DNA of 64,000 nt from Halalkalicoccus sp. CGA53. GTDB lineage: Archaea; Halobacteriota; Halobacteria; Halobacteriales; Halalkalicoccaceae. The stretch covers positions 62,001 through 126,000 of the forward strand of contig NZ_CP144124.1 of the NCBI RefSeq assembly GCF_036429475.1, in the 5' to 3' direction. Below are positions 1-64,000 of this stretch, in pieces (the first letter of the stretch is position 1; each line of letters opens with the position of its first letter). Both the position numbers and the translations under genes were made by a program. Under the pieces are notes generated by a model, which worked only from the letters and a program-made list of their open reading frames with translations, had not been told where the DNA came from and made no database searches.

Positions 1-2
1 CT

Positions 3-1076
3 TACGGTCCGACGAGCGAGACTAGCGGATTCGGCCCCGTATCCAATCCCGAGGCGCATGAGCACGTCGCCGGTGGCTCCTCGTCGGGGAGCGGTGCTGC
101 GGTGGGAAACAACACGGTGGATGCCGCGCTCGGGTCCGACACCGGAGGCTCGGTCAGGATTCCAGCGGCGTTCTGTGGAATCGTCGGGTTCAAACCCACA
201 TGGGGTGCGATCCCGAGAACGGGGATGGTCGAGCTGGCGTACACCCTCGACCACGTCGGCCCCATCGCACGCGACCTCCGGACGGCGGCTCGCGTCTTCG
301 ACGCGATCGTAGGACCGGACCCAGGCGACTTCTCCTCGGCACGTGCCACTCGCCTCGTAGGGTCGGCCGCCGACGCCGTTGAGGCGCCCCCGGCCGTTGA
401 GAAGCTGTCGTTTGGGCTCGTCCACGAGCTGTTCGGCTCCCACGTCGACGAACCCGTCGAAAACTGCGTCCGATCGACGATCGATGACCTCGAAGGCGCG
501 GGCGCAACCGTATCGAAGGTGTCGATACCCGACATCGAGGAGTGCGTTCACATTTGGAACACGATCACCAACGCCGAATTCGCCGACACGCTTCGATCGG
601 GGCTCGTCCCGGTTCGTCGGAGGGAAGCTCTCGACATTGGCTGGCAGGACGCCGCTGCGGCAGCGCTCCAGGCCGGCGCTGACGAGCTGGGCGTCGTGGC
701 CCGGCGAAAAGCGATCGTTGGTGCGAAGATTCTCGAGAACAGCCGGAGTTACGTTCGGGCGCGTTTCTCGGCGGACGCCCTCTACGAGCAGTTTGAGACG
801 GCATTGTCTGATCACGACGTGCTGATTTCCCCGACGATGCCGGTGACGGCTCCGGGGCTCGGCACATGGACACCGGACACTTACTCGACGGCGAGCGACA
901 GCTACGATGTGCCGTTGGCATACAACACGCGACCGGCGAACCTCGCGGGCATTCCCGCGATGACCCTCCCTTGCGGACGGGCCGACGAGCTCCCAGTCGG
1001 GTTACAGCTGATCGGTGAGGAATACGGTGATCTGGAACTGTTCGCAGCCGCCGCCGCTGTCGAACAACACGTGTGA
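3..1076 (+). CDS. Amidase-signature hydrolase, 5' end outside window
   Basis: Hydrolyses a carboxamide to acid plus ammonia in the cytoplasm. The frame is open from base 3, so the gene starts upstream of the window and the GTG at 102 is internal. Two of the three catalytic elements are visible: the glycine/serine-rich loop GGSSSGSGAAV (cis-serine) and SDTGGSVRIPA carrying the nucleophilic serine. The catalytic lysine region is missing because it lies upstream. The C-terminal half has the expected ISPTMPVTAPGL and GIPAMTLPCG segments. A carbamoylase remnant lies just downstream and hydantoinase genes further on, which fits amide or cyclic-amide catabolism. The substrate cannot be read from the sequence. 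Confidence 0.93.
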   Translation, partial: YGPTSETSGFGPVSNPEAHEHVAGGSSSGSGAAVGNNTVDAALGSDTGGSVRIPAAFCGIVGFKPTWGAIPRTGMVELAYTLDHVGPIARDLRTAARVFDAIVGPDPGDFSSARATRLVGSAADAVEAPPAVEKLSFGLVHELFGSHVDEPVENCVRSTIDDLEGAGATVSKVSIPDIEECVHIWNTITNAEFADTLRSGLVPVRRREALDIGWQDAAAAALQAGADELGVVARRKAIVGAKILENSRSYVRARFSADALYEQFETALSDHDVLISPTMPVTAPGLGTWTPDTYSTASDSYDVPLAYNTRPANLAGIPAMTLPCGRADELPVGLQLIGEEYGDLELFAAAAAVEQHV

Positions 1077-1211
1077 CCGACCTAACATCACGTCTGTTAC
1101 GAGGTGAGCGTTTACGTGGATCAAAGATGAGATTGGAACAGAGATAGCAGTCCGCTTGGAGGAACTGGCACTGCCGTAAGTGACATCCTTAGATCTCACC
1201 GATTTAAAATC

Positions 1212-1649
1212 TTGTTTCGAGTTCGATCAGTTCTCATTATTCTCCGATTGTGCCTAGCCATCCCTCGTACTCGATCTCCGGATCTCGAAGTGCTACTCGT
1301 CGAAGAGGCATACGAAAAGGTGCTGGCCGAAGCCAAACACGCTGCAAAGTGTGAAGGCGCTAGAGCCGAGACCCGTAAGACGAGGCGTGCGCCCAGCGTC
1401 GAATTCCCCAGTCAATGTGTTAGAGCCGTCCAATCCACTGCAGATTGCCTGGACTACAGTAGCATGCGGTTAGTTTCTGGGGCGGGTCACGATGCCACTC
1501 ATCTGGCCTCTGTGACCGATATCAGTATGGTGTTTGCAGTAAGTGAGAAGGGAAAGAGTCACTCTCCCTCAGAGTATACCAGCTGGGATGATTGCTACAA
1601 GTTAGCGAATACGTTATTCAACGCTACACTGGACATTGCCGTCAAGTAG
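1212..1649 (+). pseudogene. C-terminal remnant of M20-type N-carbamoyl amino acid / allantoate hydrolase
   Basis: Only about 120 C-terminal residues of a Zn-dependent amidohydrolase (AmaB/HyuC/allantoate amidohydrolase family, normally about 410 aa) can be recognised. The fragment keeps the family landmarks VSGAGHDATHLA and KGKSHSPSEYTSWDDC near the C-terminus. The catalytic N-terminal half with the main zinc ligands is absent, and the first 25 or so codons after the TTG at 1212 look unrelated. Such enzymes open N-carbamoyl amino acids made by hydantoinases, so the remnant fits the amidase upstream and hyuAB at 11.8 kb. I consider it non-functional. Confidence 0.75.
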
Positions 1650-1717
1650 CCTGACGCCGAGATCGAACGATGATCCTTTCTCGAGGTTTAGAGGGTAAGC
1701 ACCCTGCATGCTAACGA

Positions 1718-2170
1718 CTAATCGGCCGTCAGTTCCTCTTGTTCACCGTCGCTACGGTCGTGTTTGGTTTCCGGTCGAGGCATTTGCTCGAGTTCACGCA
1801 TCTCGGTGTCCTTTACCACCCGTGAGTACTGGCGCTTCCAGGGCTCTCGAGGGAACAGTCCGTTGTCCTCGAAGAGAGCACGAGCGCGGTCAGTTAGTTG
1901 GTAGAACTTGTACGGATAGCCTCGGGTGCGCTCACCGACAGGGATGACCAACTCATCGACAACACCGACGTCTTTGAGAACGCTCAGATGGCCCCTGATC
2001 GTGTCCTTCTGAAGGCTTGGATTCGTTTTTGCGAGCTCGTCGACACTTGGTGCGTCTTTCGGGTGCCCAACGATATCAGCGATGATGTTCGCGCGACTCT
2101 TGTTGGTGACCGCCTGGAGCAGATGCCACCGATCGGGTGACTCGGTATCCGAGTGTTCAGGCGGGTTCAT
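1718..2170 (-). CDS. ArsR-like winged-helix transcriptional regulator
   Basis: A 150-aa DNA-binding protein of the haloarchaeal winged-helix type. ATG at 2170 is preferred because the 65 upstream residues are low complexity and run into the divergent neighbour. Residues 20-95 form the helix-turn-helix and wing: TNKSRANIIADIVGH, then DELAKTNPSLQKDTIRGHLSVLKDVGVV. A basic and acidic C-terminal tail follows (MPRPETKHDRSDGEQEELTAD). It faces the gene at 2277 across about 100 bp and may control it. No ligand-binding domain is visible. Confidence 0.72.
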   Translation of the reverse strand: MNPPEHSDTESPDRWHLLQAVTNKSRANIIADIVGHPKDAPSVDELAKTNPSLQKDTIRGHLSVLKDVGVVDELVIPVGERTRGYPYKFYQLTDRARALFEDNGLFPREPWKRQYSRVVKDTEMRELEQMPRPETKHDRSDGEQEELTAD

Positions 2171-2276
2171 ACCTGCTGTAGAATGTCCACCCGCATAAAC
2201 ACTCGGAAATTTCACGCCAGTAGTCGGGCCAGTCATAGAGCAAGTCTCTGAGCAAACATTCAGTAGGTTCTTAGGA

Positions 2277-2864
2277 GTGAATCGGGTACCATCTGCAGTG
2301 TCCGAAGAGGTTGATGATAAGGCAGATGACGTCGAATTCATCAATGTTGATGGGCTGGCGTTCACTCCGCGTGAGCATGAGCGTCTGAAGTCACTTCTTC
2401 ACGGTGAACGGTTTCGAGAGCTGGCTTTTAGCGATCGAAGATATCTGGTCCTCGGAACGGGCGGCGATACCAAAGCAGCTGATCGTCGCATGCTGGTCGA
2501 TGAGCTCTTAGGCGGTCGTCCCGATGCCACGGCGTTCCGATTGGAGGATTTTGAGCTGACTACGGATGAACTTGCGCTATGGGCAGCAGCGTACGAAAAT
2601 CTCTGCGGTCGAGCGACACAGATCGTCCTCGTCATTGAGGATTACGAGGGAGGATACGTGTGGGAACTCGGCTATCACTTCCACGAGGAGATTCGGGAGA
2701 AGGTATGGGTCCTCAAACGAGAGTACGGGAGTAAGAGCGAAAATAGAGCCCACTACGATAACGGGATGGCTGCTTCGCACCTGCAGCTACTCGAGAACGC
2801 GGAGCGAACAATTCTCTGGAGAGATCGAGAGGAGTTAGAAGCCGGAGTAAGCGAGATACCGTGA
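2277..2864 (+). CDS. Uncharacterised protein, possible nucleoside 2-deoxyribosyltransferase/TIR-like fold
   Basis: A 195-aa acidic soluble protein I do not recognise with certainty. After a 50-residue N-terminal segment, the pattern RYLVLGTGGDTKAADRRMLV (strand, glycine-rich turn, helix), then ATQIVLVIEDYEGGYVWELGYH, suggests an alpha/beta fold like nucleoside 2-deoxyribosyltransferases or TIR-like nucleotide enzymes, where an acidic residue before a helix is catalytic. This is inferred from layout only. The start is a GTG at 2277 with AGG bases immediately before it. It is divergent from the winged-helix gene ending at 1718. It could be a stand-alone stress or defence effector. Confidence 0.55.
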   Translation: MNRVPSAVSEEVDDKADDVEFINVDGLAFTPREHERLKSLLHGERFRELAFSDRRYLVLGTGGDTKAADRRMLVDELLGGRPDATAFRLEDFELTTDELALWAAAYENLCGRATQIVLVIEDYEGGYVWELGYHFHEEIREKVWVLKREYGSKSENRAHYDNGMAASHLQLLENAERTILWRDREELEAGVSEIP

Positions 2865-3047
2865 GAATACGAATCAGGTAGAGCCTTTGCGTTAGGAGAC
2901 GGCCACCCTCGCCGTAGGGCTGAACTCTGCCGTCAAGAATGGTCGGTAGGCCGGGATTCGGTTGCCCGAGCGGGATCTGACTGACAAACCGTATCGGGGG
3001 CCGTCGGCAGAGTGAGTGTTATGTGATTTCCTACCAGGTGTCTGTAC

Positions 3048-4031
3048 GTGCAGTACACAACCCTCGGATCGACCGGCATGTCCGTCAGTCAGATCTGTCT
3101 CGGGACGATGAATTTTGGTCTCGACAGTGAAGGCTGGAAACTTGATGAGGCCGATAGTAGGCAGATCATCGAACGTGCGATCGACCTCGGAATCAATTTC
3201 ATCGATACAGCAAACGTCTACCGCGATGGAGAGAGCGAAGCAGTCCTCGGAGACGTAATCTCCGAATATGACCGCGACTCGCTCGTTATCGCGACCAAAG
3301 TCTATGGATCGATGGACGAAAATGACCCGAACGCACAAGGGCTCTCTCGCAAGGCAATCGAGCAGGAGCTCGCAGCTTCGCTCGACCGCCTCGGAATAGA
3401 GACGGTCGATCTCTACCAGATCCACCGGTGGGATGACGAAACACCGATCGAGGAGACGCTCCGAACGCTCGATGACGCGGTCCGGAGAACTCAAGTGCGA
3501 TACATCGGGGGATCCTCGATGTGGGCATATCAGTTCGCGGAGGCCCTCCATACCAGCGACCAAATCAGTTTGGAGCGGTTCGTCTCGATGCAGAACCACT
3601 ACAACCCGGTCTACCGGGAAGAAGAACGCGAGATGCTCCCTCTCTGTGACCACGAGGGGATTGGGGTCATTCCATGGAGTCCATTGGCCCGAGGATACCT
3701 GACGCGTCCGCACGACGCGTTCGATTCGACTGCCCGTGGAAGCGAAGAGGCCGACTCACGAAAAGACAGACATGCTGTCTATCGTGCTGGGGGCGGAGAG
3801 GAGATCAATCGACGGATCGAAGAACTCGCCGAGGACCATGGCGTGACAATGGCGCAGCTCACGATCGCCTGGCATCTCCATACCGGTTATGTGACGGCAC
3901 CGATCATCGGCGTCTCGAGCATTGATCATCTCGAAGACGCTGTCGAAGCGGTCGAAATATCGCTCTCTGACTCCGATCGCGAATATATCGAAGAGCCATA
4001 CGAACCGGTTGAGGTCGTCGGTCACGACTAA
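3048..4031 (+). CDS. Aldo/keto reductase
   Basis: NADPH-dependent reductase of carbonyl compounds, 327 aa, the usual length. The barrel motifs are in order: LGTMNFG near residue 18, the catalytic Asp-Tyr pair in FIDTANVYRDGESE, the lysine in VIATKVYG, and the histidine in VDLYQIHRWD. C-terminal WSPLARGYLTR and IIGVSSIDHLEDA supply the cofactor-binding region. The GTG start at 3048 gives the canonical beginning QYTTLGSTGMSVSQICLGT. It stands alone between converging or unrelated genes, and its substrate is unknown. Confidence 0.9.
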   Translation: MQYTTLGSTGMSVSQICLGTMNFGLDSEGWKLDEADSRQIIERAIDLGINFIDTANVYRDGESEAVLGDVISEYDRDSLVIATKVYGSMDENDPNAQGLSRKAIEQELAASLDRLGIETVDLYQIHRWDDETPIEETLRTLDDAVRRTQVRYIGGSSMWAYQFAEALHTSDQISLERFVSMQNHYNPVYREEEREMLPLCDHEGIGVIPWSPLARGYLTRPHDAFDSTARGSEEADSRKDRHAVYRAGGGEEINRRIEELAEDHGVTMAQLTIAWHLHTGYVTAPIIGVSSIDHLEDAVEAVEISLSDSDREYIEEPYEPVEVVGHD

Positions 4032-4380
4032 CAGTCACGCGACTCCCCCGGGCGCACTGGGTGCAATAGTTTCTGACGGCTGCAACCCTTCAGACTGAGT
4101 AATCTACTTATGATAGGTGGCTGGATCGACTCGACATTCCAGCCATTTATTGCCTCACAAACACACCCGCTTCAGAGAATGTGACGCTGCTGAATATGCG
4201 CTGTGTATCTTGCACGGCTCGCTCAATCTATACCACAGGTGTCACAAACGACGTGCAACATCCAGAGGATGGGTGCAGCACAGTGAGTTTGTTATTTCGG
4301 GGAATCCCAGGTAAACCACCGGATTGGATTCATAGCAGATAGACGGTCGAAACGAAGGGACCGGTCGTCGATCCGTTCCA
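4032..4380. other. Non-coding stretch
   Basis: About 350 bp between the aldo/keto reductase and the converging alpha/beta hydrolase. A 65-codon frame starting at 4117 has no recognisable family and atypical composition. I see no RNA gene, IS end or clear promoter here. Confidence 0.4.
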
Positions 4381-5172
4381 TTAATTTGACTCACTTAAGA
4401 ACGCAAGCACCTCATTGATGAAGAGTTCTGGCGCGGTATTCATAGCAACGTGTTGTTGCCCGTCAAGGATAGCGATCCGGCTATTGAGGAGCGCGTCGTT
4501 GATCGCCTCTGTTGCATCTTCGAGATACTGCGGACTCTCGCTCCCTAACAAGAGCAACGTCGGAGTGGTCATATTCCGAAATCGGAGAGGATCGAACTCG
4601 TAGTCGGCGGGTGCTTGGGTCTCACGATATGCTGTATGGGCCGCGTCCACACGGGCCTGCCAGTTCGGAGCGGATTTGAGCACATCGATCTGTGCGAGCG
4701 GAATTTTGGCAACCTCAAGGAAGAACAACACGAGCGCCTGTTCGTTCTCGCCATCGTCAAGTAGGGTCTCCATTTCAGTGAGTACTTCCTCGGAGTAGAG
4801 TTGGTGCTCTCCGACTGGAATCGGCGGTTCGTACAGCACGAGTTTCTCGATAGAGTCGGTCCGGAGGGTCGCCTCCAGCGAACAGAGTGCGCCGAAAGAA
4901 TGACCGAGCAAGATTACCGGTTCATTGATCGTATCGGCGACTGCGGCGACATCTTCAAACTCCCGTTCCAGCTCATACTCGGCGGCATCGCTGCTCTCTC
5001 CCCGACCGCGACGGTCGACCGCGTAAACCGTAAAGTGTTTTTCGAAGGCGGAGCGGACCGGTTCCCACCGTGTGTGATCTGCGGTCGTTCCATGCACGAC
5101 CACGAGCGGAGGCCCGCTCCCTGAACGTTCGTATGCAATCGCAGTTCCATCTACTGAAACGATCATTTCCAT
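4381..5172 (-). CDS. Alpha/beta hydrolase
   Basis: Serine hydrolase of about 263 aa. It carries the oxyanion segment VVVHGTTADHTRW, the strand AVDRRGRGESS, the nucleophile elbow GHSFGALCS, and a C-terminal histidine in DGQQHVAMNTAPELF. The probable acid lies in the LLLGSESPQYLEDA loop. ATG at 5172 (MEMIVSVDGT) is preferred over the GTG six bases upstream. It is monocistronic and converges on the aldo/keto reductase. The substrate is unknown; esters or lactones are typical for the fold. Confidence 0.88.
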   Translation of the reverse strand: MEMIVSVDGTAIAYERSGSGPPLVVVHGTTADHTRWEPVRSAFEKHFTVYAVDRRGRGESSDAAEYELEREFEDVAAVADTINEPVILLGHSFGALCSLEATLRTDSIEKLVLYEPPIPVGEHQLYSEEVLTEMETLLDDGENEQALVLFFLEVAKIPLAQIDVLKSAPNWQARVDAAHTAYRETQAPADYEFDPLRFRNMTTPTLLLLGSESPQYLEDATEAINDALLNSRIAILDGQQHVAMNTAPELFINEVLAFLSESN

Positions 5173-5426
5173 ACGCACTCAACCTCTAGCGTACGCTGCC
5201 GACCCATGTTACCGTTACGCATACTACTCATAGGAGAGGAGAATACTCTCGCTCATTCTCCGTCAACAACAAATTGGTGAGCGAAAAATACGCGCTGTGA
5301 GTTCAGCTAAGATTGTTCGAGCTACTCGGGCTCTATCAGAAACGACGTGACCGACTCAGAGAGTGAGTCCAGCAGCCGGTCTCATCTGGCGGATACTGCT
5401 TTCGTCGAGCAAATCGTAGGTCACGT

Positions 5427-6485
5427 ATGACCGACGCCCTCGTCATCGGCGGTACCGGCTTCATCGGACGGCACACGATCGAGAACCTTCTCGACCACGA
5501 CTACGACGTCACGAGTCTGAGTCGCGGTGAACCGGAGTTCCCGTTCTCTGATCCCGGAGCCGTCGACCATTTGATCGGAGACCGCAGCGACCGGACCACG
5601 CTCGAGCGTGCCGCCACGCGACTCGATCAGGCTGTTGTGATCGATTGTGCAGCTTTCTATCCCCGGGACGTCGAGATCGCTGTCGACGTATTTGCCGACG
5701 CTGACGCGTACGTCTACGTCTCGAGCGGTGGCATATACAGAGTCCAAGAGATCCCTAAACGCGAGGACGAGACACCACTACAAACGTGTTCGTCCGAACA
5801 GGCCACCGACGATACGATGGCCAGCTATGGGGCTCGGAAGGCCGAGGGCGACCGGATCGCCCGAGCGGCCGCCGATCGCGGCATCGCAGCGATGAGCGTT
5901 CGCCCCTCCGTCCTCTACGGACCTCAATCCGTTCAGTCCCAGGACATCGATCCGACCGATTCACCCCCGACATGGATCGACGGGATGCCGGTGAATCAAA
6001 CCCTCCATGATTACTGGATCGATCGTGTCGATCGGTTCGATCGGATCGTCGTTCCCGGTGATGGGACGGCGATTTGGCATCGGTCCTACGTCGAGGACGT
6101 GGCCGATTCGCTCCGGATCGTGGCTGAACGCGGCGAGCCCGGAGAGGCGTACAATGTCGCTGATCGGCGAGTGTGTACACTCGAAGACGTCATCAGACTG
6201 ATTGCCGACGTATTCAAGACCACGATCGATGTCGTACACGCAAGTCGACGCGAACTCGATCAGGTCGGCCTCGAACCGACCGACTTCATCCTGTACCATC
6301 ATCCCATGACGGGCTATCCACATGTGCTCGACACCTGTAAGGTTCAGACACTTGGATGGGAATCGACCCGTGTCGAGATAGCGATGGAGCGGACGGTCAA
6401 GGAGCGGATCGACCATATCCGAGACCGGGGCGAACATCCTCCAAACCGTGACGCCGAAGAACGTCTGCTCGCTGAACTCGCCTAA
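5427..6485 (+). CDS. NAD-dependent epimerase/dehydratase (extended SDR)
   Basis: A 352-aa extended short-chain dehydrogenase. The Rossmann motif GGTGFIGRHT is at residues 8-17 and the catalytic YxxxK is in SYGARKAEGDR. A substrate-domain segment IVVPGDGTAIWHRSYVEDVADSL is typical of sugar-nucleotide or isoflavone-reductase-like members. ATG at 5427 follows a region without a strong ribosome-binding site. No sugar-biosynthesis genes surround it, so a role in polysaccharide synthesis is not supported. Convergent with the fragment at 6586. Confidence 0.88.
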   Translation: MTDALVIGGTGFIGRHTIENLLDHDYDVTSLSRGEPEFPFSDPGAVDHLIGDRSDRTTLERAATRLDQAVVIDCAAFYPRDVEIAVDVFADADAYVYVSSGGIYRVQEIPKREDETPLQTCSSEQATDDTMASYGARKAEGDRIARAAADRGIAAMSVRPSVLYGPQSVQSQDIDPTDSPPTWIDGMPVNQTLHDYWIDRVDRFDRIVVPGDGTAIWHRSYVEDVADSLRIVAERGEPGEAYNVADRRVCTLEDVIRLIADVFKTTIDVVHASRRELDQVGLEPTDFILYHHPMTGYPHVLDTCKVQTLGWESTRVEIAMERTVKERIDHIRDRGEHPPNRDAEERLLAELA

Positions 6486-6585
6486 CAGAGTCACAACCTC
6501 GGGTGATGGATATGCACTCTGTATTCATCATAGACTGATGAACATATCTTTGACCGAGGATTTCAGCAGAGCCAGCTCTACTGTT

Positions 6586-7029
6586 TCACCCGACTGCTTG
6601 CCATGATGTCACCGTTGTTCCAGTCGACTGATAAGACGTTAGTGTAGGTGCTACTATATCAGATGGCGGCTGAATCGAGCTGGTCTGGTCGGGGTATGGT
6701 TCTTCGAGGACCGTCTCACCGGTCTCATCGTTCACGATCACGGTATTCCTTTCTTGATTCCACATGTTCACGCCATAACCCCAGTAGAGATCGGTATTGG
6801 TGTTCGTTCCCTCACCAGTCCAGATCGTAACCCGATCTCCAGACTGTAAAACGAATCCCGATGGGAATCGTACTGGAGATAGTCCTCTATCTACCTGCCC
6901 ACCGTCACCATCTGAGCCGGTGACGGCGTGCTTGGGTTCGAGCTCGCCGACAATGCAAAACGGTCCTTCGCGATCGGCCGCGACGACGACCAGCACAAAA
7001 ATGAGAACAGCGAGTAACAAGAGAGCCAT
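6586..7029 (-). pseudogene. Membrane-anchored lamin-tail-domain fragment
   Basis: About 147 residues from ATG 7029. An N-terminal membrane segment (MALLLLAVLIFVLVVVAA) is followed by only the second half of a lamin tail domain: FPSGFVLQSGDRVTIWTGEG, then TDLYWGYGVNMWNQE and TVIVNDETGETVLEEPY. In haloarchaea this domain is usually on secreted nucleases or ComEC-like proteins. The first half of the beta-sandwich is missing or unrecognisable, so I treat the gene as decayed, although a short functional protein cannot be excluded. Confidence 0.55.
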
Positions 7030-7120
7030 GCGCGAGACCAGATCCGATGCATAGAACCGGATCGATCGACTCGCACGGCAGGCCGCCGAGCGCTTCGAGA
7101 TGCCCGTACTCAAGTAGATC

Positions 7121-7547
7121 ATGTACGAACGAGTACCGAAGGACGATCAACTCCGATACTATCTGGATACCGCCGAGCAGGTTCGCGATACGAGCGACCT
7201 TCGGCAATTCGTCGCCAACCACGTCACCGTACGAAAGACGGTGCGCCATAGCCTCGGCTGCATCTACGACTTCTGGAACGCCCACGGTGTCTGGCCGGAG
7301 TCGACACCCCAGGACGATGGGTTACACATCGAGTACGAGGGGCCAACCCCGACTGATCTCGAGAGTGTCGCCTGCACCGAATGTGGGGCGAACGTCCGGT
7401 GAACGGGTTCGCGACCCCTACGTCGCGGAATACGACACCGGCGCGGTCTGTGGGTACTGCAGTTACGAGTGCTATTTCACCCACCGCCATCGAAGCAGCC
7501 TCGAGGAGTTCGCCGACGTGCAGAGTGTCTACTTCCCGCCGGCCTGA
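7121..7547 (+). pseudogene. Frameshifted small zinc-ribbon protein
   Basis: The first 93 residues from ATG 7121 end at TGA 7400-7402 just after a first cysteine knuckle (VACTECGANVR). In the frame one base over, translation continues as GERVRDPYVAEYDTGAVCGYCSYECYFTHRHRSSLEEFADV to 7547. This supplies the second CxxC pair expected of a two-knuckle zinc ribbon. One lost base near 7395-7402 explains the break. It may be a true pseudogene or a sequencing error. The family is unknown. The start overlaps the divergent fragment at 6586-7029 only in its upstream region. Confidence 0.6.
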
Positions 7548-7639
7548 GCTCTACCGGACTAAACGATCAGTCCACCCAGCGTATCTCATCGGAGTCATCG
7601 CACAGAACCCATATAGCCGCTGAGAGGCTACGAGAAGTA

Positions 7640-8404
7640 ATGGACGATTCTCCCTCGGCACAGACACAGTCTCGTATCTATACGGCGCCGCGAACGGATA
7701 TCTCGCAGAACCAGGGCAAATTCCGGATTCACTTCAACTATCCCGGTCGGGCTGTCCCCGATCACGACGACCACGGCTACGGGCCGCTCGCGACCGTCGT
7801 TGAGTCGTTCATGGACCCGGGGACGCTCATCCGGATGCATCAGCACCGCAACGAGGAGATCATCTCGTGGGTTCCGGACGGCGTGATGCGCCATGACGAC
7901 CGCCAGGGCAACGAACTCGTCACCGATTCCGACCATCTGATGGTGATGAACGCCGGCAGCGGCTTCTGGCACGCCGAGGAGACACTCGCGGATGACCCGC
8001 CCCTGCGGATGCTCCAGATATTCGTCCGGCCGCACAGCCTCGACCTCGAGCCGGGCATCCAGCACGAACCAATTCCCAAGTCGGTCATTGGTGAGTGGCG
8101 GCACCTCTTCGGCCCCGAGGAGACCGAGGCCCCGCTGTACGTTCGCAACGACATCGACTTCTATGACTGCCGCCTCGATGCCGGCACCACGACCACGCTC
8201 CCGTCCCGGTCTGACTGGCACACCTACCTGTACGTCTTTGAGGGAGCCGTCGAGGTTGGAGACGAGTCCATAGGGTACACCGAAAGCGCCCTTGTGGCCG
8301 ACGACCGCGACGTGACGGTCACTGCGAGGGAGGACTCATCGATCGTCGCGTTTGTAATCAACCCTGACGCTCCGGTCACACGGCAGGGCACGATCGGCCG
8401 CTGA
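7640..8404 (+). CDS. Pirin family protein
   Basis: A 254-aa bicupin. ATG at 7640 gives the natural pirin start followed by FRIHFNYPGRAVPDHDDHGYGPL. The N-terminal cupin holds the metal ligands in IRMHQHRNEEIISWVPDG and GSGFWHAEE (two His, Glu, His). The C-terminal cupin is present from about residue 160. Pirins include quercetinase-like dioxygenases and redox cofactors of regulators; which applies here cannot be told. It is monocistronic, and the 170 bases upstream in the same frame are not part of the gene. Confidence 0.92.
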   Translation: MDDSPSAQTQSRIYTAPRTDISQNQGKFRIHFNYPGRAVPDHDDHGYGPLATVVESFMDPGTLIRMHQHRNEEIISWVPDGVMRHDDRQGNELVTDSDHLMVMNAGSGFWHAEETLADDPPLRMLQIFVRPHSLDLEPGIQHEPIPKSVIGEWRHLFGPEETEAPLYVRNDIDFYDCRLDAGTTTTLPSRSDWHTYLYVFEGAVEVGDESIGYTESALVADDRDVTVTAREDSSIVAFVINPDAPVTRQGTIGR

Positions 8405-8595
8405 GACCCCCACCGAGATCATCCCGCTCGTGAAAATGCAATGGAAAAGAGGGGTGTCTGTCGTGTGGCAGACAAGTGGTTTTCGAGGGATAGCTTTGGG
8501 CAGCGTTGTGAACGGGGAATCATTTCATCTGGATATCCAGACCAGTCCTTCCTTTAAATTTGTAATTCACTGGTGGAATTGAGACACACTCCACA

Positions 8596-9501
8596 TCACA
8601 GATCACAAAGCTGCACAGCGAGTCGGGTCAACTCTCGTTGCTCCTCAATCGAGTCTACCCACCGCTTTGGGAGAGCACTCGCTCCAAACCGGGCACCGGC
8701 GACGGCACCGGTGATCGCACCGATCGTATCCGTATCTCCCCCACGATTCACGGTTGTGATAATCGCCTCATCAGCGTTGTCCGCCCGAAGAGCGTCGTGA
8801 AGGGCTGTCTGCAGCGAGTCGAGGACGTATCCTGACGTCGACAGCGATTCGATTTCTCCACCGTTCGCGATCGGTTCGAGCGCGGTAACGAGTTCCTCCG
8901 GTGCGCTCGATCGGACGTGAGCGATTGCTTTTCCTAGTGGATCCGGATCATCCTGGAGGACGCCTGCAATGGTGAGGTTCAGGACAGCACACCCGTAGGT
9001 ACATCGGGGGTCTGCATGGGTGATACGTGAGGAGTCCCGACTCACACGTTCGAGCGTTGTTGGATCATCGGCAAAGGCAAGTGCGAGAGGTGGACACCGC
9101 ATCTCGCTCCCGTAACCTGCGTTGGCCACTTCGGCGCTTGTTTCCCACACCTGGTGGCCAGCTTCATCCCACGGGGAGCCCGCTTTGAGTGCCATTATTG
9201 ATTCGCGGGTCATGATCCCGATGTCGAACGGCTCACTGTCGTACCACTCGACAAAGCGTTCGGCGACGTCCGCGGGGTCGAACGTTCCGCGTTTGACGAG
9301 GCTGCGGGCGATACAGAGCGCTTGTTCGGGGTCGTCGGTCAAGGTTCCAGCTGGCTGGTTCCACGTTCCTTACCCAATCATTTCCGTCAGCGTCCCGTGG
9401 TCGGCTGCGATCTGACCTGCAGGGGTGAACTCAACCGGTCGACCGAGAGCATCCCCGCAGGCAAGGCCAAGGAGGATACCTTTCGCTCGATCCGCACCCA
9501 T
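8596..9501 (-). pseudogene. ADP-ribosylglycohydrolase (DraG family) with in-frame stop
   Basis: Read from ATG 9501, the frame begins MGADRAKGILLGLACGDALG, a textbook DraG-family N-terminus, but TAA at 9370-9372 interrupts it at codon 44. The same frame continues to 8596 through GTWNQPAGTLTDDPEQALC and NRGGDTDTIGAITGAVAGA. Two things argue for loss of function: the stop, and the change of the conserved TDDT magnesium motif to TDDP. The C-terminal Mg motif GGDTDTIG is intact. A shorter protein could initiate at the TTG near 9342 but would lack the N-terminal helix bundle. Confidence 0.85.
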
Positions 9502-9620
9502 TGTTCAGTGAGTGCATATTTTAATCACCTCGTTTTCTATGATGGCTGAGTCAGCGAACACTTTAGCAGGTTCTGAACTGAGTAGGTAGTACGGCTGAGA
9601 CTGGGGGGTCGAGATCCGAT

Positions 9621-9983
9621 GTGGACGACGGAGGTGGGTTGCTCCCCGAGCACAGTATCCTCTCTCTCGAGGAGTACTTGGAGATGCAACGGGTGATCGG
9701 GAACGAGACGAGGTTTCGGGTACTTGATCGACTGATCTCGGAGGGGCAACAGAGCGCAAAGGAACTCACAGAAGCGCTTGCGGTTCCTTCGAACACCCTT
9801 CATTACCACCTCGATACGCTCGTCGATGTCGGTCTCATCGAGAATCGAAAACGAAAACAGCCTACCCGAGACGGTCTCTACTCGTACTATCGAGCAACCT
9901 CGCTGGGTGAAGGCATTCTCGAACATGGGGTACGTGAGTTGATGCGTGAGGAGTGGGACCTTCTCGAGGCCTACGGCGAGTAG
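9621..9983 (+). CDS. Winged-helix (ArsR-type) regulator
   Basis: A 120-aa haloarchaeal winged-helix protein. The core is EMQRVIGNETRFRVLDRLISEG, then SAKELTEALAVPSNTLHYHLDTLVDVGLIENRKR (recognition helix and wing), ending REEWDLLEAYGE. GTG at 9621 is the longest start; ATG inside EMQRVIG is an alternative. The next recognisable coding frame downstream, in the same phase, is the first fragment of a dead DNA methyltransferase. It may therefore have been part of a restriction-modification locus, but that is inference. Confidence 0.75.
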   Translation: MDDGGGLLPEHSILSLEEYLEMQRVIGNETRFRVLDRLISEGQQSAKELTEALAVPSNTLHYHLDTLVDVGLIENRKRKQPTRDGLYSYYRATSLGEGILEHGVRELMREEWDLLEAYGE

Positions 9984-10238
9984 TGGTTCTCTCCTTGGAA
10001 CGGAAGGTTTGTTTTCCGACCGGCAGCGTTCTGTGAGACCGACGGAACAACGTTTCTCGATACGATCTGGTCAGAAAGCGAAACGGCAGCGCAGAAACTG
10101 GGTGAGGACCTCCAGGACAACGTCTTCACCGCGTTGCAGACACTCGGGACCGGGTTCGTTGGGTCCAACGATCTAGTAGAGCGAATCGATCTGGACGCGC
10201 TGTTCGCGTTAAGAAGAGAAAATAGCGTTACTAGGTAA
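9984..10238 (+). pseudogene. Eco57I/BREX PglX-like DNA methyltransferase, first fragment
   Basis: A decayed internal piece of a large (about 1,300 aa) N6-adenine methyltransferase-nuclease of the Eco57I/PglX type. The frame reads FRPAAFCETDGTTFLDTI, then SESETAAQKLGEDLQDNVFTALQTLGTGFVGSNDL, from about 9999 until TAA at 10236-10238, where homology stops and a toxin-antitoxin cassette begins. No start codon belongs to the fragment. The second fragment is at 11343-11744 in the same strand and phase. Assignment rests on my recall of the family sequence around these motifs. Confidence 0.7.
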
Positions 10239-10277
10239 CACTCGTCAAGTGCGAAAGGCCGGATGTTGCACGAGGCT
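10237..10277. repeat. Left imperfect direct repeat flanking the toxin-antitoxin cassette
   Basis: AACACT followed by a variable stretch and then GAAAGGCCG....TTGCAC.AGGCT. The core 25 bases (10253-10277) match 11088-11112 at 21 positions. The copy begins exactly where the methyltransferase fragment ends. Confidence 0.55.
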
Positions 10278-10296
10278 CACTGACCTCCTCCCAACC

Positions 10297-10342
10297 TATG
10301 GGAGTGGTCCCATACATTTACAGTGATGGGGTTTGTCCCATA
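10297..10342. promoter_or_regulatory. Palindromic operators upstream of tumE
   Basis: A perfect inverted repeat TATGGGA-GTGG-TCCCATA lies at 10297-10314. A second one, ATGGG-6nt-CCCAT, lies at 10326-10341. GTCCCATA occurs in both (10307-10314 and 10335-10342), 28 bp apart. The position just ahead of the toxin start fits autoregulation by the antitoxin, as is usual in toxin-antitoxin operons. Confidence 0.65.
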
Positions 10343-10350
10343 GGGTAGAG

Positions 10351-10629
10351 ATGGTGTACAGGGTCATCGAGGACGTGGAGGATCGAGTTGCGGATCGTGT
10401 CATCCGCCGAAAGATCATCCAGACCGACGACCCCAAGTACCCTAGCGGTTACCGATACGCGCTCCACTACGGCTATACCGATGGACGGGGCACCATCCTC
10501 CGATACGACAACGAGAATCGAACGCGCGGGCGCCACGAACGCCACACGACCGAGGAAGTGACCGAGGTCGAATTTCCGGGGATAATGGTACTCCGCGATC
10601 GGTTTCTCGAGGAGATCGAAACGCTATGA
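10351..10629 (+). CDS. TumE-type toxin (DUF6516 family)
   Basis: A 92-aa protein of the DUF6516/TumE toxin family. ATG 10351 is preferred over the TTG at 10333, which lies inside the operator. The recognisable segment is SGYRYALHYGYTDGRGTILRYDNE, then HHERH-like basic residues and TEVEFPGIMVLRDRFLEEIE. Family members are thought to act as toxins paired with an HTH antitoxin; the molecular target is not evident from sequence. The stop overlaps the ATG of the downstream antitoxin by four bases (ATGA), which indicates translational coupling. Confidence 0.82.
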   Translation: MVYRVIEDVEDRVADRVIRRKIIQTDDPKYPSGYRYALHYGYTDGRGTILRYDNENRTRGRHERHTTEEVTEVEFPGIMVLRDRFLEEIETL

Positions 10630-11051
10630 CCGAGAACACACTCAAAATCACGTTCAAGGAACAGGACGAGCATCGCACAGCGGCTCGCGAGCGGCTCCGT
10701 CGGGCTGAAGCCGGCGAGAGCGGCGAGGCGGTCGAGCAGGACGTCAGATTCATCTTGAATTTCGAGGAATTCGAGGACGTCGACCGGCTGATGCGAACGT
10801 CGAATCTCGAACTCGTCGAGGCGATCGTCACCGACCGTCCAGAGAGCATCCGCCAGGCGGCCGCTGCTGTGGACCGCGACTACCGGGAAGTGCATCGGAA
10901 TCTCAAAGAGCTCGAAGCGTTAGGCGTCGTCGAGTTCGAAACGGTCGGCAAGAGTAAGAAGCCGATTCTTCGGGAGGGTGCCGAGAACATCGATCTCTCG
11001 ATCCGTTTCCCGCGACCTGCCGGTTCAGACCCCCCCGGGGCGTCGGTGTGA
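10626..11051 (+). CDS. HVO_A0114-like HTH antitoxin (TumA type)
   Basis: A 141-aa DNA-binding partner of the toxin upstream. It starts TLKITFKEQDEHRTAARERL, a feature of this haloarchaeal antitoxin family, and has a winged helix at residues 55-125: ELVEAIVTDRPESIRQAAAAVDRDYREVHRNLKELEALGVV. It is expected to neutralise the toxin and repress the operon through the palindromes at 10297-10342. The ATGA overlap with the toxin gene and the toxin-first order are typical of this pair. Confidence 0.82.
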   Translation: MTENTLKITFKEQDEHRTAARERLRRAEAGESGEAVEQDVRFILNFEEFEDVDRLMRTSNLELVEAIVTDRPESIRQAAAAVDRDYREVHRNLKELEALGVVEFETVGKSKKPILREGAENIDLSIRFPRPAGSDPPGASV

Positions 11052-11076
11052 GTCGTACCGGTCTCAGACCTTGTAC

Positions 11077-11112
11077 AACACTGTCCTGAAAGGCCGATCG
11101 TTGCACAAGGCT
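11077..11112. repeat. Right imperfect direct repeat flanking the toxin-antitoxin cassette
   Basis: Matches the left copy at 10237-10277 (AACACT, then GAAAGGCCG....TTGCAC.AGGCT). It lies 26 bp after the antitoxin stop. Together the two copies bracket about 800 bp containing only the toxin-antitoxin pair. Confidence 0.55.
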
Positions 11113-11342
11113 TTCCGACACCGTCGCCGCCGTGGCTCGGTTCACATCTGCCCCTCGTCCTGGACATTATGAATTGGGATATCGATCATGTCGGCCTGAC
11201 GCTGGCGAACTTCCCGACGAACGCCGTCGACGATCCTAGCGAACTGCGAGAGTACGAACACCGCCAGAATTACTCGAACGTTGGCGCGCAGCACTGCGAA
11301 CAGGAGCCCGACCGCGCTACTCATCCTCACCTCCGACGACGA

Positions 11343-11744
11343 GTGTGGTCACGGAGGCACGACCTCTTTCGTTTGATCGACAATGGAGAGTCGAAGCTCG
11401 GGATTCCGGCGTACAACAGCGGGCTGTTCGACGATTCGCAGCATTAGTTTCTCGCAGAGCGGCAAGTCTCGAATCGGCATCTTGCGGAGGTGATCTTCCG
11501 GCAGTCTACGACCGAAGCAGACGACGGTGATGGAGTGGTCGCGGCGGATTACGCCGATCTCGATACGCGACACCTGGGGACGATCTACGAGGGACTGTTA
11601 GAGCACCAGTTCAGAATCGCTTTCGAGGATTATGCAGCCGTCTCGGAGAACGGTGGGCAGATTTGGAAGCCCGTGACTGAGGTAACGGTCGCGGATGTAG
11701 TCGAATCGAGTGAAAATGAGAGCCGAACGAAACTCGTGGTGTGA
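11343..11744 (+). pseudogene. Eco57I/BREX PglX-like DNA methyltransferase, second fragment
   Basis: Continuation of the methyltransferase begun at 9984. It reads VWSRRHDLFRLIDNGESKLG and IPAYNSGLFDDSQH, is interrupted by TAG at 11445-11447, then goes on FLAERQVSNRHLAEVIFRQS and LDTRHLGTIYEGLLEHQFRIA to a stop at 11744. The methyltransferase catalytic motif (NPPY) lies further downstream in such proteins and is absent here, so the 3' two thirds of the gene are deleted. The 230 bp just before this fragment (11113-11342) are unassigned. Confidence 0.75.
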
Positions 11745-11846
11745 GGTGAACGGTATGGCACCTTCTATTGTTGTGATAGAATCTGTGTGCAGGCTGGTGT
11801 TTCGTCACTATAGAAAAAGCTAATAGGTCTGTGTTGATTGCTACCA

Positions 11847-13940
11847 ATGCAAATGATATTGGTTGGCGTAGATATCGGTGGTACATTTACTGATATCTAC
11901 AAAATCAACAACCAAACCGGGGAACAGGAGATACACAAATTGAATACCACGCCAGAAGACCCGTCAAAAGGGGCGCTGGAGGGGATCAAAGAGATTTGTG
12001 AGCTAACAGACACAGACCCTACAGACATTAAGTACGTTCTGCACGGCACAACGATCGCCACGAATGCGGTCTTAGAACACGAAGGCGTTGAAACGGGAAT
12101 GATTACTACCGAGAATTACCGTGACGTCATCCACATTGGGCGTCACCAGCGCCCACAAAACTACTCCATCCAGCAAGACATCCCTTGGCAAGCCGCCCCT
12201 CTCGTAAAACGCCGCCACCGGAAGACAGTTCTAGAACGGATCATACCACCGGATGGCGATATTGAGATCCCACTTGACGAGGACGCAGTTATTCAAAAAG
12301 CGAATGGGTTTCGAGAAGAGAATATCAAGTCGATCGCCATCTGCTTCTTGTTCTCCTATCTAAACGAAGAACACGAAAACCGTGCAAAAGAGCTTGTGGA
12401 AGAGGTCTATCCCGAGGCGTACGTCACTACCTCCTGCGAGGTGTACCCACAGTTCCGCGAGTTCGAACGCTTTACCACCACGGCGATGAACGCCTACATC
12501 GGTCCGACAGTCATAGAGTACCTAAACCAATTCAAATCAGGCCTACAAAATGTTGGTATTGACGCTGAACTGCACATCATGCAGTCCAATGGAGGAATTG
12601 GCACCGAGTCAACAGTTGCGCAAACGCCCGTAAATCTACTATACTCCGGGCCGGCAGGTGGGATCCTTGGGGCAAAGTGGCGAAGCGGCGCCAACACTGC
12701 CGAAGCCGAGGACATTAACGTCATCACGATTGACATGGGTGGAACGAGCGCAGATATCGGAATCGTGGCCGGCGGAGAGATCAGCGAGGCGAATGTTCGC
12801 GAGACCGAGATTGGTGGCTACCCAATCATGACGCCCATGATTGACATCTCCACGATCGGAGCTGGTGGAGGAAGTATTGCGTACCTCGACCAAGGCGGAG
12901 CATTCCGCGTCGGTCCAAAGTCCGCGGGTGCCGATCCGGGACCCATCGCTTATAATTTTGGTGGAACCGAACCCACCGTCACTGACGCTCACGTAGCCCT
13001 CGGACGCATACGCGAAGAGTTCTTCCTCGGTGGCGATATGACCCTTAATCTGGAGGGCGCCCGAAAGGGAATCAAACAAGAGATCGCCGACCCACTCGGA
13101 CTTGATACAGTTGAGGCCAGTCTGGGAGTCTTGAACATTGTCAACAACAATATGGCGAACGCGATCCGGTCGAAGACCATTCAGAAGGGACGTGATCCCC
13201 AGAAATTCACGCTCGTCGGCTTCGGTGGCGCGGGACCAATGCATACTGCCGACTTGGCGCGAGAGCTCGGCGTCGCGAAATGTCTAATCCCAATCAGTCC
13301 GGGTGTGCTCTCTGCGACCGGCCTCACCACCACGGATATCCAGTACGACTACATTAGCACTGAGTTTAGCCTCATCTCGGAGGCCGAGCACGACGATATC
13401 ACCGCGAAATACGACAAGCTAATCGACCAGGCCACCTCCCAAATTACCGCAGATGGCATTCCAGAGTCAGACACCCTTCTCGAAATGACCGCGGACTGCA
13501 GGTATGAGGGCCAAGGATACGAATTAAACATCCGGGTCGGTCAGAATGGTAGACTCGACGACCTCGAAACGATCCGAAACCGGTTTGACAAGTATCACGA
13601 ATCTGAGTTCGGTCACAATTTTCCGCATAACCCTGTGGAGATTGTTAACGAACGAGTGGCTGCGGTCGGACGAATTCCTTCGTCAGAACTTGTCGAAGTC
13701 GAACAAGCAACGGGTCCAGTGGTCGATGAGGTCATCACGACTGAGGAGGTCCACTTCCGGTTAGATCAGGAGATTGTGGGGTACGAGACCGACTTTTATG
13801 ATCGGAATACGCTGATGGCCGGTCATGAAATCCAGGGCCCGGCCATCATCGGCGAAAAGGACTCGACGACGATCGTTCCACCGGACTTCACGGCGACTGT
13901 CTTAGATTACGGTGACCTTGAACTGGTGCAAACGGAGTAA
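11847..13940 (+). CDS. hyuA: Hydantoinase/oxoprolinase subunit A
   Basis: ATP-dependent opening of a cyclic amide (hydantoin, 5-oxoproline or a related lactam), or acetone-carboxylase-like chemistry, together with subunit B; cytoplasmic. The 697-aa protein has the actin/Hsp70-like N-terminal ATPase: VGVDIGGTFTDIY, then HGTTIATNAVLEHEG, NVITIDMGGTSADIG, IDISTIGAGGGSIA, and GFGGAGPMHTADLARELG. ATG 11847 is chosen because it places VGVDIGGTFTD at residue 5. It is followed after 6 bp by hyuB. Base composition is less GC-rich than the flanking genes. Confidence 0.93.
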   Translation: MQMILVGVDIGGTFTDIYKINNQTGEQEIHKLNTTPEDPSKGALEGIKEICELTDTDPTDIKYVLHGTTIATNAVLEHEGVETGMITTENYRDVIHIGRHQRPQNYSIQQDIPWQAAPLVKRRHRKTVLERIIPPDGDIEIPLDEDAVIQKANGFREENIKSIAICFLFSYLNEEHENRAKELVEEVYPEAYVTTSCEVYPQFREFERFTTTAMNAYIGPTVIEYLNQFKSGLQNVGIDAELHIMQSNGGIGTESTVAQTPVNLLYSGPAGGILGAKWRSGANTAEAEDINVITIDMGGTSADIGIVAGGEISEANVRETEIGGYPIMTPMIDISTIGAGGGSIAYLDQGGAFRVGPKSAGADPGPIAYNFGGTEPTVTDAHVALGRIREEFFLGGDMTLNLEGARKGIKQEIADPLGLDTVEASLGVLNIVNNNMANAIRSKTIQKGRDPQKFTLVGFGGAGPMHTADLARELGVAKCLIPISPGVLSATGLTTTDIQYDYISTEFSLISEAEHDDITAKYDKLIDQATSQITADGIPESDTLLEMTADCRYEGQGYELNIRVGQNGRLDDLETIRNRFDKYHESEFGHNFPHNPVEIVNERVAAVGRIPSSELVEVEQATGPVVDEVITTEEVHFRLDQEIVGYETDFYDRNTLMAGHEIQGPAIIGEKDSTTIVPPDFTATVLDYGDLELVQTE

Positions 13941-13946
13941 CCATCC

Positions 13947-15767
13947 ATGACAAAAATTGAAACTAGGACCTACGAGACTGTCCGCGAACAGACCAGTCCC
14001 CGTATCGATACCGACGATCCTGAATCCGAAGTTGACCCAGTGACCCGCCGGGTCATCAACGGAAATCTAGTGAATATCTGTGACGAGATGGGTCACAAGA
14101 TGACTAGAATGAGCTATTCGAGTATCATCAGGGAGTCTGAGGATTTCGGTTGTGCGCTCCTGAACGAACAAGGGCAACAACTGTGTGAGACCGACAGCAC
14201 TCCCCTGCAGATGGGCCCTATTCCAGCGTACGTCAAAGGAACCATCGACCTTTTCGACGAGCGGGGTGAAACGTTCAACGAAGGAGACGTCATCATCCAC
14301 AACGACCCGTACTACGGTGCAAGTCACGCACCAGATTTTGGGATTATTCTACCCGTCTTCCGTGATGGTGGCCTTACCGCGTTTTCCGTGACCACAGCTC
14401 ATCACTTGGAGGTGGGTGCTGATAAGCCCGGGACGTGCATCATAGACACGATCGATTCCTATAGTGAGTCGATACGCTTAGACGCGCTGAAAATTATAGA
14501 GGGTGGTGAGCGAAACAAGACTGCCTGGCAGCTCATCGGGGACAACATCCGCGTCCCGGATATGGTAATGGGCGATATCGAGGCGCAGATCTCTGCCGCC
14601 AAGGTTGGTGCCAATCGGCTACACGAACTCTTCGACGAGTATGGCCATGATACCGTCAAATATGCCGGTGAGGCCATGATGAACTACTCTGAGCGGATGC
14701 TCCGGGATGAAATCGAGAAACTTCCAGATGGAGAATACTCCGCTGAAGGGTATATTGACGGCTATCTCGACTCAGAAAACCCCGACGAGAAGGACATTTT
14801 TCTAGCTGTCGATATGACTGTCGACGGGCGGGATATTCATGTTGACCTCTCCCGGTGTGATGATCAGTTAGACAACCGGCCGATCAATATGCCCTACGAG
14901 GGGACCGTCTTCTACGCAGTGTTACTCGTAATCAGATCAACATTACTAGATACTGAACGGTTCCCTCTCGTTCCGCAAAACGATGGAATCAGTCGGCCAC
15001 TATCGGTCCACGCCCCGGAAGGGTCGATCGCCAACCCACGGTTCCCCGCACCGACGATTGCCCGGTTCTGTGGCGGTAACAAGATCGCCGATCTGACGCT
15101 GAAGTGCATCGCACAGGCAGCGCCCGAGAAAGCTTGTGCCGGCGTTGGCAACCTGAAAGTTACTACAAGCAGTGGGGTTACCGAGGATGATGAATACTGG
15201 GTGTACATGGACATCTCCTCGGGAAGTTACGGGGCTCGTCCGACCAAAGATGGCCTTGACGCGGTCGACACTTTGTACGCGAACACCCGGAACAATCCCA
15301 TCGAAGACATTGAGAGTCACTACCCAATTCGTGTAACGAAGTACGAACTTCGGGAAGACGTCGAAGGGGCAGGAAAGTACCGCGGTGGCTATGGACCGAT
15401 ACGGGAATTCGAGTACCAAAGCGATGGTCGGGTCTCAGTCGAAGGCGATGGGTCAAAGTTCGAACCGTGGGGCTTCGGTGGTGGCCATGACGGTTCTACA
15501 GGTAAACTGATCGTCGAAGGTGAGATCGACGAGGAGACTCCCCGATCGAAGATGACGAACAAACCTATCGAGAAAGGGCAACGGCTACGACTCGTCGGAC
15601 CTTGTGGTGGCGGCTGGGGCGATCCAACGGAACGTGATCCGAATCGCGTTCGGAGTGATGTCCTAGATGACTTCGTTAGTCGAGAAAGAGCAAGGGAAGT
15701 CTACCGGGTTGCACTCACCGACGACCTCGAGATTGACTGGGAAGAAACCGAGCAGCTTCGGAGCTAG
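13947..15767 (+). CDS. hyuB: Hydantoinase/oxoprolinase subunit B
   Basis: Partner of HyuA, 606 aa. Landmarks are VDPVTRRVINGNLVNICDEMG, LCETDSTPLQMGPIPAYV, the metal-site segment IIHNDPYYGASHAPDF, FSVTTAHHLEVGADKPG, and the C-terminal GGHDGSTGKL and LVGPCGGGWGDP. Only 6 bp separate it from hyuA, so the two form an operon and probably one complex. It converges on the livFGMHK operon, suggesting import and ring opening of the same compound; this link is inferred from proximity. Confidence 0.93.
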   Translation: MTKIETRTYETVREQTSPRIDTDDPESEVDPVTRRVINGNLVNICDEMGHKMTRMSYSSIIRESEDFGCALLNEQGQQLCETDSTPLQMGPIPAYVKGTIDLFDERGETFNEGDVIIHNDPYYGASHAPDFGIILPVFRDGGLTAFSVTTAHHLEVGADKPGTCIIDTIDSYSESIRLDALKIIEGGERNKTAWQLIGDNIRVPDMVMGDIEAQISAAKVGANRLHELFDEYGHDTVKYAGEAMMNYSERMLRDEIEKLPDGEYSAEGYIDGYLDSENPDEKDIFLAVDMTVDGRDIHVDLSRCDDQLDNRPINMPYEGTVFYAVLLVIRSTLLDTERFPLVPQNDGISRPLSVHAPEGSIANPRFPAPTIARFCGGNKIADLTLKCIAQAAPEKACAGVGNLKVTTSSGVTEDDEYWVYMDISSGSYGARPTKDGLDAVDTLYANTRNNPIEDIESHYPIRVTKYELREDVEGAGKYRGGYGPIREFEYQSDGRVSVEGDGSKFEPWGFGGGHDGSTGKLIVEGEIDEETPRSKMTNKPIEKGQRLRLVGPCGGGWGDPTERDPNRVRSDVLDDFVSRERAREVYRVALTDDLEIDWEETEQLRS

Positions 15768-15902
15768 ACGAACGCTCATCCACCATCCAAAGAGGGGTTC
15801 TATGTCCCGATCGCTACAACGCGTTAGTAACTAATCTATTGTAAGGCCATGACGAAGCTCCCATAACACAAGTCAAGTTCTCTTGCGCATGGCCTGAGAT
15901 AA

Positions 15903-16631
15903 TTACCCTTGCATCAGTTCTAGGAGATCCTCGTCTTCTGCAATCTCCATCGGATCACCGCTGGCGATAATCTCGCCTCGGTCGATGACGACCAATCTGT
16001 CGGTGACCTCTGCGATGTGCCTAACGTTTGCCTCTGCGATGAGCACAGAAATATCGTTCGTTTTGATAATCTCTGCGATATTTTCTTTAAGTCGCTCGAC
16101 GATGATCGGTGCGAGTCCTTCAAAGGGTTCATCGAGGATGAGAAGATCCGGCTGCAGTGCGAGTGCGCGTCCGATGGACGTCATCTTCGCCTGACCGCCG
16201 CTCAAATTCTCGACATTTTTGTCGCGGTGATCGTAGAGTTCGGAAAAAATGTCAAAGATCTCATGAACAATCTCGTCCTCGTTCTCGGTCAGTTCGGGTC
16301 GGTGCGACGCCCAGACGGGTATTCGGATATTCTGTTCGACAGACATTCCGGTGAATAATTTTCGATCTTCGGGCTGGTAGCCAATTCCCAGTCGCGGAAT
16401 TTCGTCGGCGGTGAGATTGGTGAGTTCTACACCATCAAACTGGATTGAGCCGCTCAAGATCTCGATCTGGCCCATGATAGCCCGGAAAGTGGTGGACTTG
16501 CCTGCACCGTTTCGGCCAACCAGTCCAACGGATTCGTTCGCACTTACATCGAGATCGAGGCCGTGTGTGATCTGGTGGCCCTCAATTGCGGCGTCTAACC
16601 CGCGGACATGTAACACTGGATCTTCGGTCAT
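15903..16631 (-). CDS. livF: Branched-chain-type ABC transporter ATPase LivF
   Basis: A 242-aa ATPase that powers import. Walker A is GRNGAGKST, the signature is ENLSGGQAKM, Walker B is LLILDEPFEGLAP, and the H-loop region is SVLIAEANVRH. The signature and the short LivF length distinguish it from LivG. It overlaps livG by four bases and is the last gene of the operon livK-H-M-G-F. In known systems LivF and LivG form a heterodimer under LivHM. Confidence 0.93.
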   Translation of the reverse strand: MTEDPVLHVRGLDAAIEGHQITHGLDLDVSANESVGLVGRNGAGKSTTFRAIMGQIEILSGSIQFDGVELTNLTADEIPRLGIGYQPEDRKLFTGMSVEQNIRIPVWASHRPELTENEDEIVHEIFDIFSELYDHRDKNVENLSGGQAKMTSIGRALALQPDLLILDEPFEGLAPIIVERLKENIAEIIKTNDISVLIAEANVRHIAEVTDRLVVIDRGEIIASGDPMEIAEDEDLLELMQG

Positions 16632-17377
16632 GCTTTCACCCCTAACAGCTTCCGGCGGAGTTCATTGTCTTCCCGAATAAGGTCTGCGGGGCCTTCTCGG
16701 AGTACCTTTCCTTCATGGAGCGCTACTACTCGGTCGGCATATTCGAGTACGAGCTCCATGTCGTGTTCGATGGTCGCAATTGGAATCTCCTCACGGCGAG
16801 AGACCTCAAGGATGGTCTCGATGATGTCTACCTTCATCCCCGACGGGATACCAGCAGTCGGTTCATCCAAGAACAAATAGCGTGGCTCAAGACCGAACGT
16901 CATTGCAACGTCTAGAAGCTTTCGTTGCCCGTGAGAGAGTTCTGCGGCGACTTCGTTAGAAATGTCATTGAGACCGAAGGTGTCAAGTATATATTCGACT
17001 TCCGATTCGACTACTTCGTGTTCGTCTTTTAGGCTGAATAGGCTTTTTGTAATGCCGTGATTCGACAGAACTGTGATCCTCACATTATCTCGAACAGTCA
17101 TTTCGTCGAATAAATTGACTATCTGAAAGCTTCGGATAATGCCTCGGTTCACCCTAGTCGTAGGATCCAACGCTGTGATCTCTTCGCCATCAAGCGTAAT
17201 CATCCCGGAGTCGGGAGACAGATGCCCCGTAATTAAGTTAACGAGGGTGGTCTTACCGGCTCCATTGGGTCCCACGATGAAGACGACTTCATCGGGTGTC
17301 TGTCCAAGTTGAAAGTCGACCCCGTCGGTCGCTGCTAGATTTCCGAACAACTTCTTGAGGTTCTTAGTTTCTAACAT
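16628..17377 (-). CDS. livG: Branched-chain-type ABC transporter ATPase LivG
   Basis: A 249-aa ATPase with Walker A GPNGAGKTT, signature AELSHGQRKLLD, Walker B YLFLDEPTAGI and switch histidine IATIEHDMELV, the classic LivG pattern. It is separated by 7 bp from livM and overlaps livF by 4 bp. The gene uses a less GC-rich codon set than genes on either side of the operon. Confidence 0.93.
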   Translation of the reverse strand: MLETKNLKKLFGNLAATDGVDFQLGQTPDEVVFIVGPNGAGKTTLVNLITGHLSPDSGMITLDGEEITALDPTTRVNRGIIRSFQIVNLFDEMTVRDNVRITVLSNHGITKSLFSLKDEHEVVESEVEYILDTFGLNDISNEVAAELSHGQRKLLDVAMTFGLEPRYLFLDEPTAGIPSGMKVDIIETILEVSRREEIPIATIEHDMELVLEYADRVVALHEGKVLREGPADLIREDNELRRKLLGVKA

Positions 17378-17384
17378 GTTGTCT

Positions 17385-18515
17385 TTACCGCGAAAATATA
17401 TCCCTGATATTTCGATACCACATTAAGACTACTGCGTGGATGTGCGCCTGCATTCGTCTGATCGACTGTTTAGGATCGCGCCGTAGCTGTTTCACTTCGC
17501 GGTTGATATCGTCGATCGATCCAATGACACCGTTCGGGAAGAAGAATACAATTAAAATGAGAAGCAATCCGATGATGGCATTGAAGTAGCTAGTATATAC
17601 GTGGATGTTATCGAGAAGGAATATGAGAATAATTCCTCCGATTATCGGTCCGGTGAGAGTGTGAATACCACCGATGATTACCGCAAATAGCATCTCCCCC
17701 GAACGGAACACGAACAGACTCTGTTCGGGTCCGGTGTGAAGCCGGTATAGGACCCAGAGCGCGCCGCCAAACGATGCAAAGACCGCTGAGATAGTGAACG
17801 CTCCCCATACGTAGTTTTTGGTCCGAATACCAATGAACTCAGCTCGGACACGGTTCTGCCCGATTGCGTTGAGTGCCTGTCCATATGGCGAGTTGATCAA
17901 CCGCCACATAAAGAGAAGCGAGCCAACCAACACGACCACAGTCAGCATATGTATGGCGAGTTCGTATAATTCAGTCGATAGTTGCTGTCCCAAGATCGTC
18001 GGTCGTTGACCGTCGGCTCGTACAGCTAGGCCGTCTGTCCGGTGGAAGAATGCGCTGCGGCGGACGGAGTAGTAGAGGATTGCGTTTACCGCCAACGTGA
18101 GCAACGCGAAATACAGTCCGATGTAGTCGGCTATAAAGTAACCCATAACGACAGCCAGTGTAACTCCGAGAATTACAGCGACCAGAATTAGCGGAAGCAC
18201 ATGCTGAAAGCCGAAGTGGAATACCAATACGGCGATCGTGTATGCACTGACGCCAAAGAACGCCGCATGACCGAACGAAACGAGTTTTAGGTGTCGGAGG
18301 AGCAGGTTCACGCCTAATGCAGCCAACCCGAACGCCATGCCGGTGTGCAGACTCCGATAGCCGATTCCTGGAATCAATCGCGTCAGGTCGATAGCTGCGA
18401 TGAGGAGGAGAAGGAGAAAACCGCCGATCAACGATTGTTTCTTACTTAGCTCGAGTCCTTTCATTACCCGAATTCGAGTTTCGCCGTCACGTTCGACGAT
18501 CGGATTAAGTTTCAT
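17385..18515 (-). CDS. livM: Branched-chain-type ABC transporter permease LivM
   Basis: A membrane permease of 376 aa. ATG 18515 gives an ATGA overlap with livH; the 37 residues before it in the open frame are inside livH and unlikely to be used. About nine hydrophobic helices are visible. The family motifs LKLVSFGHAAFFGVSAYT and FTISAVFASFGGALWVLY are present. The C-terminal 50 residues are basic and cytoplasmic, longer than in many LivM proteins. Confidence 0.9.
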   Translation of the reverse strand: MKLNPIVERDGETRIRVMKGLELSKKQSLIGGFLLLLLIAAIDLTRLIPGIGYRSLHTGMAFGLAALGVNLLLRHLKLVSFGHAAFFGVSAYTIAVLVFHFGFQHVLPLILVAVILGVTLAVVMGYFIADYIGLYFALLTLAVNAILYYSVRRSAFFHRTDGLAVRADGQRPTILGQQLSTELYELAIHMLTVVVLVGSLLFMWRLINSPYGQALNAIGQNRVRAEFIGIRTKNYVWGAFTISAVFASFGGALWVLYRLHTGPEQSLFVFRSGEMLFAVIIGGIHTLTGPIIGGIILIFLLDNIHVYTSYFNAIIGLLLILIVFFFPNGVIGSIDDINREVKQLRRDPKQSIRRMQAHIHAVVLMWYRNIRDIFSR

Positions 18516-19444
18516 GAGAGCTCGCCCCAGGAGCTGAACAGCCCTTGTGGTTTGATCAGGAGAACGATTAACATGAGGAGGAACGGAATTACCAGTTCGA
18601 CCGGTGGATACAGCCACGTCGCCCATCTGCTGAGCAGTCCAACCATGATCGCCGCGATATAGGTCCCTTTGATACTGCCGACGCCACCAATAACGATGAT
18701 AACAAAGGCGAGGATCAGCGGCTCGATCCCCATCCCCAGGTTCGCGGTGATTGGAGGAGCGGCCATTGCACCACCCATACCGGCCAGAAACGCGCCGAAT
18801 GCGAACACGACAGTGAACATCTTTTTCGTGTCGATGCCAATGGCCGTAGCCATCTCGCGGTCAATGGCTAACGCGCGAATGATCAACCCCTGCTTCGTGT
18901 TGTCGAAAAACCACAGGAGTGAAACAAACAGGATGAATCCACTGATAATAACAAATATGTTATAAGAAGGGTATGAGAATCCGACCAATTCTGTCGTTGG
19001 GATTCGGTTCAATCCAGAGTACGGCGCAGAACTCGAAACGGAGCCTTCACCCCAGAACAGTTTGATCCCATCATGTAGTATTAATAATAATCCGAAAGTT
19101 AACAATAGCTGATATTCCTCTGCTCGATCGTATATCGGTCGAAATAGAACCACCTCAATGATAGAAGCTAACGGGATCAATATCGCCGCAGCGATTAGAA
19201 TGCCAAGGAGGATGATGCCACCGAAGAGGATGTACTGTGCGATCGTCTCAGGGATGACGACTAACCCCATTAGAAGACCGAACACTGTAATCCCGAGGTA
19301 CGCACCGAGCGCGTACAATTCCCCATGTGCAAGATTTAGCACGCCGAGGATGCCAAGCACGATGCTCAATCCGGCTGTAATCAGGAACAGGATCGAACCC
19401 CAGTACAGTCCGTTTAGCGTATGTGCTATAAAACTTCCTAACAT
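18512..19444 (-). CDS. livH: Branched-chain-type ABC transporter permease LivH
   Basis: A 310-aa permease with about eight membrane helices. Typical motifs are GLSIVLGILGVLNLAHGELYALGAY near the N-terminus and FGAFLAGMGGAMAAPP plus IIVIGGVGSIKGTYIAAIMVG near the C-terminus. It pairs with LivM to form the membrane channel. It lies 32 bp after the substrate-binding gene and overlaps livM by four bases. Confidence 0.92.
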   Translation of the reverse strand: MLGSFIAHTLNGLYWGSILFLITAGLSIVLGILGVLNLAHGELYALGAYLGITVFGLLMGLVVIPETIAQYILFGGIILLGILIAAAILIPLASIIEVVLFRPIYDRAEEYQLLLTFGLLLILHDGIKLFWGEGSVSSSAPYSGLNRIPTTELVGFSYPSYNIFVIISGFILFVSLLWFFDNTKQGLIIRALAIDREMATAIGIDTKKMFTVVFAFGAFLAGMGGAMAAPPITANLGMGIEPLILAFVIIVIGGVGSIKGTYIAAIMVGLLSRWATWLYPPVELVIPFLLMLIVLLIKPQGLFSSWGELS

Positions 19445-19476
19445 TTGTAGATTTTTTAGTACTTCAAATTAGTCTG

Positions 19477-20859
19477 TTACCACCCCTCGAGCCAGTCCAT
19501 CGACTGGACTCCTGGCGGTGGGTGGTTGCCGATCGGCGACCATTCGCGAACATTTGTCCACCCGGCATGATCGTTCTCATCGTCCCACGTTAGTTCACCG
19601 CTGTGAAGATTGGAAAAAGCCTGCCTGCCATTGAAATAGTCCGGATCGGTGGCACAGAACACGCTCGGTGTTGCGAACCCGTGGTTCGACATAATTTCGG
19701 CAAGTTCCTCGGCCTCTGGCCACCTCCCTAGTAGCTGGACGGCCCGTTCAGCGGCGGTCGCATACCAAGTCATCGCTCCGTACGTGCTCATAGTGTATCC
19801 GTAGACCGCGCTAACGCCCCAGTTCTGCAATTCCTCGTGGAGTTCATGGACGGCTGGCGCCATTGGCTCTGGTGGATAATTGTAGATGTAGTTCCGCCCG
19901 ACCATCACAGTCGGATCCGCAGCTTCAACCTCTTCTTGGGTGAAATCTGGCGCTCCCCCATATCCGATGGTCGTTGCATGAACACCAACCTCGTCCCACA
20001 TACCAACCTCGTTCCCTTGTCTCAAGAATAACGACATATCTCCTCCCCACATACTTGTGAAGAGGACGTCAGGCTCCAAGCTGGCCACTTCGGTGACGTG
20101 GCTCGACATATCATCAGCAAATAGGTCCGGCCATCCCTCATAGACAACTTCGACATCACCACCAAGTGCTTCGACAGCTGTGCTGAACCCTTCCCACTGG
20201 GTATGGCCAAATTCGTAGTCCGGACTAACGTTTGCGATAGAGTCAATATTGTCCCCACCGAGGTGCTCGACGACAGCGCGAGCAGCTACGACGGTTTCAG
20301 TGATGTCGGGATTTTGGAACCGGAAAACCAGTTCCGGATCAGTATGGGTATCTTCAAAAAGGGTAAACGCCGCTCCGTCTGGGAAGATTGTTAATGTACC
20401 TAGCTCATCGGCGACCGGCGCTACTGAGGCCACAGCTCCAGACGTGGCCGGGCCAAAGATAACGTCCTTTTCGTCATCTACGAACCGTTCGTGGTTCTCG
20501 ATCGCTCCCTCACCTTCATTCAAAGTCTCGACCTCGACCTCCCGGCCTGCGATTCCTCCGGAGTCGTTGATTCGGTCGACGGCAATCTCCATCGCTGCGA
20601 CTTGCTGCTCTGTTAAGACGAACCCGGGTCCGTCGAGAGTGATCTGAAAGCCGACCTCAATTGGATCGTCCGGAACGTCTCCGTTGGTCTCCGCACTATC
20701 TTCGTCGTCGTCGGGCAGTAATGCGCCACACCCCGCAAGTGCTGCTGCGGCACTACCAGCCCCCATCGCCTTTATTAATTTCCGACGCCCCATACTGAGG
20801 CCACGTGATCGAGGATCAGAAGAGGTTAATGATGTGTTGTCTATTGACAAGTTTGGCAT
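19477..20859 (-). CDS. livK: LivK-type substrate-binding Tat lipoprotein
   Basis: A 460-aa extracellular receptor. The N-terminus has a twin-arginine signal (GRRKLIKAMGAGSAAAALAGC, Arg25-Arg26) ending in a lipobox cysteine at about residue 44, then an acidic linker, as is common in haloarchaea. The mature part is a type I periplasmic-binding fold: IEVGFQITLDGPGFVLTEQQ, then RINDSGGIAGREVEVE. Members bind amino acids, amides, urea or aromatic acids. Placement opposite hyuAB suggests an amide or hydantoin, by inference. First gene of the operon. Confidence 0.9.
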   Translation of the reverse strand: MPNLSIDNTSLTSSDPRSRGLSMGRRKLIKAMGAGSAAAALAGCGALLPDDDEDSAETNGDVPDDPIEVGFQITLDGPGFVLTEQQVAAMEIAVDRINDSGGIAGREVEVETLNEGEGAIENHERFVDDEKDVIFGPATSGAVASVAPVADELGTLTIFPDGAAFTLFEDTHTDPELVFRFQNPDITETVVAARAVVEHLGGDNIDSIANVSPDYEFGHTQWEGFSTAVEALGGDVEVVYEGWPDLFADDMSSHVTEVASLEPDVLFTSMWGGDMSLFLRQGNEVGMWDEVGVHATTIGYGGAPDFTQEEVEAADPTVMVGRNYIYNYPPEPMAPAVHELHEELQNWGVSAVYGYTMSTYGAMTWYATAAERAVQLLGRWPEAEELAEIMSNHGFATPSVFCATDPDYFNGRQAFSNLHSGELTWDDENDHAGWTNVREWSPIGNHPPPGVQSMDWLEGW

Positions 20860-21220
20860 GAGTTGTTATACCACACGGCTGTATGACCAAGTCAGATATT
20901 AACTTTTCGAACAAGATTGCGCTGTATCGGCAAGAATTGAGCAGGACGAGGAACTATTTGATCATGTCGCTGGCAAGCTTGCTCAAAAAAGTGCTTCCCG
21001 GTGAACACGCAAGGATGTCGGCAGCGGGCGCGGACGGCAAATGGCGAGCGTTGCTATTTGCGATGTGGATCGACCGGTTTTACCAAACGTGGAGGGTGTC
21101 ATAGAAGAGTTCTCATACCGTGATCACAGTACTTCCCGGATTGTCTCCGCATTCGTAGTTGGTGATTACAACGACAATGCGAAGGCACAGTGCAAAGAAC
21201 ACCTGTGCCCGTGCGTGGAC

Positions 21221-21252
21221 GCGGCCTCGGGCACGTCCGCGCCCGAGGCCGC
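21221..21252. repeat. Perfect inverted repeat inside transposase (12-bp arms)
   Basis: GCGGCCTCGGGC at 21221-21232 and its exact complement at 21241-21252 enclose an 8-base loop. The present loop gives GLGRGRARGR in the transposase; the flipped loop gives GLGHVRARGR. Confidence 0.85.
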
Positions 21253-21420
21253 AGTCCTTGACCGCGTCGTTGGTCCGTTCAACTCCACTCCAACGGTTGT
21301 ACGTCTCGTCTAGCGTCGATTGCTTTAACTGAACGTCCTCGCTGTGTTCGGTGATGCGGTCTTCGACCCTGTACTCAAAGTCGTTCGGCTCGTCAGTGTT
21401 TCTCGGGTTGTACGGGGCGA

Positions 21421-21458
21421 CTGGCACGACCACCTACTGGCCGCAGGGGTCGTGCCAG
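21421..21458. repeat. Perfect inverted repeat with flipped 16-bp loop creating a stop
   Basis: CTGGCACGACC at 21421-21431 and GGTCGTGCCAG at 21448-21458 enclose 16 bases. On the coding strand the loop gives DPCGQ-stop; reversed, it gives DHLLAAG. Confidence 0.9.
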
Positions 21459-21724
21459 TCGGGCGTATCGTAGGCGCTGTCGCCAACCATCCAGATCGGC
21501 TGTTTGACGGCGAACGCGTCACGTGTGACGCGCATCACCGTCTCTTCTGGTGCTTGCTTGCTCTCGGTGAACTCCGCTGCAATCGGGATCTTTTGTCCGG
21601 TCGAGACGATTGTACAGCCGTAGCCGTAATAGTACTCTTCAGCGGGTGGATCGTAGCATTTCGATGCATCTTGGTCGGCAGGCATCGTTCTCACATCGGT
21701 TGGATCGATGGAGTAGGTCACGTC

Positions 21725-21751
21725 GAGCAGGCCGAGGAGAGCGGCCTGCTC
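21725..21751. repeat. Perfect inverted repeat inside transposase (9-bp arms)
   Basis: GAGCAGGCC at 21725-21733 and GGCCTGCTC at 21743-21751 with a 9-base loop. Either loop orientation keeps the frame open (EQAALLGLLD now, EQAEESGLLD if flipped). Confidence 0.8.
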
Positions 21752-21956
21752 TACGAGTTGAGCAAAGTGTTCGTCAACTACGTGTTCGAGGTCAGTAAGA
21801 AAACGAGCGACCGCATTTCTTGACGGCGGTCGATCGAACCCACAGCCGAGCCAGACGATCGTGTTCTGAAGCTCCCGTTCAACAGGACGAATGCCGTAGA
21901 TGTCTTTGTAGTAGCAGTGGAGAAACCCACGCATCATCTCTGATGGCTCAAGTTCT

Positions 21957-21989
21957 CGTGTTCGCCCCGGCGGAGACGGGGCGAACACG
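21957..21989. repeat. Perfect inverted repeat inside transposase (12-bp arms)
   Basis: CGTGTTCGCCCC at 21957-21968 and its complement at 21978-21989 with a 9-base loop. The transposase now reads VFAPSPPGR; the flipped loop would read VFAPAETGR. Confidence 0.85.
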
Positions 21990-22512
21990 TCGAACTCTTC
22001 GAGAAACTCGAAGAAGAGATGCTCAAACAGCGCTAGCGTCTCTGTCTCCACGGCTTTGAAGAGCGACTCTACCGAAGGATCATCTTGCAGGGTCGCTGAC
22101 CACATGCCACCTCAGCATTCACCCTGCTCTTTGGTGAGCTAATCGTTCTATGACAACCTCGAACGTGAATAAACGGACGATCCAGCGCCCGAGTGATTGG
22201 TGTAACCCTTGAACGTCGTCGAGCGGAGAGTTGCGTCTTCTTAAACTGACCGCCAAAAGTACGTGGACCACTGCTACTGGATACCCTTTGTTGAGGGCCT
22301 CAGACGTTGTTTCCTATGATCGGAGGTTCACGTATTCGTCACCGACTGTCGGTAATTCCCATCGAGTTATCGAATAGTCAGCACTGACAGGGTTAGATTC
22401 TCAGGAAGCGTCTGGATGGGTGTATATGAGATTTCTCTACCATCTAGACACCGTTCTTACGGCCTCTGACATTGAATACGTAACGCTTGATCTGCTCGCA
22501 GAGATACCGATC

Positions 22513-22545
22513 CCCGGAGTCGAAGCCGCAGCCTTCGACTCCGGG
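22513..22545. repeat. Perfect inverted repeat inside ISH3 transposase (13-bp arms)
   Basis: CCCGGAGTCGAAG at 22513-22525 and its complement at 22533-22545 with a 7-base loop. Present reading PGVEAAAFDSG; flipped loop PGVEGCGFDSG. Confidence 0.85.
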
Positions 22546-22716
22546 ATCATCCGAAAGACACTGCTCCAAGCTGCTGTCGATCAGAAGTCGATCAAGGCGA
22601 TCACCGACACTACCCGGAGAACGTACTCCGACGACTATACGCTCACACAGCTTCACACCGTTCCGCCTGATGAACTGGAAGCAATCGTCAATGATCTCTT
22701 CGTCCAGCAGGCGGCG

Positions 22717-22745
22717 ATGATCCTCGGGCCGGGGCCGAGGATCAT
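22717..22745. repeat. Perfect inverted repeat inside ISH3 transposase (11-bp arms)
   Basis: ATGATCCTCGG at 22717-22727 and its complement at 22735-22745 with a 7-base loop. Flipping the loop would be synonymous. Confidence 0.8.
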
Positions 22746-23582
22746 CTGCATCGACTTCGTCGATTTCCACTATCACGGCTGTCCACACGCCGAGGCTGGC
22801 GAACTCTGCCACACGAAACCCCGCGATGGCACCTCCCAGTGCCACCGCTACCTCGCTGGATTCGTCCTCTGTAGGGCGAAACCGCTCATCGTCGTAGTCA
22901 CACCCGTCCGGAGCGACGAACCGAAGAGCGACGCAGTCGAGCGACTGCTCGACCACGTCGCGGCCCTGCCGTTCGAGATCGCTGGCCTTCTCGCCGACCG
23001 TGGATTCTACGACGGCGCGTCAATCGAGCGACTGGGTGCCCTGGCACCAGTCACTCTTCCGATCATCCGTCGTGGGAATCAGATGGCCGAGTACCGGACA
23101 CGACAATCTCCTACTGGACGGAGTACGTGATATACGAAGGGAGCGAGCGGGAACTGCGTTTTTCGCTCGCGGTCTGTGTCTCCTACCAACATGGTAATCG
23201 AGGCAAACACGGCTTGCTCGTTCGGGCGTCCGTGGCGTGCAATCTGACCGATCGCACGCCGAAAGGAGTCGAAGCACTCTACCAGAAACGCTCAGCCATC
23301 GAGACAGCGTTCCGGACGATGCGCGAAGCGCGTGCGCGGACAAGCACGACTGATCAAGGTGTTAGGTTGATGTTCGTTCTCGTGAGTTTCTTGGTGCGGA
23401 ATCTCTGGCTCATCGTTCGCTGGGGGGTGCTCGCCACGCCGCGGCGCGGCGGGCGAGCACTACCTATCTGGTTTCGCTTCGAGGTGTTCCGAGAGTGGCT
23501 TGACCACGCTCTCGACGACACGTTGTGCCGGAAGTGGGAAGCACCGACCAACGGTGTCGGCATTCCGGCGACCTACAGCCAG

Positions 23583-23613
23583 CTGGACGCGGGCTGAGCC
23601 CGCCCGCGTCCAG
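23583..23613. repeat. Perfect inverted repeat over the ISH3 transposase stop (11-bp arms)
   Basis: CTGGACGCGGG at 23583-23593 and its complement at 23603-23613 with a 9-base loop that contains the TGA. The other ISH3 copy in this window (near 61100) matches the flipped loop better: 10 of 12 bases against 6 of 12 for the present orientation. Confidence 0.85.
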
Positions 23614-23765
23614 CGGCAGTCCTGTGAATGAGCGACAGCTGTGGATCATCTCTCGGGTGACGGCGCTCTCACTGGCGTGAGACCGCCGTCTTTGTTCGAC
23701 TCAATGAATCCATTACTCTAGTCTCGTTCGTTTTGCTCCAGAAATCGAGACAGCAATCAGGAGCG

Positions 23766-23878
23766 ATGGGAACTACCGACTGTGCCTTCGCATTGTCGTT
23801 GTAATCACCAAGTACGAACGTGGAGACAATCCGGGAAGTACCGTGATCACGGTATGAGAATTCTTCTATGACACCCTC
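23766..23878 (+). mobile_element. Truncated inverted copy of the 21-kb IS end
   Basis: About 95 bp nearly identical to the reverse complement of 21092-21195. On the plus strand it encodes the last residues of the same transposase, LCLRIVVVITKYERGDNPGS, then TVITV-stop, followed by the terminus ending CTATGACACCCTC. It is therefore the 3' end of a second, inverted copy whose remainder is gone, perhaps removed when the ISH3-like element arrived. Confidence 0.8.
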
Positions 23879-23990
23879 ACACGGTAAGCAAAGATTCTTC
23901 GAGATTGAAACTGTGAATCGGGGATCGCTGCATATGCTGCATCTCAGGTATCAAATATGAAAACTGCGTGCTATATCGACTACCAACAAG

Positions 23991-24010
23991 CTAATTAATC
24001 GGTTAGTTAG
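23991..24010. promoter_or_regulatory. TetR-type operator upstream of the DMT exporter
   Basis: CTAATTAATCGGTTAGTTAG, a quasi-palindrome ending 9 bp before the exporter start. Its reverse complement shares 17 bases with the site ahead of the TetR gene (24988-25004) and resembles a third at 25868-25887. Confidence 0.7.
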
Positions 24011-24019
24011 AAGGAAGAT

Positions 24020-24941
24020 ATGGATTCACGGTATCGCAATGCGATGTTCTTTCTCATTGCAGCGATCCTCACAGGCGGGATGTACGTTGCAAACAAGGCA
24101 GGACTCACGTATCTCCCACCTGTTTTCTTTGCCTCACTGCGATTTCTCATCGCTGCAGCGCTCCTTCTCCCGTACGTTGCTCTTCGCTCGGAACGGCTCC
24201 GGCCACGAATGCACACGGACTATCTTACGATTCTCGCCAGTGGCGGGCTCGTGGTCGGAGCGGCAAATGCCTTCCTTTTTGTCGGCCAGCAGTACACGAC
24301 GAGCGCAACGGCGGCAATTATCATCAGTCTCAGCCCGATTCTCACTGTCGGCCTCGCAGCAGCCCTTCTTCCAAGCAGCCTTCTCTCATGGCGGGGTGTG
24401 TTTGGAGTCGTTCTCGGACTGGTTGGGGTCGGTATCGTCGCACAAACGAGTCCTTCGAACCTCGTTCCAGTCACGATGCTTGGGGATGGGGATTCTCTTT
24501 CTCGCTGCAGTAGCGCTCGCCGTCGGTGGTGTCGCACTCAGTTACCTACAGGGTTCGCTCTCTCCGCTTGCTATTACAGCTTGGGCGACGCTCGTTGGTG
24601 GGATCTCAATGCTCATGCTTAGTCTCGCTCTTGGGGAACAAGTAGCAGCTATCTCCTGGTCACGAATCGCACTTCTTGCGATCGTATTCAACGGGGTCAT
24701 TGCGACGCCAATCGGCTACATCGCGTATTTCAGCCTTCTGGACTCCGTAGGTCCCATTCGAGTGAATCTCATCACGTACGTCTCCCCGGTTATCACGGCA
24801 ATTCTCGGATGGCTTCTTCTCGGAGAGCAGTTACTACTACAGACACTCATTGGGTTCACCATCATCGCGACGGGTTTCTTTCTCATCGAGTACCGAAGCC
24901 TCACACAGGAGATGGCTCGGCTTCGCCGTCCGTTCCCGTAG
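24020..24941 (+). pseudogene. EamA/DMT-family exporter with a frameshift at a G-run
   Basis: A ten-helix drug/metabolite-type transporter. The first EamA repeat reads from ATG 24020 (MFFLIAAILTGGMYVANKAG) to about 24480. The second, MGILFLAAVALAVGGVALSY through LGWLLLGEQLLLQTLIGF, is in another frame to 24941. The shift falls in CTTGGGGATGGGG (24478-24490). All helices are otherwise intact, so it may be a recent mutation, a sequencing error or phase variation at the G tracts. It shares an operator with the TetR gene downstream, which points to regulated efflux. Confidence 0.78.
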
Positions 24942-24987
24942 ACGAATGTCGCACGAGTCCTCGCCTTACGTCGGTGGGCTTATAGCG

Positions 24988-25005
24988 CTAACTAACCGAT
25001 TAATG
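24988..25005. promoter_or_regulatory. TetR-type operator at its own gene
   Basis: CTAACTAACCGATTAATG immediately before the TetR start at 25011. It matches the reverse complement of the site at 23991-24010, suggesting autorepression. Confidence 0.7.
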
Positions 25006-25010
25006 AATCA

Positions 25011-25694
25011 ATGAGCTTCTCTGAGGATCGACAACAACGAGCGGGGTCTGCTGAGACTCGGGCGGCAATTATGGAGGCGACTCATCGAGCACTCTGCAAG
25101 TACGGGTACGCTAACCTCTCGATTCAGAAGATTGCCGACGAGTTCGAAATGACGACTGCTGTTTTACATTACCATTACGATACTAAAGAGAACCTCCTTG
25201 CGGCGTTCCTCGAATACTTACTGGACAATCTCGTCGACGAATATACAGCACAGTTTGATATTGAGTCGATCGAGAATCCACGTGATCGACTTCTCGTGAT
25301 CATCGATGCCCTTCTCGTCGTTCTCGTCGGTATTGACGATCCAGATCGACCAATTGAGCGAGTAGATGACCGCCCGCCACTTGGTGGTGAGGAACTCAGC
25401 ATGGCACTGTTAGAGTTGCGGGCGCAAGCCGGTCGGAACGAAGCCTTTCGCAAACAATTCACCATCAACTACGACTACGCCTGGGATCTGATGGTTGCAA
25501 CGATCGAAGAGGGCATCGAGCAGGAAGTCTTCCGCGAGGTTGACCCCGAACAGGTAGCAACGCTTCTTCTTGCAACAATGCTTGGCGGACGAGCCTATCA
25601 CGTCTCGCTCACGCACGACGATGTCGCTACCATGGTGCGGAATGCGCTCGTCGATCTCATCCTCGACGATCTGCTCATCAAACGTAAGGACTGA
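25011..25694 (+). CDS. TetR-family repressor
   Basis: A 227-aa regulator. The N-terminal helix-turn-helix is TRAAIMEATHRALCKYGYANL, then SIQKIADEFEMTTAVLHYHYDTKENLL, typical TetR spacing. The C-terminal ligand and dimerisation domain covers residues 70-220. Matching palindromes lie before the exporter at 24020, before this gene and before the GNAT gene at 25934, so I infer it represses all three. The stop codon lies within a repeat shared with 38430. The inducer is unknown. Confidence 0.9.
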   Translation: MSFSEDRQQRAGSAETRAAIMEATHRALCKYGYANLSIQKIADEFEMTTAVLHYHYDTKENLLAAFLEYLLDNLVDEYTAQFDIESIENPRDRLLVIIDALLVVLVGIDDPDRPIERVDDRPPLGGEELSMALLELRAQAGRNEAFRKQFTINYDYAWDLMVATIEEGIEQEVFREVDPEQVATLLLATMLGGRAYHVSLTHDDVATMVRNALVDLILDDLLIKRKD

Positions 25695-25800
25695 TAGGGA
25701 TCATCGTAGGAGTTCATAATTCCTTGATCACGAATCGAACGACACCAGTGAGATCTGTGCCTGAGAGATCCGGTGGCTACGTGATTCTTATGAGCTCGCC
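25691..25800. repeat. Dispersed repeat, copy A
   Basis: Starts CTGATAGGGATCATCGTA and continues with similarity (TCATAATT, then CGAACGACACC) to 38430-38540 in the same orientation. It could be a MITE or an IS end. It overlaps the last bases of the TetR gene. Confidence 0.6.
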
Positions 25801-25867
25801 CGCCTCTACCCCGTCACTGTAAGTGTTCGACTCTGGAACGAAAGTGTGCGAAACCTTTACAATGTTT

Positions 25868-25887
25868 CTAACTAAATGGTTAATTAG
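25868..25887. promoter_or_regulatory. TetR-type operator upstream of the GNAT gene
   Basis: CTAACTAAATGGTTAATTAG, closely matching the sites at 23991 and 24988. It lies 47 bp before the GNAT start codon. Confidence 0.62.
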
Positions 25888-25933
25888 ATACGATGGGCGA
25901 GCTTCATTCACAGCTCATCGTTTCGGAGGATCC

Positions 25934-26440
25934 ATGTCTGAGATTCAAACTGGATACATTCCTGGCGCCCTCGGTTGCATCATCGAACTTCACGAAACCT
26001 ATTACAGCGAGTACTGGAATCTCGACTACGAATTCTCCCGTGAGGTAGCAGTCGAACTCGCGGAGTTCCTCGGCCGGTACAACGAAGCCGACAATCGACT
26101 TTGGTTAGCGATGAGTGACCCGAACGATGAGGGCGAACAGGAAGTCATGGGATCGCTCGTCATCGACGGCGGCCATTCCAATGGCGAAGAAGGCGCGCGC
26201 ATCCGCTGGGTCATTCTCGCGCCCGAACTCCACGGACAGGGTCTCGGTCGTGAGTTGATGAACAGAGCAATGGCGTTCTGCACGGAGGCAGGTTACGACA
26301 GAGTGTATCTATGGACGTATGAGGGGCTCGAAGCGGCGCGTCAGCTGTACGAAGAACACGACTTTATACTCGTTGAGGACGTCACACGGCACAATTGGGG
26401 ACCCGAACTCACGTACCAGAAGCTGGAGCGTACCCTCTAA
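25934..26440 (+). CDS. GNAT-family N-acetyltransferase
   Basis: A 168-aa acetyltransferase transferring acetyl from acetyl-CoA to an amine. ATG 25934 has a good ribosome-binding site (GGAGGA, 3 bp before it), which decides the start against an upstream in-frame ATG. The acetyl-CoA loop is in WVILAPELHGQGLGRELMNR, followed by AMAFCTEAGYDRVYLWTYEG. Co-regulation with an exporter through a shared operator suggests detoxification by acetylation and efflux; the substrate is unknown. Confidence 0.87.
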   Translation: MSEIQTGYIPGALGCIIELHETYYSEYWNLDYEFSREVAVELAEFLGRYNEADNRLWLAMSDPNDEGEQEVMGSLVIDGGHSNGEEGARIRWVILAPELHGQGLGRELMNRAMAFCTEAGYDRVYLWTYEGLEAARQLYEEHDFILVEDVTRHNWGPELTYQKLERTL

Positions 26441-26462
26441 GCTAAAGCGAAGTGTATGGTGT

Positions 26463-26580
26463 CTAAATGTGTCTTTCATTGATAACTCGCGCGATGATCT
26501 CCTTCTGGATTTCGCTGGTTCCTTTGTGGATTGAGGTGAGCTTCGCGTCACGTTAGAGTCGCTCGGCGTCGTGGTGGCCC
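26463..26580 (-). pseudogene. C-terminal scrap of an acyl-CoA dehydrogenase
   Basis: About 35 codons on the minus strand read ERL-stop-RDAKLTSIHKGTSEIQKEIIAR, then VINERHI-stop, the unmistakable end of a classical acyl-CoA dehydrogenase. The rest of the gene is missing. Unlike the intact gene at 32.5 kb, this scrap comes from the EGTSEIQ-type subfamily. Confidence 0.7.
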
Positions 26581-26638
26581 GTATTTCATACTGCAAACTC
26601 GAGGTCCTACGCGTGTAATAGCAAGATTCGGTGATCGA

Positions 26639-26929
26639 TTAAGCTTCGGCGAGCATCGACCGCACGTACTGATTTTCCCAGTCACAACGCGCTTCGAGCT
26701 CGCGTTCGCCCCGATCAGTGAGGACGTAGGTGTTTTTTCGCCGATCGAGCACTTCTTTCGAGACGAATCCTTTGTGGACGAGCGCGTCGAGGTTCGGATA
26801 GAGCCGCCCGTGATGGACCTCCGTCGCGTAATACTTCTTTATCTCGTCTTTGATTCCAAGGCCGTGCGGATCGCTTATTCCCTCGATGACGTAAAGCAGG
26901 TCACGCTGGAATCCGGTGAAGTCATCCAT
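26639..26929 (-). CDS. PadR-family regulator
   Basis: A 96-aa winged-helix protein. ATG 26929 gives the usual start MDDFTGFQRDLLYVIEG. The core is GLGIKDEIKKYYATEVHHGRLYPNLDALVHKGFV, then EVLDRRKNTYVLTDRGERELEAR, matching small haloarchaeal PadR proteins. No obvious target gene adjoins it; neighbours are IS and gene scraps. Confidence 0.85.
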   Translation of the reverse strand: MDDFTGFQRDLLYVIEGISDPHGLGIKDEIKKYYATEVHHGRLYPNLDALVHKGFVSKEVLDRRKNTYVLTDRGERELEARCDWENQYVRSMLAEA

Positions 26930-26979
26930 ACTACAGTTACAATAATATCCAATGTAATTGTTGTGTGTGTCTATCAAAT

Positions 26980-27724
26980 CCCCTCTACAACTGGCGAGTG
27001 CTCCCGCTCAGAAGGTGAGAGTGAGAGAGGATGATGACCCTAATGACATTAGGCGTCAGAAAGCCCCTCTCAGAAGGGAGTAGCTGAGGGCGAGGTAAAA
27101 AGCCAGCGCCTTCGCCTTGTGTAGTGGCTCTATGGCTCGCTCATCGTACACCCGTATGATAACCCCATCGAGACGATAGAGGAGACCGCTGAGCTTGGAC
27201 GATCCGTTAGACGCCACTTCAAAACGAGGAAGTTCAGCGGGACGCCCAACCGAAGAACAGCCAGACGTCGCCGTGCGTGTCTCATTGATGGCTGGAAACG
27301 CTACCACGCAAGGAATGTTGTGCAAGGTGCGAAACCTGTCGTCAAATCCTGACGTAAGTTTCCGCCAGTCGGCGGCCCCCGACTACTCTAGACGGGCTCA
27401 CCGCTCGTCGGGAGTGGTATGGAAAGCAACCACGGCGGAAGGTGGTTGCGTCTGAGATCTCGCAGGGGGGATGGTTCCCTTTTCGGGCACCCCCTGCGTC
27501 TCACACCACGTTCTAAGAAGCCAAACATTTTTCATCGAAGATATAACGTGAAAACAAACATCTCGAGGGATCATTAACTACAAATTTTCGACTGCGAACT
27601 ACTGGGGGGATTTTCAACTATTAGATTGCCCGAAAAACTGTTCAGCCACGCGATCTCTAAACCCGAACACTCACAGTCGATCGCAGATCGCAGACCGATC
27701 ATGCTGTAATCCTATCGATCAACC
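26980..27724. other. Gene-poor stretch with consecutive hairpins
   Basis: No convincing gene. Between 27310 and 27515 several hairpins follow each other: AGGT-GCGAA-ACCT, CGTCA-AATCC-TGACG, GCAACCAC-8nt-GTGGTTGC near 27425, and CGCAGGGGG...CCCCCTGCG near 27465-27502. The frames across 27056-27455 have no recognisable protein. It may be the 3' end of a lost IS1341/IS605-type element with its structured RNA, or an unrelated small RNA. 27530-27720 is AT-rich and featureless. Confidence 0.4.
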
Positions 27725-28288
27725 TCAGACACCGAATAATCCCAGCTCTCTGAGTTCGTCACAAACCGTCGTGATAGCCTCCTCAGCGTCCTCTGGACGC
27801 TTGCCACCGGTGATGACCAGCTTTCCACTCCCGAATAGTAACGTTACAACACTCGGTTCGTCCATTCGGTAGACCAAACCAGGGAACTGCTCCGGTTCGT
27901 ACTCGACGTTTTCCAGTCCAAGCCCAATCGCGATCGCGTTCAAATTGAGAGACGCACCGAGTTCGCCACTCGTCACCACATTCTGGACAATGATCTCCGG
28001 TGTATCCGGAACGGTCAAACCCAGATTTGAGAGCTCACCGAAGGTAATCCGGATCACTTCTCGGACTTCGCTGCGTGATTGGGCACCCGTACAGACGATT
28101 TTCCCCGATCGGAAGATCAGTGCCGCGGCTTTCGGCGACGAGGTCCTGTAAACGACCCCAGGAAAATTATCGGGATCATATGAAACTCCCTCTAGATCGT
28201 TCGCCAGCGTCTCCAAATTGACCTCCTGGTCGATGCGAGTGGATGCAACGACATTCTCGGTATTGAGCGAAGCAACCGGGTCAGTCAT
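27725..28288 (-). CDS. tbp: TATA-box binding protein (TBP)
   Basis: A 187-aa general transcription factor. It consists of two direct TBP repeats (about residues 8-92 and 98-183): VNLETLANDLEGVSYDPDNFPGVVYR pairs with LNLNAIAIGLGLENVEYEPEQFPGLVYR, and each ends in SGKIVCTG or SGKLVITG. Haloarchaea often carry several TBPs, and copies in accessory regions are usually specialised. The TATAAA element at 28316-28321 lies 28 bp before the ATG, so the transcript is probably leaderless. Confidence 0.95.
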   Translation of the reverse strand: MTDPVASLNTENVVASTRIDQEVNLETLANDLEGVSYDPDNFPGVVYRTSSPKAAALIFRSGKIVCTGAQSRSEVREVIRITFGELSNLGLTVPDTPEIIVQNVVTSGELGASLNLNAIAIGLGLENVEYEPEQFPGLVYRMDEPSVVTLLFGSGKLVITGGKRPEDAEEAITTVCDELRELGLFGV

Positions 28289-28315
28289 GATACGGAACGA
28301 TAGACGAATCTATGG

Positions 28316-28321
28316 TATAAA
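28316..28321 (-). promoter_or_regulatory. Candidate TATA box of tbp
   Basis: TTTATA on the minus strand, 28-33 bp upstream of the tbp ATG, the spacing expected for a leaderless haloarchaeal transcript. Confidence 0.5.
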
Positions 28322-28353
28322 TCACGCTATTAATTTCACAATCATAGATTGGT

Positions 28354-28359
28354 TTTATA
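28354..28359 (+). promoter_or_regulatory. Candidate TATA box of the split dehydrogenase gene
   Basis: TTTATA 20-25 bp before ATG 28379 on the plus strand, again fitting a leaderless transcript. Confidence 0.4.
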
Positions 28360-28812
28360 TGACTAATTTGGCGATTAGATGACAATTACTTATTACGAAT
28401 GGTGGGAACACCCCTCTTTGACGGTATCAGGATTCATTGGTCTCGGAACAATGGGTGGCCCAATGGCTTCCCACCTTGTTCGAGACGGTCACGAGGTTGT
28501 AGTCGTCGACCAGCGATCGGAAGCATTTGCTGCGATTGAGCCAGTGGGTGGAACGGGTGTTGAATCAGCGCAAGAAGTTGGAAAACGGGCGACTGTAATA
28601 CTGTTATCTCTACCCGGCCCGCAGGCAGTCAATACAGTCGTAGCGGACCTAGAGAGTACCCTTAACCGGCTGTGTTGAATCACTAGACGGCGTCAGGATA
28701 GGTCGCTAAATCAAAGGAGTTGAAGCGGGAGAGTCGAGTTGTCCATGACCCAAATCTCCCGCTTCATTGGGGAAGTTGTGCCGGTCGCTCAAAGAGTCAC
28801 TGGTGATAGAGA

Positions 28813-28847
28813 CGAATCCGCCGACCCGAAAGGTGACGGCGGATTCG
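28813..28847. repeat. Perfect inverted repeat in IS5 transposase (11-bp arms)
   Basis: CGAATCCGCCG at 28813-28823 and its complement at 28837-28847, loop 13 bases. The present orientation matches the expected protein (GDGGFADY). Confidence 0.8.
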
Positions 28848-28945
28848 CCGACTATGCCCTCGTTTCCCTGCACTGTCTGCGGATTTACCTCGATACATCC
28901 TACCGAATGACGAGTGACCTGCTCAAGGAGATGCCATAAATAACC

Positions 28946-28978
28946 GGGGAGATCGGCCTTAACGCGGCTGATCTCCCC
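28946..28978. repeat. Perfect inverted repeat in IS5 transposase (9-bp arms)
   Basis: GGGGAGATC at 28946-28954 and GATCTCCCC at 28970-28978, loop 15 bases. Confidence 0.75.
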
Positions 28979-29253
28979 TCACCATCTACGTTGTGTAAGG
29001 TGTTCGACCGGATCAGTATGAGCGTCTGTCGAGTGTTGCTGCGCCAGTCGGCGCAGCTACACGATCCCTCCGAACACGGCGCGATAGACGCCACATTCTA
29101 CGAACGGTCAGCGGCAAGCCGCCACTACTGCCAGCGAATAAGCTACCGCGTCCAGAAGCTGAAAGTCACGAAACTCGTCAACACAGACACTCAAGCCGTC
29201 CTTGACGTTCACTGTTCAACGACCTGAGAAGGAAGTGACGCAGATCTCGTCGA

Positions 29254-29285
29254 GCAGATCGCCCGCCGGAACGCGGGCGATCTGC
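29254..29285. repeat. Perfect inverted repeat in IS5 transposase (13-bp arms)
   Basis: GCAGATCGCCCGC at 29254-29266 and its complement at 29273-29285, loop 6 bases, inside codons for IARRNAGDL. Confidence 0.85.
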
Positions 29286-29469
29286 GGTCTCTGGCCGCTG
29301 ACAAGGGCTACGACAAGCAGTCACTCCGCAAAGCCCTCCGGGAACTCCGCATCAGACCACTGATCAAGCATCGAATCTCCGCACCGTACGACCACGCGCA
29401 TAACGCCAGAATCGACGGACAGCGCTACAATCAACGCTCTATGACGGAGACCGTGAACTCGGCTGTCAA

Positions 29470-29498
29470 GCGCTCGCTCGGCTTCGCCGAGCGAGCGC
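29470..29498. repeat. Perfect inverted repeat in IS5 transposase (13-bp arms)
   Basis: GCGCTCGCTCGGC at 29470-29482 and its complement at 29486-29498 around a 3-base loop, near the catalytic glutamate region. Confidence 0.85.
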
Positions 29499-30518
29499 GG
29501 TCTTGGTTCCGTGAGTTCCGAGAGATCGCTCTGATGTGTGTCGTCTACAACATCAAGCGAACCGTGAAACAGTGAATTCCACCGCCTTATGACGATTCAA
29601 CACAGCCCCTTAACCCCGAGTCGGTCCTGATCGATATGACCACCTAGACACCCAAGACGACGCGAGCGATAGCCGAACGTCTCGTAGATAGCAATGTGAC
29701 TATTCTCGGGGCGCCGGTCAGTGGCGGCGCCTTCGGCGCCGAGAGCGGGACCCTTACTATGATGATCGGTGGTGATCAACCGATATTCGAAGAGGTGGAG
29801 TCTTATTTGGATGCGTTTACTTCAGACACGTTTTGCGTCGGTAATAATCCCGGGTGTGGCCACGCGGTGAAGCTGCTCAACAATTACCTTTCGAATACGG
29901 CGATGGTCGCTACTTCCGAAGCAATCGTGCTTGGGCAGCAGATCTGCCTCGATATCGATACGATGTGTGAAATATTCAACGTCAGTACCGGGCGCAACTC
30001 CGCAACAGAAGACAAATTTCCCGAATACATTTCGGTTGACCGTGGCGTCGGTTTCGCCCTCGGGTTAATGAAAAAACCTTCAACTACTTCCCGAATTCGC
30101 CGAGGATAACGCAATGCCGCTCCTACTAGCGAGCGGTGTCCGAGATCAGGTCGGACGGACACGAGTCCAGTACGGCGAAAATGGCGAAATGACCGACGTC
30201 TACTCCTATCATTTAAACACAATAATGACCGCCGAAGGCCGTCGCTAAGTACAGCGAACTCCACTAAGGAATGGCTCTTCTTCTTCAATTTAACTTTGAA
30301 CGAACCAGGAGGAGGACGATTGCGAACGTGAATTCGTATTAATTTCTGGGTTCTGGGAGGCACCGTATTTGAAATCCCCATTCATACATCAGTAGATTAA
30401 ATTCTTTGGGGAATTTGCCCCAACATTCAAGTACTTACACAGAGTGGCCAGCTACTGAGAGAGATAGCTATGTCACCACCTGCAAATACACAAATAGGTA
30501 TCTTACCCGATAGTGAGG

Positions 30519-31859
30519 ATGAATCAACGACAAGTAAAACTGAATGCGATCATGACTAACCACCGTGGTAATATGATTTTTGATGCCCAGCTCGACCACG
30601 ATGCAAATCAACTTCGTTCCGATGATATCACTGTTTCGGACTATTTAGACAATGTAAAAAATCGATTTGAGGAAATTGAACCAGAAATTCAGTCATTTGT
30701 AGAAGAGGCCCAAAGGTGGGAACGTGTACAAGCATCTGCTCAAGAGATGGTCAATCGATTTTCGAATATTGAAGATCGTCCGCCACTTTATGGGATTCCT
30801 GTGGGCGTCAAAGACATTTTTCATGTCAGTAGTTTACCTACAAAAGCTAATTCAAGTATTCCACCTGAAGCTCTAACAGGAACTCAGGCAGAGACAGTAA
30901 CCAAATTAAAGAGAGCAGGTGCGCTTGTATTGGGAAAAACAGTTACGACTGAATTTGCTTATGCACACCCAGGACCTACACGCAACCCTCACAATATAGA
31001 TCATACTCCTGGTGGGTCAAGCAGTGGATCTGCAGCAGCGGTAGCTAGTGGTCTTTGCCCCCTTGCATTAGGAACCCAAACAGTAGGATCAGTCATTCGA
31101 CCTGCAGCTTTTTGTGGAGTAGTTGGTTTTAAACCTAGCTTTGGGAGGATTTCCATGCAGGGGGTGATTCCTTATGCAAAATCACTTGACCATGTGGGAT
31201 TCTTTACACAGGATATTGCGGGTGCTCGGCGAACAGGTTCCGTTTTGATAGATTCTTGGAATGCAGATACTGAGGGGAGCTTGCCCCGGATTGGTGTCCC
31301 CGCTGAAGAATATCTCTCCTACGCAAACGAAGAGGGAATCACTGCTTTCAAAGATCACATAGAGTTACTGGCTGACGAGGGATTCAATATATTTTATTTG
31401 AATATTCTGGATGATTTTCCCACTATAGTCAACCATCACACAACCGTAAAGTCATCTGAAGCGGCACTTTCACATCATAGTCGATTCGAACAATACCAAG
31501 ACCATTATTCTCAAGTATTAACTGAACAGATTATAGAGGGCCGATCACATAACATCGAAGATCTTGCAATAGGTCGTGCGGGGAGGATAGAATATCGAAA
31601 AGAAATTCAAAGCGCTATGAACAAGGCAAACGTTGATATTATCCTGTCACCACCAGCGCGTGGTCCCGCGCCAGAAGGAATTGACGATACTGGAGACCCG
31701 ATAATGAACCTCCCTTGGACATATGCTGGCCTACCAACCGCGACGATACCTGTCGATAAAATTGATGGCCTACCTTTAGGGATCCAATGCACAGCTCGAT
31801 TTAATAAAGACGAACAATTATTCGAATGGGTGGATGAAATCTATAGGTCACTTTCCTAA
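30519..31859 (+). CDS. Amidase-signature hydrolase, AT-rich
   Basis: A complete amidase of about 446 aa. The catalytic triad is visible: Lys in YGIPVGVKDIF, cis-Ser in TPGGSSSGSAAAVASG, and nucleophile Ser in TQTVGSVIRPAAFCG. The start is uncertain: ATG 30519 is the first, while ATG 30552 and 30573 are possible and match the family's usual length better. Base and codon use are distinctly AT-rich compared with the genes around it, indicating transfer from another source. It could act on amides made by the nitrile hydratase at 46.8 kb. Confidence 0.92.
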   Translation: MNQRQVKLNAIMTNHRGNMIFDAQLDHDANQLRSDDITVSDYLDNVKNRFEEIEPEIQSFVEEAQRWERVQASAQEMVNRFSNIEDRPPLYGIPVGVKDIFHVSSLPTKANSSIPPEALTGTQAETVTKLKRAGALVLGKTVTTEFAYAHPGPTRNPHNIDHTPGGSSSGSAAAVASGLCPLALGTQTVGSVIRPAAFCGVVGFKPSFGRISMQGVIPYAKSLDHVGFFTQDIAGARRTGSVLIDSWNADTEGSLPRIGVPAEEYLSYANEEGITAFKDHIELLADEGFNIFYLNILDDFPTIVNHHTTVKSSEAALSHHSRFEQYQDHYSQVLTEQIIEGRSHNIEDLAIGRAGRIEYRKEIQSAMNKANVDIILSPPARGPAPEGIDDTGDPIMNLPWTYAGLPTATIPVDKIDGLPLGIQCTARFNKDEQLFEWVDEIYRSLS

Positions 31860-32499
31860 ACAGCAGGATTATTGTCGTCATGATTCAACTAATTATTCGC
31901 CATTTAATCATTGAAAAATATCAGATGAAATGTGTAATAACTGTGGCCAGATATTAAGTAATGATAATCAATGTTATTTTGTTGGGCATCAAGTTATCAG
32001 ATTTATAGTGGGCAAATATATTCGTGAATTGTAATTATTCTGCTTTGTTTAATGGCTATTGCGTGGTAGTTGAAGGTTCACAGAGCGTTTCTATGTTAAT
32101 GATGGCGAATATGAAGACAAGTACGTGGAACTGCGATACCGGTCCAATACTCGCACAACAACACTGAGAAAGCCCTTCGTCGTTGTATACGAGCTATTAG
32201 CTATCCTGAGCTGAGCATTGGCATTCACCCAAATAAGCGCGTTGTGTCCTTTCGCAAGTGATCTCGGTTCACGTTGTAAGATCAACGGTTCAACACCAAG
32301 AGCGTAGAGTTTTGAACTTAGTGTGGCAGTTATGAAAGACTTTGTCGTCAGCCACGGTCAGCAGGTTGTCTTCGTTCTGACGGTCGACCAGCAACCCTGT
32401 TATCTCGACTGAAGAACAAGCCGAAGCATGCCGATCCTTAGTCGAGTTTGACAGCTAGTATACACACAAGGAGAATATCAAGTGTCGTGTTCGTGATAT
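31860..32499. other. AT-rich stretch without a convincing gene
   Basis: A 34-codon frame with two cysteine pairs starts at ATG 31929 (MCNNCGQILSNDNQC) but is too short to call. A minus-strand frame at 32091-32285 (LQREPRSLAKGHNALIWVNA) may be a transposase scrap. No RNA gene is seen. Confidence 0.35.
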
Positions 32500-33705
32500 T
32501 CAGAATGACCGGGGCAATCCAAGTGCTTTCTCGCTAACATAGTTTAATGCGAGCTCCTGAGATATTGGCGCAATACGAGCGATACGAGCGTTTCGGAAGT
32601 AGCGTTCGACATCGTACTCACGAGCGACGCCGAACCCGCCATGAGTTTGCACAGCAGCGTCGGCCGCCGTGAATGCAGCATCCGCCGCGAGAAATTTCGA
32701 AGAGTTCGCGAGGATACCGACTTGCTGTCGTTCGAGTTCCTCTATCATTTCCGCTGTCTCGTATACGAGTTCTTTCGCTGCGAGAGTGCGCATATACGCC
32801 TCCGCCAGTGGATGTTGAATTGCCTGATTTTTTCCAATGGGGCGGTCGAACACCTCGCGCTCGTTGGCATATGCAGCGGCACGGTCGATCGCGAGTCTCG
32901 CGTGACCGATGCATTCTGCAGCGATGACTAGCCGCTCGTCATTGAGCCCATCAAGGAGATAGTAAAAGCCTTCGTGCTCTTTTCCAATCCGGTTTTCGAC
33001 TGGCACTCGTAAATCTTCAAGCCAAACCTCAAAGGAGTGCGAGAGATTGAGTGCAGTTTTCGATATCGGTTTCATTTCAATCGCTCCCTGGGCTTTCGCG
33101 TCCGTCATATCGACGAGAAACATCGAAATTCCGTCAGTCTTTTTCGTCGCCTCTTCGGGTGGTTTCGTTCGTGCGACCAACAACATAAAATCGGATACAT
33201 CGAGACGCGAGGTCCAAACCTTTTGTCCGTTAATCACGTACTCGTCGCCATCGCGCTCCGCACGTGTGGTGATAGCTGTCGACTCGGATCCTGCATTCGG
33301 TTCCGTGAGTCCGAGCGCCTGTACTGTCAGCTCGCCCGATGCGAACTTCGGCAGGAGCTCCTCACGGAGTCGTTCGTTTCCGTGCTCCACAATCGGACGG
33401 GAGGTGTATATCGCTCCATGGATCGCCTGACAACCGCCAAACCCGGCGCCGCTAGCAGCGATCTCTTCCATCATAACTACCATTTCTTTGGTGCCGACTC
33501 CGCTTCCCTCATACTCTTCAGGTATTAGCGCGCCGAGCCAGCCATTCTCCGCCAGTAAATCCGCAAAGTCATGTGGATACTCGTTCTTTTCTTCATGCTC
33601 ACGCCAGTATTCGTCCCCGAATTCTTCGCAGATACGACCGATCTCACGCTGAATGAGTTCCTGTTCCATGGACAGTGCTGTGAAATCCCACGTTACGGCG
33701 GACAT
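32500..33705 (-). CDS. Acyl-CoA dehydrogenase family protein
   Basis: FAD-dependent alpha,beta-dehydrogenation of an acyl-CoA, 401 aa. ATG 33705 (MSAVTWDFTALSMEQ) is chosen over the upstream start. Landmarks are ALGLTEPNAGSESTAITTRAE, GQKVWTSRLDVSDFM and AVQTHGGFGVAREYDVERYFRN. The usual catalytic Glu in YEGTSEIQ is replaced by RIAPISQELALN. An acidic residue in LNDERLVIAAE sits where isovaleryl-CoA-type enzymes place their base. It may therefore act on a branched or dicarboxylic acyl-CoA. It is monocistronic. Confidence 0.9.
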   Translation of the reverse strand: MSAVTWDFTALSMEQELIQREIGRICEEFGDEYWREHEEKNEYPHDFADLLAENGWLGALIPEEYEGSGVGTKEMVVMMEEIAASGAGFGGCQAIHGAIYTSRPIVEHGNERLREELLPKFASGELTVQALGLTEPNAGSESTAITTRAERDGDEYVINGQKVWTSRLDVSDFMLLVARTKPPEEATKKTDGISMFLVDMTDAKAQGAIEMKPISKTALNLSHSFEVWLEDLRVPVENRIGKEHEGFYYLLDGLNDERLVIAAECIGHARLAIDRAAAYANEREVFDRPIGKNQAIQHPLAEAYMRTLAAKELVYETAEMIEELERQQVGILANSSKFLAADAAFTAADAAVQTHGGFGVAREYDVERYFRNARIARIAPISQELALNYVSEKALGLPRSF

Positions 33706-33978
33706 ACACACTCGAACGAAACCCTCGATAATTAATGTACCGTTGCCCAACATTCACACGTGCAAAGCCGGAACGATAACACCGGGAAATAGAATTCCTT
33801 TTGAACGGCACTGATTCTCTCTATCACCACTTCCGACGTGAAGTCAGAGAGTTTTAAGAACGGAAACATGACTTTAGTCAAGTAGATTGATTCTGCAAAA
33901 CTGCGCGAGCAGCTTCGCGTCCAACATTTCGTTTTCGTTACTTTAAGCTAAAATCTGGATAGAATCACTGAACGGTAA

Positions 33979-34821
33979 TCACCGTCCAGTGGCTTCGACC
34001 GTATTCTCGAGCTTGCCAATCCACTCTATTTCTACAGTAACAGTGTCTCCACCTTCGAGTTTAATATCCTGAAAGGTACCGACACACTCCGGAGTTCCAG
34101 TTGCAACGAGATCGCCTGGTGTAAGCTCGACCCAACTCGAAACGAATGCCACCAACTCCGCAACGGATTGGATCATCATTTGCGTATTGTCATCCTGGAG
34201 TGTGTCGCCGTTGACGTGAGAAGCGATCTCGAGCGATTGCGGGTCATCAATCTCATCGATGACAACGTACGGGCCGGCTGGCGTCGTGTTCGTCATTGCC
34301 TTTCCGGAGAACCAATCGATGAGGTTGTCATCACCGACTTGAAATCCGAACTGGAGATCCCTTGCGGACGTGTCATTGAGGATCGTGTACCTGGCCACGT
34401 AATCGAGGACTTCATCCAGAGATACGTTGCGAGCCGATTCGCCGATGACTGCGGCGAGTTCTGCTTCATAGTCGATCTCCTGTGTGACATTGGTGTGGTA
34501 GGCGATCGGTTGCTCGTTTCCGACGAGGGTTTGTGGAAGTTCTAGAAAGATCAACGGCCATTCTGGAACAGCGATATCCGACTATTCTGCGTGCGCTTCA
34601 TAGTTGAGTCCAGCACAGAAGATCGTGTTCCGGTCGGTCGTTAGTGGCAAATATTCTATTCTCGACCGGTCGAACGTTTCACCAGTAGCAGTGGCTGCGT
34701 CAGCCGGACGTGATAGGGCGTCCCGAAACGAGTCGAACTCGTTCGTTACACCTCGTACCTCACTATTTTCGAAGACGCCGATTCGGTCCTGGCCCACTAC
34801 GTTGAACCGTCCCAGTCGCAT
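33979..34821 (-). pseudogene. Fumarylacetoacetate hydrolase family protein with one in-frame stop
   Basis: The frame runs from ATG 34821 (MRLGRFNVVGQDRIGVFENS) to 33979 and is broken only by TAG at 34582-34584 within NYEAHAE-stop-SDIAVPEWP. The metal-site residues are intact: DYEAELAAVIG (two Glu) and LNDTSARDLQ (Asp), with the lysine in WFSGKAM. Members hydrate, cleave or decarboxylate beta-dicarbonyl acids. Full conservation outside the stop suggests recent loss. A C-terminal polypeptide from a start near 34554 would lack the N-terminal domain. Confidence 0.88.
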
Positions 34822-34867
34822 GAGTGTATTATCATATTACTCCATATTAGTCCTTCGTATATTACTT

Positions 34868-35100
34868 AAAAAACGGCACGGTTTGGACGAGGAGTTCCTC
34901 GACGGGCGTTCGGTTGTCGAGCGACTGTGCGGGGGATAACAATTGTAGTGGCAAGCGAAGTAAAGAAACCTGTGTCTCACGCATTGTCGATTGTTCCACC
35001 AGTAAGTATGGAGGCGGTCGGTACGCATAGCAAGCGTTTGAGACCACCTTTCGACCAGGTGTCCCTCCGAATAACAGAGTCGACCGATCAGACCTAATTG
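34868..35100 (-). pseudogene. Transposase C-terminal remnant (integrase-like DDE)
   Basis: The minus strand reads GHLVERWSQTLAMRTDRLHTYWW, then FLYFACHYNCYPPH, and in a second frame QSLDNRTPVEELLVQ. This is the end of a DDE transposase. A related but more decayed scrap lies at 38095-38175. The remainder of 34822-35288 holds nothing else recognisable apart from the likely promoter of the gene at 35289. Confidence 0.6.
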
Positions 35101-35288
35101 AGAGAGAGCAATATCGAACAGTAACAGCAGGGTCACCGACCTAGTACTCGATCCATTTGGCGAAATGGTCGGCCTTCGCCCGTAACTGTTCGCCGCGGTC
35201 TTTAGCGGTCAGCCTCTGTATTGGTCTCTGATAATTGTCCGAGGAGACGAAACGTCTATCTGGGTCGGCTCTCAGTTTCCTCTCGAAG

Positions 35289-36695
35289 ATGGACGTAGTC
35301 AACGATCAGGACCTCGTGGTCGTCGGGTGTGGTATCGCAGGACTGAGCGCAGCCAATCGCGCAATCGAACTCGGGTTGGACGTCACCGTCCTTGAGAAAT
35401 CGCCGAAAGAGCATCGTGGCGGGCACACCCGATTCAGCGAGTCGTTTCGTGTCGCGTCGACGGAAGCGGACTTAGAGCCCTACGGGTACGAGTTCGCCAT
35501 CGACGACTACTCGCCCGATGACTTCTACGACGACATCATGAAGCAGACGAACGGCCGGGCCGACGACGAGTTGGCGCGGACGATCGTCGACGAGATCGGA
35601 CCGACGGTCGAGTGGTTAACCGAACGGGGGGTGTCGTGGGATATGGAGCCGCTCAACGTCGGCTACACCGTCGCTCGGACGTTCTTCGACGGCGAGGAAC
35701 TCGTCGCCGAACTTGTCGAGGCAGCCGAACGCGACGGTGCCTCGTTCACCTACCGCGCCGAAGCACACGAACTCCTCTTCGATAGCGGGACAGTCGCCGG
35801 CGTCCGCGCGCGCACCGACGACGGCGACGTCAAGTACAAAGCTGACGCCGTCGTCGTCGCCGCCGGTGGGTACGAATCGAGCGAGGAGAAACGCACCCGG
35901 TACTACGGTCCCGATTACGACGCGATGAAGGTCCGCGGGAGCCGGTACAATACCGGTGAAGGGATCGAGATGGTCCTCAAGGCTGGTGGTCGAGCTACCG
36001 GCCAGTGGGGAGGAGCCCACATGGCGCTGATCGACAGCGAGTCACCGAAGTACGAAGGCGGTGCGAACCGGGTCGACGGCTATCAGTACGGCGTCCTCCT
36101 GAACAACGAGGGAAAGCGCTTTTTCGACGAGGGGGAGGACGCACGCGCACACACATACGCGAAACTCGGTCGAATCATCTTCGAAGAGCCCGGCCACGAG
36201 GCGTTCATCGTGATCGATGACTCGCTTACCGAGCACATGCGAGCGACCGGTCCGGGTGACTGGGTTACGGGCGACACCATTCGAGAGGTGCTCGCGGAAC
36301 TCGGCTGCGAGAACCCAGAACAGGGCGAGCGAACCGTCGAGACATTCAACGAGGCGACCGACCCCGGAGAGTTCGACCCGGACTCGTTGGACGGAAATCG
36401 GACTGAGGGGCTGGACCTCGAGAAGACCAATTGGGCATTACCTCTCGATAGCCCGCCCTATCACGGTTATCGGGTCACTGGTGGCATCACGTTCGGCTTC
36501 GGCGGTGCCGCAACGGACACGCAGGCACGAGCGCTTGATACGATCGGCCGGCCGATTCCGGGCGTTTACGTCGCGGGGAACACGACCGGAGGGCTCTTCT
36601 TTGACAACTATCCGGGGGGGACGGGACTGGCGAACGGGACGGTCTTCGGTCGGATCGCGGGCGAGAAAGCTGCGGAGTACGTCGGAGTCGAGTGA
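35289..36695 (+). CDS. tcuA: FAD-dependent tricarballylate dehydrogenase-like protein
   Basis: A 468-aa flavoprotein of the fumarate reductase/succinate dehydrogenase fold. ATG 35289 puts [20 protein letters not shown] (dinucleotide site) at residues 9-28. Other landmarks are [40 protein letters not shown], and [20 protein letters not shown] at the C-terminus. It is closest to TcuA, which oxidises tricarballylate to cis-aconitate, though related members reduce steroids or fumarate. TGATG coupling to prpF supports tricarboxylate metabolism. Confidence 0.82.
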
Positions 36696-37825
36696 TGATC
36701 GGCGATCAACGGACCGTCGAGTGTTCGCTCGTCCGTGGCGGAACCAGCAAGGGCGTATTTATTCGGCGGGACGAACTCCCGGAGACCGACCAAGACGAAG
36801 TCGTCCTCTCATTGTTCGGGAGTCCGGACGACAGACAGATCGACGGCCTCGGCGGGGCGACGTCGACGACCTCGAAGCTGATGATCGTTGAGTCCAGCGA
36901 CAGAGATGGCGTCGACGTCGACTATACATTCGGACAGGTAGCGGTCGATGAGCCGGTCGTCGATTACGGCGGGAACTGCGGAAACCTCACCTGCGCGATT
37001 GGCTCGTTCGCTGTGGACGAGGGGATGGTCGATTTCGACGCGGACACAGACGAAATGACCGTCGAACTGTACAACACGAACACAGGCGCGGAGATCACAC
37101 AGACGGTCCCGCTCAGTAACGGACGGGCGGCGAGCGTGGGGGAGTTCAAGATCCACGGTGTGCCCGGGACCGGCGCCCGGATCGACACGACGTTCCACGA
37201 TCCGGCGGGCGCGGTGACCGACGCACTGTTCCCGCTTGGCGGACCCACAATCGATCTGGCGGTCGACGGCGAGACGATCGAGATGTCCGTCGTCGACGTG
37301 ACGACACCTATCGCGTTCGTGCGGGCCGAAGATCTCGGCCTCACGGCGACCGAGGGTCGCTCAGAGGTAGATGGAAACGAGGAACTGCTCGCCAGGCTCG
37401 AACAGATCCGTGGGACGGTCGCGGCCGAACTCGGGATGGTCGACGACCCAGACCGTGCGTCGGTCGTGACCCCCGGCTACCCGAAACTCGTGTTCGTTGC
37501 CCCCCCGACGGACTATACGACGCCGGAGGGTGGTGACGTCAGAGCCGACGAGATCGACATCGCCGCACGCTACATGAGCATGGGGAAGCTGCATCCTGTC
37601 TACGCAGTAACGGGCGTCTCGTGTACGGCGGCGGCAGCGCTGCTCCCCGGCACACTTCCCGAGGAGGTTGCGTCACCGTCGAGCGGGATGGTTACGCTCG
37701 GGCACCCGAAAGGAACGATGGCGGCGACTGCAGAGGTTGATCCCGACGCTCCGTCGGTCGACGCCGTAACGGTCTACCGGACCCAGCGGCGACTGATGGA
37801 CGGATCCGGCTACTACCGACTATAG
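36695..37825 (+). CDS. prpF: PrpF-family isomerase
   Basis: A 376-aa protein with two diaminopimelate-epimerase-like lobes. It begins [22 protein letters not shown] and contains [33 protein letters not shown] (catalytic Cys) and [14 protein letters not shown], which define PrpF. Relatives isomerise aconitates, methylitaconate or 4-oxalomesaconate. The start ATG overlaps the tcuA stop (TGATG), so the two are translationally coupled and probably act on one substrate. Confidence 0.9.
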
Positions 37826-38094
37826 GTCCGACCGAGTTTGGGCTCCGTCAGTACGTTTATCTCGATCGCCATTCGTCCTCACGTGAGATCGACATACACT
37901 TGATGGGCACTGATAATGATACCTTGCTAAACCACCTAAGCATGATGAAAACGTGGGATGGCGAAGGCTGACAACTAGACCGCGTTTGAATAGGCATGGC
38001 ACTGTTTGGTCTCCGTGCATAGGAAGCAGCATCGTGGACCGAAGCCCGACTGTCTGAAAAGCTGCGCAGCGTTGGAATTCTGAGCGGGCGTGTA

Positions 38095-38175
38095 CTACTA
38101 GAACGGATAGCCCCGCTAGTAGGTTTGGAGGCAGTCGGTGTACTTCGCTAGCGCCTGGAACCATCCCTCAATCAG
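38095..38175 (-). pseudogene. Decayed scrap of the same transposase as at 34868
   Basis: The minus strand reads RHLIEGWFQALAKYTDCLQTY-stop, matching GHLVERWSQTLAMRTDRLHTY at 34.9-35.1 kb. The nucleotides around TTTGGAGGCAGTCGGT correspond to TATGGAGGCGGTCGGT there. Confidence 0.55.
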
Positions 38176-38429
38176 ATGGCGATCAACCTAATCAAACCGA
38201 CCGCGCAATCGACACTGCGCGAGAGCGGTTAAGTAACACATGCCGTCAACTAAAAATACAATCTCCGAACGGTCGTAAGAGGTGCTGGCGAGCGAAACAA
38301 AGTCGACGTTCCACACACCTACTTGACCGTCCCTGTGGAATCGCGAAACCATTTAATGGGTTTTGTCTGCCCGGATGGGGCCTGACCGCCCCGCGCCAGG
38401 AACTCGCCGGTCTATCGAACGGTCTCGAT

Positions 38430-38540
38430 CTGATAGGGATCATCGTAATAGCTCATAATTTCTAAATCTCGGATCAAACGACACCGGAGAGGTGAAATCC
38501 CACGAGATCCGATTTGCTTCGATGACCCCTATGAATTCGT
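38430..38540. repeat. Dispersed repeat, copy B
   Basis: Begins CTGATAGGGATCATCGTA and resembles 25691-25800 in the same orientation over roughly 110 bp. It ends about 40 bp before the MaoC-like gene. Confidence 0.6.
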
Positions 38541-38581
38541 CGAAGAGTTTATGTCCTCGGGCTGAATCCTCAGGCGTGCAC

Positions 38582-39091
38582 ATGGTTCGCAATGTGATCG
38601 AGGTTGGTGAGAATCGCTACCGCGAGGACTACGGGAGGTATTATGAGGACTTTACCCCCGGAGACGTGTATGAACACCGACCGGCGCGAACGATAACACA
38701 GACGGATAACATCTGGTTTACACTATTGACGATGAACACCCATCCGCTGCATTTCAACGACGCCTACGGCGAAGATACGGAGTTCGGTGAGTGTCTCGTT
38801 AACTCCGCGCTGACCCTTTCAATCGTCGCTGGGATGAGCGTGAGCGACGTTAGCCACAAAACGATTGCTAATCTCGGCTGGCGAGAGATCAAAATGCCGA
38901 ACCCGGTCTTCCACGGCGATACCCTGTTTGCAGAGAGCGAAGTTATCAACAAGCGATTAAGCGAATCTCGTGAAGGCGACGGCATCGTCACCGTCAAAAC
39001 AACCGGTACAAACCAACACGGTGATGTGATCATGGAGTTCGAACGAAGCATGCTGATTCCGACTCGGGAAAAAGGGATTCCGGGCGAGTAG
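38582..39091 (+). CDS. MaoC-family hydratase
   Basis: A 169-aa hot-dog-fold enoyl-CoA hydratase. ATG 38582 gives MVRNVIEVGENRYREDYGRYYEDFTPGD. The motif ITQTDNIWFTLLTMNTHPLHFNDAYGE carries the catalytic Asp/His region, followed by VNSALTLSIVAGMSVSDVSH and FHGDTLFAESEV. It is similar in layout to mesaconyl-CoA and itaconyl-CoA hydratases. With the CaiB gene at 39788 and the CitE-like lyase at 44646 it could form an itaconyl-CoA route (inference). Confidence 0.88.
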   Translation: MVRNVIEVGENRYREDYGRYYEDFTPGDVYEHRPARTITQTDNIWFTLLTMNTHPLHFNDAYGEDTEFGECLVNSALTLSIVAGMSVSDVSHKTIANLGWREIKMPNPVFHGDTLFAESEVINKRLSESREGDGIVTVKTTGTNQHGDVIMEFERSMLIPTREKGIPGE

Positions 39092-39787
39092 CTGCCCCAC
39101 CGGTTCGAATTCGGATTTCGTGTCGACCGACTAACCAACTACCGAGCGTCAGCGAGGTTACTTCATTGGAGCGCTACGGCAGCGAGCGATCACGATCTGT
39201 GCAACTCATCCTCGAACAAGTTGTCTAAGAACGCACAGCAAGTGGAGCCGGTGTCTGGCGCTCTTCGATTGTGTCCTCGATAACATCCGGATGGATAATC
39301 AGCTCGTACGCGACCGCTCAAGGATACCTACCGTTAATTTCCGAATCGGGGCTTCGCCCGCTCGAGCGGGTAAAACGTTCCGTTATGTGGGCACTGCTCT
39401 CACATTCGGCCTCGCGACCAGTTCCGGCGCCACCGTTCGCGTCCTTTCCTGCTACCCCATAGTGAGCCCGCGACAACAGCGATTTCGGGCATTTGGACTG
39501 CATTACGACGGTAAGCGTCCTACAATGTGGAAAGATTGAACGAGTACAGCGCGTCGCAGCCGGCTAATTCGGTACTGAATTACAGCCATACGGCAGTAAT
39601 ATATGTGATTTCTGATAAATAGAACGATTATTTCGTCCCGTAACACGGAATTATCGCCGTACGACGTGTCACCATGGGCTCGCGGACGAAGTGGAGAATC
39701 TTGACGTTTACTCGCTCGGTTTCGGCTGACTGGGGCGCACTCTACTGTACACGCAATTTATATGACGGCAGGGCATACCTCGCCGTA
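39092..39787. other. Intergenic region before the CoA-transferase
   Basis: About 700 bp. The open frames at 39271-39539 show no family, and the frame upstream of 39788 in phase with the CoA-transferase has no start context. No promoter is clear enough to call. Confidence 0.35.
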
Positions 39788-41014
39788 ATGGGCAGAAAGC
39801 CACTCGACGGCGTCACCGTCGTCGACGTTTCACAGTGGGTAACCGGCGGGTTCGCAACGTTGATGTTGGCAAACCAGGGTGCAGAGGTTATCAAGATTGA
39901 ACGCCCCAACGCCGGGGACGATATCAGGTTCTCCGGCCCACCCTTCGTCGAGGGAGAAGCGCCGTACTACTGGACGGTAAACTACGATAAGAAGAGTCTT
40001 GAGCTTGATCTCAAGAGCGAGGAGGGGAATGCGATAGCGAGGGAACTAATAGCGGAGGCCGACGTCTTCGTCGAGAACTTCAGACCGGGAAAGATCGAGC
40101 AACTCGGACTAGGGTACGATAACCTGCGAGGGGAGAACGAAGACCTCATTTACTGTTCAATCTCCGCGTTTGGACAGACTGGACCCCTCTCTAACCGCGC
40201 CGGCTTAGATCTACTCATTCAGGGGATGTCCGGGGTGATGAGCGTCACAGGAGAGGAAGATGGAGAACCGGTTAAGGTTGGCTTCGCCGTAACCGATCTG
40301 ATCACCGCGATGTGGGCAGCCTTCGCAATCGTGAACGCGTTAAATAGCCGAATCAAAACTGGCTCCGGCGAGTACATTGACCTCGCGATGCTCGATTCAG
40401 TGATACCGTGGTTGACCAAGCAAGCTGGGAACGCATTTGCCGGCGAAGATACCAGGCGGATGGGGAGCCGAGACCCGTTGTACACGCCGTATCAAGCCTA
40501 CGAGGCGAAAGATGGCTACATCATCTTAGCTTGTGGGAACCAGCAAACGTGGAACCAGTTGTGTGAAGCTCTTAGCCGCCCCGACCTCGTCGACGACGAG
40601 CGTTTCACCTCGAATCCGAAGCGGAACGAACACGCGGACGACCTCGAAGTGGAACTGGAAAGAACGCTCCGTGAACACTCCGTGGATTACTGGGTAGAAC
40701 TGCTCGCGGGCGAACACGGGCTCCCGGTAGGTCCACTACACTCCGTCGAGGAAGCGCTCAAGAGCAAGCAAGTCTTATCTCGCGAGATGATCACGAAGTT
40801 GGAACACTCGACGGCCGGCGAGCAACCGGTCATAGAGCATCCCACCAACTATCGGAACGCCGACAACGGGTTCGAAAATCACGCACCAGTGCTAGGCGAA
40901 CACAGTCGAAAGATCCTAAAGGCGCTTGGATACTCTGACGGCGAGATTCAGTCCCTAATCGACGCCGATGTCGTCGGCGAAACTGGAGTCGAATCCGGTG
41001 ATACCACCACATAA
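39788..41014 (+). CDS. CaiB/BaiF class III CoA-transferase
   Basis: Moves CoA between carboxylic acids through an aspartyl-CoA intermediate. 408 aa from ATG 39788 (MGRKPLDGVTVVDVSQWVTG). The catalytic Asp is about residue 141 in RAGLDLLIQGMSG. ENFRPGKIEQLGLGYDNL and IYCSISAFGQTGPL are family hallmarks. Known members include itaconate, mesaconate, benzylsuccinate and formyl-CoA transferases. It lies near MaoC and a CitE-like lyase, which would complete an itaconate pathway. Confidence 0.93.
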   Translation: MGRKPLDGVTVVDVSQWVTGGFATLMLANQGAEVIKIERPNAGDDIRFSGPPFVEGEAPYYWTVNYDKKSLELDLKSEEGNAIARELIAEADVFVENFRPGKIEQLGLGYDNLRGENEDLIYCSISAFGQTGPLSNRAGLDLLIQGMSGVMSVTGEEDGEPVKVGFAVTDLITAMWAAFAIVNALNSRIKTGSGEYIDLAMLDSVIPWLTKQAGNAFAGEDTRRMGSRDPLYTPYQAYEAKDGYIILACGNQQTWNQLCEALSRPDLVDDERFTSNPKRNEHADDLEVELERTLREHSVDYWVELLAGEHGLPVGPLHSVEEALKSKQVLSREMITKLEHSTAGEQPVIEHPTNYRNADNGFENHAPVLGEHSRKILKALGYSDGEIQSLIDADVVGETGVESGDTTT

Positions 41015-41081
41015 GGCAATGTGTCCGATCCATGAGCCCGAGACGGTCCGTGGATCGCCGGACCTCGATTATGACGCTGTG

Positions 41082-41507
41082 TCACTTGACGAGGACGGTC
41101 ACGGGTCGGTCGGCCGAGAGAAGGACCTGCTGTGAAACGCTCCCGAAAATCGCTTTCCCGACCGGACTTCGTCTTCGACCGCCCATGACGATCGTATTGG
41201 CGTCTATTTCGTCGGCAACGTTCACGATCACATCGGCCGGCGTTCCGTGTTCGAATCGTCCGACGGTATCGATCCCGTGCTCCTGAAGAAACTCCACTAG
41301 CACTTCGACGGTCTCCGGCAGATCGTCCTCGTCGAACAGGTCCGTCGAATCCACCTTCCCCATGCCGTCAGCCGCATTGAACTCCTCGAATACATTTAGT
41401 ATCACGACCGAGAGTTCGTCAGTGGTGCTGGGAATGTCGGTCACGAATTCGGCAGCCCGATGACTCAGTTCCTCGTTCTCGTCGATTGGTAGTAGCACCG
41501 TAAACAT
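41082..41507 (-). CDS. Universal stress protein (UspA family)
   Basis: A 141-aa single-domain protein from ATG 41507 (MFTVLLPIDENEELSHRAAEF). The nucleotide-binding signature IVMGGRRRSPVGKAIFGSVSQQVL is complete, so it probably binds ATP. It sits between the CoA-transferase and the AOR/ADH pair, and haloarchaeal catabolic clusters often contain such a protein. No specific partner can be named. Confidence 0.92.
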   Translation of the reverse strand: MFTVLLPIDENEELSHRAAEFVTDIPSTTDELSVVILNVFEEFNAADGMGKVDSTDLFDEDDLPETVEVLVEFLQEHGIDTVGRFEHGTPADVIVNVADEIDANTIVMGGRRRSPVGKAIFGSVSQQVLLSADRPVTVLVK

Positions 41508-41623
41508 GGTAGCAGTCAATGCAATGGCCCGTAATAGGATTTTCTGTAACGATCGGGCCGTCCCGCATTGGAACTATCTTATCGTTTCGGCGTCTCGATG
41601 AATTACCGTAGACGATTGATCGC

Positions 41624-43279
41624 TCACTTCGTATCGCTCACTTCAGGAACGATTCCGTCGTTTGTCCAACCCCGTTCGCTGTAGTATTCGTCCAGGGCGG
41701 CCTCGAGACCGTCGATCTCGTAAGGGAGTTTGTCGTCAGCTCGGTCAAATCCACGGCGATTATTGAACCTGCGCTCGAGGTCGACGATCTTCGCACCCGC
41801 CTCCAGTAGGACGTCGTACTCGGTTCCGAACAGGCGTTCGAACCGCTCGTCGGACATGTAGCTGTTTGCGAATCGACACAGTATCGCGGAGTCCTTGACG
41901 GCTTTCAGGTTCTGCAGTTCGACCAGCAGCGGAGCCTTCCCCTCGAGGCCTTCTGCCGGAATCGTCCCCTCGTACTCCAGGTTGTGCACTTTTGAGTACA
42001 TGTGATCTGCGCCGCGATTTGCCGTCGCGTACCCGAGGGCTCGACCATGAAGTACCCGGCCATCGTGGCCGGGGAATTCAAGCCCCTTCACGGTCCAGTT
42101 CTTCACACCCAGGTCCTTGTGACTCCTGTCGACACCCTCGGCGAGTTGATTGCCCACACCCTTTCGATAAGCGATTTTCTCGATCAGCTCGTGGATCAAT
42201 GCTGTGTCGCCGAACCGGTCGGTTGCCTTCAGATACGCCCCGATGGAGACGCCGGCACTAATCGTGTCCAGACCAAGTGTATCGCACAACTCGTTCGATT
42301 TCATCACGTCGACGATATCGTCGACGAGCAGGTTGCTTCCGAACGAAAACACTGTCTCAAACTCCGGCCCCTCGGTCTCAAGGCCTGTTTCCTCGTCTCT
42401 CGTCGGAAGTTTGCACGCGAAGGCACAGACCGAGCACGTCCCACGTTTGTATTTCTTCGACTCCACGGCGGAGCCATTGATCCCATCGACGCCTTCGTCG
42501 AAGTCCATCCGCTCGAAGTACTGCGTCGGTAGCGAGAACATGTCGTTTTTCAAATCCACCCCACCGGTCGTTCCCTGCCGTTTCATAATGTGGTCTTTCG
42601 TCGCCGCGTCCTGGTGAATGTCCATCGAAGCGGACTCGTCCGGCAAAGGGATCGTCGGACGAGAATCGCCGGCAAATGAGATTGTTTTCACGTTCTTCGA
42701 TCCTAGTACGGCCCCCAGGCCGCCGCGACCGAACGCCCGCGAATTGGACGTCATCAGTGAGGCGTATCGAACGGCGTTCTCACCTGCCGGTCCGATAGTC
42801 ACTAGATGATCGCTCTCCAATCCGTGGCGTTCGTCCATAACCATCGACGTTTCCGGAATCGTCGCCCCTTCGAGATCGGGAATCGGTTCGAACTCGACCC
42901 CGTCGTCGGTTACGTATATCGCCAGTAGTTCGTCGCTCTCTCCGACAAGTTCAACACACGAGTAGCCCGCATCCGCGAAGTTCCGCGACAAGTATCCGCC
43001 CGCATTTGTGGAGACAATCCCGTTGGTCAGCGGGGAGAGGGAGGTCGCGTTCATTCGGCCAGTGAAGCTCATTTGGGATACCTGAAGAGGTCCCGATGAC
43101 AGGTAGAGCCGGTTTCGTTCGCCGAGCGGATCGGCGTCGACCGGAATTCGATCGTATGCGAGTTTCGTTGCCACGCCTCGACCGCCAATGAATGCTTCGA
43201 GAACGTCGTCGATTCGACTCGTAGTCCACGATCGCTCGCTGAGATCTATCGTGAGGAGGTCGCCAGTAGCGTGAAGCAT
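41624..43279 (-). CDS. Aldehyde ferredoxin oxidoreductase family protein
   Basis: A tungsten- or molybdenum-pterin enzyme oxidising an aldehyde to the acid with ferredoxin. 551 aa from ATG 43279 (MLHATGDLLTIDLSERSW); the open frame continues upstream inside the neighbour but is not coding there. The N-terminal pterin domain has FIGGRGVATKLAYDRIP and AFGRGGLGAVLGSKNVK. The [4Fe-4S] ligands are CSVCAFAC (Cys282, 285, 289) and the distant Cys in SAILCRFAN. It lies 73 bp downstream of an Fe-alcohol dehydrogenase, forming an alcohol to aldehyde to acid pair. Confidence 0.92.
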   Translation of the reverse strand: MLHATGDLLTIDLSERSWTTSRIDDVLEAFIGGRGVATKLAYDRIPVDADPLGERNRLYLSSGPLQVSQMSFTGRMNATSLSPLTNGIVSTNAGGYLSRNFADAGYSCVELVGESDELLAIYVTDDGVEFEPIPDLEGATIPETSMVMDERHGLESDHLVTIGPAGENAVRYASLMTSNSRAFGRGGLGAVLGSKNVKTISFAGDSRPTIPLPDESASMDIHQDAATKDHIMKRQGTTGGVDLKNDMFSLPTQYFERMDFDEGVDGINGSAVESKKYKRGTCSVCAFACKLPTRDEETGLETEGPEFETVFSFGSNLLVDDIVDVMKSNELCDTLGLDTISAGVSIGAYLKATDRFGDTALIHELIEKIAYRKGVGNQLAEGVDRSHKDLGVKNWTVKGLEFPGHDGRVLHGRALGYATANRGADHMYSKVHNLEYEGTIPAEGLEGKAPLLVELQNLKAVKDSAILCRFANSYMSDERFERLFGTEYDVLLEAGAKIVDLERRFNNRRGFDRADDKLPYEIDGLEAALDEYYSERGWTNDGIVPEVSDTK

Positions 43280-43352
43280 TATGCGTACGATCGGATGAAA
43301 CCAGCATAATTGTTTTGTGCTGACGGACGTTCTTGAGTCACGATCGAGCGCT

Positions 43353-44540
43353 TCACAGCGCTGTCTCGAGGATGATCCTCGCGTCGGATTCCGAGATCGA
43401 TCGCGGATTCGTTTCGAGATGTCGCGTCGAGGTAACGGCCATCGACGCGAGATCGTCGAGATCGGCCGCCGTAGCGCCGTATTCCCGGAGCCCGTCGTCC
43501 AATCCGACATCGGATCGGAGCCGATGGACGCCTTCGAGGAACGTCGCCGCCTGAGTGCGTCGATCACCCGATGCACCGTACAGCCGCGAGCCAAGGGCCG
43601 CGTACGTCGAAACCGCGGCCGGAAGGTTGTACTCGAGTACCGACGGCATAACGGCCGCGATCGCTACACCGTGCGGAATATCGTACAGTGATTGCACTCC
43701 GTACGCCATAGCGTGTATCGCAGCCTTCCCGCCATTGACGCGGCCGGCCATCGCCATCATCGCTGCTAACGCCATCCCATCTCGAGCGGTAGGCGCGTCG
43801 GCACCGTTGAACGTAGCCTCCCGGAGATTTGCTTCGACAAGTGCCATGGCTTCGGAACACAGCGCGTCAGCGAACGGGTTTGATGAGGTTGAGATCGCCG
43901 ATCCAACGGCGTGTGCGAATGCATCGATTCCCGTCGACCGTGTAATCGAGGGCGGCAAGTCGTCGCTGAGCGACGGATCGACGATCGCTACGTTCGCGAA
44001 CACGTTTGGATCGATGATTCCCTTCTTTTCGTGACCGTTCCGGTCGTCGACAACGACTACAGCCGGGGACACTTCCGCTCCCGACCCTGCCGTGGTGGGA
44101 AGCAAAATCGTCGGCATACCCGGCTTAGGGACATGTCCACGACCGAACGGTTCAGACTCGAGTTCCGGGTTTTCGAGGAGGATCCCTACGGCTTTCGTCA
44201 CATCCATCGAACTGCCACCGCCGACTCCGACGAGCACGTCTGCCCCGGATTCACGGGCGGCAGCGACGGCCGCGTTGACGATCGAAAGCGTCGGATCGGG
44301 CTTAACGCCGTCAAACACGTCCACCTCGAGACCGGCGTCGCGCAAGGATGTCGTCACCGGATCAACGACGCCCAGTTGAACGAGCGAGTATTCGGTGAGG
44401 ACGAGTGCACGGGTACCGAACGAATCCGCGTGGTTTCCCGCGTTGGTCGCCGCGCCACGGCCAAAAACGATCTGGGCAGGTAACTGAACGTCGAAGGACA
44501 CGCTTCGGGTAGTATTCGACTGCGGTAATCCGTTCACCAT
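43353..44540 (-). CDS. Iron-containing alcohol dehydrogenase
   Basis: NAD(P)-dependent alcohol/aldehyde interconversion, 395 aa. Landmarks are VFGRGAATNAGNHADSFG, the cofactor loop VGVGGGSSMDVTKAVGIL, PTTAGSGAEVSP, and metal-site residues in TGIDAFAHAVGSA (Asp) and AIHAMAYGVQSLYDIPHGVA (His, His). It is upstream of the AOR gene and in the same operon. The physiological alcohol is unknown. Confidence 0.92.
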   Translation of the reverse strand: MVNGLPQSNTTRSVSFDVQLPAQIVFGRGAATNAGNHADSFGTRALVLTEYSLVQLGVVDPVTTSLRDAGLEVDVFDGVKPDPTLSIVNAAVAAARESGADVLVGVGGGSSMDVTKAVGILLENPELESEPFGRGHVPKPGMPTILLPTTAGSGAEVSPAVVVVDDRNGHEKKGIIDPNVFANVAIVDPSLSDDLPPSITRSTGIDAFAHAVGSAISTSSNPFADALCSEAMALVEANLREATFNGADAPTARDGMALAAMMAMAGRVNGGKAAIHAMAYGVQSLYDIPHGVAIAAVMPSVLEYNLPAAVSTYAALGSRLYGASGDRRTQAATFLEGVHRLRSDVGLDDGLREYGATAADLDDLASMAVTSTRHLETNPRSISESDARIILETAL

Positions 44541-44645
44541 ATATGGTATTCTGATCCGAGGTGTATCACCTTTATGATGATCATATAATATTTAGTGGGC
44601 CGTCCGGCAGCCACGCTGCGAATCGTCGGAGCACCGATCGGGCGA

Positions 44646-45491
44646 TTACACTTCGTCGGCGGCCTCGGCGAGGGAAATGATTCGTCGCGCTTGCTTGACG
44701 AGCGGTGGATCGATCATTTGCCCGTCGACCTTGAACGCGCCCTTTCCCAACTCGCTGGCGTCGCGTTCAGCTTCGATCACCTTTTTGGCCCACTTGATGC
44801 GGTCGGCGGGTGGCGTGAACGCCCGATTGATCGGTCCGACCTGCGAAGGGTGAATCGCAACCTTGCCATCGAAGCCGAACTGAACCGCGCGCTCGGCATC
44901 CCGCCGGAACCCCTCTCGATCGTTGATATTGGTGAACACCGTATCCAGGGCATGGGCCTCCCCAAACGCAGCGGCCGTGACAACCCGTTGGCGTGCGTAG
45001 AGGATCTCGTCCCCCTCCGGCGTCCTCGTTGCGCCCAGTTGCGCCGCGAGGTCCTCGGCGCCAAGTCCGAGCACGTCGACGTACTCGGAGGCCGCGATTT
45101 CGGGAGCGTTTACGAGCCCGCGACCGGTTTCTACGATCGCAGTTACGAACGCGTTTGAGCCGGTCGTCTCGAGTAGGGAGCCAAGTTCGAGGGTGTCTTC
45201 GACTGACTCAACCATCGGGAGGGCGATCATGTCAGGCTCGGAGTCACCACCTGCGATAGCCTGCAGGTCGGTCTCGCCTCCGTTTTCGAGCCTGTTGATC
45301 CGAACGCCAACCTCTGTCTCCGTGCTCACCTCCGCGAGGATATCGCCGGTCACGTCGCGAGCGAGAGATTTTTCCGACGGGGCGACGGCGTCCTCGAGGT
45401 CAAAGACGACGGCGTCAGCTTCGGACGTCAGCGCCTTTTTCATCATATCTGGCTTATCCCCGGGAGTGTAGAGCGTTGATCTCCGTACCAT
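44646..45491 (-). CDS. HpcH/HpaI (CitE-like) C-C lyase
   Basis: A 281-aa TIM-barrel lyase cleaving or forming a beta-hydroxyacyl-CoA. It begins RRSTLYTPGDKPDMMKKAL with FDLEDAVAPSEK, and has the Mg ligands Glu121 in AIVETGRGLVNAPEI and Asp147 in LGLGAEDLAAQLG. Relatives are citramalyl-CoA, malyl-CoA and beta-methylmalyl-CoA lyases. Converging evidence from CaiB and MaoC nearby favours citramalyl-CoA lyase, by inference. It is followed upstream by a flavin-dependent oxidoreductase on the same strand. Confidence 0.9.
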   Translation of the reverse strand: MVRRSTLYTPGDKPDMMKKALTSEADAVVFDLEDAVAPSEKSLARDVTGDILAEVSTETEVGVRINRLENGGETDLQAIAGGDSEPDMIALPMVESVEDTLELGSLLETTGSNAFVTAIVETGRGLVNAPEIAASEYVDVLGLGAEDLAAQLGATRTPEGDEILYARQRVVTAAAFGEAHALDTVFTNINDREGFRRDAERAVQFGFDGKVAIHPSQVGPINRAFTPPADRIKWAKKVIEAERDASELGKGAFKVDGQMIDPPLVKQARRIISLAEAADEV

Positions 45492-45626
45492 ACGGAGGAG
45501 TCTCGGTCGGGGATGAAATAGATTAGTGTCCTCCTGAACCGTCGCCAGTCGCCCTGCGCATCGAATTGGCGAGGTGTAACCGCCTTTCAGCCCCGTTACC
45601 CGGGCCTCGAAACCGGCCCTGTCGGT

Positions 45627-46640
45627 TCAAACGTAGGGAACGACGTCGTCGCCGATGCGCTCAATGCACTCGATCGCCACCTCGTGGTCCATCCCCGGCC
45701 AATGGAGTCGCGGAATTATGTACTCGGCCTCAAGGTCCTCCTCGTAGCGCTCAATCTCAGCGCACACTTCCTCGGGCGTTCCGAGCAGAAACCGGTCCTC
45801 AGCGAGTTGTTCGAACGGTTTGTGGAGATCGCGTTTGTCCTCCATCGCCTCGTCCTGTCCCCAATCGATGTATGCCTGGTACTTCGAGAATAGGTGCCCG
45901 CGAGCCGCTTCCACCGCCTCCTCGTGGCTATCCGCGACGAACATTTCGCGAATGATCGGAACTCCCGTGTCTGCGCCCTGACCTTCCCTGATCTCGTCGT
46001 ACTCCACTTTCAGCTCCTCGATCTCCGCGATTGTCGAGTGCGGGTTGACGAACCAGGCGTCGCCCGACCGAGCGGCCCGTCGGACCGCGGGTCGAGCATT
46101 GGCGGCGATCCAGATCGGCAGTCGCTCGCGCGGGCGGGGAGTGATTGAGACCCCATTGACGGCGTAGTACTTGCCATCGAATACAACGTTCTCCTCGGTC
46201 CAGAGGTGCTTCAGTAGTGTAATTCCCTCTTCGAAGCGGTCCACGCGCTCCGACTTCGGGACGCCGAAGCTCTCGAATTCGACGTCCCGATAGCCGATTC
46301 CGACGCCGGCGATCACGTTCTCGGCGAGAGCGTCAAGCGTGGTCAACTGCTCGGCGATCTCCACGGGATGGTGAAGCGGGAGCAACACGACTCCCGTTCC
46401 GACGCTCATCGATCCCGCCTCGGCCGTCAGGCGAGCGAGCAGAGGGAGTTGCTGGAGTTGTACGTAACTCGAGAGGTAGTGTTGCCCGGTCGTGATCATG
46501 TCGACGCCGGCTTCTCGAGCGGCGACCGTCTGGGCCACCAATCCCTCAGCCAGTTTCTCGGGGGAGCCTCCTGCACTGGTCTGGCAATTGAGATACAGCC
46601 CGAATTTAATTACTCCTCGACGGATGGCCTGCAGTTGCAA
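45627..46640 (-). CDS. Luciferase-like (LLM) flavin-dependent oxidoreductase
   Basis: About 337 aa. It starts near IKFGLYLNCQTSAGGSPEKL and includes GVGIGYRDVEFESFGVPKSERVDRFEEGI and YAVNGVSITPRPRERLPIWI, the usual F420- or FMN-dependent LLM pattern. The start is ambiguous: there is no ATG, TTG occurs at 46640 and 46664, and a GAGGAG lies just before an ATT that would give the natural N-terminus. It is divergent from the nitrile hydratase operon. Possible roles are oxidative ring or C-N bond cleavage. Confidence 0.88.
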   Translation of the reverse strand: MQLQAIRRGVIKFGLYLNCQTSAGGSPEKLAEGLVAQTVAAREAGVDMITTGQHYLSSYVQLQQLPLLARLTAEAGSMSVGTGVVLLPLHHPVEIAEQLTTLDALAENVIAGVGIGYRDVEFESFGVPKSERVDRFEEGITLLKHLWTEENVVFDGKYYAVNGVSITPRPRERLPIWIAANARPAVRRAARSGDAWFVNPHSTIAEIEELKVEYDEIREGQGADTGVPIIREMFVADSHEEAVEAARGHLFSKYQAYIDWGQDEAMEDKRDLHKPFEQLAEDRFLLGTPEEVCAEIERYEEDLEAEYIIPRLHWPGMDHEVAIECIERIGDDVVPYV

Positions 46641-46783
46641 ATGCGTTGTGAAACTGGATCCCAAAGCGCATGGTCGGGTTCGCCGACCGATGGGGACACA
46701 CCTGAGAACGATTAGTCACCCAGGTTTCGCTCCGTTAGACGCACCGATGAAACTATTTTGTATCGAGGGCCGAATGTACTGTC

Positions 46784-47497
46784 ATGAATGGCATCCATGA
46801 CATGGGTGGAATGCACGGGTTCGGCGAGATCGACGTCGACGACGCGAGCTTTCACGACGACTGGGAACGGGCGGTCTTCGCCGTCGAGAAACTCCTCCGG
46901 TACCAGTCGATCTACGGCATTGACGAGAAGCGCCACGCCATAGAGCGAATCGATCCGGAGACCTACCTCAACGTGAGCTATTTCGAGCGGTGGGCGCTTG
47001 GAAGCGAAACACTTCTGCTCGAGAACGGAACCATCGACCAAAACGAGTTGCGAGCCGCGGTCAACCGGGGAGACGGAATCAATCTCGTCGACGACCGCGC
47101 GACGGACAGGTCGGGCGACGGCGAACTGGTCAAACTGACTCGCGACGGATTTCGACAGGACGCGGCTTACGACCGCGATCCGATCGAACCCCAGTATAAT
47201 CTGGGCATGAGGGTAGTCGTAAGAAACGACCACCCCGCCGGCCACACCCGCTGTCCTCGATACGTCCGACGAGCACGCGGAACCATCGAGGACGTGCGCG
47301 GAACCTACGTGGTCCCGGACGAAGCTGCACACGGTGAGGAGGTCGCGGAGCCACTATACGCCGTTCGCTTCAACGCGAACGACCTCTGGAACGACGACAC
47401 CGATGGCGACGCAATCTACGTCGATCTCTGGGAGCGGCACCTCAAGCGGGCGAGCGAGACGACAGCCGGTCGCGCCGCGACGGAGGACGAGCGATGA
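46784..47497 (+). CDS. nthB: Nitrile hydratase subunit beta
   Basis: Hydrates a nitrile to an amide as an alpha-beta complex. The 237-aa protein starts MNGIHDMGGMHGFGEIDVDD, the invariant beta-subunit N-terminus. It has YFERWALGSETLLLENG and the C-terminal barrel YNLGMRVVVRNDHPAGHTRCPRYVRRARGTI with LYAVRFNANDLW. The order beta-alpha-activator is the one found in cobalt-type enzymes. It overlaps the alpha gene by four bases. Confidence 0.95.
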   Translation: MNGIHDMGGMHGFGEIDVDDASFHDDWERAVFAVEKLLRYQSIYGIDEKRHAIERIDPETYLNVSYFERWALGSETLLLENGTIDQNELRAAVNRGDGINLVDDRATDRSGDGELVKLTRDGFRQDAAYDRDPIEPQYNLGMRVVVRNDHPAGHTRCPRYVRRARGTIEDVRGTYVVPDEAAHGEEVAEPLYAVRFNANDLWNDDTDGDAIYVDLWERHLKRASETTAGRAATEDER

Positions 47498-48171
47498 GCC
47501 GCGACCACTCGAACGAGGACGGGCACGACCACGTCCACTCGCACGAGGAGCACGGGCACTCGGGCGACGAACACAACCACGCTCACCCCGAGGACGCGCC
47601 CGACGAGCTGAAATCTCGAACGCGAGCGCTACAGTCGCTTCTGCTCGAGAAGGGGCTGATCAGTACCGAGGCAGTCGACGAAGTCCTGCGGCTGTTCGAA
47701 GAGGAAGTCGGGCCGATGAACGGCGCACGCGTCGTCGCGCGGGCCTGGTCGGATCCCGACTTCGAGGGGCGCCTGCTTGACGATGCGAACGAGGCGCTAT
47801 CGGAGTTCGATTTTGCGATCGGCAAGCAGCATCTCGAAGTGGTTGAGAACACGCCGACGGTTCACAACACGGTGGTCTGCACGCTTTGTTCGTGCTACCC
47901 GTGGTCGATACTTGGTCTCCCGCCGACCTGGTACAAATCGCCGCAGTACCGCTCGCGAATTGTCCGGGAGCCCCGGGCCGTCCTTTCAGAGTTCGGGCTC
48001 GAATTAAACCCCGAGATTGAGGTGCGGACGTGGGACTCGAGTTCCGAGGTGAGATATATGGTGTTGCCACAGCGTCCGCCGGGAACCGAGGGGCTCAACG
48101 AGGAAAAGTTAGCGTCACTGGTGACGCGGAATGCGATGATAGGTGTCGAACGGCTCGGGGGTAACCCGTGA
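47494..48171 (+). CDS. nthA: Nitrile hydratase subunit alpha, cobalt type
   Basis: The metal-bearing subunit, 225 aa. The claw VCTLCSCYPW (Cys129, Cys132, Cys134) carries Thr after the first Cys, the signature of Co(III) enzymes; iron enzymes have Ser. Residues 1-31 contain ten histidines alternating with acidic residues, a tail not seen in standard alpha subunits that could hold metal for loading (inference). The rest (NGARVVARAWSDPDFEGRLL, YKSPQYRSRIVREPR) is canonical. It overlaps both neighbours by four bases. Confidence 0.95.
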   Translation: MSRDHSNEDGHDHVHSHEEHGHSGDEHNHAHPEDAPDELKSRTRALQSLLLEKGLISTEAVDEVLRLFEEEVGPMNGARVVARAWSDPDFEGRLLDDANEALSEFDFAIGKQHLEVVENTPTVHNTVVCTLCSCYPWSILGLPPTWYKSPQYRSRIVREPRAVLSEFGLELNPEIEVRTWDSSSEVRYMVLPQRPPGTEGLNEEKLASLVTRNAMIGVERLGGNP

Positions 48172-48539
48172 ACGAAGACGCGGTGCGCGCGACGCTCGAG
48201 GAGCTGGTCGACCTGCCGAACGGGGACTCCGACAGAGACGTCACATTCGACTCCCCTGCGCAGGCCCGCGCGTTCAGCCTGGTCGTCGCGCTCACGCGGA
48301 CAGAGGGGTTCGAATTTATCGAATTCCAGCGACGGCTCGTTAACAGAATTTCCGAGGACGATGGCGCCCTCGAATCCGAGGTCGAAGAGACGTACTACGC
48401 CTACTGGGTAGACGCAGCCGAATCCCTGCTCGTGGATAGGGGACACGTCTCGTCGGCGGAAATCGAAAAGCGTACGCGAGAATTTGCTGCCGGCGATCGA
48501 GACGCCTCGGAGTTCATTATCGGCGACCGAGAGCACTGA
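48168..48539 (+). CDS. Nitrile hydratase activator/accessory protein
   Basis: A 123-aa homologue of the small beta-like activators that deliver cobalt to the alpha subunit by subunit exchange. Key segments are FDSPAQARAFSLVVALTRTEGFEFIEFQRRL and VEETYYAYWVDAAESLLVDRGH. A GTG start overlaps the alpha stop (GTGA). It completes a compact three-gene operon. Confidence 0.9.
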   Translation: MNEDAVRATLEELVDLPNGDSDRDVTFDSPAQARAFSLVVALTRTEGFEFIEFQRRLVNRISEDDGALESEVEETYYAYWVDAAESLLVDRGHVSSAEIEKRTREFAAGDRDASEFIIGDREH

Positions 48540-48562
48540 AACAGCCGACCGCCGGTTCGCGG

Positions 48563-49936
48563 CTACTCCGTGACGATTGCGCCGACGTCAGCCACCGAGC
48601 GTAACGAGTCGAGCCGTTCGCGAACCGAGGTCACCACCGCTTCGGGTAACGCGCGGCCGGCACACCGGTGGAACTTCTCGGCGAGCTCGTCGTCGGAAAG
48701 CGGGTTCGCGGGATCGCCCGGGGGGACCTCCTGCACTCGTTCGTACGTACTGTCTGCGGTTTCTATTCGTACGCTGGCCGTCGAATCGTTGTACTCGAGG
48801 GAGTCATCAATCGTCCACTGCACCAGCTCTCGAACGCGCTGGACGGCTGCGTCGTCAACGCTGCCGTCCTCGAAAGCCTCGACTCCGACGTGCGGACGGA
48901 CGGCTGCACTCGCAACCGTGTACTCGAGCGAGAATTTCGCCTCCAGCCCAGTATCGGGATTCGGGTAGTGTAACGCGTCGCCCGCTCCGGAAGCAGTCGT
49001 TACCCGCACCGACTCGACGTCGGCAGGGTCGATGCCACGTTCCGCCACCAGGTTTTCGGTCGCGTGAATGCTGGTGTGGGTGTAGTAACAACAGGGATAC
49101 TTTTTGACGTTGATATCGTGTATGGCAACGGCGTTCGGTCGCTCTAGATCCGGAAGATCAGCGTAGGAGACCGGATCCTCGCCGGCGTAGAGCTCAAGGA
49201 ACCCCCGATCACCATCAATCGCGTCGGGTGCGGCGGTGAATCCGCCCGCGGCCAGACGGGCGGCTGTAACTCCCGAGCGAGCCGCGTTTCCGACGTGCAT
49301 CGGTTTGGCCATCGTACCGAAGTTCTGCTTTACCCCCGCCGCCATCGACGCGGCAACGTTCAGCGCGTGTCGCGTGGCGTCCGCATCGAGGTCAAGCACC
49401 TTAGCGCCCGCGGCCGCGGCGCCGAAGGTGCCGAATGTTCCCGTGGCGTGCCATCCCCCTCGGTAGTGGGACGGGTTGATAGCCGCTGCGAGAAAGCACT
49501 GTGCCTCGAATCCTGCTACGTAGGCTTCGATCGCGAGCGCTCCGCTAAGTTCGTTGCCGGCGGCAAGCGCAAGGATCGCTGGAACCATCGTTACGCTCGG
49601 GTGACCGGAGATACCCCACGAGACGTCGTCGTAATCCTGCGAGTGACCCGCGATTCCGTGTATGAATGCTGCATCCGTGGTCGCCACACTCCGGCCCGCT
49701 CCCCAGAGCGGAGCCGAACCGGGTTCGGCGAGCGTGTCGATCGCGACCCTCGTCGGCGGCTCACTCATGCCGGAAAGTATCACCCCGCACGTATCGACAA
49801 ACGCGCGTTCGACCGTTCGAATCTCATCTTCGGTTAGTTCGTCGACAGAGAGTGTTTCGATGCACTCTACCAGTTCGTCAACGGGACGCATACCACCTTT
49901 GTCGGTGTTTGGCTGTTGCCCGCTATCAAGATCCAT
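48563..49936 (-). CDS. MmgE/PrpD family protein
   Basis: A 457-aa member of the 2-methylcitrate dehydratase/cis-aconitate decarboxylase family. Landmarks are FIHGIAGHSQDYDDVSWGIS, GHPSVTMVPAILALAAGNEL, GGWHATGTFGTFGAAAAGAK, and MAKPMHVGNAARSGVTAARLA, with VKKYPCCYYTHTSIHA later. The start may be ATG 49936 or ATG 49891 (MRPVDELVE). It converges on the nitrile hydratase operon. Which reaction it performs cannot be read from these motifs; decarboxylation to itaconate is attractive in this context. Confidence 0.9.
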   Translation of the reverse strand: MDLDSGQQPNTDKGGMRPVDELVECIETLSVDELTEDEIRTVERAFVDTCGVILSGMSEPPTRVAIDTLAEPGSAPLWGAGRSVATTDAAFIHGIAGHSQDYDDVSWGISGHPSVTMVPAILALAAGNELSGALAIEAYVAGFEAQCFLAAAINPSHYRGGWHATGTFGTFGAAAAGAKVLDLDADATRHALNVAASMAAGVKQNFGTMAKPMHVGNAARSGVTAARLAAGGFTAAPDAIDGDRGFLELYAGEDPVSYADLPDLERPNAVAIHDINVKKYPCCYYTHTSIHATENLVAERGIDPADVESVRVTTASGAGDALHYPNPDTGLEAKFSLEYTVASAAVRPHVGVEAFEDGSVDDAAVQRVRELVQWTIDDSLEYNDSTASVRIETADSTYERVQEVPPGDPANPLSDDELAEKFHRCAGRALPEAVVTSVRERLDSLRSVADVGAIVTE

Positions 49937-50299
49937 GAACTATTGTATTGACCACATCCACATATGTATTCCTGACCTGGCGGGTCGTACGCTCGAGCCG
50001 AAACTCTGGTTTGAAGGTGTTTTGCCGGCGAAAACATTGTCTAATCGCCACATACGACCGATCCATGACGGTTCGATCCACCGGTAGGAGCGGTCATCAT
50101 ACTACAGCAACGCCGCGAGAGAGTGATTTTAGATGGTCATATCTTACAAGAAATACTTTTTGCTGGTGAATTTCCTTAACTATGTGGTCGAGTATCGCCC
50201 AGTTATAATTGGCCCGTGACGGCCGATTCCTTCCCGCTAAGAATGACACTTTCTCCCCGAGCGATAGATACAAGTTTCCGTTGCCTAAAGTGAGTGCAG
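49937..50299. other. Divergent intergenic region
   Basis: About 360 bp between MmgE/PrpD and the second CoA-transferase, likely holding both promoters. No element is clear enough to call. Confidence 0.35.
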
Positions 50300-51484
50300 A
50301 TGTCCGCCCCGTTAAGCGATATCACGGTCATTGAGCTTACCCAGATGATTGCAGGTCCCCACGCGGGGATGCATCTTGCCGATATGGGGGCTGACGTGAT
50401 TAAAATCGAACGTCCTGAGTTCGGGGAGATCGCCAGGAACGTCGAACCGAAAGTCGGTGGAGAGAGCTTCTACTACATGACCGTCAATCGTGGAAAGCGA
50501 AGCGTGACATTGGACCTGAAATCGGACGAGGGACGAGAGGCACTGCTTTCTATCGTCGATGAAGCTGACATCGTCATCGAGAACTACACCCCAGGGACGG
50601 TATCGGAGTTAGGAATCGATTACGAGATCGTGCGCGAACGGAACCCGGAAATCATCTACTGTTCGGTCAGTGGATTCGGACAGACCGGTCCGCGCAAATA
50701 CGAGGCCGGCGTCGATTTCGTGGTTCAAGCGTATACGGGGGTTGCCTCCGTGACGCGTGATACGGACGGACGGCCACTCCGGATGGGCGTCACTGTTTCA
50801 GATCTAGCGGGCGCCATGTACGCGCTCCAGGCAATCCTCGCGAGTCTCAGACGCCGCGACCGCGAAGGGGTAGGCGACTACATCGACGTTTCGCTGACCG
50901 ACAGCCTCATTTCGTTCCTGAGTACCCGTGCGGGGTACTCCTTTGCGACCAACGAACCATTCCCCTCAGTAGGTCGAACGCACGTGTACTTCGCCCCGGA
51001 GGGCATCTTCAAGACGGGCGACGGACATATCCAAATTTCGACGGTAACAGAACAACACTGGGACGACCTTTGTGAGGTTTTAGACAGCGACGAGTTGCTC
51101 AATCGGCCGGAGTTCGATACGATCGACGATCGGTGCGAACATTCAGAGGAACTCACCATAGCGCTTGAAACCGTGCTCCAAGAGCGACCGGCCGAAGAAT
51201 GGGTCGACCGAATAACGCGGAATGGGGTCCCGGCGGCGGAGGTTAACGACACGTATTCCATCTGGGAGGAAGAACACACCGAGGCCCGGGACATGCAGTT
51301 CGAGGTCCAAACGGCTAGCGGTGAGAAATTTCCGACGATATCGTACCCCGTAAAACACGACGCATGGGAGTGGGAAGGTGACGAGTACATCGCGCCGCTG
51401 GGTGGAGACACGGAGGTCGTGCTCCAATCGGTGGGGTACGATGATGACGAGATCGAAACGTTTCGCGAAGATGGCATCATCTAG
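50300..51484 (+). CDS. CaiB/BaiF class III CoA-transferase
   Basis: A 394-aa second CoA-transferase. ATG 50300 (MSAPLSDITVIELTQMIAGP) is preferred over GTG 50294. The catalytic Asp is about residue 139 in EAGVDFVVQAYTGVASV, with ADMGADVIKIERPEFGE and ENYTPGTVSELGIDYE. It is clearly diverged from the copy at 39788, so it probably has a different acid substrate. Adjacent to MmgE/PrpD. Confidence 0.93.
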   Translation: MSAPLSDITVIELTQMIAGPHAGMHLADMGADVIKIERPEFGEIARNVEPKVGGESFYYMTVNRGKRSVTLDLKSDEGREALLSIVDEADIVIENYTPGTVSELGIDYEIVRERNPEIIYCSVSGFGQTGPRKYEAGVDFVVQAYTGVASVTRDTDGRPLRMGVTVSDLAGAMYALQAILASLRRRDREGVGDYIDVSLTDSLISFLSTRAGYSFATNEPFPSVGRTHVYFAPEGIFKTGDGHIQISTVTEQHWDDLCEVLDSDELLNRPEFDTIDDRCEHSEELTIALETVLQERPAEEWVDRITRNGVPAAEVNDTYSIWEEEHTEARDMQFEVQTASGEKFPTISYPVKHDAWEWEGDEYIAPLGGDTEVVLQSVGYDDDEIETFREDGII

Positions 51485-52301
51485 TTAGGTCGGCGCACCG
51501 TCGGACCCGCAACTGTCGTCGAGCAACCGCCACGCCTGTCGTTATCGTACACCCTGCATCAAAACCGGTTTCGAGACATCGTTCCGCCGCTACCAATCAT
51601 CAACCTCACTCACTACCCAGTGGACCGATCGGTGACAATTGAGTTGAGTCAAAGAAGAGACCACCACGGGAATTTGGCTCGTCCCACATCGCGGAACGAG
51701 AGGCGACGTTAAAGGGCCGAATCACCCTATCGGCGGTTTCCGATTTACGACCATACCTCTGTAACGATACGATCGGATCGTAGTTGTCCACTGCTCACAC
51801 CACCGGTACCACATTTGTCCACTGGTCACGCTTCACATTAATCATCAATTGAATATTCCGACGTTACAGTCGGAGTACTGAGTATCGTCCCGCAATCCGG
51901 AATTTTAATGGGGTGGAGGCGGTCCAAGGGCAGCGAGTCCAGAGACCGTTAAATCTGAACCGGTTACGGTAATGGTTCAAACAGCAACCAACGCCGTCGC
52001 TGCCGCCCCACTACCGACTCAGGCGGCTGACGCCACCATTTCACTAAGGATGCGTTTCGATTATACCTGCCGAGTGACCGGTAGCTACCCAACGATGTTC
52101 CCCAATATCGCCCGTCTGACTGGCCGCAGCCGTCGTAAATTAAACGACCTCACTGGCTTCGATCTGATGTTTTGAGCGTTTGCCACGCCAAAAAGCGAGC
52201 CGGCTAGGCCAGCACTTAAACGCTCGCTCGTACGCAGATGGAGAAATCCACGTGAACACCTGCGAGAGCCACGCATCTCAAAGGACAAGCTGACTGTGTA
52301 T
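51485..52301. other. Long intergenic region up to the IS701 element
   Basis: About 800 bp. Frames at 51972-52175 and 52085-52339 have no recognisable family and overlap on opposite strands. I see no RNA gene or repeat. Confidence 0.35.
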
Positions 52302-53540
52302 GTGGGTATCATAGCTGTACTTCCGAGGTTCAACGCCACAGTTTACGGATAGCGACCAGATTCTACAGGTTGAGCTGATTGAAAAAAGGACTGCGGAATC
52401 AGTGGTGACTGGGAGTGGCACTCTAAAAACAACTCAGAGATGTGGTCGTGCACACGCGTGTACTGTGTGATGGAATTCTGGTGGTATAGAGGAATCAAGT
52501 GAGCGCTGCCGCTCCAGCGGCAGACGCTCTCGTCGAACGGTGGCTACCACGGTGAGTAGCTCTGAAGCATATACTCCGCTAACTCCTCTGCTCGGTCTCG
52601 ATCACACCCCCTTGACTTCCATCAGCCCTTGAATCGCTGATTCTCGAACGATCTGGCTGATTACTTCCTCAAATGACGAGAAGGTTGAGTGATTCGCACC
52701 GGTCTCAAGCCGTCGCCGTACCACGAACGCACGGGCTAACAACACCACCGCGAGGTGGTGATGAACGCCCTTCCAGGTTCGCCCCTGGTACTCGTCAGCA
52801 CCGAGGTTTTGCTAGATATCTCTGTGGAACTGCTCTACGCACCAGCAGAGTTGTACCCAGGACACTAATTCCTCCAGAGACGCCTCGTCAACGCCCCAGC
52901 ATATCCATGCTCTGAGTTCACCGTTTTCTTCGTCTTCGTCATCGCTCTTCTCGTTCTTCTGGAGTAACCAGCCTGTTTCATCGCTCACCCACCCTGTATC
53001 CAGGCGTTTCCCTTCTCGAACTCGTGTTTGATAGAATTCACTGAAGAGGGGTCCTTTGGTCCCATCATTCCACGTGTCTCAGTCCAAGCGACGTCGCCGA
53101 GTGCCTCGGCGACTTCCGTTGGCGTCTCCGATGTCACGTCTTCAGGATGAGCAACGTGTTTTCGATTGGGATGCGCGCCTGGATGGATAAGGTCGGTGTC
53201 CTCAGGAATGGTCTGGAACTCTATCGGCGACACTTCAAGGACATACGGCTCAGAGATCGCCCGGAATTTCAGACGGAAACTCCGGGCTTCGCCGAAGAAT
53301 CTGTCGGCAATGACACAGCAGTGATCGATTTCGGCGGAGACTGCCTGTTCGACGAGTTCCAGGGCAAGCTCGGGCTTCGACTGGTGTTCAATGTCGACAG
53401 GGACACCTATATCTTTCCGTCGCTGGGCGTAGCGTTCCCGTTCTTGCTGATTCTCGTAGTCTGCATCGTCGTCGCCAGTCCACTTTTCAGACAGGAACGA
53501 CCGCATTCCGAGTGGCCAGGTGAGTTGATCAGCGTTCTGC

Positions 53541-53562
53541 CGCTCGCCAGGTCTGGCGAGCG
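53541..53562. repeat. Perfect inverted repeat in IS701 transposase (10-bp arms)
   Basis: CGCTCGCCAG at 53541-53550 and CTGGCGAGCG at 53553-53562 around two bases, within codons for TLARPGE. Confidence 0.8.
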
Positions 53563-53827
53563 TGCAGTTGACCGTCACCTGGCAGTTGTCAAGTTTTCCA
53601 GTCACACCACATCACTGACGAGCGACGCCGACACTGTCGGTTCCCGTCTTCGGGATGCCCATGCCATCGACGATCAGTGCAGCTTCGTGGCCCTGGATCG
53701 CTTTTGGGACGTGTTCCCGAAGCTCAGCCTCAACGCGTTCGTGTTCCCATGGACTCTCACGGACAAACCGTTCAAGCCGTTCCTGATTGGTGTGCATTTT
53801 CTCGGCGATGTCGGTGATGGTGTTGGG

Positions 53828-53856
53828 ACTTCCGGGACGCAGCAGGCCCCGGAAGT
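53828..53856. repeat. Perfect inverted repeat in IS701 transposase (9-bp arms)
   Basis: ACTTCCGGG at 53828-53836 and its complement at 53848-53856, loop 11 bases, within codons for YFRGLLRPGS. Confidence 0.75.
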
Positions 53857-54134
53857 ACCGGCCTGCGTTCAGCCATGTCCGTTCGTTTTTCGGCCACGTT
53901 GATCCATCTACCCGAGTGGTGAATGCTGAACGGTAGTCACTGAGAAACTGTAGTCCTTCGGCCTGACTGCGTGTCACGTTGTTCGTCATACCTCAGCGAA
54001 GGCGTTCCCTGGCCGAAAATCAACTGCCAAAGCTAAACCTCGGAAGTACAGCTATGACACCCTCACCACCTTGGTAACACCCGGCTCTTGTCCGGGAGTT
54101 CGACTATTCTCGGCCAGCGACCTTGTTACGCTAG

Positions 54135-54938
54135 CTAGGGGTCCTGTGCGCGAACGTATTCGTGGATCGATCTAAGTATCGTCGCTATCTCGTCCCCGAC
54201 CAGTTCGAGCGCGCGGTCCCCGGCCTCGGCGGTAGCCGCACTGGGATCGCCTAGCGTTCCCGACTCGGTGTACTCGTCGAACGTTCGGTACACCGATACG
54301 CTCCCAGCGTCCAGCAGGCCAGTAGCCGTATTCGCATACGGCTCCTCCTGAGGAGTCGATGACATCTCATCCTCGTCGACGAGCTGGGGACAAACCGAGA
54401 GCATCAACGCTGTCTCAAGTTCTCCGCCGTGCGTTCCGGGAACATCACTCCGTTTGATATCGTCTACGTGTGGACCCAGCAGATCGAGGTAGAAGAGCGT
54501 AGATACCTCGACGTCAGGGTTCTTCCGACCGGCGACGGACGTAGCCGTTGAGAGGAGCGACTTGTTACCCCCGTGACCGTTAAGTAACATGATGGCGTCG
54601 AACCCATTTTGCGCCGCTGAATCGACCGTCTCCACGACGGTGTCAACAAATGTGTTGTGCTCCGCGGAAATTGTCCCGCCGAACGGCAGGTGGTGCGGGG
54701 AGTAGCCGATCCAGAGCGGAGGTGTGAGCAACACCGGTACGTCATCTTCGACGCGATCAGCGCCTGCTTGAGCAGCCGCGGTTGCTAGGATTGTATCGGT
54801 TCCAGTCGGCAGGTGACATCCGTGTTGTTCGGTAGCGCCGACTGGGACGACCAAAATTGATCCATCCTTGCTCGCGAGGTTTCGAACGTCCGCTTTCGGC
54901 TTAGTCAACCATGTTTCCGCTAGCAGTTCGTGGAACAT
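54135..54938 (-). CDS. Creatininase-family amidohydrolase
   Basis: A 267-aa metal-dependent amidohydrolase. ATG 54938 (MFHELLAETWLTKPKADVRN) is chosen; the longer open frame runs into the upstream hydrolase gene. Metal ligands are in VPVGATEQHGCHLPTGTDT (Glu, His, Asp) and THGGELETALML (Glu), with LPFGGTISAEHN and MLLNGHGGNKSLL. The family opens creatinine and other cyclic amides or formamides. It lies 136 bp downstream of the alpha/beta hydrolase on the same strand. Confidence 0.9.
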   Translation of the reverse strand: MFHELLAETWLTKPKADVRNLASKDGSILVVPVGATEQHGCHLPTGTDTILATAAAQAGADRVEDDVPVLLTPPLWIGYSPHHLPFGGTISAEHNTFVDTVVETVDSAAQNGFDAIMLLNGHGGNKSLLSTATSVAGRKNPDVEVSTLFYLDLLGPHVDDIKRSDVPGTHGGELETALMLSVCPQLVDEDEMSSTPQEEPYANTATGLLDAGSVSVYRTFDEYTESGTLGDPSAATAEAGDRALELVGDEIATILRSIHEYVRAQDP

Positions 54939-55074
54939 ACCGGCTGAGATGGAGTTCTTAGTACAAATCGCTTCTGTACGGTGGCCGACTCGACGTTCGC
55001 TGCGAGGGACGCGGACGTTGCGAACGAGGTTGTCGTACTGCGGCTGGCACGTCCAAACGCTGTCGATAGCTGCA

Positions 55075-55893
55075 TTAGAGCCGCTCAACGAAAGCCCGCA
55101 ATTCCGTGTTGAACCGGTCGGGTGCCTCCCAGAAGGGGGAGTGGCCGATATCGGGATAGAACGATGTCTTGGCGGCGGGAAACACGTCAGCGTGCTTTTC
55201 GGCCGCCGCCCGCAACACAACGGGATCGCACTCACCGTGGGTCAATAGCACCGGAATCCGTACCTCCTCGAGAACCGATTCGTTGTCGACAATCCGCGTC
55301 TGCAGTGCTTCGCGGACGTGTGGAGGGGTTTTGAGATTGTATCCGAGCATGAAGTGAAAATCGATCGGGTCGAGCGGTTCGTTCACGCACAGCTCGATAA
55401 ATTCACCAAGTGTTGTCACGCTCTCTTTGGTCTCGCATGACTCAAGCCCTTCCATGAGCACGATGAATGCGTCGCCGGCGAATTGAACAGCGTCGGCCGT
55501 CCCCTTTTCAGTAATCGCACCGACGTAGTTCACTCCCGAGACTTCCTCGGTACCGTAAACGGCGAAGTAGTCAGTGACGATGAGTCCGCCGTATGACCAG
55601 CAGACCAATACCGGCTCGGACCGGTCAAGGCTCTCGAGAACCGCTCGGACGTCGTTCGCCCAGTAGGACGGGTCGTCGTACGCGTCACGGGGTTTCTCCG
55701 AATCTCCATGGCCGCGATTGTCGAACGCGACGAGCAAGTAGTCGTCGATGAGATCAGATTCAAACTGCCGCTGCCAGCAAAGACGCGACTGTGAGTAGCC
55801 GTGAACGAATACAATTGGGCGCGAATGGGGGTCACCGGCTGCGTCCACCCTGAGTGTCACTCCGTCGGAGCTGGTGACTTCGTACGATCTCAT
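55075..55893 (-). CDS. Alpha/beta hydrolase
   Basis: A 272-aa hydrolase. The oxyanion segment is VFVHGYSQSRLCW, the nucleophile is in VLVCWSYGGLIVTD, the acid in THGECDPVVL and the histidine in DIGHSPFWEAPDRF. The WSYGG elbow resembles non-haem peroxidases and C-C hydrolases of aromatic meta-cleavage pathways more than lipases. It is probably co-transcribed with the creatininase gene downstream. Confidence 0.9.
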   Translation of the reverse strand: MRSYEVTSSDGVTLRVDAAGDPHSRPIVFVHGYSQSRLCWQRQFESDLIDDYLLVAFDNRGHGDSEKPRDAYDDPSYWANDVRAVLESLDRSEPVLVCWSYGGLIVTDYFAVYGTEEVSGVNYVGAITEKGTADAVQFAGDAFIVLMEGLESCETKESVTTLGEFIELCVNEPLDPIDFHFMLGYNLKTPPHVREALQTRIVDNESVLEEVRIPVLLTHGECDPVVLRAAAEKHADVFPAAKTSFYPDIGHSPFWEAPDRFNTELRAFVERL

Positions 55894-55990
55894 AGTAGTA
55901 CGTCGCAGAGGGAGACATAACTGTTGTTGAGAGTTCGTACGCGAGGTCGAGCACGCGACCGTCGATTACGGGGGTCGCAAGTGGTGGGTG

Positions 55991-57205
55991 TCACCAGGAC
56001 CGCTCGAGGACCGATTCGATATCCTTCGCGTCTGGATTGAGTCCCAGTGGATTACGCTCGAGGTTCTGGTCCTCGGCGATCGCGGTCGCGATTGCTGGGA
56101 GGTGATCTCGCGACACGCCCTCAAGATCTCGCAGACGCGAGGGGAGTTTCAGGGAATCGCGGACCGCCACGACAGCGTCGACGATCTCCGCTGCAATCTC
56201 GTCGTTTGAGTAACCGTCAGCGTCGATTCCAAGCCCGGTCGCGAGCAGTTCGCGCCGCCCGTCGACGCGATCGAGGAGGTACTCGAGCACGTGGGGGGCC
56301 AGCACGCCGTGTGCTTTACCCTGCTGAACCGGATAGTGAAAGGAGATCCCGTGACCGAACGCATGGATAACGCTGGTCTGTCGCCCGTACTGAACCAGGA
56401 TGGTTCCGGCGACCACTCGTTCGATGACGTCGGGCGCTCGATCCGTCGCACCGAGTTCGGAAACAGATTCGCGTAGAAGTCGGAGGCCGTGGATCGCCGT
56501 CGCGTCCGTGATCGCGGACGGTGACCCCGAGTAGATCGTTTCGATTCCTTTATCGAACCCATTCATGGCAGATCCTACCAGTACGGAACGTGGCGTCGTT
56601 TCGAACATCGAGGGATCGTAGAACAGTGCTTCCGGGGTAAGCCGATCGTCGCTGAACCGGGCGGCTCGCGTTTCGCCGTCCAACGGCGGTTCGCCGGCAG
56701 GTTCCGGACGAAGTTTGATGCCACCCCCGCTGGACATATCCGCGCCCGCCAATGTGGTCGGAATTACGACCATTGGCGTTACCAATGCCGAGATCGGTGG
56801 TGTCGGTACAACTCCAGTCTCCTTGGTTTCTTCTACGATCTCGTCGAACGGCCGGTCTGACGCATCGACTAACGCCATCACCTTCGCCACGTCGAGCGTG
56901 CTTCCGCCCCCGACGCAGATTAGGACGTCGGCGTCCTGCTCTTGCATCAGTCTCGACCCATGGTAAGCCATCCGGATGTCCTTTGCCGGCGTGGTTTCGT
57001 CGAATACCCCCACGAGCCTGTCGTCGAGACCCGCCGCGACAGGGTCCATGACGCCGTTGTTGCTCCCGACGTTCGAGCCGCAGACAATGAGCGCCCGCTC
57101 AAGGTTGCGTCTATTGAGCGTCTCGCCGAGGTCCTCAATGCACCCCCGCCCGTAAACGATGGTTCCGGGATCGTAGTCGAACGCGAACGGTGGACTAGTC
57201 GTCAT
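55991..57205 (-). CDS. Iron-containing alcohol dehydrogenase, maleylacetate-reductase-like
   Basis: A 404-aa enzyme of the Fe-ADH fold. It has YDPGTIVYGRGCIEDLGETL, the cofactor loop ICVGGGSTLDVAKVMALV, VIPTTLAGADMSSGGGIK, and metal residues in NGFDKGIETIYSG and IHAFGHGISFHYPVQQGKAHG. The context (aromatic-type hydrolase and PcaB-like lyase) favours a maleylacetate-reductase-like role, by inference. Same strand as the hydrolase, separated by 97 bp. Confidence 0.88.
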   Translation of the reverse strand: MTTSPPFAFDYDPGTIVYGRGCIEDLGETLNRRNLERALIVCGSNVGSNNGVMDPVAAGLDDRLVGVFDETTPAKDIRMAYHGSRLMQEQDADVLICVGGGSTLDVAKVMALVDASDRPFDEIVEETKETGVVPTPPISALVTPMVVIPTTLAGADMSSGGGIKLRPEPAGEPPLDGETRAARFSDDRLTPEALFYDPSMFETTPRSVLVGSAMNGFDKGIETIYSGSPSAITDATAIHGLRLLRESVSELGATDRAPDVIERVVAGTILVQYGRQTSVIHAFGHGISFHYPVQQGKAHGVLAPHVLEYLLDRVDGRRELLATGLGIDADGYSNDEIAAEIVDAVVAVRDSLKLPSRLRDLEGVSRDHLPAIATAIAEDQNLERNPLGLNPDAKDIESVLERSW

Positions 57206-57789
57206 ACCTGATTCGATTCACCGCCCCTGCGTTAAACTATATGGGTGGACGGACCGCGTCGCTTACGAATTTTCGACGCCGGAGCGCACCCGATCCAACA
57301 TAGGAGAGGGACGTACAATTTTGGGAGTCGTCTCGAAAAGAAGGGTTTGCGAGCAATCAGGTATCACCATCGACGCGGCCGCGGAAGCCCACCGAGCGAT
57401 TCTAAAAGACAGTATTGTCGGAAATCTACTCATTCCGCCGTAAGCGCCTCGAATGCTCTCAGAACGGCCCGATCACAAGCCCGTCGTGCGTGATCGTCCC
57501 TGGATGCGTCCACGGGAAAATGCCGGTGTGTAACGCGACGTATTCTCCTCGCGACGAATGCTCGGCTGCTATGGTATCAATAGACCTAACTCCTGCATCG
57601 TGGCGAGCACCACGGTGGTATCGCTCGCAACTTGCGGTCGACTCGGTCGGGAACCGTGACGATATTGAGCCCGAACGGGGAGTGGTATCGTATTACGGAA
57701 CCGCTAGTTGCCGGTATTCGGTTTGTACTCAAATTCAGCGACGAATATATCAGCGAGATTTATTACGTCTGCGGAAGAGTGACAACTCG
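57206..57789. other. Intergenic region between dehydrogenase and lyase
   Basis: About 580 bp. The frame in phase with the lyase is open from 57415 but shows no family resemblance and has basic, atypical composition, so I regard it as non-coding leader. Confidence 0.45.
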
Positions 57790-59133
57790 ATGCAACACAC
57801 GACCGGTGCGCTGTTCAAGGACGCGTTTGGCACCCCGGAGATGCGCGACGTATTCAACGAGCGAGTGTATGTCGACCGCTTCATGACCGCTGAAGCTGCT
57901 CTGGCTCGTGCCCAAGCAGAGCTTGGAATCATTCCTGAGGATGCCGCAACGAAAATCACCGAGACGGCATCGGTCGACCGAATCGACCTCGATGACGTCG
58001 AACGGAAAATCGCCGAAATCGACCTTTTCACCGTGGCCATCATCGAAACGTGGAAGGAAGCGATCGGAGATGCCGGCGAATACATTCACTGGGGGGCGAC
58101 CAGCCAGGACATCGGCGATACAGCCATGCTGCTCCTCGTTCGCGACGGCGTCAGGTTGCTGCGCGCGGAATTAGACGAGATCACAGAAACTCTAGAACGT
58201 CTGGCAAGCGAGCACGCGGAGACACCGATGATAGGGCGGACCCATCACGTTCACGCCTTGCCGATCACGTTCGGACTCAAAGCGGCGGACTGGCTCGACG
58301 AACTGAACCGCCGCGACGAGCGGCTGGCGAACGCCGCCGATAAGGCTCTCGTGGTCGAATTCTTCGGTGCCGTCGGCTCACTGGCATCGCTCGGGGAAGA
58401 TGGCCTAGAGGTGCAGCGGCGCTTCGCCGACCAGCTCGACCTCGCGGTCCCGAATACCGCATGGTTCGCATCTCGAGATCGGTTACTAGATCTGATCAAT
58501 GCAATAGCTGCCCTCGGTGGCACGCTCAGCCGGATCGCTCGCCAGGTGCTGGTACTGAATCGCGAAGAAATCAACGAACTCTCGGAACCCGTACCCGAGG
58601 GAGCTATCGGGTCGTCGACGATGCCTCATAAACGCAATCCTGTGAACAGTGAGCGCACGATCGCACTGGGGGCGTTGCTTCGCGGGCACGCGAACGTGAT
58701 GGCGTCACTCGTCGAGCATCACGACGAACGCGATGCTGGTCTGTGGTACGCCGAATACGCGGTGATTCCGGAGGCGTTTCTCTACGTCCACCGGGCGTTG
58801 CGCAACACTCGAGAGGTGCTGGAGGGATTGACGGTCAACGCCACAGCCATGCGGAAGAACGCTGAGATTCACGGTGGTCTAGTAGCCTCGGAGGCGGTGA
58901 TGATGGCGCTCGCGGAATCGCTCGGGAGGGTCACGGCTCATGATATCGTTCATAAAGCCGCCATGGAAGCGTACGAGAGCGAGCGATCGTTCGAGGAAAT
59001 TCTACTCGAGAACGATGACGTTGCGAAAACACTATCCGCAGATGCGATAGCGGAATTGACCGATCCGACCCGGTACACCGGGGTCTCGAGCGTGATCGCT
59101 CAACGCACCGTCGAGGACAGCAGAGCCAAGTAG
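57790..59133 (+). CDS. Fumarase/aspartase-superfamily lyase (PurB/PcaB-like)
   Basis: A 447-aa lyase. ATG 57790 (MQHTTGALFKDAFGTPEMRDVF) is chosen because upstream residues are unrelated. Conserved regions are VYVDRFMTAEAALARAQAELG, HWGATSQDIGDTAM, TPMIGRTHHVHALPITFG, and the signature GSSTMPHKRNPVNSE. It resembles adenylosuccinate lyase and 3-carboxymuconate cycloisomerase about equally. A catabolic role is favoured because an IclR gene lies downstream and no purine genes are near. Confidence 0.88.
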   Translation: MQHTTGALFKDAFGTPEMRDVFNERVYVDRFMTAEAALARAQAELGIIPEDAATKITETASVDRIDLDDVERKIAEIDLFTVAIIETWKEAIGDAGEYIHWGATSQDIGDTAMLLLVRDGVRLLRAELDEITETLERLASEHAETPMIGRTHHVHALPITFGLKAADWLDELNRRDERLANAADKALVVEFFGAVGSLASLGEDGLEVQRRFADQLDLAVPNTAWFASRDRLLDLINAIAALGGTLSRIARQVLVLNREEINELSEPVPEGAIGSSTMPHKRNPVNSERTIALGALLRGHANVMASLVEHHDERDAGLWYAEYAVIPEAFLYVHRALRNTREVLEGLTVNATAMRKNAEIHGGLVASEAVMMALAESLGRVTAHDIVHKAAMEAYESERSFEEILLENDDVAKTLSADAIAELTDPTRYTGVSSVIAQRTVEDSRAK

Positions 59134-59392
59134 CGTCACTCGGCGCGGAATCCTGCATCCGGCGAGATGGTGTCAATTCGACCGGGCTGCCGTCGCCATC
59201 TCCGCTTTGTTCAGGTTTCCTTTGATAGTGTCGATATGAGTGGTAGCATTCTACCGAATCCAGGTCGTCACCCTTCGCGCTGGGACAGGCTGTAGTGCAC
59301 TATCGACCGAAGCTGTCCGCACCGTGCAGACTATACGATCAGTAATTCCGTAAAGCGGAACAGTAATGCGTGATAAGGTAACATAAGACAGT

Positions 59393-60163
59393 ATGAGAGA
59401 CGGTGTAGGTTCACACAATACCGTGAAATCGGTCGAGATAGCGATGCAGGTTGTCGAGACGCTCAAGGACAAGGGTGGAATGGGCGTGACGGAAATTGCC
59501 GAGGAGATGGGCCTCCCGAAGAGCACTTCCCACCGGCATTTGAAGACCTTAGCAGACAAAGGGTACTTAGTGAAAGACGGAACGACGTACCGTACTGGGC
59601 TCCGATTTCTCGAGATCGGTGAAGCCGCTCGCACCCGTCTACCCGGTAGTGAAATAATCCGACCGAAGGTCAAAAAAATCGCTATTGAGACGGGTGAGAA
59701 GGCACAATTTTTCGTCGAGGAGCACGGGAAAGCGGTGTACGTTTACCAAGAAACCGGTGACCAGGCCGTGGAGCTCGAATTCGGCGTCGGTGAGCGAGTG
59801 CCCTTACACTCAACGGCTGGCGGGAAGGCTATCTTGTCAAAGTGGTCGGATGATCGGATCGAAAAGTACGTCGAAACGTGCGACTTTACCGAGATTACTT
59901 CATATACGATCACGGACCCTGACGAACTGTTCGACGAAATCGAACGCACGCGAGAGCGAGGGTACGGGCTCAACAAAGAGGAACACTACGAAGGGTTCAT
60001 CGCAGTTGGTGTACCTGTTCTGGGCAAGTCGGCTACAGTTCTCGGCGCGTTGAGCGTAGGCGGGCCGATCAATCGAATGAAGGGCGATCGACTCGAGAAC
60101 GAGATCCTGACCCTTCTACTGGGCGTATCGAACGAATTGGAACTCAACCTCCGATATTCGTAA
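59393..60163 (+). CDS. IclR-family regulator
   Basis: A 256-aa regulator. The N-terminal winged helix is VKSVEIAMQVVETLKDKGGMG, then VTEIAEEMGLPKSTSHRHLKTLADKGYLV. The C-terminal effector domain has VGERVPLHSTAGGKAILSKW and NKEEHYEGFIAVGVPVLG. IclR proteins usually control adjacent catabolic genes in response to a pathway acid. It lies 260 bp after the lyase and is the only dedicated catabolic regulator near the 54-59 kb cluster. Confidence 0.92.
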   Translation: MRDGVGSHNTVKSVEIAMQVVETLKDKGGMGVTEIAEEMGLPKSTSHRHLKTLADKGYLVKDGTTYRTGLRFLEIGEAARTRLPGSEIIRPKVKKIAIETGEKAQFFVEEHGKAVYVYQETGDQAVELEFGVGERVPLHSTAGGKAILSKWSDDRIEKYVETCDFTEITSYTITDPDELFDEIERTRERGYGLNKEEHYEGFIAVGVPVLGKSATVLGALSVGGPINRMKGDRLENEILTLLLGVSNELELNLRYS

Positions 60164-60269
60164 ACGTCCCGCTGCGATGCTTAGCGTCCTGGACGGAGAG
60201 AACCAGCATCGAATGGTGATCCAGATCGAATCAGTGAACGATTTCATATCGTAGGCAATCGACGTCTCG

Positions 60270-61150
60270 TTGCAGGTCCTCCAGACCGATCGTCGTCGTC
60301 CTGTGTATGATTTGAGGATTCTTGGCGTTTAGGGAACATTCCGTATCGGTGGCCGCGCCTGTCGGCGATGACTGTGACGACTGCTTTGATTTCGTCAATA
60401 TTCACTACCACTGACAGTAGTACTGGATTCCGCCGAACTCTGTCCGACGAAACCACACGCGATTGCACCACCAAGAACCATCATTACCTTGCTGCGTTCG
60501 CACTCGTTCGAGCCAAGCCGCTTAACATCACTGTCACACTCGTTCAAAGCGACCAAGTGACCAGTAATGTGGTCAAGCGCGTCTTCCACCGCGTTAAGGC
60601 CCTCTACTTCGATATCGCAACACTCCATGCTGATCAGGCGTTCTACAACAGAGCGGTCATTCAGCAGTTTAGAGAAGGCGCTTCGGTCATGCAACCAGTG
60701 ATTCGTCACGGGAAGCAAATGGCTGAGAAGCTCGAGCCGACCATCTCTTACTGGACGGAGTACACAACCTAAGGGGGCAGGCGGGAACTTCGCTTCCCGC
60801 TCACGGTCTGTGTCTCCTATAAACAAGCAAAGCGCGTGAAAGATGGCTTGTTCGTCCACGCATACGCGGGGTGAGATAAATGCCGATCGTACGTCCCGGC
60901 TGATCGAAGCGCTCTACCAGACCCGCTCAGCGATCGGGGCGAGCTTTTAGACGATATGGGGAGCGCGTGAACGAACAACACTCCCGATCCTGTCATGAGT
61001 TTCGAGAGTGGATCGATCACTTCCTTGATCAGACGTTGGATCGCAAGTGGGAGGCACCGATCAACAGGGTCGGGATTCCATCCACATATAGACACCTGGA
61101 CACAGGCGAGTTCAGCCCGCCTCCAGCAACAGCCGCAGGAGTGAGCGACT
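60270..61150 (+). pseudogene. Degenerate ISH3-family transposase
   Basis: Pieces in three frames. DDCFDFVNIHYH-stop-Q-stop-YWIPP (near 60370-60430) is followed by HHYLAAFALVRAKPLNITVT, then HADQAFYNRAVIQQF and KQMAEKLEPTISYWTEY to 60772. REKLRFPL-like RRELRFPLTVCVSYKQAKRV comes next, and finally HEFREWIDHFLDQTLDRKWE with LDTGEFSPPPATAAG near 61100. Many stops and deletions are present. It is a much older relative of the copy at 22420 and serves as an in-window reference for it. Confidence 0.8.
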
Positions 61151-61342
61151 GCGCCTCATCGTATTCGCAGAATCTGTGGTCTCAAGTCAGTGTTCGTTAG
61201 ATATGAACTTCTGACATTACGTTCGTTTACTATAAGGATCTTTAGCTATGGTAAGGTTTATAATGAAGGTAGGCAATGGTCGTGTGATGCGACAGCTCAA
61301 GCACTATGATTCGATCACACCGCCACGTAATCCCACAGCATT

Positions 61343-62539
61343 ATGAGTAGAAAGAAAAACGACAGGTCGGCAAAAATGAACGATAATCCAACTCGTCGAA
61401 GGACGTTTTTATTAAGTACTGCTGCAGTAGGAACATTCGGAATTGCAGGCTGTATTGGGGAAGAAGGGGAGGACCCTACCGATGATGCAGATGAAAATGG
61501 TGATGGAATGGGTGATGATGATCCATTTGATGATGAGGAAGAGGACATGGCAGATGATGGAGAAGGAGAGGGAGAAGGAGATGGAGACGGGTTCGTAATC
61601 CGAGTGGGAACTGCTAGTTCAGGGAGCGCAACATTCGCTCACGCTCAGGCTACCCAGGCTGCAATAGAAAATCATGGGAATACCGATATAGTCCAGTATT
61701 CTACGCAGGAAACTGCAGGCATGGAAGCAAATCTTTATATTCACGATGAGGATCAGGTAGATGCTGTATCTTCATTTAATATACAAGTTATTGAAGCGCG
61801 TGATGGCGAAGGAGGGTTTGAGGAAGACCCCGTTGATCCTGACAATTTACCGTACCAAGGTTGGTTGGCAAACGTAGCTAACTTACATTGGATTGCACGT
61901 GAGGATACAGATATTGAAACGATGGATGACTTTGAGGGTCATCGAATTTGGCCAATCCAACCCGGGTTTGGTACAAGGGCAGTAACTGAGGATTTATTGC
62001 GGAGTGCAGGAATGTGGGATGATCTTGATATTGTAAATATGGGAACCGGTGATATCGCTGGTGCGTTAGAGGAAGGGAATGTTGACGCAATGGCAACTTA
62101 TGGGACTAATGCAGAAGTACTCCCTGGGTGGGTTACGGAAGTGGATACTCGAGCGGACATGCGTGATGTATCGATGAATGATGAGTTCAGACAAGCTATA
62201 GAAGATTTTGAGGGTGTTGAATACGATCAATATGATCAATTTGGTTGGGAGCAAGATCTACAAGTACGAGACGAAGATGGTATAGAGTATTATGAAGCCC
62301 CAGTGCAATTCTTCTTTGGGCCACATGTCCCATCAGATGCTGTTTATGAAGTCGCAAGAGTGGTCCATGAGCATATTGATGACATAAGGGATGCCGATCC
62401 AGGCCACTATGATCATAGCGATGTTGAGAACATGGTCTCTTATACATTAGATGACTATCCAGTTCATCCAGGAGCCGCAGAGTTTTATCAGGACGAAGGC
62501 ATCTGGGATGATTCATGGGAAATCGGTGAGGAACGGTAA
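61343..62539 (+). CDS. TRAP-TAXI solute receptor, Tat lipoprotein
   Basis: A 398-aa extracellular receptor. A twin-arginine motif TRRRTFLLS precedes a hydrophobic stretch ending in the lipobox Cys at about residue 37. A strikingly acidic linker follows (residues 40-82). The TAXI domain runs from IRVGTASSGSATFAHAQATQ to the C-terminus. ATG 61376 is an alternative start. It is AT-rich relative to most of the window and sits 17 bp before the permease gene. The likely ligand is a dicarboxylate or similar acid. Confidence 0.92.
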   Translation: MSRKKNDRSAKMNDNPTRRRTFLLSTAAVGTFGIAGCIGEEGEDPTDDADENGDGMGDDDPFDDEEEDMADDGEGEGEGDGDGFVIRVGTASSGSATFAHAQATQAAIENHGNTDIVQYSTQETAGMEANLYIHDEDQVDAVSSFNIQVIEARDGEGGFEEDPVDPDNLPYQGWLANVANLHWIAREDTDIETMDDFEGHRIWPIQPGFGTRAVTEDLLRSAGMWDDLDIVNMGTGDIAGALEEGNVDAMATYGTNAEVLPGWVTEVDTRADMRDVSMNDEFRQAIEDFEGVEYDQYDQFGWEQDLQVRDEDGIEYYEAPVQFFFGPHVPSDAVYEVARVVHEHIDDIRDADPGHYDHSDVENMVSYTLDDYPVHPGAAEFYQDEGIWDDSWEIGEER

Positions 62540-62556
62540 CTTATATTAAATATTTT

Positions 62557-64000
62557 ATGAATTCCAACGCTAAGGAAAAGCTGGATTTAGAGCTCAGCCA
62601 TTGGACTTTCGTAGCGATTGCTTCCCTTGTTTTTTGGTTATATATTATTTATTATGCTTTTACACAGGAAATGGCTCAAGCTCAATTTGGTGCATTGTTC
62701 TTAGGATATATTTCCATATTGTATATATTAGATGAACTACTAGAACCCATCAAGGAGAAAGAGGTACTACAGATACTAATATTAATAATTAATCTCGCCA
62801 TTTTGCTAATCACCACATACTATTTCTACACCAATTATCTTGAGCTCCATACTGTCCGAGTTGGTTTTGCAAGAGATCATGAATATGTATTAGCAGCAAT
62901 GCTGGTTTCAAGTATGATCTATCTTACATGGAGGGAATTTGGGAGAACTTTCCTTATCTTAATAGTCGGCGTTATTTTATATGGATCTTATGGGATGTAC
63001 GCGCCTGGTGTACTCTCACATGGTGGGCTAAACTCACAAAGACTCCTTCAGATCATGGTACTCGAGTTTGAAGGATTATATGGGTATTTGACCAGATTAG
63101 TTGCAACCTGGTTAGCACTGTTCCTGTTATATGCGGGTCTACTACAAGCATATGGTGCATTCGACCTTATTCTTCGGTTTGCGATTCGATCGGTTCGGTA
63201 TATTCGGTCTGGAGTTGCACAATCAGCCGTTATTTCTAGTATGATTATTGGGTCTATCAATGGTAGCCACACAGCAAACGCTGGAATAACTGGATCGTTC
63301 ACAATCCCATTGATGAAGGAGAATGGTATGAAGTCCGAAACAGCGGCGGGAATTGAGTCAACCGCCTCTTGTTTTGGACAGGTTCTACCACCGGTTATGG
63401 GAGCAGCAGCTTTCATTATGGCTGGTCTTTTGGGGATTCGTTATATCGATGTTTTAGTCGCAGGAATCCTTCCAGCAGCAATTTTGGTAGCGTCTATATC
63501 TGTTGCAGTTCATTATACATCAATCGCTCAGGTTGACATTGACAAGCAGAATGTCAACCTTGAAAATTTTGTTGAGGATACACTTAGTAAGCGGGAATTG
63601 GCGATCGAGGCAGTTAGATTTTTGATTCCACTTTTTACTCTAGTTTATGTACTAGGTGTGCTTCAATTTACAGTTATAACTTCTGCACTATATACATGCA
63701 TTGCGATGCTAATTACTGGTATCGGTTTCCCAATAATACAAGCGATAGTGTCTGAGGGGCAAAGTCTTTCCCAAACAGTAAGAAAGGTCTCGGTCGATAC
63801 GATAAATGGAAGTAAATTAGGAGCACTTTCTCTCGCACCCATTGCAATCGTCCTCGCAGCAATAAACGGAGTCGTCGATATCCTACTCGCAACAGGTGTT
63901 CCATCTGCGATTGCACTGGCACTTATTCAGATCTCAGGAGGTGTTCTGATAGTGGCATTAATTTTATCAATGATTATTTGTATTATTCTCGGGTTAGGAA
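62557..64000 (+). CDS. TRAP transporter fused permease, 3' end outside window
   Basis: Starts at ATG 62557 (MNSNAKEKLDLELSHWTFVA) and stays open to the window edge (481 codons). It is a fused small-plus-large (4TM/12TM) permease typical of TAXI systems: four N-terminal helices, then DctM-like segments LVATWLALFLLYAGLLQAYG, SMIIGSINGSHTANAGITGS and ESTASCFGQVLPPVMGAAAF. It is ion-gradient driven. It forms an operon with the receptor upstream and shares its low GC content. Confidence 0.93.
   Translation, partial: MNSNAKEKLDLELSHWTFVAIASLVFWLYIIYYAFTQEMAQAQFGALFLGYISILYILDELLEPIKEKEVLQILILIINLAILLITTYYFYTNYLELHTVRVGFARDHEYVLAAMLVSSMIYLTWREFGRTFLILIVGVILYGSYGMYAPGVLSHGGLNSQRLLQIMVLEFEGLYGYLTRLVATWLALFLLYAGLLQAYGAFDLILRFAIRSVRYIRSGVAQSAVISSMIIGSINGSHTANAGITGSFTIPLMKENGMKSETAAGIESTASCFGQVLPPVMGAAAFIMAGLLGIRYIDVLVAGILPAAILVASISVAVHYTSIAQVDIDKQNVNLENFVEDTLSKRELAIEAVRFLIPLFTLVYVLGVLQFTVITSALYTCIAMLITGIGFPIIQAIVSEGQSLSQTVRKVSVDTINGSKLGALSLAPIAIVLAAINGVVDILLATGVPSAIALALIQISGGVLIVALILSMIICIILGLG

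Follow-up and report, generated by a model that had tools for sequence, protein, structure and literature searches.

The stretch analysed here, hereafter the window, covers 64 kb of the genome of Halalkalicoccus sp. CGA53 (NZ_CP144124.1, positions 62,001-126,000), a genome that totals 4.04 Mb over two contigs. It carries three genes, all on the + strand, which encode an EamA/DMT exporter, then a TetR repressor, then a GNAT acetyltransferase, each preceded by a copy of one palindrome. The features are as follows, in positions of the window, the mismatches being counted against the 20-bp palindrome described below.

23991-24010, no strand, putative operator 1: perfect palindrome CTAATTAATCGGTTAGTTAG, at -29 to -10 from the DMT ATG, no mismatch
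24020-24941, + strand, EamA/DMT exporter gene (Pfam EamA), frameshifted at the G run 24482-24485
24970-24985, + strand, predicted tetR core promoter GTCGGTGGGCTTATAG with the TATA-like TTATAG, nearly invariant in four genomes
24988-25007, no strand, putative operator 2: imperfect palindrome CTAACTAACCGATTAATGAA, at -23 to -4 from the TetR ATG, two mismatches, in the 3' half
25011-25694, + strand, TetR repressor gene, 227 aa (Pfam TetR_N and BetI-type C-terminal domain)
25849-25859, + strand, predicted GNAT core promoter CGAAACCTTTA, partly conserved
25868-25887, no strand, putative operator 3: perfect palindrome CTAACTAAATGGTTAATTAG, at -66 to -47 from the GNAT ATG, no mismatch
25934-26440, + strand, GNAT acetyltransferase gene, 168 aa (Pfam GNAT), with GGAGG at 25925-25929 before the ATG

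A preliminary description of this DNA had named the three products as a DMT exporter, a TetR protein and a GNAT protein, and Pfam agrees with these identities. The exporter gene contains two EamA domains, one in each frame of the broken gene. The TetR protein displays both the N-terminal helix-turn-helix (PF00440 TetR_N, 34.2 bits for a cut-off of 24) and a C-terminal ligand-binding domain of BetI type (PF13977, 32.4 bits for a cut-off of 27). It fits none of the named NCBIfam equivalogs (BetI, AcrR, ScbR-binding and others), the best score being 49.2 bits for a cut-off of 150, and all 14 NCBIfam models among those listed score below their cut-offs. The closest sequence of solved structure is PDB 3crj, 'Transcription regulator' (E 5.6e-33, residues 15-203), which we take to be a TetR protein from Haloarcula and for which we know of neither a function nor an operator. 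The GNAT protein carries the acetyltransferase domain (PF00583, 49.6 bits for a cut-off of 20.7), and the glycines of its acetyl-CoA loop (G101, G103 and G105) are invariant among 11 aligned proteins; an AlphaFold model built from a three-sequence alignment reaches a mean pLDDT of only 54.3. A PadR-like regulator is encoded on the - strand (26639-26932), 200 bp downstream of the GNAT gene.

The repeat that the preliminary description had placed before all three genes, in either orientation, is real. Indeed, exact copies of the 17-mer CTAACTAACCGATTAAT lie at 23994-24010 (- strand) and at 24988-25004 (+ strand), and a copy with three mismatches lies at 25868-25884 (+ strand); these three matches at up to three mismatches compare with 0.05 expected in 64 kb, and none of 100 shuffles gave three. 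The natural unit of the repeat is the 20-bp palindrome CTAAYTAANNNNTTARTTAG, of which the 17-mer represents the greater part. Without mismatch, this palindrome is found in its own genome only at sites 1 and 3, and it occurs exactly in one of 391 genomes of the class, namely the same one. When up to three mismatches are allowed, the genome contains 6 matching places vs 12 for a reversed control pattern, and genomic matches with three mismatches are therefore noise. Genome-wide searches for a wider regulon, with the window palindrome and with a consensus drawn from cousins, gave only weak matches beyond the cluster; the candidates C2:3264387 (two mismatches) and C2:72716 (three mismatches) were rejected, both lying, on visual inspection of the ORF lists, inside reading frames and not before a gene.

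Three relatives have the same trio, with gene order and orientation unchanged. Two of them, L037 (Haladaptatus salinisoli plasmid unnamed3, annotated as DMT transporter, TetR/AcrR regulator and GNAT) and L038 (H. halobius chromosome 1), came from a contig scan with the TetR protein, and the third, L039 (genome G108), from the 391 genomes of the class. The genome of the window, G108 and the genomes holding the two Haladaptatus loci (G419 and G430) fall into three families (f1, f5 and f7), and the TetR proteins of the three relatives are 86-89% identical to that of the window. The preliminary description had stated beforehand that sites missing from relatives that keep the three genes would refute a common control; all three relatives with the trio retain all three sites, i.e. 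9 of the 9 expected sites, or 12 of 12 over the four trios, which strongly supports common control of the three genes. Before the DMT, TetR and GNAT genes respectively, these sites differ from the window palindrome by 2, 3 and 1 mismatches in L037, by 0, 2 and 0 in L038 and by 1, 3 and 1 in L039, the tetR site being the weakest of the three across genomes (2-3 mismatches). For each of the 12 sites, none of 3000 shuffles of its 100-bp upstream stretch gave an equally good match, the nine sites of the relatives being independent of the pattern and the three of the window not, because the pattern was derived from them.

The sites also keep nearly fixed starts relative to the start codon (-31 or -29 for DMT, -23 for TetR, -66 to -68 for GNAT). 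Four-way identical columns amount to 16, 14 and 14 of 20 within the DMT, TetR and GNAT sites, to 3, 16 and 6 in the nearest 20 columns on their left, where the core promoters probably lie, and to 1, 2 and 1 of 40 between 60 and 21 bp to their left. As identity at the third codon positions of tetR goes down to 53-67% between pairs, the sites look selected. Over the 12 sites, 9 of the 20 positions are invariant and the changes are mostly transitions. On this alignment, the site pattern across the four genomes is a clear phylogenetic footprint.

The position of the sites differs between the three promoters, the placement of boxes and starts following what is generally known of archaeal promoters. 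The tetR site comes directly after TTATAG, which resembles a TATA box, and 3 bp separate its end from the ATG. The GNAT site lies 8 bp after CGAAACCTTTA and is separated from the most likely start codon, ATG 25934, by 46 bp including GGAGG; it would therefore sit at about the transcription start. As for the DMT gene, a comparison of the four genomes gave no conserved TATA-like box upstream of the site. The one TATA-like sequence that is both conserved and suitably spaced is the left half of the site itself, CTAATTAA (-29 to -22 from the ATG), which lies where a leaderless transcript would have its TATA box. All three placements suggest a repressor that would block TBP/TFB or RNA polymerase.

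The TetR protein is the probable binder of these palindromes, as indicated by the putative autoregulatory site, by an identical recognition helix and by the related palindromes that accompany some related TetR proteins. Indeed, a palindrome lies, by sequence only, at its own promoter (24988-25007 and the equivalents in the three relatives), and residues M47-E60, which include the recognition helix, are identical in 4 of 4 orthologues. Furthermore, 63 TetR-related loci were examined, giving 61 usable matches, of which 58, counting the three relatives with the trio, were non-redundant. A palindrome CTRACTRACYRGTYAGTYAG with up to three mismatches was found near the TetR start in 12 of these 58 haloarchaeal loci (0 of 300 shuffles equal in each case), and all 12 TetR proteins display the helix HYHYDTK or a near variant. 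KSLLYHHY-type helices pair with another palindrome, TTGAATGAACGTTCAATCAA, and TRPVIHYHYNSK-type helices with CTTACCATCTGGTAGG. The link between helix and palindrome is incomplete, since many TetR homologues with a similar helix have no site upstream of their own gene (e.g. L051-L053, L055, L057-L063 and L065-L069). In L041, L042, L050 and L060 the site is found elsewhere in the locus, and in L041, L050 and L060 it precedes an adjacent MFS gene.

Several individual loci may be mentioned. In L013, L014, L016 and L018, TetR genes with the KSLLYHHY helix have TTGAATGAACGTTCAATCAA or a close sequence beginning at -13 to -10, and the genome of the window itself has one KSLLYHHY TetR with a TTGAATGAACGTTCAATCAA-like palindrome (C2:2668076). 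In L019, L020 and L021, a CTTACCATCTGGTAGG-type palindrome lies at about -52 of TetR genes with the TRPVIHYHYNSK helix. The TetR genes of L008, L009 and L010 have CTGACTGACTAGTCAGTCAA at their start; the gene directly after the TetR gene encodes a MATE exporter in L008 (Pfam) and, by eye, something similar in L009.

We consider it probable, at about 0.8, that the trio forms a local, autoregulated TetR regulon, in which a single repressor would control its own gene, the exporter gene and the acetyltransferase gene. Against it weigh the small number of trios (four, with similar TetR proteins, although from three families), the weak tetR site, the TetR homologues of similar helix that have no site and the frameshift in the exporter gene of the window. 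Autoregulation combined with control of nearby promoters is the usual design of TetR systems. A TetR dimer would bind the 20-bp palindrome before each of the three genes, which would have one promoter each, and would cover the TATA-like box at the DMT gene, the stretch from the TATA-like box to the start codon at tetR and the transcription start at the GNAT gene, thereby excluding TBP/TFB or RNA polymerase. Repression rather than activation is the likely mode of action, with release by an inducer. A small molecule would free TetR, so that exporter, acetyltransferase and repressor would rise together, and newly made TetR would close the loop; the weaker tetR site would let some repressor still be made.

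Local TetR regulons are a known type of system, to which the trio would add a well-documented example. The bacterial AcrR, TtgR and MtrR are local repressors of TetR/AcrR type that control adjacent efflux genes and are autoregulated. The trio would resemble them by its TetR gene lying beside the exporter gene that it controls and by its autoregulation, but differs by three promoters that each have a full operator, by archaeal core promoters, by an exporter of the EamA family and by the GNAT gene as third member; matches of its TetR protein to families of the AcrR/TtgR/MtrR type are far below the family cut-offs. As far as we know, experimental studies cover few archaeal TetR regulators. One of them, FadR from Sulfolobus acidocaldarius, is reported to be a TetR-family regulator of fatty acid metabolism that binds acyl-CoA and, in its own gene cluster, semi-palindromic sites that include its own operator; its sites are given as only four in total (PMC6449355). 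FadR and the trio TetR are alike as archaeal TetR proteins with few sites in their own cluster, including a putative one at the trio tetR gene; FadR is not known to come with an exporter/acetyltransferase pair, and the operators of the trio are predicted from sequence. Among the titles and abstract openings searched, which mostly leave aside subscription journals, no published account of the trio or of such a haloarchaeal TetR operator was found.

As regards the role of the regulon, the preliminary proposal of resistance by acetylation and efflux is plausible by analogy with the company kept by the TetR cousins. The two proteins could serve detoxification, one modifying and the other exporting a small amine or amino-acid-like compound. 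A role in export or homeostasis fits equally well, and the reading in which TetR would bind the common sites to control export and acetylation of a metabolite or amino acid, rather than resistance to a toxic compound, comes not far short of an even chance. EamA proteins include exporters of amino acids and metabolites, besides drug exporters, and the NCBIfam models nearest to the exporter, all far below cut-off, are YedA, the carboxylate/amino acid/amine transporter family and YddG; the PDB and NCBIfam matches that bear on the GNAT substrate are weak and include spermidine acetyltransferases. By contrast, MFS and MATE genes, whose families are rich in drug exporters, are found close to those TetR cousins that have related palindromes, which by analogy would favour resistance; ten neighbours assigned by Pfam comprise nine MFS and one MATE, which is not an unbiased count because these neighbours were picked for their membrane-protein look.

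It is rather unlikely that the trio is decaying in its own genome, the exporter gene being a pseudogene and its site a relic. The reading frame of the exporter is a point on which the preliminary description is to be corrected: the run at 24482-24485 has four Gs (GGGG) vs three (GGG) in the three relatives, which splits the frame, and the exporter may therefore be non-functional or mis-sequenced. In L037, L038 and L039 the DMT protein is full length (306 aa). This additional G speaks for decay, but a one-base difference in a homopolymer is also a common assembly error, both pieces still align at 80% protein identity to an intact relative and the broken gene keeps an operator that is perfectly palindromic. 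An assembly error at the G run and a recent loss of the exporter, with its operator still perfect, are the two options.

Another regulator, e.g. the PadR-like protein encoded nearby or a global factor, with TetR acting elsewhere, is a very improbable owner of the palindromes. The assignment of the sites to TetR is itself indirect and the PadR gene is close, but no match to the PadR protein was found in L037, L038, L039 or L080, whereas sites and TetR travel together, and PadR was rejected as the binder because it has no counterpart matched near the trios of the relatives; the confinement of exact sites to the cluster speaks against a global factor. The idea that the sites repeat by chance an AT-rich motif frequent in the promoters of haloarchaea, which the TATA-like aspect of the half site might evoke, is practically negligible given the expectation in the window, the absence of the exact palindrome from the other 390 of the 391 genomes searched and the conservation at all nine expected places, which in practice refutes it.

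Of 392 genomes of the order, four have a DMT protein at 77% identity or more, and all four hold the whole trio; of 391 genomes of the class, six have a GNAT protein at E <=1e-30, and two of these hold the trio. Neither partners nor sites were found within ~1.5 kb on each side of the four other GNAT loci (L073-L076, 41-46%) or of 11 loci with DMT homologues (L081, L082 and L084-L092, 40-45%); the sites therefore accompany the trio and not single genes. One of these GNAT loci, L076, has an adjacent MFS gene. In the own family of the strain (10 genomes, its own included), the best of the other TetR matches have 46% identity over the greater part of their length or 54% in a single short segment, which makes a lateral transfer of the cassette from family to family likely. 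The cassette, common to haloarchaea of three families, probably spread laterally.

The GNAT protein also has bacterial relatives. Bifunctional MarR/GNAT proteins are annotated on plasmids from Paraburkholderia, Pantoea, Paracoccus and Ewingella, and the bacterial loci L093 and L094 carry both MarR and GNAT. The acetyltransferase half of these proteins is 38-42% identical to the GNAT protein over nearly its whole length, and no MarR half was found on the proteins of the window, L037, L038 and L039, which begin at the GNAT part. On these identities, the haloarchaeal GNAT is a free-standing protein related to the acetyltransferase half of the bacterial fusions, and it is apparently regulated by a TetR encoded separately. 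TetR and MFS genes adjoin the fusion gene in Ewingella; the MarR-GNAT neighbourhoods (four examined among the best 25 of 70 matched records) have no constant partner. As a tentative extension, to which we give somewhat less than even odds, haloarchaeal TetR proteins would follow a code (CTRACTRACYRGTYAGTYAG with HYHYDTK, TTGAATGAACGTTCAATCAA with YHHY, CTTACCATCTGGTAGG with NSK), and the trio would be mobile and self-regulated as a cassette, with the acetyltransferase half of a MarR-GNAT-type protein standing free of its own regulator and placed under TetR instead.

The interest of the trio is that a putative regulator, its operator and a local target set can be read together and checked across three families, with an exporter and an acetyltransferase tied to one signal. 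It is thus a candidate ligand-inducible switch for haloarchaea and offers a concrete route to the compound sensed; candidate operator classes for haloarchaeal TetR proteins are a by-product.

Upstream of the trio, a 100-nt inverted repeat (21092-21191 / 23779-23878, 95% complementary), whose right arm ends ~110 bp before operator 1, brackets two transposase-like frames (21434-22105, - strand; 22420-23597, + strand). The segment 23600-23785 has counterparts on many haloarchaeal plasmids (about 75-86% identity), which is to be expected of the end of an insertion element.
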